The notes under the pieces were generated by a model. That model did not search any database, had not been told where the DNA came from, and saw only the letters and a program-made list of their open reading frames with translations. A program made the translations under genes and the position numbers. From a virus: DNA of 22,822 nucleotides. This document shows, piece by piece, positions 1 through 22,822 of this stretch (the first letter of the stretch is position 1; every line of letters begins with the position of its first letter). The DNA is taken from positions 1 through 22,822 of the IMG/VR virus record IMGVR_UViG_3300017971_000785. One strand, written 5' to 3'.

Positions 1-516
1 CAGGCGATAGGCCGGGTCGGGGCTGGTAACGACGGCCAGGCCGAGCTGCGCGCCGTCTTCGACGAGCGTGAGGTTGCAGCCGCCCCAGGTGATATAGTCG
101 CCGGCTGAGGTGACGCCGTGGACCACAAGCCAGTAAGCCAGGCGGTTATCGGTGGCGGCCGTGAGGTCGAGGTTGAGGTCGGCGGCGGAAAAATCGAACT
201 CGGCGTGGCGCTGGTCCTCGGCGTCGGTCTGCCATTCTTCCTCGGTCATGCCGGCGTCGAGATCGCCGGGGGCCAGGATCTTCTGGACCAGGGGGGCGCT
301 GTCGCGGTCGGAGCCGGTGTGAATCTCGCAGGTAAGGGAGGCGATGTTGGACAGGTCGTCGATGAAGGTTCCGTTCCAGTAGAGCGCCACCTCCACCTGC
401 AGGTCCACGCCGCGCCAGATCGAGGGAGCCTTGCCGCGCAGGCGGCAGGCCAGGGGGTCGGTGGAAATGGCGTCGCACTGCAAACGCACGCGGTGGCGGG
501 CAAGCGCTAAGGTCAT
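1..516 (-). CDS. Tail-region protein, function unknown (3' end beyond window)
   Basis: This frame is open from ATG 516 to the left edge, giving at least 172 residues beginning MTLALARHRVRLQCDA. The composition is that of a real protein (WRGVDLQVEVALYWNG, NIASLTCEIHTGSDRDSAPLVQK, WGGCNLTLVEDGAQLGLAV), with alternating hydrophobic residues typical of beta-rich virion proteins. No family is recognised. The ATG overlaps the TGA of the upstream gene (ATGA), so the two are probably translationally coupled. Its position at the distal end of the leftward structural operon, after the tail-tube candidate, suggests a tail or baseplate component. The W-R-G-V-D...L-Y-W-N-G pattern faintly recalls N-terminal domains of baseplate/fibre adaptors, but this is only an impression. 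Confidence 0.75.
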   Translation of the reverse strand, partial: MTLALARHRVRLQCDAISTDPLACRLRGKAPSIWRGVDLQVEVALYWNGTFIDDLSNIASLTCEIHTGSDRDSAPLVQKILAPGDLDAGMTEEEWQTDAEDQRHAEFDFSAADLNLDLTAATDNRLAYWLVVHGVTSAGDYITWGGCNLTLVEDGAQLGLAVVTSPDPAYRL

Positions 517-941
517 GAGATGGCCCCTCCCGTTATCTGATAGGCGATATTGACGCTGACGCCCTGGTGGGAGATCTCCGCCAGCGTCAGCACGCAATTC
601 GAGACGGTAACGCGCGTGGTGTTGCCGTTGCCGGCCTGGGCGTCGAGATAGACGGTGTCTTCGCGCACGACGCTTTGAGCATGGGTCAACAGCCAGTACT
701 CGGCGTCGAGTTCGCTATCGAACTCCCGGTAGACGCGAAAGGCGATCTCAGTGCGGGCGTTGCCGCGGTTATAAACCTTGGCATTATCGGCCCGCAAACG
801 GTCGGCCACCTGGGCGTTAACGGCCCCGACAATCCGCAGATCCGCGGGGCCGATCGACTTGCCCGTCCCGCGGGCGGATCCGCCGTCGGCCAGGATTGTC
901 TCCTGGCCGCTGCCGCCGACGTTCTTGATCGTGATCTTCAT
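513..941 (-). CDS. Tail-region protein, function unknown (142 aa)
   Basis: The 142-residue product starts MKITIKNVGGSGQETILADGG and ends ITGGAIS. It has no signal peptide or membrane segment. Alternating polar and hydrophobic residues in the second half (DTVYLDAQAGNGNTTRVTVSNCVLTLAEIS) suggest a beta-rich fold. It lies directly downstream of the tail-tube candidate and is coupled by ATGA to the next gene, so it is probably a small tail or tail-completion protein. No specific family is recognised. The 38-base gap upstream holds a degenerate copy of the GAACAGAAGG repeat in the opposite orientation, and no clear Shine-Dalgarno sequence is visible before its ATG. Confidence 0.75.
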   Translation of the reverse strand: MKITIKNVGGSGQETILADGGSARGTGKSIGPADLRIVGAVNAQVADRLRADNAKVYNRGNARTEIAFRVYREFDSELDAEYWLLTHAQSVVREDTVYLDAQAGNGNTTRVTVSNCVLTLAEISHQGVSVNIAYQITGGAIS

Positions 942-947
942 AATTTC

Positions 948-974
948 GAACAGAAGGCAACAAAGAAAGCCAAG
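948..974 (+). repeat. GAACAGAAGG dispersed repeat, copy 1 (degenerate)
   Basis: The + strand reads GAACAGAAGGCAACAAAG followed by AAAGCCAAG. It matches the other copies (10968-10991, 11505-11528, 12631-12658, 15150-15177) through GAACAGAAGG and then loosely through the 9-base GAAGGNAGC repeats. It sits in the short gap between two leftward tail genes and is antisense to them. Confidence 0.5.
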
Positions 975-979
975 ATCTT

Positions 980-1921
980 CTATGGTGACGATGTAACTGC
1001 AAAAAGCGCCTGGGCCGCGCCGGTCGTGAAGCGGCGGATCGGCTGCAGCACGACCTCGCCGGTGCGCAGCGGCGTACCGAATACCAGCGAGCCGTCAACG
1101 ATGTTGGCGTCGTAGACTGTTACGTTTGGATATCCGCCGGACAAGGCCGCGGAAATGACCAGGTCGTCGGTATTACTGAGAACTGTGCCGCGCAGCACAT
1201 TCGCGCCCTGAATGCTCATCTTCGTCAGCCACTGGCTCTCGGAGATCCCCACGGGGATGAAGCGGGCCTGGACGTCGACGGAGTCGATGTACTTGTCCAG
1301 GATGCCGGCGCGATCGGTGCGGCGCTCCGGAAAGTTGATGTTGAACTGAATGCGCACGCCGTCCTCGGTCTCGATGGCGTCCCAGGGCGAGGCCGTGCCC
1401 CAGGCGATATCGTAGCCGCAGACTTTGATATCGGCCGGGTCAAAGGACGTATCCGCAAAGGCCACGGCGGCAACGGCGGCGCGCTTGGCGGCGTCGCTCC
1501 AGGCGGTGTCGTCGGTGCCGACGGCCTGCATGGTGACCTGGCCGATGACCGGCCCGGAGGCCGAGAGGTTAAGCTCCGGCATCTGGGTTACGGCGCCGGC
1601 CTTGAGCGTGATCTGCTGGCCGGCCAGGGTCTGAATCACAATGTTCTTGTCGGCCGCGCCGAAGACGCTTGTGCCGCGCGTGGGGTTGGTGTAGGGCCAC
1701 AGAACGCCGATGTGCCCGGCGGACCATTGTCCCGACGGCGTAAAGGTGAGCTCCCACAGAAAGGTATCGCGCGCCTGGCCCACGATGCCGAACATGGCCG
1801 TCTGGATCGGCGTAAGCTGCAGCAGCGGCACCAGGCGGATATCGCCCTCGGTGTAGATGGTCTGGGAGTCGAAGGTGACGATTGCGGGGCCGGCGATGAT
1901 GTCTGAGCGTGCCATTGTCAT
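980..1921 (-). CDS. Putative major tail (tube) protein, 313 aa
   Basis: The product starts MTMARSDIIAGPAIVTFDSQTIYTEGDIRLVPLL. ATG 1921 is preferred over the second ATG six bases in, because AAGGAG lies eight bases upstream, overlapping the stop of the previous gene. The repeated beta-type segments, absence of membrane spans, length near 300 residues and location after the connector and terminator genes fit a phage tail-tube subunit. An N-terminal 'pa.vtf....i...gdi' pattern is common in such proteins. This is inferred from position and style rather than from a diagnostic motif; a tail sheath is unlikely because it would normally be longer. The next gene follows after 38 bases. Confidence 0.55.
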   Translation of the reverse strand: MTMARSDIIAGPAIVTFDSQTIYTEGDIRLVPLLQLTPIQTAMFGIVGQARDTFLWELTFTPSGQWSAGHIGVLWPYTNPTRGTSVFGAADKNIVIQTLAGQQITLKAGAVTQMPELNLSASGPVIGQVTMQAVGTDDTAWSDAAKRAAVAAVAFADTSFDPADIKVCGYDIAWGTASPWDAIETEDGVRIQFNINFPERRTDRAGILDKYIDSVDVQARFIPVGISESQWLTKMSIQGANVLRGTVLSNTDDLVISAALSGGYPNVTVYDANIVDGSLVFGTPLRTGEVVLQPIRRFTTGAAQALFAVTSSP

Positions 1922-1933
1922 GGTGTTGTCTCC

Positions 1934-2395
1934 TTATGAGGAGGCTATGCCTCCCTGGATGTTGAACGTGCAGTGATAGGTTACGGTGGCGCCGTTGGGG
2001 TTATCGGCCAGGCGGATAGCTTCCGGCGCGCAAATAAAACAGGTGGAAAGCCCGCTCGGCGTATGCTGGTGCACCAGGTTGCAGATGCGGTGGGCGGCCT
2101 CGCGGGCGGTCTTGCCGGTGCCGGAGTCGCCGCGGTTGATCAGGGCGTTCTCGGCGATCTCAATGACATACTCGACCTCGTCGAAGTACGGGCCGGGAAT
2201 GTTCGGCCGCCGGCACCAGGCGCGGCCCATCATGATAAGGATGCAGATCCCCACCCGCCCGACGGCAATCGAGATCTGCTTCTCAATATCGCCCTTGTCT
2301 TCCTGGACAATGGCGAAATCTTCGAACCAGTCGTCGCCGGTAACGCGGTTGTAAAGGCCCGTCTGGGCTAACTCGAGTATGTCGGTGGCGGGCAT
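1934..2395 (-). CDS. Putative tail terminator/completion protein, 153 aa
   Basis: The 153-residue protein begins MPATDILELAQTGLYNRVTGDDWFEDFAIV and ends with VTYHCTFNIQGGIASS. The order of elements (short N-terminal helix, a strand with an ISIAVGRVGICILI core, a polar FDEVEYVIEIAENALINR segment, a helix AREAAHRICNLVHQHT, then strands ending YHCTFNIQ) resembles small tail-terminator or gp37-type proteins, which sit between connector and tail-tube genes just as here. That is positional inference. No good Shine-Dalgarno is visible in the 16-base gap upstream; that gap reads CCTAACACCTAACGCC on the coding strand, a short direct repeat. Confidence 0.5.
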   Translation of the reverse strand: MPATDILELAQTGLYNRVTGDDWFEDFAIVQEDKGDIEKQISIAVGRVGICILIMMGRAWCRRPNIPGPYFDEVEYVIEIAENALINRGDSGTGKTAREAAHRICNLVHQHTPSGLSTCFICAPEAIRLADNPNGATVTYHCTFNIQGGIASS

Positions 2396-2411
2396 GAGCA
2401 GGCGTTAGGTG

Positions 2412-2798
2412 TTAGGAATCGGATTTTTTCTCTTTCGGCTTTGCGGGTTTGTTGGGTTCTTTTGGGCTTTGTGCGGTTTTGGCCGCGGCGGCGGCTTTGG
2501 CCTTCTCGGCTTTTTCCCTGGCGGCTTTGATGGCGCGTTCACGATCGTCCATCATCTGGACGGTGGCAACGTCGCGGATAATGAGCAGGTCGCCGAAGTC
2601 GGTGACCGAGTCGAAATAGAGGTTGGCGTCCTGCAGCACGCCGATGGCGGCAAAGTTCTTCTCTTTGTCGAGCAAGGAGCTTGGGGCAAGCTGCAGCTCT
2701 ACGATCGTATGCGCGCCGCGCTCGCGCGCGATCGTGCGCACGGTTGTATAGCCGGCGTCTTTCAAGGCTTTTTCAACGCTCTTGATAGTGTCTTGCAT
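2412..2798 (-). CDS. Small virion-region protein with charged Lys/Ala/Pro tail, 128 aa
   Basis: The N-terminal ~85 residues (MQDTIKSVEKALKDAGYTTVRTIARERG...) look like a small alpha/beta domain. The last ~40 residues are low-complexity, a helical EKAEKAKAAAAAKTAQ stretch followed by a disordered PKEPNKPAKPKEKKSDS tail. AAAGGAA lies upstream of the ATG. Its place between the connector and the tail-terminator candidate suggests a head-tail joining or tail-completion role. No family is recognised. The basic tail could bind DNA or a partner protein, which is inference only. Confidence 0.65.
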   Translation of the reverse strand: MQDTIKSVEKALKDAGYTTVRTIARERGAHTIVELQLAPSSLLDKEKNFAAIGVLQDANLYFDSVTDFGDLLIIRDVATVQMMDDRERAIKAAREKAEKAKAAAAAKTAQSPKEPNKPAKPKEKKSDS

Positions 2799-2825
2799 GG
2801 CGGTTTCCTTTCTGGCGGTTGGGTG

Positions 2826-3266
2826 TCAAATTCCTTCCTGGTCGGACCGTTCGAAATTTCTTGTTCGTTCCGTAAAGCTTGGCGAGGGGGTAACGTCCGA
2901 GCCGGTCGAGGCGTCCTCGATCGGGTACTTGCAGTTGGCAACCAGGCGCATCAGGGACAAAGCCTGGTCATAGCGCTTCTGGCGCTTTTCCTCGACCTCG
3001 TAGCCGGGGACCCGGCCGATGATTTCCACGATCACCATAATCACGGCGGCGCGCATAAGGCGGTCGGGAATCTTGGTGGCGTCGTCGTCAAGCGTGTTGG
3101 AGCGGCAACCGGCCACGTAGCCGCGGACTTCGTCGGTGACCTGCTCAATAGAGGGGTCCACGGGGTCGTCCTGACCGTCGGCCAGCGCGGCGGCGCGCAA
3201 GGCTTCAAGCTCGTCGCCGGAGATCTGCGTGAGCAGCTTGGCTTCAGTTATGGCGCTCCAGGACAT
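2826..3266 (-). CDS. gp36/DUF1320-like head-tail connector, 146 aa
   Basis: The product begins MSWSAITEAKLLTQISGDELEALRAAALADGQ and contains EQVTDEVRGYVAGCRSNTLDDDATKIPDRLMRAAVIMVIVEIIGRVPGYEVEEKRQKRYDQALSLMRLVA. The scheme is a short N-terminal 'sdl...i...el..l', then 'v......I..Y', then 'iP..L...a..i.i...' and a final helix with R..ydqA...L. This is the layout of Mu gp36 (DUF1320) and related adaptor proteins that dock between portal and tail. Length is normal for the family. It follows the capsid in Mu order but is separated from it here by an exported protein gene and two GC-rich hairpins. There is no good Shine-Dalgarno; the gap carries ACCTGAAA twice on the coding strand. Confidence 0.65.
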   Translation of the reverse strand: MSWSAITEAKLLTQISGDELEALRAAALADGQDDPVDPSIEQVTDEVRGYVAGCRSNTLDDDATKIPDRLMRAAVIMVIVEIIGRVPGYEVEEKRQKRYDQALSLMRLVANCKYPIEDASTGSDVTPSPSFTERTRNFERSDQEGI

Positions 3267-3306
3267 TGTTAAGGTTTCAGGTCTTGAATTTCAGGTTACA
3301 GTTAAA

Positions 3307-3333
3307 GGCGGCCCGGTTTGCGGCCGGGCCGCC
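3307..3333 (-). terminator. GC-rich hairpin between exported protein gene and connector gene
   Basis: GGCGGCCCGG and CCGGGCCGCC form a perfect 10-bp inverted repeat around a 7-base loop (TTTGCGG). On the - strand it lies just after the stop of the exported protein gene and is followed by CTTTAAC. With no real U-tract, it is more likely a transcript-stabilising or attenuating hairpin than a full terminator. Confidence 0.5.
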
Positions 3334-3355
3334 GCAATGCTTACGCCTTTCGGTT

Positions 3356-4060
3356 TTAGTAGAACTCAACCACGCTCATGATCTCGGCGGACGAGAGGTC
3401 CGTGGGCGTGTCGTTTTTTGTGGCCTGGAACTCGAGCACGTCGCCGGCGCTCAGGGCCAGGTACTGATCGGCTCCCAGGTCATAGAGCGCATCGCCGGTA
3501 ATCTCGGTGGCGCTGGTGGCCTTGGCGGAGCTGAGCAGGTTGCTCGACACCGTCAGGTTGGAGACCTGAAACGACCAATTGGTAACAGCGTCGGAGCTGG
3601 TCGTCGCTGTGTCGCTGACGATGCCGATCGAAACGATCGTGCAGGCATACGGCGCAACGAAGATGTACTCCTGCTGGCTTGCGTTGAAGCCTTCGATGTC
3701 CTTGCAGCAGACCTTTGTCTTCAGGGCCGTATCGGCCTTTGATGGGCTGACTTTGCCCGCGCCGATCGTAACGGCGCCGTTGGTGGCGATCGTAACGTCT
3801 CCCGAAACGGCAACGGCTACCGCCTGCGACGAGGCGCTACCCACCAGCAGGTAACCGGGCTCGACTGCAGCCAGCTTAGTGTGCGCAATCGACGCGTCGA
3901 CGACACCATTGGTGCCGATCACCGCGCGTACAGCCTCGCGCCAGGCGGCGTCGGGGTCGGCGGCCTGGGCGGGCCGCGGCCACATCGCAACGGTAGCGAA
4001 CACCACAATCAGCGCAATCACGGCCAGCAGGCCGGTAAACGCGAATCCGTACTTTCTCAT
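3356..4060 (-). CDS. Exported, virion-like beta-rich protein (234 aa) inserted between capsid and connector genes
   Basis: Residues 1-33 form a clear Sec signal: K/R near the N-terminus, a hydrophobic run from about 8 to 27, then AQA before ADPDAAW. After it comes a segment typical of phage fibre or decoration proteins (VEPGYLLVGSASSQAVAVAVSGDVTIATNGAVTIGAGKVSPSKADTALK). A C-terminal half follows that resembles a jelly-roll (YIFVAPYACTIVSIGIV, LALSAGDVLEFQATKNDTPTDLSSAEIMSVVEFY). GAGAGGAA lies about nine bases before ATG 4060. GC-rich hairpins lie on both sides, which suggests a moron-like cassette. It could be an exported receptor-modifying or exclusion factor, or a structural protein whose hydrophobic N-terminus is not cleaved. 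The coding call is firm; the function is open. Confidence 0.75.
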   Translation of the reverse strand: MRKYGFAFTGLLAVIALIVVFATVAMWPRPAQAADPDAAWREAVRAVIGTNGVVDASIAHTKLAAVEPGYLLVGSASSQAVAVAVSGDVTIATNGAVTIGAGKVSPSKADTALKTKVCCKDIEGFNASQQEYIFVAPYACTIVSIGIVSDTATTSSDAVTNWSFQVSNLTVSSNLLSSAKATSATEITGDALYDLGADQYLALSAGDVLEFQATKNDTPTDLSSAEIMSVVEFY

Positions 4061-4103
4061 TGTGTTGATTCCTCTCTGCCGGTTTAAGGCCCCGGCGGGC
4101 CTG

Positions 4104-4132
4104 GCCGGCCCCGGCGCGTTGCCGGGACCGGC
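4104..4132 (-). terminator. GC-rich hairpin downstream of the major capsid gene
   Basis: The arms GCCGGCCCCGGC and GCCGGGACCGGC pair over 12 positions with one non-Watson-Crick position (a G-U wobble on the - strand transcript), around a 5-base loop. It starts 15 bases beyond the capsid stop. No U-tract follows, so partial attenuation or 3'-end protection of the abundant capsid message is more likely than complete termination. Confidence 0.45.
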
Positions 4133-4147
4133 AGGTTAGTTTACAGG

Positions 4148-5086
4148 TCAGCTTGCGCTGATATTGTAGCGGACCGCCGCGGACGAGTTGGTAACAACCA
4201 CGTCCTCGGACCAGTCGAACTTGGCGACCTCCACGCGGCCGTCGTCGCGCGTGTAGGAGCCCGGCACCATCCACTGCCCCATGAGACGGAAGGTCTTCAT
4301 GAAGCTGGGGTCGCGCCGCGTCGGCGTGGCCTTGCGGGCGAAGACGAGCACGGCCGTGTCCAGCAGAAAGCTGATGGATTCGGCAACGCCCTCGGCGGCG
4401 GTGTCGTAAACCATCAGCGAGACGCGCGTCTCCGGCTCGGCCAGCAACAGCGAACCGAACTCCTGAACGGTCGGGGTCTGCGATTTCGAGGCGGTGCGGC
4501 GGTTGCCCACGATGTACCGCCCGCGAACCGCGGCCTGGTTCTTCGTGATCTTCCAGGCGCTGGCGCCGAAAAGCACGCCGACGCCCATCAGGCTGCCGTA
4601 CTTGGCGGCCTTGATCACGCTGATGATTGCGTCATCGAGGTCGCTGACCGGGTCGGCCGAGCTATCCCACGTCTTGTCCGTGCCCGCGCCGATCGCGGCC
4701 AGGGCCGCGTCGATGACGCTTTTCTCGTGCACCAGGCCGGCGACTTCGGCTACGGCGACGGCGCCTTCCTGGAGGCGATTCTCCAGGGCGGCTTCCTCGA
4801 GCTGCTCGAGGTTGTCGACCGGGTAGTCGAGCGCGTTGGGCTCGCAGTTATAGGTGGCGTCGGTTGCTTCGAAACGCAGCTCCGTCGCCCGCCCGCCGAT
4901 CGCGCGCAGCGTGTTGGGCAGCGCGAAGCGGTTTTTCTCGGTGTAGACCTTGTAGCGGCCCGTGGAGGTCGCCACGTCTACAGTCGGCGCCAGGAAGTCA
5001 GCCACGGGCTGCACCGCCGACTGCGCCGCGCCCTGGGCAAAGGTCCGCAGGGTGGGGCTGCTTGAAATGTTACTGAGTCTGCTCAT
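4148..5086 (-). CDS. Major capsid protein, 312 aa
   Basis: The product begins MSRLSNISSSPTLRTFAQGAAQSAVQPVADFLAPTVDVATSTGRYKVYTEKNRFALPNTLRAIGG. The pattern 'VADFLAPTVDV...G.Y.VY...N.F..P.t.Ra.Gg.at...' followed by Y.CE..AL.YPVD is characteristic of ~310-residue HK97-fold capsid proteins in Mu-like phages. A central helical region (ENRLQEGAVAVAEVAGLVHEKSVIDAALAAI) and C-terminal strands with an FARKATPTRRDPSFMKTFRL loop fit the same fold. It lies just after protease/scaffold and decoration genes, as expected. AAAGGA lies ten bases before the ATG. Length and order support the call. Confidence 0.85.
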   Translation of the reverse strand: MSRLSNISSSPTLRTFAQGAAQSAVQPVADFLAPTVDVATSTGRYKVYTEKNRFALPNTLRAIGGRATELRFEATDATYNCEPNALDYPVDNLEQLEEAALENRLQEGAVAVAEVAGLVHEKSVIDAALAAIGAGTDKTWDSSADPVSDLDDAIISVIKAAKYGSLMGVGVLFGASAWKITKNQAAVRGRYIVGNRRTASKSQTPTVQEFGSLLLAEPETRVSLMVYDTAAEGVAESISFLLDTAVLVFARKATPTRRDPSFMKTFRLMGQWMVPGSYTRDDGRVEVAKFDWSEDVVVTNSSAAVRYNISAS

Positions 5087-5157
5087 CGGTGATTGTCCTT
5101 TCGTTTTGAGTTATCCAGCCAGACTCGTTTGGGTCTCTATTGCGCGGGTCCTCCCGG

Positions 5158-5583
5158 TCAGCCGACCGTGATGTTGCCCTGCGGGCTCCACCGCACGAGG
5201 GCGGTCTGCCCGTCCACCGCGATTTCCTCGAACCAGCCAAGGCCGCGGTAGGTGCCGGCCACCGCCGGCAGCGAGCGGATCTTGCCCTTGTCGGCGGCGA
5301 CTCCTTCGCCGTCTGCCAGGCAAAACACGTCGCCGGGATTGGCGGTGCCTTCGGTCTCGATCCGGTAGTTCTTGCCGCCTTCCAGCGGCAGCAACGTCAC
5401 GTTATCGCCGGAGGCGTCGCCGCCGTCCTGCAGGACGTAGAGCGGCTGCGTGTCGTTGGAGTTGGGCAGTCGCGCCTTGGCGACGCCGGAATCGTTGTAG
5501 AGCTCGACCAGGTAATCTTCCTTGCCGGAAAGATCCGCGCCGGAGGGGACTACGATCGCGCCCTGCTGTACATTGGTCTGCAT
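5158..5583 (-). CDS. Capsid decoration protein, DUF2190-like, 141 aa
   Basis: The product begins MQTNVQQGAIVVPSGADLSGKEDYLVELYNDSGVAKARLPNSNDTQPLYVLQDGG and ends GWFEEIAVDGQTALVRWSPQGNITVG. Features are an N-terminal 'qG..v...a...l.gk...lv....' segment, a middle 'gd.v.v.pl..G....i...g.a..Gd...l.dg.G', and a C-terminal 'G...e.a..g....v...P' ending. This is the pattern of small DUF2190-type decoration or capsid-cement proteins located beside the capsid gene. AAAGGAA lies about ten bases before the ATG. Function is assigned from pattern and order. Confidence 0.65.
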   Translation of the reverse strand: MQTNVQQGAIVVPSGADLSGKEDYLVELYNDSGVAKARLPNSNDTQPLYVLQDGGDASGDNVTLLPLEGGKNYRIETEGTANPGDVFCLADGEGVAADKGKIRSLPAVAGTYRGLGWFEEIAVDGQTALVRWSPQGNITVG

Positions 5584-5650
5584 CTTTCAGTTTCCTTTCT
5601 GCATGGATTCAACTTACGGGGCTGATGGTCTTACTGGCTGCCTGCTCCTC

Positions 5651-6151
5651 CTATTCTTCGGCCGGCTCTTCGGCCTTGGCCCGGTTCCAGGCCTGAGTGA
5701 AGGAAATGCCTTCGGCCTTGGCGATCGCCTGGGCGCGGTTGTGGATGCGGGCGACGCGCGCTTTCTCGGCCGCGGTCGGCTGGTTGTCCTGGGTCGGACC
5801 GTTCTTGGGCGGCTTGCCGTCGTCGCGGTTGAGCACGCGCGTCGGCTTGCCCTCGGGCTCTTTCACCAGGCCGATCGCCTCCTCGGCGGCTTCCCGGTTC
5901 TTGACGAAGAGAGCCTTCATCTTCTCCGGGTCGGCGATCTTGGCCTTGTGTTTCTCGACAAACTCATCGGCCTCGCGGTTGAGGACCTTGGTCTTGAGCT
6001 CGTCGCGTTCGGTCTCGGCGTCGGTGGCGCGCTTGGTGAGCGTGTCGACTTCAACCGAGCGGTTCAACACCCGCTGCACTTCGGACGTGATCTCGTCCTC
6101 GGAGGCATCGGGCTTGCGCAACAGAGTGCGCAGCGTGTCCAGCAGTGGCAT
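5651..6151 (-). CDS. Internal scaffold protein from in-frame start in the protease gene, 166 aa
   Basis: Inside the protease/scaffold gene, ATG 6151 is in frame (residue 179) and is preceded by AGGAGGG (6156-6162) with four bases before the ATG. The product would begin MPLLDTLRTLLRKPDASEDEITSEVQRVLNRS and consist of the helical, charged C-terminal part only. In Mu, the scaffold gpZ is made from an internal start of gene I in the same way. The site is seen directly; its use is inferred from this parallel and from signal quality. Confidence 0.7.
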   Translation of the reverse strand: MPLLDTLRTLLRKPDASEDEITSEVQRVLNRSVEVDTLTKRATDAETERDELKTKVLNREADEFVEKHKAKIADPEKMKALFVKNREAAEEAIGLVKEPEGKPTRVLNRDDGKPPKNGPTQDNQPTAAEKARVARIHNRAQAIAKAEGISFTQAWNRAKAEEPAEE

Positions 6152-6685
6152 TTCGCCCTCCTGTGGGTTGCGGTCCCGGTTACGCGCCGGAACCAGGGTT
6201 TTGAACATGGGCTTGTTGGTTAGCCCGATGTCCTCGATCGTTATGGGCCGGTACCTGTTCCGGCTCAAATGTTCGAGATCGTTGACGGTCGAAAAAAACT
6301 TGTAGACGGAGCCGATGGCTTTTTTGCCGAGCTCGGTCTTCTCGAGACGCGCCCAGACGCCGCGCTCGCGTTCGGGGACGGCCTCGGAGTTGCGCACCTG
6401 CAGCTCCATGCCCCAGGCGAACGCGGAGCTGTCGCCGTCGGGGTCCTGGGCAAAATGTTCCTTGCCGACGAGGTAGCCCTCCCACTCCGGGTCGGCTTTG
6501 AGGCCGTTGAAATGCTCCATGATCCGGTTGAGCGCGACTTCGTCGATTACCTGGGTGATCTTGACACTCTTTCCGTTGCCGGTTACGGCGATTCCGGGGT
6601 GCTCGCCGACGGGCATAATGTGGTACCACCCGTCGCTGTCCGGGGCTCCCGCACGGTTGAAAACGATATATCCGCGCTGATTCAT
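5651..6685 (-). CDS. Mu gpI-like capsid maturation protease with C-terminal scaffold, 344 aa
   Basis: ATG 6685 is chosen because GGAGGG lies seven bases upstream and ATGA couples it to the previous gene; the open frame upstream of it is the wrong frame of that gene. The N-terminal ~175 residues match the phage I-like protease style: G27-E-H-P-G, VIDEVALNRIMEHF, LVGKEHFAQDPDGDSSAFAWGMELQVR and RGVWARLEKTELGKKAIGSVYKFFS. H77 and a nearby Ser/Asp are plausible catalytic residues. Residues from about 179 onward are charged and helical (TLTKRATDAETERDELKTKVLNREADEFVEKHKAKI), as expected for a scaffold that fills the procapsid and is then degraded. Decoration and capsid genes follow directly. Confidence 0.85.
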   Translation of the reverse strand: MNQRGYIVFNRAGAPDSDGWYHIMPVGEHPGIAVTGNGKSVKITQVIDEVALNRIMEHFNGLKADPEWEGYLVGKEHFAQDPDGDSSAFAWGMELQVRNSEAVPERERGVWARLEKTELGKKAIGSVYKFFSTVNDLEHLSRNRYRPITIEDIGLTNKPMFKTLVPARNRDRNPQEGEMPLLDTLRTLLRKPDASEDEITSEVQRVLNRSVEVDTLTKRATDAETERDELKTKVLNREADEFVEKHKAKIADPEKMKALFVKNREAAEEAIGLVKEPEGKPTRVLNRDDGKPPKNGPTQDNQPTAAEKARVARIHNRAQAIAKAEGISFTQAWNRAKAEEPAEE

Positions 6686-7389
6686 GCTGTTTCCCTCCGG
6701 GAACTGTTTTCTAATCCTTGTGCAAACCCTTGTGCATTCCGTGCATTTTGACGATCGCCCCCTGGGGCGGGTGTTGATACCCCCTGGGGCTTGCGATCGA
6801 TTCTCGCGCGATTTAGAGCGTTGTTTACCGCGTTGGCGGGGTAGCCGTTGAGGCCCGCGCGGCCGGCGGCCTCCTCGATGCGGCAGAGCTTGCGCCAGGC
6901 GGAGCTGGGGGTGACCTCGTCGAAACGGCGGCGCGGATGGTTCAGCAGGTTCATTTCCGGCCAGAGGATCCGGGCGACGGCCTCGGAGCATACGGCCCGC
7001 TTGGGGCTGCGCCGCAAGTGCCAGCCGTAACGCTTGCCGACCCGCTCGAACCACCACATTCCCAGGAGCTGCCAGGCGGCGTAGCCCAGGCGGCCGACGT
7101 GGGCCTGGGCAAGCACGCGCTTGCGCTCGGAAATCTCCGGAGAAAGGTCCAGGCTGCGCCGCGCCCACTTGCGCTTGGGATGCTTCGCCGCCCAATCGAC
7201 AACCTTGCACCACGGCTTGGGGCCGGTGAAGCCGTCGCGAAAGAGGCTCTCGTAGTAGACCGGGGCGCCGTCCTCGAGATCGAAGCCGATGCCCATGTGC
7301 GACCACGGGCCGGTGACGCGCCTGATCAAAGAGGAAAGCAGGCTTTCGCCGCGCGTCCAGAAAAGCCATGTGCCTACGGCTTTGGTCAT
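6682..7389 (-). CDS. Permuted papain-like (YiiX/NlpC-P60-type) hydrolase, 235 aa
   Basis: The product starts MTKAVGTWLFWTRGESLLSSLIRRVTGPWSHMGIGFDLEDGAPVYYESLF. The order His first (H31 in WSHMGIGF), then an acidic residue (E47 in YYESL), then Cys (C134 in AVCSEAVARIL) is that of circularly permuted papain-fold enzymes of the YiiX/NlpC-P60 clan, which cleave amide or ester bonds in lipids or peptidoglycan. The last ~60 residues are Arg/Asn-rich and probably disordered. ATGA links it to the portal upstream and to the protease downstream; GGAGAG lies six bases before the ATG. In Mu this slot holds the head protein gpF, so a role in virion assembly or DNA entry is possible. The catalytic assignment is by motif only. 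Confidence 0.7.
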   Translation of the reverse strand: MTKAVGTWLFWTRGESLLSSLIRRVTGPWSHMGIGFDLEDGAPVYYESLFRDGFTGPKPWCKVVDWAAKHPKRKWARRSLDLSPEISERKRVLAQAHVGRLGYAAWQLLGMWWFERVGKRYGWHLRRSPKRAVCSEAVARILWPEMNLLNHPRRRFDEVTPSSAWRKLCRIEEAAGRAGLNGYPANAVNNALNRARIDRKPQGVSTPAPGGDRQNARNAQGFAQGLENSSRRETA

Positions 7390-9011
7390 GCCTGCTCTCC
7401 GTTCTGATCGGCTCGCAGAGCCGATGCCACAAGTTCTGTGGCAGCCGCTCTCTGAGCGGCTCCCTCGGCATAGCCGTTAAGGAGCGCTGCGCTCATAAGG
7501 TCTTCCAAGACCTGGGCGGTCTCGGGCTCAGCGTTGATGGACTGCAGAAGCTCAGGCAGTTCCACGTCTCGGAAGCGTTCCAGCGCAACACGCAACTCGT
7601 CGGGATCGGCGTCATCGGTGTCGGCCTGGTTGTAGATGGCATTGAGGCGTTCGGCCACGGGCAAAAGCGCCTCGCTTTGCGCCTCGGCAAGCTGGATGCG
7701 GGCGCGCGCCAGCAGCTCTCCGGCGGCGGAATTGTCGCGGTTGCGGGCGCGGGCTCGGTTCGCGGCGGCAGGCGGCGTAGTCTCGTCGCCCTCGGAAATC
7801 AATTCGGTTGTTCCCGCGATTTGCTGAGCTTGCTGACGGTGCCCGAGGATCTTGTAGCCGGTGCGCTCCTGGACGTCCGACGGGTCGAGGATGAAATACT
7901 GCGAAAGGTCTTTGACCTGGGTGACTACCTCGCCCGAGTCCTGCTCCTGTTCCTCCGCCAGGTCGAAGTATGCCAGCACCGGCCGGCCGGGGAAGGCGCG
8001 CTCCAGTATGTAGCGGTCGGCCGTGCGGCGCATAAACGCGCTGATCTTGTTGGCGCGCGAGCGGGCGATCTGTTTAAAGACCTCCATGTGCGCGCCGCCG
8101 GCCAGCGTGCCGCTGCCGCTCTGGGTAAGCATCGTCAGGAGGCCGCCGGTGCCGGCCAATACGAGCTTCTTCGTGAGCCACTCGAGACGGACCTCGAACG
8201 GCTGAGAGCCGCGGGGGGTATCCGCGGCCTTTGCGTCCGAACCGTGCGGCAGGTAACCGGAGCCGCCGGCCGCCACGTCCTCGGCGGCGTCGCGGTATTC
8301 GGCCTCCTTGTCATCGGGCACGTTCTCGGGGCCGACGATGATCCAGGAAGGAATGCCGTAGATCTCGACATAGGCGTCCCAATCCTTCTCGGAGAGATTC
8401 ATCCGCACGAACTTGATCAGCCCGATGCGGTCGATCGGCCGGCGCACCTCGTAAATCATCAAGGCCGGGTTAAAGTTGGCGATGTTGTCCTCGCCCGGCA
8501 GCGACTTGGCGCCGACGCTTTTGGCTTCCGGGTTCCAGACCCAGTCCCCTTTACGGCCGTCGCGCGCGAAGTTCCACTGATCAAGCGGCTCGAGGTGGGC
8601 GATATCGCCGTTGTCGTGCAGGTGCGGCTGCACGTGAGCAAAGCCGCGAAAGGCTGCCATTTCGAAGTGCTCGATCGCCTCGTAGAGATTGTCGATCCGC
8701 CGGTACGCCGCGCGCAGTTTGGCAACCTGGTCTTCGGCCAGGCTTTTGTCGTAGCCTTCCACGTCCTCGGCAACCTGTTTGTAGTTATCGGGCAGCTCGC
8801 AGAGGGCCGCCGTGCGGCGTTCGACCAAGGTCAACAGATCCGGGTCGGTCTGCTCGATGAACTCGTAGGTCCACTGAAGATCCGCATACTCCCCGCGCTG
8901 GCCGGCCTCGAGCAGCGAAATCGCCCGCGCGATCGTCAGCGAACGCAGCGGGTTATACGCATCGCGCCAGCAATTGGTCTGCGCCACAAGCTGCTGTGTG
9001 TTTTTGGCCAT
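7386..9011 (-). CDS. Portal protein, Mu gp29 / DUF935-like, 541 aa
   Basis: The sequence RDAYNPLRSLTIARAISLLEAGQRGEYADLQWTYEFIEQTDPDLLTLVERRTAALCELP is the hallmark N-terminus of Mu gp29-type portals (NPLRgLT.a......G......W..iE..Dp.l...l..R...v..L). Further matches are PLDQWNF, LIKFVRMNLSEKDWDAYVEIYGIPSWIIVGPEN and AGGAHMEVFKQIARSRANKISAFMRRT. A dodecameric ring of this protein would form the DNA entry vertex. The length is slightly above Mu's. It overlaps TerL by one base (TGATG) and the next gene by four. Its last ~25 residues are encoded across three abutting perfect palindromes (7407-7461), possibly a palindromic insertion. Confidence 0.9.
   Translation of the reverse strand: MAKNTQQLVAQTNCWRDAYNPLRSLTIARAISLLEAGQRGEYADLQWTYEFIEQTDPDLLTLVERRTAALCELPDNYKQVAEDVEGYDKSLAEDQVAKLRAAYRRIDNLYEAIEHFEMAAFRGFAHVQPHLHDNGDIAHLEPLDQWNFARDGRKGDWVWNPEAKSVGAKSLPGEDNIANFNPALMIYEVRRPIDRIGLIKFVRMNLSEKDWDAYVEIYGIPSWIIVGPENVPDDKEAEYRDAAEDVAAGGSGYLPHGSDAKAADTPRGSQPFEVRLEWLTKKLVLAGTGGLLTMLTQSGSGTLAGGAHMEVFKQIARSRANKISAFMRRTADRYILERAFPGRPVLAYFDLAEEQEQDSGEVVTQVKDLSQYFILDPSDVQERTGYKILGHRQQAQQIAGTTELISEGDETTPPAAANRARARNRDNSAAGELLARARIQLAEAQSEALLPVAERLNAIYNQADTDDADPDELRVALERFRDVELPELLQSINAEPETAQVLEDLMSAALLNGYAEGAAQRAAATELVASALRADQNGEQA
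7407..7461. repeat. Three back-to-back perfect palindromes (REP-like) in the portal 3' end
   Basis: The palindromes are ATCGGCTC-GCA-GAGCCGAT (7407-7425), TGCCACA-AGTTC-TGTGGCA (7425-7443) and AGCCGCTC-TCT-GAGCGGCT (7443-7461). Neighbouring elements share their boundary base. Bases 7437-7462 match the intergenic repeat at 17972-17997 at 23 of 26 positions. Here the element is read as the C-terminal coding region of the portal and ends just upstream of the next gene's start. Confidence 0.85.
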
Positions 9012-10423
9012 CAGGCAAACACCTTCCGTTTGCGGCGTTCTATCACGGCCCGCGCGCGCCGGCCGCGCTCGAAGGCGTGGGGAATAAAGAACGATTCATT
9101 CGACGGTGCCCCGGCATGCACCGCCAGGGCCAGGGCCCAGAAGCGGTCGGCGTGGCCGTTCTTGCCGCGGTCGGCGGTAAAGCGGATGTTGCCGGCGGCG
9201 GTGGTTTCCTTCTTGATGGCGCGCAGATCCGCGCGGACGGGGTCGTCGTTGGGGATGCGGATGGACTTGTCTTCGAAGGCCGCGCGGACGGGGTAAGCCA
9301 GCTCTTCCTTGATCGGCTGCGTGAAGTTGACCGCCTCGACCTTGTAGGCGCGGAACCGCTGCTGTGCGCGCTCGGCGAATTGTCGCCCGAGTCCCGTGTT
9401 GTCGATGCAACAGCGGCGGACCTGCGGCAGCGCGAGCAACGGATAAAGCTCTTTTTCCTGCTCGTCGAAGGTGCGGTTCTGCATGCAGATAACGCGCCGC
9501 GTAAAATGCACGCCGCCCACCTTCTCGGTCAGCCAGATCACGGTCAGGTCGTGATCGCGCCCCACGTCGACGCCAATGTATAGCGGGTTCTTGGCGTCCT
9601 CGAGATCGGCCCAGGTCCACTCCCATGGCTGGTCGAGCTTGTACTCGCAGGAGGCAATCAGGTCGTAAGACAGAAACGCGGCCTTGTCGTCGGAAGGCAC
9701 GCACATGTACTCCTGAAGGAACGTTTCCTCGTCCGGGCACCCGGCGCGAATGAAGTCGAAATACGCCGCCTCGTCCATGGCCTGGCGTTCGTCGTCTTCG
9801 GGCAGCTTGGCCTTGAGCTTGTCGAGAAAGCCCTGGTCGAGCGCGTCCTGGAGAGTGACCGTGTGAAGAGAAAAGCCTTTCGGGTTGCCCTTGTGCTTTA
9901 CCTCCTGGACCAGCTCGTTGAAGTGGTTGGCGCTGCCGCGGTGGGTGGAGATGATCGCAAGCGTGCCGCCCCAGGTGATGCCGGGATAGGCGATGGCGTA
10001 GAGCTTGCGGTTGTCGGGATTGAGGGCGTACTCGTCGAGCTTGCGGTTGCCGCGCTTGCCGGCCTGGGCGTCCGGGTTGGAACTCATGGAGTGGATCCGC
10101 CGCCCATTGTCGAACTGCAAAACGTAAGCGTTGGTCTTGGCCTCGTCGTCAAGCACCTGCTGGCCAAGGTCTTTTGCGGCCAGGTGCAGTATGCCTGCAA
10201 AGGCGCTGCAGTCCTCGAGATAGAGCCTTGCCTGGATGATGTCGCGCGAGGAAATCCACGTGTCGTAGCGCGCGCCTTCGGGGGACGTGATCGTGACGTC
10301 CTCGTAGGCGCTGGCCCAGGAGATCCCGATCTGGCGCGATTTCTCCATGAGCTTCAGGCGCGAGCGGTCTCTGATCCAGCCGCCCTGGTACGGCAAAAAG
10401 AATTTTTCGTCGGCCTTGGTCAT
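9011..10423 (-). CDS. terL: Terminase large subunit, Mu gp28-like, 470 aa
   Basis: This is the ATP-driven packaging motor and headful nuclease. The N-terminal ATPase shows an FLPYQ..WI.D adenine-binding segment, a Walker A variant KSRQIGIS (R30-S35), a Walker B-like RKLDEYAL and the coupling motif IISTHRGS. The C-terminal RNase H-like nuclease has its three acidic residues in place: D286 (IGVDVGRDHD), D341 (CIDNTGLG) and D426 (GHADRFWALALAVHA). The length is somewhat below Mu gp28. ATGA overlap with TerS and a one-base overlap with the portal show tight coupling. All core motifs are intact. Confidence 0.92.
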   Translation of the reverse strand: MTKADEKFFLPYQGGWIRDRSRLKLMEKSRQIGISWASAYEDVTITSPEGARYDTWISSRDIIQARLYLEDCSAFAGILHLAAKDLGQQVLDDEAKTNAYVLQFDNGRRIHSMSSNPDAQAGKRGNRKLDEYALNPDNRKLYAIAYPGITWGGTLAIISTHRGSANHFNELVQEVKHKGNPKGFSLHTVTLQDALDQGFLDKLKAKLPEDDERQAMDEAAYFDFIRAGCPDEETFLQEYMCVPSDDKAAFLSYDLIASCEYKLDQPWEWTWADLEDAKNPLYIGVDVGRDHDLTVIWLTEKVGGVHFTRRVICMQNRTFDEQEKELYPLLALPQVRRCCIDNTGLGRQFAERAQQRFRAYKVEAVNFTQPIKEELAYPVRAAFEDKSIRIPNDDPVRADLRAIKKETTAAGNIRFTADRGKNGHADRFWALALAVHAGAPSNESFFIPHAFERGRRARAVIERRKRKVFA

Positions 10424-10959
10424 AGCAGCTTGAGTGCCTCCTCGATCTCGGCAATGCTCTGCTTGCTGATGCCGCCGCCCTTGACGGCGTGCTCGAGCTT
10501 CTCGCGGGCCTGGTCATTGCGGGCCTGCTGGTCGGCAAACTTCTTCTCGGCCAAGTCAATGGTGCGCTGGTCGATATCCTGGGCGCGGGCCTTCAAGACC
10601 AGCATGAAGAGCCCCTTCACGTCGCGCGGATCCGCGTTGGGGTTTACCGCCAGTTCAAATGCCTTCTGCTTGAGGGCGTCGATTGTGGCGGCGTCGAACT
10701 CTCCGGGGCGGGCGGAGGCCTCCGCGGCGATGTCGTCGGCCAGGCCCACGGCCTTCTGCCGGCGCGTAAGCAGCGCGGCGGAGCAGCACTCATTCCAAAA
10801 GTCCGTGAGGCCGGCGTTGGAGGTGGAAACGTCGAACTCTTCCTGGAGGCGCTTCTTGACCACGCGGTAGGGTGTGCCGGCCAGGAGCCAGTCGGCCAGG
10901 GCCTCGTACTGGTCCGGCGGCAGGTTCTTGAGCTTGGCGTCCGACCGAACTTTTCTCAC
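10420..10959 (-). CDS. Terminase small subunit, DUF3486 (Mu gp27)-like, 179 aa
   Basis: The start codon is GTG 10959. The product begins MRKVRSDAKLKNLPPDQYEALADWLLAGTPYRVVKKRLQEEFDVSTSNAGLTDFWNECC, which matches the DUF3486 scheme (short basic N-terminus, LP....l..wLl.G..y..v...l...fgv..S...l..f...). An HTH-like N-terminal domain would recognise the packaging site; the remainder is helical and likely oligomerises. It sits directly before TerL with an ATGA overlap. The bases just upstream are a GAACAGAAGG repeat whose last AAGG lies seven bases before the GTG and may act as the ribosome binding site. Confidence 0.8.
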   Translation of the reverse strand: MRKVRSDAKLKNLPPDQYEALADWLLAGTPYRVVKKRLQEEFDVSTSNAGLTDFWNECCSAALLTRRQKAVGLADDIAAEASARPGEFDAATIDALKQKAFELAVNPNADPRDVKGLFMLVLKARAQDIDQRTIDLAEKKFADQQARNDQAREKLEHAVKGGGISKQSIAEIEEALKLL

Positions 10960-10967
10960 TTCGCTAC

Positions 10968-10991
10968 CTTCGCTGCCTTCTGTTCAGATTC
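10968..10991 (-). repeat. GAACAGAAGG dispersed repeat, copy 2 (abuts terS start)
   Basis: On the - strand it reads GAATCTGAACAGAAGG-C-AGCGAAG, continuing into GTAGCGAAG and the GTG start of the small terminase gene. It is identical to copy 3 (11505-11528) at 23 of 24 positions and in the same orientation; the two copies bracket the exported protein gene 11052-11486. Confidence 0.8.
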
Positions 10992-11000
10992 TTAATGCCC

Positions 11001-11031
11001 TGGGGCAGCGGCCGGGCCAGCCGCTGCCCCA
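11001..11031 (-). terminator. GC-rich hairpin after exported protein gene
   Basis: TGGGGCAGCGGC and GCCGCTGCCCCA form a perfect 12-bp inverted repeat around a 7-base loop. It lies between the stop of the exported protein gene (11052) and the small terminase start. There is no U-tract, so complete termination is doubtful. It is similar in design to the hairpin after the other exported protein gene (3307-3333). Confidence 0.45.
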
Positions 11032-11051
11032 TTAGCCATGTCAGGCGATCG

Positions 11052-11486
11052 TTACAGCGGATCTCTCGTCAGCACCTTCTGCCACTGATAGGTGTAGCTG
11101 TTGGTGTTGGCGTCGGTGATTGTCACCTCGATGTAAAACCAGTCCATGCCTGAAGGTACTGTCCCGTTGCAGTAGTAGACGCCGTTGCTGGCATCAGACG
11201 CATAACCGGTGTAGTCGGTGGCGCTGGACTCGTTGCCCATGGAAACGGAGATATCCACGTCGTTCAGGCCCTGCGGGGAGCTGTTGGTGTCGGCGCCGGC
11301 ATACATTACACAGTTGGTCAGGCGTATGCTTGTGCCCTGATAATATTCCGTCGTGGTGGGCTGTGGTATGCTGGCCGTATCGCGGAAATTGGTAAACGTA
11401 AGTGTGGCCGGCTGCACCGCATCGCCCGCGATAACCGATCCGATCACCAGGCACACAACAGCGGCAAGTAATGAGAAACGCTTCAT
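11052..11486 (-). CDS. Exported small beta-rich protein, 144 aa
   Basis: MKRFSLLAAVVCLVIGSVIAGDAVQ is a typical Sec signal with a likely cleavage after IAG. The mature part is rich in Thr, Ser, Asn and Tyr (TNFRDTASIPQPTTTEYYQGTSIRLTNCVMYAGADTNSSPQG) and ends in strand-like segments (WFYIEVTITDANTNSYTYQWQKVLT). Two Cys residues could form a disulfide. AAGGAG lies six bases before ATG 11486. It interrupts the otherwise conserved order winged helix - TerS. Near-identical 24-base direct repeats flank it, and a GC-rich hairpin follows it, so it looks like an added cassette (moron). No family is recognised. Confidence 0.75.
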   Translation of the reverse strand: MKRFSLLAAVVCLVIGSVIAGDAVQPATLTFTNFRDTASIPQPTTTEYYQGTSIRLTNCVMYAGADTNSSPQGLNDVDISVSMGNESSATDYTGYASDASNGVYYCNGTVPSGMDWFYIEVTITDANTNSYTYQWQKVLTRDPL

Positions 11487-11504
11487 TTTCTTCTCCTTGG
11501 TTTG

Positions 11505-11528
11505 CTTCGCTTCCTTCTGTTCAGATTC
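11505..11528 (-). repeat. GAACAGAAGG dispersed repeat, copy 3
   Basis: On the - strand it reads GAATCTGAACAGAAGG-A-AGCGAAG, 23 of 24 identical to copy 2. It lies 18 bases upstream of the ATG of the exported protein gene and immediately after the stop of the winged-helix gene. Confidence 0.8.
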
Positions 11529-11531
11529 TCT

Positions 11532-11792
11532 CTAAGTCCCCAACAGCGCCCGGCCGCTGTCGGTGATCTTCCACTTGCGCGGGCCTCCGAGCTCCGGGTT
11601 GACCCCGGCGATATAGCCGTTGCTGTCCAGCCAATCCATCTGCGCCTGGCACTCCACGCGCGTCGGCGGCGGCGCCGCAGCCAGCTCCAGCGAGGTGATC
11701 AAAGCCGGCTCCGGCAACAGATAGCTGCCGCAATCCGCCAACGTCCTCAAAATCCCCAGGCGAATAAGAGCTGTCCTCTGATCGCTATTCAC
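11532..11792 (-). CDS. Winged-helix protein, VpaChn25_0724-like (Mu gp26 position), 86 aa
   Basis: The start codon is GTG 11792, with GGAGG five bases upstream; it overlaps the previous gene's stop (GTGA). The product reads MNSDQRTALIRLGILRTLADCGSYLLPEPALITSLELAAAPPPTRVECQAQMDWLDSNGYIAGVNPELGGPRKWKITDSGRALLGT. Helices, a recognition-helix-like RVECQAQMDWLDSNGYI, a wing and the final 'kiTdsGra.L' are typical of winged-helix proteins of the VpaChn25_0724 family. That family lies between the DUF2730 and DUF3486 genes in Mu-like phages, exactly as here. Its biochemical role is not known to me. Confidence 0.7.
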   Translation of the reverse strand: MNSDQRTALIRLGILRTLADCGSYLLPEPALITSLELAAAPPPTRVECQAQMDWLDSNGYIAGVNPELGGPRKWKITDSGRALLGT

Positions 11793-12229
11793 GCTTTCCT
11801 CCCTCTCAGGCTGTGCACCTCGCCGCGGACCTCGCCGACGGCCTCCAGAACTCGATTCGTGTGCGCCGTAAAAAGCTGCTGCATGGCGTCAATGCGTTTA
11901 TGCACGCCGGTGCAATCGGCGCGGAATTCGCGGCGCAGGGCCTCGTCGTGATTTGCCGCGCCGGCCTCGACGTCGTTGATACGCTGGTTCTGCGCCGAGT
12001 GGATCGCCAGGCAGTCTTTGCGCAGGCGCGGGCGCCTGGCCTCGTCTTCTTCCGGCTCGTGGGCAAAACCGCCGGTCATGCGCCGCCACATCTGGCTAAC
12101 CTGGTTAAACGCGATTGCCGCCAGCGTCAGGCCCATCAGCCAGTAGACCAGCACGGGCATATCCTCTCCCCACAACGCCAGCGTCATGGGGGCCATCGGT
12201 ATCAGCGATTTGACCAGGCTGTGCGTCAT
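11789..12229 (-). CDS. Membrane-anchored coiled-coil protein, DUF2730 (Mu gp25)-like, 146 aa
   Basis: One transmembrane segment is visible at about residues 25-44 (VLVYWLMGLTLAAIAFNQVS). A charged linker (HEPEEDEARRPRLRKD) and a C-terminal helical region with coiled-coil character (NQRINDVEAGAANHDEALRREFRADCTGVHKRIDAMQQLF, then RVLEAVGEVRGEVHSL) follow. This matches the DUF2730 layout and gene order. It is ATGA-coupled to the lipoprotein gene upstream and GTGA-coupled to the winged-helix gene. With no Shine-Dalgarno at ATG 12229, translation probably depends on coupling. A lysis-related (spanin-like) role together with the lipoprotein is possible but unproven. Confidence 0.65.
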   Translation of the reverse strand: MTHSLVKSLIPMAPMTLALWGEDMPVLVYWLMGLTLAAIAFNQVSQMWRRMTGGFAHEPEEDEARRPRLRKDCLAIHSAQNQRINDVEAGAANHDEALRREFRADCTGVHKRIDAMQQLFTAHTNRVLEAVGEVRGEVHSLRGRKA

Positions 12230-12603
12230 GGCGCGATCGGGACGGTGACAACCTCGGGCCGGACGACTTCGGGGTTAACGACCTTCGTATCGGCCAGGTC
12301 TTTCATGACCTCGCCGGCAGTGACGATCCCGGCAATGCCGAGCGCGGCGCGCACGCCCTCGCGGATGGCGGTCTCGGCCACGTTGGGGTCCTTGGGCCAG
12401 AGCGAAAGCGGCTGCATCTCGGCCCGGACGGTCAGCGCCACGTTCGAGCCGGCCAGCTCGACGCGCTGGACGCCCGAGATCGACAGCACTTCGTAATTGC
12501 GGGTTTGGCTGTAGTACTTCTCGGCCAGCGCCTGAGGATCCAGCTTCGGCGCGGTGGCGCAACCGGCCAGCAAAAAGACACAAATGACGGGGATGTACTT
12601 CAT
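12226..12603 (-). CDS. Small lipoprotein, 125 aa
   Basis: ATG 12603 is chosen because GGAGG lies six bases upstream and the product then starts with a textbook lipoprotein signal, MKYIPVICVFLLAGCATAPK, with LLAGC as the lipobox (Cys15). The frame is open further upstream, but that part has no domain character. The mature protein contains YYSQTRNYEVLSISGVQRVELAG, a hydrophobic helix near VRAALGIAGIVTAGEV and a Pro/Val-rich end (VVNPEVVRPEVVTVPIAP). It is the first gene of the leftward late block. A small lipoprotein beside a membrane coiled-coil protein suggests an outer-membrane spanin-type partner, but there is no specific match. Confidence 0.75.
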   Translation of the reverse strand: MKYIPVICVFLLAGCATAPKLDPQALAEKYYSQTRNYEVLSISGVQRVELAGSNVALTVRAEMQPLSLWPKDPNVAETAIREGVRAALGIAGIVTAGEVMKDLADTKVVNPEVVRPEVVTVPIAP

Positions 12604-12939
12604 GCGACACCTCCGGAGGGAGTGGGAATTGAACAGAAGGCAGCGAAGGGAGCGAAGGGGGATTGAGAAAGGGCGGGAGCAACGCGCCGGCCGACGGTGA
12701 GACCGGTTATGCGTCTGCGGCAACGAGGGCGGAACAACTTCCCTCGTGCTCCCGTCGCGCTTTGCAGCGCGAGCCGCCGGGGACCGGGTTGGGGTATGAT
12801 AAGGGATTGCGCGTGCGGTTACATGACGACCTCCGCTGACGATTGCAGTTGCACAATTCACGCGGGCAGATTAGCCCACGCGTGTTAAAGGCAGGTAATT
12901 CTGAGCGGATCCAGCGGAATAAAAAAGGCTCGGCGCCAG
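12604..12939. other. Intergenic, palindrome-rich region upstream of the late operon
   Basis: No convincing gene lies here. It holds repeat copy 4 (12631-12658), the inverted repeat ACGAGGG/CCCTCGT (12723-12747), the perfect hairpin TCGCGCT-TTGC-AGCGCGA (12755-12772) and a bulged hairpin CACGCG-GGC/GCC-CA-CGCGTG (12859-12884). A late promoter reading leftward is expected somewhere here, since the upstream unit ends in a terminator-like structure, but I cannot identify one with confidence. Confidence 0.6.
12631..12658 (+). repeat. GAACAGAAGG dispersed repeat, copy 4
   Basis: It reads GAACAGAAGGCAGCGAAG then GGAGCGAAGG on the + strand, i.e. 9-base GAAGGNAGC units in tandem. It lies upstream of the lipoprotein gene and in antisense orientation to it. 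Confidence 0.8.
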
Positions 12940-12965
12940 TCACCGGCGTTTCTCAGATAAACGCC
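12921..12965 (-). terminator. Probable Rho-independent terminator of the regulator/exported-protein unit
   Basis: Reading leftward, a perfect hairpin GGCGTTT-N7-AAACGCC (12945-12965, overlapping the end of the coding sequence) is followed by a short stem CGGTG/CGCCG and then, after AGCC, by six T residues (12921-12926). This closes the two-gene unit starting at 13714 before the late block. Confidence 0.55.
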
Positions 12966-13476
12966 TCTCAACATACCCCAGAAAGTCAAAGCCTTCCCGG
13001 ACCGCCGCCTTGAACTCGACAAAGCCTATGCCTTCGGCAAGCACATATGCGGGTATTGTGCGGCTGGCGCCAGTGACGGTGATATACTCATACTTGCCGG
13101 AGCGCTGAACAGTGACTCTAAGAGATTGATCGTCCACGAGCTTGGCTGTGGCAATATTTGTAACCGCGAAATGTAAAGTTCTGCTGAAGGGCTGTAGGGT
13201 CGTCCGCATTAGAGCTGTATGCTCGCCCACAACCTGCGTAACGGTGGCGCAAAACATATTCAGATGGACTATCTCCCCATGCCGCAGGTCCAGCTGGTTC
13301 TTAACGTGCTCGTCATAAAAACCCTCGAGATCGTTCCTGAATTGGCTTCGCAACTTCGCGGATTCCATCAAGCTGCGCTGTTGCTTGCTTCCGCCGATCG
13401 GGCGGTGTTTTCTTGGGCCCCCTACAGCATGAGTTACCAATAGGCACGCCGCCACAATAGGTAAGATAGTCTTCAT
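12940..13476 (-). CDS. Exported protein of unknown function co-transcribed with regulator, 178 aa
   Basis: ATG 13476 is preceded by AAGGAGG eight bases upstream, and the product starts with a Sec signal, MKTILPIVAACLLVTHAVGG, followed by a basic PRKHRPIGGSKQQRS. The mature part has a helical FRNDLEGFYDEHVKNQLDLRHGEIVHL stretch, strands (MFCATVTQVVGEHTALMRTTLQPFSRTLHFAVTNIATAKLVDD) and a C-terminal FVEFKAAVREGFDFLGYVERRLSEKRR. The gene is only 16 bases from the regulator and shares its transcript. Base composition is less GC-rich than in neighbouring genes. Expression with a candidate repressor makes it a candidate lysogenic-conversion or exclusion factor, by context only. Confidence 0.7.
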   Translation of the reverse strand: MKTILPIVAACLLVTHAVGGPRKHRPIGGSKQQRSLMESAKLRSQFRNDLEGFYDEHVKNQLDLRHGEIVHLNMFCATVTQVVGEHTALMRTTLQPFSRTLHFAVTNIATAKLVDDQSLRVTVQRSGKYEYITVTGASRTIPAYVLAEGIGFVEFKAAVREGFDFLGYVERRLSEKRR

Positions 13477-13492
13477 CCTGCTGACCTCCTTT

Positions 13493-13714
13493 TTAGCAAT
13501 AGTTCTCGTCGTGATTGCGCTCGCGTATGATCCAGTCCTTAAGCTCAAGCGGCATCACAACTCGGCCTCCGTGCCGCTCTGCGTATGAAACGTATTCTTC
13601 CAGCATCAGGCGAATCACCGTCGACACCGACTGCCCGTTCCTTTCGGCCACTGCTTCGACCCGTCGCTTTAGATCAACGTCGAGCCGCACGTTGATATTG
13701 TCATCTTTTCCCAT
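13493..13714 (-). CDS. Ribbon-helix-helix regulator (leftward), 73 aa
   Basis: The product is MGKDDNINVRLDVDLKRRVEAVAERNGQSVSTVIRLMLEEYVSYAERHGGRVVMPLELKDWIIRERNHDENYC. An N-terminal strand (INVRLDV), helix (LKRRVEAVAERNG), turn and second helix (SVSTVIRLMLEEYV) form the Arc/MetJ-type ribbon-helix-helix fold, which dimerises and reads DNA with the strand. It is clearly related to the rightward regulator at 13812-14009 (NVRL..DLK.RV...AE.N..S.S.V.RL.L..Y). It is transcribed from the shared operator region and leads an operon with the exported protein. It probably represses one or both divergent promoters. The Shine-Dalgarno is weak. Confidence 0.8.
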   Translation of the reverse strand: MGKDDNINVRLDVDLKRRVEAVAERNGQSVSTVIRLMLEEYVSYAERHGGRVVMPLELKDWIIRERNHDENYC

Positions 13715-13739
13715 GAGTGCAATCTACCGGATTTGACCT

Positions 13740-13805
13740 TGTTTTGTAAAACATAATTTTTTAAAAAATTCCCCTTGACTCAATGTAAAACAATGCTTTA
13801 CATTG
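13740..13805. promoter_or_regulatory. Operator cluster between divergent regulators
   Basis: There are three perfect inverted repeats in this AT-rich gap: TGTTTT-GT-AAAACA (13740-13753), AATTTTTTAAAAAATT (13755-13770) and CAATGTAAA-N7-TTTACATTG (13781-13805). The 9-mer TGTAAAACA occurs in the first and third (13745-13753 and 13784-13792), 39 bases apart. These are strong candidates for binding sites of the two ribbon-helix-helix proteins. Confidence 0.75.
13775..13803 (+). promoter_or_regulatory. Candidate rightward early promoter
   Basis: TTGACT (13775-13780) is followed after 17 bases by TTACAT (13798-13803). The -10 match is poor, but most of the CAATGTAAA/TTTACATTG operator lies between and over the two boxes. 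A start near 13810 would place ATG 13812 at or almost at the 5' end of the message. No Shine-Dalgarno is seen, so a leaderless transcript is likely if this promoter is used. Confidence 0.45.
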
Positions 13806-13811
13806 CCCATC

Positions 13812-14009
13812 ATGATGAGTGCGCGTAACACCGAGTCCACTAATGTTAGGCTTACCAGCGATTTAAAGGGTCGTGTTATACAGATTGCCGAGGCGAATGA
13901 GATGAGTCTGTCAGACGTTGTGCGCCTCACGCTGATTACTTACCTGCCGGAGATGGAGCAGGGAGAATTTCGCCTGCATTCGCCAGGCAAACGTGCGAGG
14001 GCACAATGA
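13812..14009 (+). CDS. Ribbon-helix-helix regulator (rightward), 65 aa
   Basis: The product is MMSARNTESTNVRLTSDLKGRVIQIAEANEMSLSDVVRLTLITYLPEMEQGEFRLHSPGKRARAQ. The strand NVRLTS, helix LKGRVIQIAEANE and helix SLSDVVRLTLITYL form the same ribbon-helix-helix fold as the leftward regulator; the two are paralogues. ATG 13812 or ATG 13815 is the start; there is no Shine-Dalgarno, consistent with a leaderless or near-leaderless message. It overlaps the next gene by ATGA and leads the early operon. By position it is the Cro/Ner-like or repressor counterpart of the divergent protein. Confidence 0.8.
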   Translation: MMSARNTESTNVRLTSDLKGRVIQIAEANEMSLSDVVRLTLITYLPEMEQGEFRLHSPGKRARAQ

Positions 14010-14302
14010 CAGGCACCGGGACCGCGCAAAGGGAACTGCCGCTCTGGCCCGCAAATCTGATTGCCGAATTTTCCGACGCCGAACTTGCCGAGCGCTACGG
14101 AGACGTGCCGCTTAAGGCCCGCCTGCGCATCGACGAGGTGTGCCTCGCCCTGAACTGCGAGCGCGACCTGGTCTACCGCATGATCTACGACGGCACGCTC
14201 GATGCCGTGAACATCGCTCGCGACGTAAACACCCGCCCCCTTTACCGGGTGCTGCGCTGCAGCGTTATCGACTTTCTGGAACAACGCCGCGAAGGCGCAT
14301 AA
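14006..14302 (+). CDS. Excisionase/MerR-like helix-turn-helix protein, 98 aa
   Basis: The first ~45 residues (MTGTGTAQRELPLWPANLIAEFSDAELAERYGDVPLKA) are followed by a DNA-binding module, RLRIDEVCLALNCERDLVYRMIYDGTLDAVNIARDVNTRPLYRVLRCSVIDFLEQRREGA. That is the pattern of HTH_17-type excisionase-like domains: 'ri.eva..l..s...vyr.i..G.l.av......r...ri....v..fl'. It is translated through an ATGA overlap with the regulator upstream. It is probably an early regulator or DNA-architectural protein. There is no integrase in the window, so excision in the usual sense is unlikely. Confidence 0.75.
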   Translation: MTGTGTAQRELPLWPANLIAEFSDAELAERYGDVPLKARLRIDEVCLALNCERDLVYRMIYDGTLDAVNIARDVNTRPLYRVLRCSVIDFLEQRREGA

Positions 14303-14317
14303 CGAAAGGGGACCGAC

Positions 14318-14632
14318 ATGGCGAAGCGAACAGAAGCCGCAATCGGGCGCAATGCGCTGCGGGTGGTGCAGGCCCTGGGGCAGCTTGCCGCCGCGGCCGA
14401 GAGCCTCGGGGATGTCTGCGACGACCTCAACGTAGAGGCCGCGCAGATCGACGATGCCGACCTGGAGCACGAGCTCATCTCCACCTGGCTGTGCAGCGCG
14501 GTGCGCTGCCGCACGGCGGTGCAGAACGCGCTCTATTTTATGCAGCGCACGGACTGGCTGCGCTTTCTGCCGGAGAGGACAGTCGGGGCAGGCGAGGTGA
14601 TCGACCGCGTAACCGGGAGGGCCACGGCGTGA
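14318..14632 (+). CDS. Small early protein of unknown function, 104 aa
   Basis: MAKRTEAAIGRNALRVVQALGQLAAAAESLGDVCDDLNVEAAQIDDADLEHELISTWLCSAVRCRTAVQNALYFMQ is almost entirely helical and acidic in the middle, with three Cys. A Trp/Arg patch (RTDWLRFLPERTVGAGEVIDRVTGRATA) follows. No family is recognised. The 13 bases GAAAGGGGACCGA before the ATG are identical in sequence and almost in spacing to those before the ATPase gene (17999-18011). Its stop overlaps the GTG of the transglycosylase (GTGA). Confidence 0.65.
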   Translation: MAKRTEAAIGRNALRVVQALGQLAAAAESLGDVCDDLNVEAAQIDDADLEHELISTWLCSAVRCRTAVQNALYFMQRTDWLRFLPERTVGAGEVIDRVTGRATA

Positions 14633-15000
14633 GCGTTACCATGGGCATGCTGCTGGCCGCGATGATCCAGGTTGAAAGCCACGGCAATAACCACGCCGTA
14701 GGCGACGAGGGCCGGGCGATCGGCTGCCTGCAGATTACCAGGGCCGTCCTGGCCGACGTGAACCGCGCCTACCGCACGGAGTATATCCTGCGCGACTGCT
14801 ACGACCGCGGCAAGTCAGTCAAGATCTGCCGCAACTACCTCACTCTCTGGGGCCGCAAGTACGAGGACGAGACCGGCACCTCCGCCACCGCCCAGGTGCT
14901 GGCGCGGATCTGGAACGGCGGCCCGCGCGGCTGGAACAAGCCGGAGACGCAGGCTTACTGGCACAAGGTCAAGGCCGAGCTCGAAAGGATGCAAGCATGA
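14629..15000 (+). CDS. Lytic transglycosylase-like (lysozyme-fold) protein, 123 aa
   Basis: GTG 14629 is preferred to ATG 14641 because GGGAGGG lies seven bases upstream and it overlaps the previous stop. The product MSVTMGMLLAAMIQVESHGNNHAVGDEGRAIGCLQITRAVLADVNRAYRTEYILRDCYDRGKSVKICRNYLTLWG has the SLT/lysozyme core: catalytic E16 in QVESHGN, then A-x-G-x-x-G-R-A-I-G-C-L-Q-I. The end (ATAQVLARIWNGGPRGWNKPETQAYWHKVKAEL) also fits, with the 'a.iwNGGp.G' segment common in this family. No signal peptide is seen. Placement in the early operon next to a tiny membrane protein suggests a compact lysis or envelope-remodelling pair. Confidence 0.8.
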   Translation: MSVTMGMLLAAMIQVESHGNNHAVGDEGRAIGCLQITRAVLADVNRAYRTEYILRDCYDRGKSVKICRNYLTLWGRKYEDETGTSATAQVLARIWNGGPRGWNKPETQAYWHKVKAELERMQA

Positions 15001-15140
15001 GCGCATTCCATGCATTCGTCATTACCGCAAGCGCCGCGTTCTCCCTGGGATTCGTATCCGGGGCGGTCGTGCAGTGGCGCAAGATACGCCGCGAGTATCA
15101 CCTGAAGCCGAGGAACTGGATCTATCACAGGGGGACATAA
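14997..15140 (+). CDS. 47-residue single-pass membrane protein
   Basis: ATG 14997 overlaps the transglycosylase stop (ATGA) and the frame runs to TAA 15138-15140. The product begins MSAFHAFVITASAAFSLGFV, followed by SGAVVQWRKIRREYHLKPRNWIYHRGT: one hydrophobic helix (about residues 4-26), then a basic tail, predicted cytoplasmic by the positive-inside rule. Size, topology and coupling to a peptidoglycan-cleaving enzyme suggest a holin-like or anchoring role. There is no sequence-family match. Coding is supported by the overlap and the clean hydrophobic/basic division. Confidence 0.6.
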   Translation: MSAFHAFVITASAAFSLGFVSGAVVQWRKIRREYHLKPRNWIYHRGT

Positions 15141-15143
15141 AGG

Positions 15144-15878
15144 ATGACCGAACAGAAGGCAGCGAAGGAAGCAAAGGCGATCGAGCCGGAGGTTCTGCCG
15201 GCGGAGCCGGCCGAGACAAAGCCGGCCAGGCGGGCGAACATCCTGGCGATCGCGCCGGAGCGGAGTCTTCCGGAGCGCGCGACGGTGATCGTCGACTATC
15301 ACAACGCGGCGATGACGGCCTATGCCCAGAGCGCGATGTATGCGCTCCTCTGCGGGTTTGAGCTGCATGCGGCCCGCGCGCAGATCGCGCATGGCCAATG
15401 GATCCCGTGGGTCGAGGAGCACTGCCCGTTCGACCGTACTACCGCCTGGCGGTACATGGAGGCGGCCAAGCGGAAATTCAAGGAGCTGCCAAATGTTGCA
15501 CGCGTTCAACATTTCGCCCTGGGGGTGTCGCCCCTGGAATTGCCGGCGGATCGGCGCGCGGAGCTGATTGAGGCGGTCAAGCAAGCCACGGACGGCCAGA
15601 CATGGACACAGCTCGGGCTTGAGCTCGGAGTCATCAAGCAGCCCAAGACCGGCTACCAGAAATACCACCCGCGCAAGAATTTGACTGCCGAGGAGCAGGA
15701 ATCGGCCATCCGCGCGGCCGTCGGCAAGTCGTGGCACGATTTGCTCCGCAGCCTCCAGATGCATGGCATCGACGAGTGCACCTGGGGCTATCTGTCGGAT
15801 GTCGAGAAAGAAGTCGTCGTCGGCCTGCTTGACGAGGTTTCCAAGACGATCAAGAAGGCGCTGAGGGGGAAGAAATAA
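15144..15878 (+). CDS. DUF3102-like early protein, 244 aa
   Basis: Residues ~65-110 (YALLCGFELHAARAQIAHGQWIPWVEEHCPFDRTTAWRYMEAAKRKFKEL) match the DUF3102 core: 'G..L..ar....hG.w..wle......rtA.rYM..a'. This region is found in phage and plasmid proteins that may act in DNA binding or partition. A second helical region follows (LTAEEQESAIRAAVGKSWHDLLRSLQMHGIDECTWGYLSDVEKEVVVGLLDEVSKTIKKAL). The first residues, MTEQKAAKEAKAIEPE, are encoded by a copy of the GAACAGAAGG repeat. It sits directly before the transposase with a TAATG overlap and may be a transposition accessory protein, by context. Confidence 0.75.
   Translation: MTEQKAAKEAKAIEPEVLPAEPAETKPARRANILAIAPERSLPERATVIVDYHNAAMTAYAQSAMYALLCGFELHAARAQIAHGQWIPWVEEHCPFDRTTAWRYMEAAKRKFKELPNVARVQHFALGVSPLELPADRRAELIEAVKQATDGQTWTQLGLELGVIKQPKTGYQKYHPRKNLTAEEQESAIRAAVGKSWHDLLRSLQMHGIDECTWGYLSDVEKEVVVGLLDEVSKTIKKALRGKK
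15150..15177 (+). repeat. GAACAGAAGG dispersed repeat, copy 5 (coding)
   Basis: It reads GAACAGAAGGCAGCGAAG then GAAGCAAAGG. It lies inside the 5' end of the DUF3102-like gene and encodes EQKAAKEAK, so either the repeat was taken into the reading frame or the true start lies farther downstream. Confidence 0.75.
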
Positions 15879-17965
15879 TGGACTATACAATCCCGGCGGA
15901 TGAGGTGCCCGAGCTTTGTACGTTGCCCGATGACGTACAGCAGGACGTTCGCCTGGCGCTGCGGGTGCTTTCGCGCATAGACAGCACTGCAAAGGGCGTG
16001 CAGGCGCGTATCAGGACCGAGGCAAGAGCCCTGCACGGCAAGCGCGGTTTTAGTGTGGCCAGCATCAACCGCAAGCGCTCTCTATATAAGGATAGCCGGG
16101 GCGATTGGCGCGTGCTGGTAGACGGCGCGCGGGCGCCGCAGTTTGCCGGCCCGACGCTGCCGCCGGAGTTTGTGGAGTTCTGGAAAGGCCTGGTCGACGA
16201 GAACCACCGCAAGTGCCGGCCGGCCTGGCGCAAGCTGGTGCGCCTCTGGCACGCGGGCGAGCCGGTCCCAGGCTACGGGGCCTGGCCGGAGTGGTTCCTC
16301 AAAGCCCACCGCGGCCGGTCGCTGCCGCGCTCCTGCCCGCCGGATCTGCCGCAGGGCTGGAGCTATCGCAACCTGATGCGCTTCAAGCCCGCGACGGCCG
16401 AGCGCGCGCTTACGCAGCGCGGAGTGAACGCAGCGCGCCTCGAGCTGCCGACGGTGATCGGCACGCGCGAGGGCTTGAGGTTCATGGAGTGGGTCGTGCT
16501 GGACGACTGGCGCAGCGACTTTCGCGTGGTGGATCCGCGCGCGCAGAAGGCGGTGCAGCTCAACGGAATCCTGGCGCTGGACGTAGCCTGCGCGCTGGCA
16601 ATGCGTTTCGTCGTGCGGCCGGCTGTGCCCCAGGAGGACGGCACGGAGGAGGGCCTCAAGCGGCGCGACGCCAAGGCGGTGATCGCCGGGATCCTGCTGA
16701 CCTACGGATATCCGCTCGACTACATCTGCAACATTATCGTGGAGCGCGGCACGGCGACGATCTCTCCGGATGACGCCGCGGCGATCGAGGAGGCTACCGG
16801 CGGCCAGGTCAAGATCCACTATACATCTATGATCTCCGGCTCGGTCTTCGGCTATGCCGACCGGCCCCTGGGGAACTTCCTGGGCAAGGCGTGGCTGGAG
16901 AGCTACTTTAACCTGACCCACAACGAGGCCGCCGACCTGCCCGGCCAGATCGGCGCGCGCTACGACCTGGCGCCGCAGTCCACCGAGATGAAGATGCGCG
17001 AGGCTGCCGCCCTGGTAAAGGCGGGTCAATTCCTGCCGCCGGAGGCCCGGCGCGAGCTGGCGTATCCTTTCCTGGACACGAACGAAGCGCGCATTTCCCT
17101 GGAGCATATCTTCCGGCGTCTGAACAACCGCGTCGAGCACGAGCTCGAGGGGTTCGAGCGGGTTATGGAGTGGCGCGAGGCCCGGCTGGAACAGTGGCGG
17201 CCGGCGCCCGAGGCCCTGGGCATGCCGCGCGAGGTGCAGGACCTGCTGGAGTGGCGCACACGTTCGGAAACGCCCTGGGAGCGCTACGAGCGCATGGCGC
17301 GCGAGGCCAGGTTCGAGAAGCTGCATTTTGCCTGCATGCCGCGCATCCTGGAGGAACATAAGCGCGTGTCGATCGATAAGCCCGGCGAGCTGCGCCTGAC
17401 GATCCGCGGCAAGGCGCGGGTCTACCAGGATCTCGACAACGCCGCGCTGGAGGCCGGCGCAGAATTCCTGGCCTATTACGACGGCGCCGATCCGGACTGG
17501 ATCCACCTCACCGACGGCCGCGGCAGATACGTGGCCAGCGTGCGCGAGGCAAAGGGCGTGCGCCGCGGCGACCACGAAGCGCTGGCCGAGGCCATCCGCG
17601 CCAAGCAGGCGCAGCTCAACCGCACGCTGACCGCCGTAGAAAAGCGCAACGCCCCGCGCCTGGCCGGGCGCCTGCAAGCGATCGAGCACAACCAGCGCCT
17701 GCTGGACGAGGCCACCGCCGACGAAGAGGCCATCAATCTTGTGCCGGCCGCCGCCGGCGGGGCCGGAGAAGCGCCGGTATTCGTGCGAGCGATCGACGCC
17801 GTTGCCCACGCTCAAGCCGACATTGCCGAGCAGACCCGCCGCACGCGCGAACGCATTGCCGGCACGCGCGGCTCGCTCGACGACGTCCTCGGCCCCGCGC
17901 CCGTTGCCGTTGGCGCCGCGGCCGATGACGAAGACGATCTCTCGGAACTGGACCAGATGCTCTAA
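15878..17965 (+). CDS. MuA-like DDE transposase, 695 aa
   Basis: The protein carries out strand transfer for integration and replicative transposition. N-terminal DNA-binding segments (about 1-200) precede the rve-type core. D209/D210 in WVVLDDWRSDFRVVD are the first acidic residues. NIIVERGTATIS supplies the second position as E289 instead of Asp. E341 in LGNFLGKAWLESYFNLTHNEAADLPGQIG is the final Glu, corresponding to 'kp.vErxF' in MuA. A beta-rich region follows (ELRLTIRGKARVYQDLDNA..FLAYYDGADPDWIHLTDGRGRYVASV), then a helical C-terminus with an acidic end (DDEDDLSELDQML), as in proteins that contact MuB and ClpX. Length is close to MuA. AGGGGGA precedes the start, which overlaps the upstream stop. 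Confidence 0.88.
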   Translation: MDYTIPADEVPELCTLPDDVQQDVRLALRVLSRIDSTAKGVQARIRTEARALHGKRGFSVASINRKRSLYKDSRGDWRVLVDGARAPQFAGPTLPPEFVEFWKGLVDENHRKCRPAWRKLVRLWHAGEPVPGYGAWPEWFLKAHRGRSLPRSCPPDLPQGWSYRNLMRFKPATAERALTQRGVNAARLELPTVIGTREGLRFMEWVVLDDWRSDFRVVDPRAQKAVQLNGILALDVACALAMRFVVRPAVPQEDGTEEGLKRRDAKAVIAGILLTYGYPLDYICNIIVERGTATISPDDAAAIEEATGGQVKIHYTSMISGSVFGYADRPLGNFLGKAWLESYFNLTHNEAADLPGQIGARYDLAPQSTEMKMREAAALVKAGQFLPPEARRELAYPFLDTNEARISLEHIFRRLNNRVEHELEGFERVMEWREARLEQWRPAPEALGMPREVQDLLEWRTRSETPWERYERMAREARFEKLHFACMPRILEEHKRVSIDKPGELRLTIRGKARVYQDLDNAALEAGAEFLAYYDGADPDWIHLTDGRGRYVASVREAKGVRRGDHEALAEAIRAKQAQLNRTLTAVEKRNAPRLAGRLQAIEHNQRLLDEATADEEAINLVPAAAGGAGEAPVFVRAIDAVAHAQADIAEQTRRTRERIAGTRGSLDDVLGPAPVAVGAAADDEDDLSELDQML

Positions 17966-17971
17966 CAACAC

Positions 17972-17997
17972 TGTAGCAGCCGCTTTTTGAGCGGCTC
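17972..17997. repeat. REP-like palindrome between transposase and ATPase genes
   Basis: AGCCGCT-TTTTG-AGCGGCT (17978-17996) within a 26-base block that matches 7437-7462 at 23 positions. It is intergenic here; with no U-tract, it is not a convincing terminator, and the operon appears to continue. Confidence 0.75.
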
Positions 17998-18012
17998 AGA
18001 AAGGGGACCGAT

Positions 18013-19065
18013 ATGACAGACCAGGCTATCGATCAGACGCTCGAACAGCAGGGCAACACGCCGCGGGCGACGTGGCCCTTCGGCGGCGACCACGTAATGC
18101 AGGCCACCGCCAGGATGAAGCCCGCGCATCGCGACGCCGTGCGGTGGTTCTTCTTCCACTGCATCGAACAGGACCTCACGATGGACGACGCCTCGCGCGC
18201 CATCCACTACGACCGCACCACGATCTACCGCGTCTGCCGCGGCGAGTATAAGGCGGACCTTGCCAAGGTGGTCGATGCCATCCGCTCCTGGAAGAAGATC
18301 TGCGAGCAGCGCGTCGGCATCATCGCAAGCACCTTTGTCGAGACCGCCACCGCCCGGAAGATCTGGAAGGTGTGCGACGCCGCCGTGGCCTATAACTCCA
18401 TTGCCTTCATCTTCGGCGACTCCCAGATCGGCAAGACCTGGGCACTCGAGGAATACGCCCGCCGACACAACCACGGCCAGACGCGCTATATCCGCATGGC
18501 GGCCAGCTCGGGCACGCAGCTTATGATGAAGCTCCTGGCCGAGGCCTGCGGCTTTAGCTCGAGGGGCTGCTTCGAGAACCTGCGCAGCCGGGTGCTCAAA
18601 GCGCTCGACGAGAACACTCTGGTGATCGTCGACGAGCTGCACCTGGCGTTCTTCACGTATCACAAGCAGGCGCGGCTTTCCTGCCTGGAGGTCCTGCGCG
18701 AGCTGCACGACCGCACGAAGTGCCCGATGGTGCTCTGCGGTACCAATGTCGCCAGCGAAGAAATCAACCGCGGCCCGCAGAAGGAGTATCTTGAACAGCT
18801 CCGGCGGCGCGGGGTCTTCAAGCTGCAGCTCCCGAAGTACGCCACGCAGAGCGACCTCAACGCCATTGCAAAGTCCTTCGGCCTTGCCGCGCCTGATGGC
18901 GACGCCGCCGAGCTCGTCAAGCAGATCATCCGCGCCAACGGGCTCAAGGCCTATGTCTCGTATCTCCAGGCCGCCAACCGCATGGCCGCCAACACCAAGA
19001 AGACAATCTCCTGGAAGCACTTCATCCAGGCTCACGACGTGATCGCAAAACTCAGCGCAGCATAA
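18013..19065 (+). CDS. MuB-like AAA ATPase, target-capture protein, 350 aa
   Basis: An N-terminal HTH-like part (HRDAVRWFFFHCIEQDLTMDDASRAIHYDRTTIYRVCRGEYKADLAKVVDAI) is followed by an AAA+ core. Walker A is GDSQIGKTW (K141), Walker B is LVIVDELH (D207, E208), and sensor 1 is MVLCGTN (N245). Arginine-rich LEQLRRRGVFKLQLP and a C-terminal helical lid (AAELVKQIIRANGLKAYVSYLQAANRMAA) complete the fold. MuB binds DNA as an ATP-dependent filament, delivers target DNA and activates MuA; gene order right after the transposase matches. GAAAGGGGACCGA precedes the ATG. All ATPase residues appear intact. Confidence 0.88.
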   Translation: MTDQAIDQTLEQQGNTPRATWPFGGDHVMQATARMKPAHRDAVRWFFFHCIEQDLTMDDASRAIHYDRTTIYRVCRGEYKADLAKVVDAIRSWKKICEQRVGIIASTFVETATARKIWKVCDAAVAYNSIAFIFGDSQIGKTWALEEYARRHNHGQTRYIRMAASSGTQLMMKLLAEACGFSSRGCFENLRSRVLKALDENTLVIVDELHLAFFTYHKQARLSCLEVLRELHDRTKCPMVLCGTNVASEEINRGPQKEYLEQLRRRGVFKLQLPKYATQSDLNAIAKSFGLAAPDGDAAELVKQIIRANGLKAYVSYLQAANRMAANTKKTISWKHFIQAHDVIAKLSAA

Positions 19066-19082
19066 ACGAAAGGAACGGAACC

Positions 19083-19640
19083 ATGGCCAGACGCATCAAG
19101 CCCACCAACAAGTACAACGCCGAGACCCGCCAGGACGCCGAGCAGCTTGTCTACCGGCTCGCCGTCCAGCAGGCCCAGGTCAACACACTCACGCTCCAGA
19201 TGGAGACCCACATCCACGACGTGCGCGAGCGCTTCGCCGCCCGGATCGACGCCGGCCAGGCGGAAATTGACGACCTCGCCCGCGGCCTGGAAGCCTGGGC
19301 CGCTGCCAATCCGCAGGAGTTCCCCAGGGACCGCAAGTCGATCGACTTCGTGCACGGCGCGATCGGCTTCCGCACCGGCACTCCCAAGGTCAAGAAAGGC
19401 CGGCGCTTTCCCAACCTGGAGGCCGTGGCCGAGGCCATGCGCAAGCTCCCCTGGGCGCGCAAGTACGTCAAGCAGGCCGCCCCCACGGTCAACAAGCCGG
19501 CCTTGATTGCCGACCGCGACAAGCTCACCGCCGAGCAGCTCAACACCCTGGGCCTGGCGATCGTCCAGGACGAGAGCTTTTTCGTAGAGCCCAAGTGCGA
19601 GGATCTCCAGCAGGGCGTCAGCGTCAGCGACGCCGCGTGA
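19083..19640 (+). CDS. gam: Mu Gam-like DNA-end protection protein, 185 aa
   Basis: The protein has a helical N-terminal coiled coil (AEQLVYRLAVQQAQVNTLTLQMETHIHDVRERFAARIDAGQAEIDDLARGLEAWAAANPQEF). The family signature DRKSIDFVHGAIGFRTGTPKVKK follows, then LPWARKYVKQAAPTVNKPALIADRDKLTAEQLNTLGLAIVQDESFFVEPK. This is the Phage_Mu_Gam pattern, in which a Ku-like dimer binds duplex ends and blocks host exonucleases during transposition. Length is normal. AAAGGAA lies a few bases before the ATG. It is the last clearly Mu-type early gene before the accessory segment. Confidence 0.87.
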   Translation: MARRIKPTNKYNAETRQDAEQLVYRLAVQQAQVNTLTLQMETHIHDVRERFAARIDAGQAEIDDLARGLEAWAAANPQEFPRDRKSIDFVHGAIGFRTGTPKVKKGRRFPNLEAVAEAMRKLPWARKYVKQAAPTVNKPALIADRDKLTAEQLNTLGLAIVQDESFFVEPKCEDLQQGVSVSDAA

Positions 19641-19690
19641 GGCGGCCATGGGATACCCTGACGACAGCGGAATAGCCGAGGCACAACGCT

Positions 19691-19733
19691 CCCCATGAGC
19701 CGCAACGCGATAGCGGCGTCGCGCTCGATGGGG
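19691..19733. repeat. Imperfect hairpin downstream of gam
   Basis: CCCCAT-GAGC (19691-19700) pairs with GCTC-G-ATGGGG (19723-19733), ten pairs with one bulged base. The loop contains ACGC/GCGT, which can pair further. It lies in the 121-base gap between gam and the Trp-rich gene. There is no U-tract. Confidence 0.55.
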
Positions 19734-19735
19734 TT

Positions 19736-19744
19736 GTTGGAACT
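19736..19744. repeat. Left arm of 9-bp inverted repeat flanking the Trp-rich gene
   Basis: GTTGGAACT here is the exact reverse complement of AGTTCCAAC at 20054-20062. The two arms enclose the gene 19762-20055, the right one overlapping its stop codon. Confidence 0.6.
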
Positions 19745-19761
19745 CTGAATGGAGGTGACCA

Positions 19762-20055
19762 GTGAAAGACATTAGGAAGACGTTTGCATGGAAGACGCGG
19801 CAGATCGGCTGGGCGTGCGAGACCATGAACCGGGCATCGGATGCCATCGGGTGGATTGACCGCCACGCGCCGACTTGGCTGGCCGATCTGCTCTACCACG
19901 TCTACTGGAATGTGGACGCCTGGGCGTCGGCCTGGTTTGCGTGCGCGTACCAGGGTAGCCGCGAGGAGATCCACGACGCATGGGAGCACGAGGACGAGGA
20001 CTGGCTGTCCCCGTTTCAGAGGATGGTGGCCGATGGACGCATACTTCCTTTGTAG
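19762..20055 (+). CDS. Trp-rich small protein of unknown function, 97 aa
   Basis: The start is GTG 19762 with GGAGG six bases upstream. The product MKDIRKTFAWKTRQIGWACETMNRASDAIGWIDRHAPTWLADLLYHVYWNVDAWASAWFACAYQGSREEIHDAWEHEDEDWLSPFQRMVADGRILPL contains nine Trp in 97 residues. It has amphipathic helices with a weakly hydrophobic centre (WLADLLYHVYWNVDAWASAWFACAY) and an acidic patch (EEIHDAWEHEDED). No family is recognised. A 9-bp inverted repeat brackets it; a hairpin precedes it and two structured elements follow. It may be a stand-alone accessory gene; a membrane-associated or host-interacting protein is possible but not shown. Confidence 0.65.
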   Translation: MKDIRKTFAWKTRQIGWACETMNRASDAIGWIDRHAPTWLADLLYHVYWNVDAWASAWFACAYQGSREEIHDAWEHEDEDWLSPFQRMVADGRILPL

Positions 20056-20067
20056 TTCCAACGTGAA

Positions 20068-20150
20068 GGTTGACCGGACATGAACAGCGCGACACACAGG
20101 CCAGCCTCCAGCGACAGCGTTCGCCGCGCTGTTCATGGTACGGTCGGACC
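20068..20150 (+). ncRNA. Structured element 1: long hairpin with 13-bp perfect stem
   Basis: CATGAACAGCGCG (20079-20091) and CGCGCTGTTCATG (20125-20137) pair perfectly. Outside them GACCG/CGGTC (20072-20076, 20141-20145) and GGT/ACC (20068-20070, 20148-20150) extend the stem across small internal loops, making 21 pairs. The loop is 33 bases. Type (RNA versus DNA structure) and strand are inferred. Confidence 0.5.
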
Positions 20151-20154
20151 GCTG

Positions 20155-20346
20155 GTTGGCGATTGCCGTGACTACCACCTCGGCTATTGCCGGCCCAAGT
20201 TCCCCCGTATGTGCCGGAGAATGTTCTTTTTGACTTGCGAGAGACAGCGCGTGCCAGGAACTCCCGCCCAGGAGTCCCGAAGCACGGATGCACGTAGGGC
20301 GGCGCGGGAAGGATCACCAGCCGCGCTGTCTCTCCCTATCGCCAAC
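20155..20346 (+). ncRNA. Structured element 2: multibranched inverted-repeat structure
   Basis: The outer stem is GTTGGCGAT/ATCGCCAAC (20155-20163, 20338-20346). The inner 13-bp stem is GAGAGACAGCGCG/CGCGCTGTCTCTC (20239-20251, 20322-20334). Inside, CGTGC/GCACG encloses GGAACTCC/GGAGTCCC (one mismatch). The inner eight pairs are the same as in element 1, whereas the outer five pairs differ with pairing retained. This is best explained as a structured RNA, or a DNA cruciform element. Confidence 0.5.
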
Positions 20347-20379
20347 AAGGCAATATTAAAACAAGAGCACTAACGAGCT

Positions 20380-20664
20380 ATGCGGAATTGGCGTAAATGG
20401 CGGGAGGGTGAAAAGCTGCGCAGCCAACGGGCCAGCTATGCGGCACAGTGCCGCTGGGCGCGGCATCACGCGGATGCGCCCAAAAGGGATGCGCGTAGAA
20501 TCGTGATTGAAATCCGCGATACCCATCGGCCAACACAATTGATACGCGCCGAGCAATGCGAAACCACCGATGGCCGCTGGAGCAGGTGGAGAATTGCGGG
20601 TTGCGGTTGCAGACCCGTCGCAGCGACGGGGCTGGCGCGGTTGATTGCGGAGGCCGTAAAATGA
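20380..20664 (+). CDS. Small Arg/Trp-rich protein coupled to radical SAM gene, 94 aa
   Basis: The product MRNWRKWREGEKLRSQRASYAAQCRWARHHADAPKRDARRIVIEIRDTHRPTQLIRAEQCETTDGRWSRWRIAGCGCRPVAATGLARLIAEAVK has a basic helical N-terminus, then a strand-rich part (RIVIEIRDTH...WSRWRIAG). C-G-C near the end and two other Cys could bind metal, but the spacing does not match a known motif. Its TGA overlaps the ATG of the radical SAM gene (ATGA), so the two are translated together. There is no clear Shine-Dalgarno. No family is recognised; coding is supported by codon character and coupling. Confidence 0.55.
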   Translation: MRNWRKWREGEKLRSQRASYAAQCRWARHHADAPKRDARRIVIEIRDTHRPTQLIRAEQCETTDGRWSRWRIAGCGCRPVAATGLARLIAEAVK

Positions 20665-21515
20665 GGATTCTTTACCGCACAACCGGCCGGGCCGCGGAGT
20701 ATGCGCCGTATAGCGCCAACCTTTATACGACGTGCCCTTATGCCTGCGACTACTGCTATGTGCCGAGCACTCCGCCCTTTCGAACAAAGGGTCTGACCGC
20801 CGCCGACTTCCACGCGCCCCCGCGCCTCAAACCCGGCGCGATCGCGCAGCTTCGCAAGGAGCTCAGGCGCCACTGGCCGTGCACGGGCCACGTGCTCTTT
20901 TCTTTCGGCTGCGACCCATACGCCGCCGGCCCGGACGGCAAGCGCCCGCTTGCCACGCGCGAGGCTCTCTTCGAGTGCGGCCTGGCCGGCGCCAAGGTGG
21001 CCATGCTTACCAAGGGCGGGCTGCAGGCCAAGCTGGACTTCGACCTCTATCAGTACGACTGGTGGTTCGGCGAGACGGTCGTGTTTGTGGACGACGACAA
21101 GATGTCGTACCCCGACTGTGCCAACTGCCCGAAAAACGACGGCGTGTGCCTGGGCGATGACAATTGCCCGATGGGCGGATGGGAGCCCTACGCCGCGAGC
21201 TTTGCCGATCGTGAGGCCGCCTTGCAGATCGCCCGCGACAATGGCATCCACACCTGGGTCAGTCTCGAGCCGGTTGTCTATACGTCTCAGGCCCTGGAGG
21301 TAATCGACCGCCTGCTGCCCTGGGTGGACCACTGGAAGATCGGCAAGCTCAACGCCCGCAAGCCCGAACATAAGCGGATAGAACAGTCCCAGGACTGGCC
21401 GAAGTTCCTGGCCGATGCGCGCAAGCTTCTTTCCTCTTATATAGAGGACGGCGATCCCGGCGAATTTCGCCCCAACACCTACTACGTCAAACAGAGCCTC
21501 TTGAAAGCCGCGTAA
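20661..21515 (+). CDS. Radical SAM enzyme, spore-photoproduct-lyase-like style, 284 aa
   Basis: ATG 20661 is chosen because GGAGG lies seven bases upstream; the extra upstream residues of the open frame belong to another gene. YSANLYTTCPYACDYCYVPSTPPF carries the 4Fe-4S motif C25-x3-C29-x2-C32. Then come FSFGCDPYAAG, TKGGLQAKLDFDLY and, near the end, VSLEPVVYTSQALEVIDRLLPWVDHWKIGKLN, strands typical of the partial TIM barrel. A second Cys cluster lies at C153-x2-C156-x6-C163-x5-C169 (CANCPKNDGVCLGDDNC), possibly an auxiliary metal site. The reaction is unknown; DNA or nucleotide modification, or repair, is plausible for a phage. Confidence 0.8.
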   Translation: MRILYRTTGRAAEYAPYSANLYTTCPYACDYCYVPSTPPFRTKGLTAADFHAPPRLKPGAIAQLRKELRRHWPCTGHVLFSFGCDPYAAGPDGKRPLATREALFECGLAGAKVAMLTKGGLQAKLDFDLYQYDWWFGETVVFVDDDKMSYPDCANCPKNDGVCLGDDNCPMGGWEPYAASFADREAALQIARDNGIHTWVSLEPVVYTSQALEVIDRLLPWVDHWKIGKLNARKPEHKRIEQSQDWPKFLADARKLLSSYIEDGDPGEFRPNTYYVKQSLLKAA

Positions 21516-21520
21516 CAAGC

Positions 21521-21895
21521 ATGACCGACCGCGAGACAGAAGCCGCCCTGGCCGATCTTGGCCGCCTGCTGCTGCGGGCGGTCGGCCCGGAGCACGGTGT
21601 GACGATCGACGAGATCACCCGCCGGCTTTCTCTCTCCGACCGCCGTGCGACCGAGCAGCTCATTCAGTTTAACCTGCGCCGGCTGCCGTGTCTGGTCGTG
21701 GCCGACTCCCATGGCTACTACCGCCCGACCTGCGCCGGCCAGATCAACGCCTATATCGGCAACCTCCGCAAGCGGCACCAGCCGCTGGTGCTGCGCGAGG
21801 AAGTCACCGTGCTCAAAGCCCGCGCGGAAAACTGGCCGAGGGAAGGCGACCTTTTCGTCGATCCCCCGTCAAAACAGGTGGAGCTTTTCGCATGA
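21521..21895 (+). CDS. Winged-helix-like small protein, 124 aa
   Basis: The product has an N-terminal HTH-like module, LADLGRLLLRAVGPEHGVTIDEITRRLSLSDRRATEQLIQFNLRRLPCLVVADSHGYYRPT. Helix, 'gvtidEI...l.lSdr....li..l' recognition part and a wing with 'yy.pt' are all visible. A helical tail (INAYIGNLRKRHQPLVLREEVTVLKARAENW) and a short LFVDPPSKQVELFA end follow; QVELF resembles a beta-clamp binding sequence. It may be a replication- or transcription-related early protein. It follows the radical SAM gene by five bases and overlaps the next gene by ATGA. Confidence 0.65.
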   Translation: MTDRETEAALADLGRLLLRAVGPEHGVTIDEITRRLSLSDRRATEQLIQFNLRRLPCLVVADSHGYYRPTCAGQINAYIGNLRKRHQPLVLREEVTVLKARAENWPREGDLFVDPPSKQVELFA

Positions 21896-22095
21896 AGCAC
21901 GCCCAGGCAATCAAGCTGATCGCCGACCGCCTGGCAATGAACGCGCAGAATCTTGCCAATTACGCCGGCGCGCCGGAACCCTACGAGGGTTACCTGGACG
22001 AGCTCAAAGCACACGATGCCTCACTGCGCGAGAGCCTGGCATTTCTGCGAACCGACAACACCGCGCCGGCGCCGGAGGATCCGCATGCTGACTAA
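21892..22095 (+). CDS. Small helical protein of unknown function, 67 aa
   Basis: ATG 21892 lies in the ATGA overlap with the previous stop. The product is MKHAQAIKLIADRLAMNAQNLANYAGAPEPYEGYLDELKAHDASLRESLAFLRTDNTAPAPEDPHAD: two or three helices and an acidic, disordered end. No family is recognised. The open frame continues upstream, but that part is the shifted frame of the winged-helix gene. It also overlaps the following gene by 11 bases. Confidence 0.6.
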   Translation: MKHAQAIKLIADRLAMNAQNLANYAGAPEPYEGYLDELKAHDASLRESLAFLRTDNTAPAPEDPHAD

Positions 22096-22783
22096 AGCTC
22101 AACAGGCTCAATTCCGCCCCCTGGTCAAGCGCGCCTGGCTGGCGCAGTGCGGCCTTTCGGGTACTCCCCCCAACAGCCGCCACGCGCAGGACGCCTGGTA
22201 CCGGGAGCAGCTCTGGGCCGCCTGCCGGCTCCGGACCACCAAGAACGCCACACAAGCCAACTATAAGGCGCTGATCGCGCGCTTTACTATGTTGAGCGAG
22301 GCCGGGGACGTTGTCGCGATCTCGGGCCTTACAGAGGCCCAGAACGCGGTGTTTTGCACCCTCGTGGAAAAAGCCTGGCGCGCCGTCTGCAGGCGCAATG
22401 CAAGCACGCTGCAATTCCACGCCTGGCTCGACCGCGAGCTGCAAAGCTGCGGGGTCCACGGCCGCTACGTCCGCGACCACGTCCAGGCCTTCGACGAGAT
22501 CATGAGCCACTTTGCCGTCACTGCCGGCGACCTGTTCTGGATGGAGCGCACGGCCGAGGCGTCCGAGCGCCGCATGCGTTACCAGCTCCGCATCAAAATG
22601 GACGAGATTGCCGAGCTCGAGGGCCGCCCCGTGGATTGGGAATACTGCCGGGCGATCTATACGCACATGCACCTGCCGCTGTCGATCGAGGAAGCCGACG
22701 CCCGCTGGCTCTGGAAGGTCTACCAGGCCCTCGACACCCACGCCCGCCGCCTGCATAGAAAGGAACCGCAACCATGCCGCTGA
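22085..22783 (+). CDS. Early protein of unknown function, possibly GemA/Gp16-like N-terminus, 232 aa
   Basis: ATG 22085 has GGAGG six bases upstream, so the open frame before it is excluded. The product starts MLTKAQQAQFRPLVKRAWLAQCGLSGTPPNSRHAQDAWYREQLWAACRLRTTKNATQANYKALIARFTMLS. It then has a partly similar second helical repeat (LTEAQNAVFCTLVEKAWRAVCRRNASTLQFHAWLDRELQSCGVHG...), suggesting internal duplication of a 'LT.aQ...F..LV.kAW.a.c' unit. The C-terminal half is helical (RMRYQLRIKMDEIAELEGRPVDWEYCRAIYTHMHLPLSIEEADARWLWKVYQAL). The location matches where Mu-like phages carry gp16-type regulators. This assignment is tentative. Confidence 0.65.
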   Translation: MLTKAQQAQFRPLVKRAWLAQCGLSGTPPNSRHAQDAWYREQLWAACRLRTTKNATQANYKALIARFTMLSEAGDVVAISGLTEAQNAVFCTLVEKAWRAVCRRNASTLQFHAWLDRELQSCGVHGRYVRDHVQAFDEIMSHFAVTAGDLFWMERTAEASERRMRYQLRIKMDEIAELEGRPVDWEYCRAIYTHMHLPLSIEEADARWLWKVYQALDTHARRLHRKEPQPCR

Positions 22784-22822
22784 AGACCGCCATCTGCATC
22801 GGCACCAACGGTGACGGCGTGC
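22774..22822 (+). CDS. Start of a further early gene (cut by window edge)
   Basis: ATG 22774 overlaps the end of the previous gene by ten bases and is preceded by AAAGGAA about nine bases upstream. Sixteen residues are visible, MPLKTAICIGTNGDGV. That is too little to assign a family. Confidence 0.5.
   Translation, partial: MPLKTAICIGTNGDGV

Follow-up and report, generated by a model that had tools for sequence, protein, structure and literature searches.

A probable REP dimer near the 3' end of a Mu-type portal gene

A Mu-like phage very probably carries, inserted close to the 3' end of the portal gene, a 57-nt, tail-to-tail dimer of REP elements of the GTAG superfamily, a GTGG-headed, REPIN-like doublet that has become coding sequence, and a singlet of the same family lies elsewhere in the same genome. 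Their assignment to the GTAG superfamily follows from the head motif and the arrangement of stem and loop. Elements of this kind are known; what is unusual is where these ones sit. Throughout, the window denotes the whole stretch of viral DNA that we analysed (22,822 nt; positions 1 to 22,822 of IMG/VR record IMGVR_UViG_3300017971_000785).

Three perfect palindromes (8+3+8 at 7407-7425, 7+5+7 at 7425-7443 and 8+3+8 at 7443-7461) abut one another in the final 25 codons of the portal ORF (7386-9011, minus strand; Pfam Portal_Mu, 1.2e-28), exactly at the coordinates given in the preliminary description of this DNA. Their positions and perfection thus stand, but the palindromes are not three separate elements: according to a repeat finder, the trio is a single inverted pair of 26-nt units spanning 57 nt. 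The two arms, unit a (TGTGGCATCGGCTCTGCGAGCCGATC, 7406-7431, minus strand) and unit b (TGTGGCAGCCGCTCTCTGAGCGGCTC, 7437-7462, plus strand), are 77% complementary and lie in opposite orientation, their heads facing each other across a 5-nt spacer, AGTTC (7432-7436). Each has a TGTGGC head followed by a perfect hairpin of 8 bp that closes on a 3-nt loop; the middle palindrome is just the paired heads of the two units, and the differences between a and b are paired changes that preserve the stem. The 26-base block at 7437-7462 recurs with 23 of 26 identical positions at 17972-17997, as had been described; this copy, unit c (TGTAGCAGCCGCTTTTTGAGCGGCTC, plus strand), is a singlet with a TGTAGC head and a 7-bp stem with a 5-nt loop. 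All three units, the only ones in the window, share one layout from 5' to 3', namely a GTRG head (GTGG in a and b, GTAG in c), a single base and then the hairpin. On folding, single-stranded DNA and mRNA alike form three hairpins.

The dimer contributes about 19 of the last 27 codons of the portal, with the predicted in-frame peptide GAAQRAAATELVASALRAD (19 codons), and has the conserved portal tail on one side and, directly after it, the GGAG stretch belonging to the next gene (6682-7389, minus strand) on the other; the ATG of that gene overlaps the portal stop. Unit c sits between a MuA-like transposase gene upstream (15878-17965, plus strand; phrog_310 transposase, 1.5e-11) and a MuB-like AAA ATPase gene downstream (18013-19065, plus strand; AAA_22, 1e-14; TniB, 3.5e-10). 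Single-protein searches of viral contigs with MuA and MuB gave no matches, nor did an Rfam search. We ruled out a reading of the REP element as a transcription terminator, as it has no T-run.

Several other features of the window deserve mention in their own right. A 12-bp perfect hairpin at 11001-11031 (TGGGGCAGCGGC-CGGGCCA-GCCGCTGCCCCA), between two minus-strand genes, is possibly a terminator. A second dispersed repeat, GAACAGAAGGCAGCGAAGG, is non-palindromic and present in five copies with at most 3 mismatches, where none is expected by chance (948-966(+), 10967-10985(-), 11504-11522(-), 12631-12649(+) and 15150-15168(+)); several of these are found at gene borders or starts. The early region holds a radical-SAM-like gene (20556-21515; phrog_13321), whose Pfam match (6.2e-6) scores 26.9 bits, below the cut-off of 29.5.

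Chance and codon usage

Palindromes could in principle arise by chance where ordinary sequence encodes a variable, alanine-rich portal tail, the likeness to the copy at 17972 being coincidental, yet we consider this highly improbable. Among 300 shuffles of the window under a first-order Markov model, not one had three such palindromes grouped within 65 bp. Overall the window is not rich in them: it has 9 whose arms measure at least 7 and whose loops measure 3-5, compared with 6.8 in the shuffles. When the 27 tail residues were recoded synonymously with the codon usage of the phage, three palindromes appeared in only 70 of 200,000 trials. Moreover, the trio is accompanied by an intergenic copy: the consensus unit has 4 matches in the window at up to 3 mismatches, one of them being the reverse strand of unit b, against an expectation of 0.03. 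The codons of the insert are likewise atypical, with a codon adaptation of 0.25 compared with a mean of 0.71, a value equally low in just 17 of 2926 overlapping windows, and include several that are rare in the phage (GCT three times, AGA, CGA and GGA). What speaks for chance is that two related portal tails, L062 (AEGAAARGGTS) and L003 (AAGAARHAAPEEQE), are alanine-rich and contain GAAxR-like runs, both without palindromes, and that a REP-like match to a degenerate unit in the tail gene of another IMG/VR phage contig (L088, position 4791) encodes the same peptide as the window, VASALRAD; we took this match to be probable chance coding and set it aside. Against it stand also the extra length of the window's portal relative to all close relatives and the occurrence of the same dimer between genes of a bacterial chromosome, both described below.

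As a separate observation, codon usage is also very atypical (0.18) over the final 20 codons of the gene downstream of the portal (6682-6750), perhaps through another insertion or a frame extension.

Portal tails of relatives and the MuA-MuB gap

The closest portals found share 57% (L062), 54-56% (L002) and 53% (L003 and L004) identity with that of the window, and the palindromes are absent from their tails. After the conserved AAL.NG.A motif they end 16 (L062), 15 (L002) and 13 (L003 and L004) codons earlier, and the tails of portal relatives overall are 13-21 codons shorter than the window's. The comparison of C-termini thus points to an insertion. The best candidate for an empty site is the tail of L089, a portal with 45% identity over nearly its full length, whose genome shares its class with a Verrucomicrobia MAG considered below (G002). 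There, MSAALVNGAAE-EEQA aligns with MSAALLNGYAE-GAAQRAAATELVASALRADQN-GEQA in the window, leaving 21 extra residues between AE and GEQA relative to the L089 tail, AEEEQA. Deleting the 57-nt dimer and joining its flanks yields the in-frame MSAALLNGYAEENGEQA, that is, AEENGEQA.

Because identity to the nearest portal relatives is no higher than 45-57%, the boundaries of the proposed insertion are inexact, and the left one is uncertain because a similar GAA.R run occurs in L062 and L003. Part of the peptide of unit b could therefore be native, in which case the net gain would be 13-16 codons, not 19-21. A comparable difference is seen at unit c. From the MuA stop to the MuB start there are 24 nt in L086 (the full record of L062, the best relative) and 47 nt in the window, the extra length being accounted for by unit c. 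Taken together, shorter and palindrome-free tails in relatives, a dimer in a bacterial chromosome and atypical codons bear out the proposal that a REP-like element landed in frame and is now coding.

Related elements in bacteria and other phages

A pattern scan over 84,980 genomes returned eight matches, two of which (L013 and L009) we judged real; the other six (L008, L010, L011, L012, L014 and L015) were set aside as they look like chance matches. The first, in the MAG of Verrucomicrobia bacterium KR13_Ju.mb.40 (G002), reads AATCGGCTCATAGAGCCGATGCTACA-24 nt-TGTAGCAGCCGCTCTATTAGCGGCT. It has the same two unit types as the window in the same order and orientation, with a spacer of 24 nt instead of 5 nt, and this two-unit dimer, ATCGGCTC/AGCCGCTC, common to the window and the MAG (L013/L031), is intergenic in the chromosome. 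With a copy at 17972-17997 and the same dimer in a bacterial chromosome, the element is indeed a dispersed one, as the preliminary description had it. Contigs C56 and C14 of G002 carry additional dimers, one hairpin of the C14 dimer being interrupted, and the genome has about 7 units in all. The second real match lies in an Acidobacteria MAG (G001) and represents a closely related family, GTAGCGGCCGCTCTnnGAGCGGCC, with about 20 copies (22 pattern matches, compared with 4 for a reversed control pattern).

Single relatives were found in G373 (TGTGGCATCGGCTCTGTGAGCCGAT, one base off unit a) and G401, both from the order to which G002 belongs, and in G308, from the same phylum. The strict unit pattern occurs in 3 of 387 Verrucomicrobiota genomes, which indicates a low copy number and, like the small number of units in the window, speaks against our reading. 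Portal relatives are present in 35 of 116 genomes in the class of G002, and G401 carries one as well (54%). Given these REP relatives and the common portal relatives, a host among the Verrucomicrobiota is plausible.

Among named phages and plasmids, the dimer had no match, nor did the portal among phages, and the strict unit pattern had no match in IMG/VR. One IMG/VR match to the dimer pattern (L049) was rejected for having no hairpins. In the L088 phage contig, a REP-like sequence, GTAGCCGCGGGCTTTAGCCCGCG, is located at 10053-10075, shortly past the end of a tail gene (10035), and there may therefore be more than one case of phage-borne REP-like elements.

Discussion

Relation to known elements

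The GTAG REPs, whose heads-inside dimers are named TT, were defined by Di Nocera et al. 2013 (PMC3733652), who include GTRG and GTGG variants in the family and describe GTGG heads in the verrucomicrobial Opitutus terrae (GTAG-20), where many REPs are intragenic. The elements of the window resemble them in their GTRG head outside the hairpin, stem of 6-13 bp, short loop, TT dimers and unit size (26 nt, within 20-40 bp), as well as in their sites at gene 3' ends or inside genes, intragenic dimers in that work encoding 20-30 residues. In bacterial chromosomes, the same inverted dimer is seen in G002, and repetition of a related family in G001. The case differs in residing in a phage genome at few copies, and we place it in the superfamily, not in one of the 24 named families. 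REPINs, described by Bertels and Rainey 2011 (PMC3116915) as inverted REP doublets that replicate as a whole and of which singlets are remnants, are similar in having two inverted REPs with a spacer, a predicted fold and singlets beside doublets, while the window's spacer measures only 5 nt and its doublet is known from one phage record. The layout also recalls the 23-nt REP cut by the RAYT of S. maltophilia, which has GTAG, an 8-bp perfect palindrome and a 3-nt loop (PMC8266576), though in another organism and with a GTGG head in two of the window's three units; the likeness is one of layout.

The parallel with Rickettsia palindromic elements drawn in the preliminary description is apt as an analogy, both being palindromic repeats in frame inside an ORF (here with a predicted translation), but probably not as a family assignment. 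The intragenic CGTC repeats of R. conorii have been equated with RPE-4 and RPE-6 (PMC3733652), whereas the window has a GTRG head and the layout of GTAG REPs; this comparison was made by description. A different link between phages and REPs is known from transposable phages of Pseudomonas, with REP-like sequences at integration hotspots (PMC5977238). We found no description of REPs or REPINs inside phage genes in the literature searched, which was mostly without subscription papers.

Possible effect on the portal transcript

Could the hairpins be an RNA element evolved by the phage itself, one that tunes coupling to the next gene or protects the upstream mRNA and that was either selected where it stands or retained once inserted? 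The mRNA is predicted to fold into three hairpins (-45.8 kcal/mol, z -4.6), an outer stem of which contains the next start codon, the GGAG/ATGA overlap lies directly downstream, and REPs are frequent at the 3' ends of genes and believed to function at the RNA level (PMC3733652). On the other hand, relatives have the same gene overlap after the portal without the hairpins, which are hence not required, and a DNA-level head motif with chromosomal copies fits a mobile element and not local RNA evolution. We regard such an origin as quite unlikely. An RNA role may nonetheless be a secondary effect of the dimer, which may influence translational coupling or mRNA decay. The simplest view of its effect is a tolerated insertion, since the insert is a multiple of three and open in five of six frames, and the length of the portal tail varies among relatives.

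Proposed origin and mobilisation

Under our preferred reading, an inserted REP dimer, the elements would come from a host chromosome, plausibly of the Verrucomicrobiota or another carrier of this REP family, and a host-encoded RAYT (Y1/HUH) would move them in trans as single-stranded hairpins while the phage was replicating or lysogenic. The dimer would have inserted near the portal 3' end and then been read as in-frame codons. The insertions would persist given a variable tail length and an insert that is a multiple of three and stop-free in that frame, the downstream ribosome-binding stretch also being intact after both insertions.

Y1 transposase genes do occur in genomes that carry this REP family. 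Of 10 genomes from the order of G002, 9 have Y1_Tnp genes, with REPs of other families or none beside them. Four such loci in that order (L055, L056, L058 and L113), where several GTAG hairpins from other families surround the Y1 transposase genes, are candidate REPtrons. Among the RAYT-type loci of this order, we found no cognate RAYT for the REP family of the window, nor did we find a Y1_Tnp or RAYT transposase gene in the window itself. Because the REPs beside Y1 genes belong to other families, mobilisation by a host RAYT is what we infer from the REP family of the dimer. A conserved CT cleavage dinucleotide beside the head, which we sought among the units, is not universal and was not used as evidence.

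Instead of being moved by a RAYT, the dimer might have entered through recombination with a host locus or within a larger MITE whose core it forms and which has its own terminal repeats. In G002, two dimers are enclosed by terminal inverted repeats of 18-25 nt (AGAGCTTGTCCGTAA...; L031 1470-1604 on C225 and L025 1477-1633 on C14) and may be viewed as MITE-like composites, which, like the lack of a RAYT in the window, would suit such a route. Neither the window dimer nor unit c has terminal repeats around it, however, and the extra length in both the portal and the MuA-MuB gap approximates that of the REP alone, so that we hold this route to be unlikely.

Implications

REPs have been described as chromosomal repeats; here, a dimer occupies a phage portal gene, contributing some 19 codons to a protein needed by the virion, and a singlet occupies the transposition operon. 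This offers a concrete setting in which a RAYT could act in trans on a phage, whether incoming or resident, and in which a phage could spread REPs. More speculatively, and with considerable doubt on our part, Mu-like phages might ferry host REP dimers between bacteria, the RAYT of one host depositing REPs in phage genes, where some become protein, and the phage delivering them to new chromosomes. If true, phage carriage would explain the scattered occurrence of one REP family in unrelated phyla.

Follow-up and report, generated by a model that had tools for sequence, protein, structure and literature searches.

What are the two hairpins that lie next to each other in the early region of a Mu-like phage, and which process would keep such palindromes intact? 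The window, by which we mean the whole stretch of DNA analysed, is an IMG/VR virus record of 22,822 bases from a Mu-like phage. Its plus strand carries genes for a MuA-like transposase (15878-17965), a MuB/TniB-like ATPase (18013-19065) and Gam (19083-19640), and the terminase, portal and head genes are on the minus strand. Gam is followed by a small gene encoding 97 aa (19762-20055, +), which has a coding signal and matches no family of Pfam, PHROGs or NCBIfam, and, beyond the hairpins, by a 94-aa frame with atypical codon use (20380-20664, +) and a radical SAM protein gene (20661-21515, +), for which the Pfam score is under the cut-off and phage relatives back the assignment. Among viral contigs we found no relatives of the window through its Gam, radical SAM or MuB proteins, and DNA similarity searches of phages and plasmids returned either nothing or short matches with E values of at least 1.

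Two hairpins in a phage early region

The preliminary description had reported two perfect 13-bp stems starting 160 nt apart, and both are present: hairpin A pairs 20079-20091 with 20125-20137 around a 33-nt loop and hairpin B pairs 20239-20251 with 20322-20334 around a 70-nt loop. The inner eight base pairs, ACAGCGCG/CGCGCTGT, are common to both stems, again as described. Besides A and B, the window has no perfect inverted repeat of at least 13 bp (loop 3-110 nt), and 200 first-order Markov resamples contained a mean of 0.125 such repeats, with a maximum of 3. The 8-mer ACAGCGCG has four copies in the window, exactly the four stem arms; four copies are not unusual per se, the expected number being 2.71 and 30 of 100 shuffles reaching four. 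Folding of 20050-20360 gave z-scores of -3.67 for the plus and -4.24 for the minus strand, in line with the proposed structure, and the remark that no known RNA family is recognisable agrees with Rfam, where no match rose above the gathering threshold and the best matches were at chance level (E 1.4 and 2.2).

The view that the stretch is gene-free holds in part. A 97-codon frame beginning with ATG (20080-20373, +) does span both hairpins, but it lacks the codon preference of the window, with a value of -0.256 versus 0.149 to 0.583 in 17 reference genes and a synonymous-only codon score of -0.18 versus 0.21 to 0.48. No relatives of this frame were found, including as a known protein. The 94-aa frame downstream is similar (codon preference -0.238, synonymous-only -0.19), and the codon use of 20056-20660, some 600 bases that comprise both frames and exceed the cassette delimited below, is unlike that of the remaining phage; this segment may be recent foreign DNA.

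Relatives of hairpin A and compensatory change

Elements of the A type have four further members, L153a, L153b, L322 and L096, in three other phage contigs. Scans for the core (for viral contigs, 80 loci used for 120 stretches, among the matches listed) led to L153, a 12.2-kb IMG/VR contig, and, in genome contigs, to L322, which alone among 66 matches looked homologous. L322 is a contig with phage primase/helicase genes inside a MAG record named Paceibacterota (G051), which is probably a mixed bin. Apart from one 90-nt match (74%, E 1e-5), the window and L153 have no similarity with E below 0.01. In the gapless MAFFT alignment of A, L153a and L322, which is free of structure bias, both sides had changed in 4 of 23 pairs, with 0-1 in slid controls. 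Model R1 retrieved a short second element in L153, L153b (34.1 bits), which has the same outer parts around a GAA triloop and thereby exposed the outer AAC/GTT helix; when it was added, both-side changes were seen in 7 of 28 pairs (slid controls 0-1). The fifth element, L096, was found by model R2 on the plus strand in an unfiltered run (39.3 bits, E 5.6e-10); filtered R2 gave 23.6 bits on the minus strand there, and a prefiltered R2 genome search missed L096. The L096 contig is Mu-like, and its terminase is 60% identical to that of the window.

With all five sequences, both-side changes occur in 14 of 28 pairs and 96.2% of cells are paired, whereas slid controls gave 0-6 such pairs and 31.9-48.1% paired cells; these counts lean to the structure, since the five-member alignment was fitted to the structure model. 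The conserved structure of A extends over 20055-20162 and is larger than the stem described earlier. Compensated change had been read from a comparison of A with B; it is strong for A and its homologues in other phages, and it is there, not in the pair A and B, that it has been demonstrated.

Model R1 was run on 95 of the 101 loci L006-L106, on 100/100 of L107-L206 and 100/100 of L207-L306 and, of L307-L368, on L322 only. R2 covered 95 loci of L006-L106 and 99 of the 100 loci L107-L206 (L153 was searched separately) and, among L207-L372, only the L153 and L322 contigs. R3 was built from the five elements alone and was run unfiltered on L395 and L396 only and prefiltered on 3 and 11 records. 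Terminase loci were taken in for 50 of 80. In one locus, the portal gene L375:9447-12224 holds a seemingly intein-like insert, and an antisense frame at 11559-12221 resembles a Vsr/DUF559 endonuclease, both named from sequence.

Several weaker candidates were taken as chance matches. These are L180:946-1044 from the core scan (R1 25.6 bits, E 7e-4; R2 21.7 bits), in which several outer pairs are unpaired, L124 (R2 19.9 bits), L093:2315-2403, which equals G003:27314-27402 (R2 19.1 bits), and the other weak model matches with E above 0.01. Seventeen loci with a hairpin around CACACAGCGCGGCTTGG, first held to be related, have only the searched-for core in common with A and are without its boxes, and of the three stretches matched by the pattern CANGGTACGGTNNNNYCNNTGGTT L153 alone is real. 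The hairpin of these seventeen loci (L137:4195-4256, L181:5668-5718, L303:8572 and 14 more) is long and conserved, CCACACAGCGCGGCTTGG...CCGAGTCGCGCTGTGTGG; in the two that were read, L137 and L181, one and the same gene (MTQQYDQDYLKK...) follows it, and its apical pairs vary.

The attC reading and the probable extent of the cassette

The idea that A is an integron attC site came from an integrase gene near L096. This element sits between two methyltransferase genes (Pfam), and the integron-integrase-like gene (L096:11059-12021) is next but one to it. The integrase scores 184.8 bits with TIGR02249 (cut-off 265), above the XerD (101.7) and XerC (85.8) models, and its best solved structure is IntI4. 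TIGR02249 matched 3 of 53 records, and all 14 control genomes gave sub-cut-off matches; because the L096 score is itself below the cut-off and the controls match too, the name rests on the order of the scores and the IntI-like middle region rather than on the cut-off. Beside the site in L322 is one methyltransferase gene, identified by similarity to phage records only. Radical SAM-type genes are near the site in two phages, the window (20661-21515, SPL-like) and L153 (L153:1532-2311, DUF5131 by Pfam, which we take to be radical SAM), and are perhaps merely typical phage cargo. While three members were known, the element was read as a start-codon hairpin; L153b, L096 and the R3 matches described below moved the reading to attC.

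On this reading, the plus strand of the window corresponds to the attC bottom strand, on which the site, as bounded by models R1-R3, runs from 20055 to 20162. CCAAC at 20058-20062 is the complement of the R' (junction) box, which reads GTTGGAA on the minus strand, and GTTGGCGAT at 20155-20163 is the complement of the R'' box, for which the minus strand has ATCGCCAAC. The 5' arm of the L stem (AGGTT/GACCG, 20067-20076) pairs with 20141-20145 and 20147-20151, and the 3' side (20138-20151) has two extra positions, taken as T20139 and G20146. Hairpin A itself (20079-20137), with its 13-bp stem and 33-nt loop, is the variable terminal structure. The accessible part of PMC3518468 describes two extrahelical bases, T-N6-G, in the attC bottom strand, and the plus strand of A has T20139-N6-G20146 if, in the GA/GTA internal loop, the T is counted as extra. 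T-N6-G is found in 3 of the 5 members, and T-N6-C in L322 and, counting the first of two Ts, in L096.

The AAC and GTT of the R''/R' boxes are present in all five members. The full consensus RYYYAAC/GTTRRRY is absent from the window, the top strand of which reads CGCCAAC/GTTGGAA (native GTTGGCG); R' of A (GTTGGAA) and of the other members fits GTTRRRY partially and R'' (CGCCAAC) fits RYYYAAC poorly. This deviation is not decisive because boxes in the cassette gaps of Shewanella M16-3 also deviate (GTTATGA and GTTAAAA, by eye). A strict RYYYAAC/GTTRRRY scan finds hardly any M16-3 gaps and 0 of 3 sites in TJE1, and was therefore not used as a test. Sites of the attC type have a total length of 57-141 nt and a variable terminal structure. 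The members, with model-bounded lengths of 62-108 nt, lie within this range, and their apical part varies from the GAA triloop of L153b to the 13-bp stem and 33-nt loop of A. In common with integron attC sites of the aadA7/aadB and VCR type (in part after the accessible text of PMC3518468), the elements have AAC...GTT boxes, an unpaired spacer, an L stem with bottom-strand T-N6-G and a variable terminal structure. Unlike them, their R boxes are mostly GTTSGNN (bottom strand) instead of the full GTTRRRY, and the second extra base is C, not G, in 2 of 5 members.

TJE1 and Shewanella M16-3 are phages for which integron parts have been published (PMC9892861, accessible text). In TJE1, unfiltered R3 gave its three best matches of the record at 243-294, 1015-1076 and 1461-1520, with E values in that order of 0.12, 8e-6 and 0.035; the three best scores are 26.4, 15.3 and 13.7 bits, and the next match has E 0.64. 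Placed against the annotated ORFs, these are the inter-ORF sites of the published phage attC cluster, and all are on the minus strand where the ORFs are on the plus strand. In the M16-3 integron/CALIN, unfiltered R3 matched 9 distinct places at E<=1, of which 7 are located in, or extend across, a gap separating cassette ORFs; the remaining two are within a small ORF (34901) and adjoining the published attI (38694). The seven M16-3 and three TJE1 matches are on the strand opposite the ORFs, that is the attC bottom strand, and one of the seven scores on both strands (16.6 vs 24.4 bits). R3 touched 7 cassette gaps among 17 inspected M16-3 stretches, not all of which are attC, and missed others that look attC-like by eye. 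The prefiltered R3 search found nothing in three published phages, TJE1 and M16-3 included. In G051, R3 matched two further contigs, C58, where the match is just behind a toxin-antitoxin-like ORF of ParE/RelE type (named from its sequence) and the contig has an integrase remnant, and C73, which has a degraded integrase-like gene; a third match, at C283:6631-6689, is weak (20.5 bits, E 0.025). Contig C20 of the same record encodes a full integron integrase (368 bits), and the scan gave no convincing attC there.

The boundary of the cassette was sought by the rule that the first bases of an inserted cassette (TT...) complement R'' of its own attC. R'' of the window, ATCGCCAAC, shows 9 nt of complementarity with GTTGGCGAT at 20346-20338 (-), versus 5 nt for the junction box, which would place the cassette at 20062-20345, 284 bp on the minus strand (attC top strand). 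In TJE1, used as a control, the complementarity of R'' and start box is 8 and 8 nt, and that of its own junction boxes 5 and 4 nt. Start boxes were also found for two other members. In L153b the match spans 8 nt and gives a cassette of 298 bp; in L096 it spans 7 nt, lies 44 nt ahead of the integrase gene and gives one of 732 bp. Shuffles reached such matches at rates of 0.001 for the window, 0.0005 for L153b and 0.1 for L096. L322 and L153a have no convincing start box (shuffle rates 0.36 and 0.25). As background, a 9-nt match 100-400 nt upstream exists for 3 of 250 plus-strand and 3 of 269 minus-strand AACs of the window, the real one included, so that the boundary alone is an event of about 1%. 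The 97-aa frame 20080-20373 has its sole in-frame start within the attC and its stop just past this boundary, and is a possible cassette ORF.

Only one attC site was found in the 22.8 kb of the window, where the rule for a CALIN asks for at least two within a few kb and no intI; L153 has two sites. No TIGR02249 integron integrase is encoded in the window, the contig of which ends at 22822, and the locus is not a complete integron by that measure. The attC reading is based on covariation and conservation with four elements, the right-strand match to published attC-bearing loci and box complementarity. We conclude that A is very probably the folded core of an integron attC and 20062-20345 one cassette inserted between two early genes of the Mu-like phage. 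Of the roles proposed in the preliminary description, a structured recombination site is thus retained, for hairpin A only, and a regulatory or decoy RNA is not needed to explain A. We infer that the copy is still active and that IntI inserted it, and the same holds for the exact ends given for the cassette. An integron integrase supplied by the host, by another element in the same cell or by a lost or unsequenced part of the phage would recognise the single-stranded, folded plus strand (attC bottom strand) through the extrahelical T and G. Recombination by IntI is predicted at G|TT, and since the enzyme would act on the folded DNA, the palindrome would be retained.

Gene starts within the site and alternative explanations

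Neighbouring genes or frames run along the attC bottom strand in 5/5 members, opposite to ordinary cassettes, and by raw count the site contains, in all five, a start codon in register with the downstream frame. In the window, L322 and L096 this frame is closed upstream, so that it can start only within the site, and in the window, L153b and L096 it ends 18-30 nt past the inferred cassette end. With at least 3 of 5 downstream frames able to begin only inside the attC and the genes set against its polarity, the frames join the direction of the phage operon. Such starts are what a translation-control hairpin would lead one to expect, in which the mRNA fold of A keeps a Shine-Dalgarno-like GAAGG and the ATG at 20080 paired until a protein, or ribosomes translating upstream, open it. 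The first base of the start codon (ATG, TTG or GTG) pairs with the third base of CAT, CAA or CAC in A, L153a and L322, a full compensatory series (A-U, U-A, G-C), and the same three members have purine-rich stretches 8-10 nt upstream of the start. However, the place of the start codon is not fixed: three members have it in the 5' arm of the terminal stem, L096 in the loop and L153b in the 3' arm. It falls in the terminal part, which is the variable part of A-type elements. This explanation also leaves the R3 matches in published attC-bearing gaps and the box complementarity across the cassette unaccounted for, and we regard it as unlikely. The attC-type site may also affect translation of the cassette gene.

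Hairpin B (20239-20334, no strand given), close to the start of the inferred cassette and within it, is without any attC feature (R1 9.7 bits, E 0.5; no AAC/GTT boxes) and would be cassette cargo, possibly structured RNA cargo. Its eight shared base pairs match the variable terminal stem of A. This common 8-bp core, together with the occurrence of A-like elements in phages as dissimilar as the window and L153, would suit the in-frame insertion of a generic mobile palindrome, MITE or RPE-like, of which A and B would be two copies. Yet B has none of the outer boxes of A and scores at chance level, and the attC match accounts for these boxes and for the strand asymmetry; we consider a mobile element of this sort extremely improbable. 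That A, the middle hairpin and B together form a phage regulatory or decoy RNA would agree with the fold z-scores of both strands and with ORF-less cassettes, some encoding regulatory RNAs, that are on record in the accessible text of PMC8876359. Against it, the searches made found no homologue of B or the middle hairpin, A alone is conserved elsewhere and Rfam has no match, which makes this RNA very unlikely.

If A is an attC site, as we favour, it has published counterparts. According to the accessible text of PMC9892861, a recent report, phage integrons are rare: 10,705 genomes yielded 3 complete integrons, one In0 and 17 CALINs. Those of TJE1, P12002L, PH101 and Shewanella M16-3 have sites of attC type in accessory regions of the phage, in many cases next to genes for DNA methyltransferases; divergent attC directions are noted there for P12002L, and 'Mu-like' occurs in that text only in a reference. 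Apart from it, a search of the open-access literature by title and abstract start, weak as evidence, found no paper on integrons in phages. Unlike those cases, the present one combines a single site in a Mu-like phage with genes on the attC bottom strand and gene starts inside several attC hairpins; the carrier, the ORFs against attC polarity and the starts inside attC are the less usual features here. In the Treponema-type integron (PMC3607928, accessible text) intI and the cassette genes are co-directional, as in L096; there the transcription of intI is described as heading for attI, whereas in L096 it points away from its cassettes and the ORFs oppose attC polarity.

A wider view, which we hold tentatively and think on balance doubtful, is that a class of Mu-like phages has an integron platform of its own within the early operon, where the genes of integrase, cassette and phage are co-directional, the attC bottom strand is the mRNA strand and the hairpin carries the ribosome-binding site and start codon. 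If true, the recombination site would double as the translation-start module of the cassette gene and would serve these phages in the exchange of methyltransferases as anti-restriction genes. The attC reading of A would add Mu-like phages from metagenomic contigs to the phage carriers of integrons and suggests a route by which phages may acquire and exchange anti-restriction cassettes. The elements also suggest that an attC may be read from its bottom strand while its fold holds gene starts, which would tie recombination to translation.
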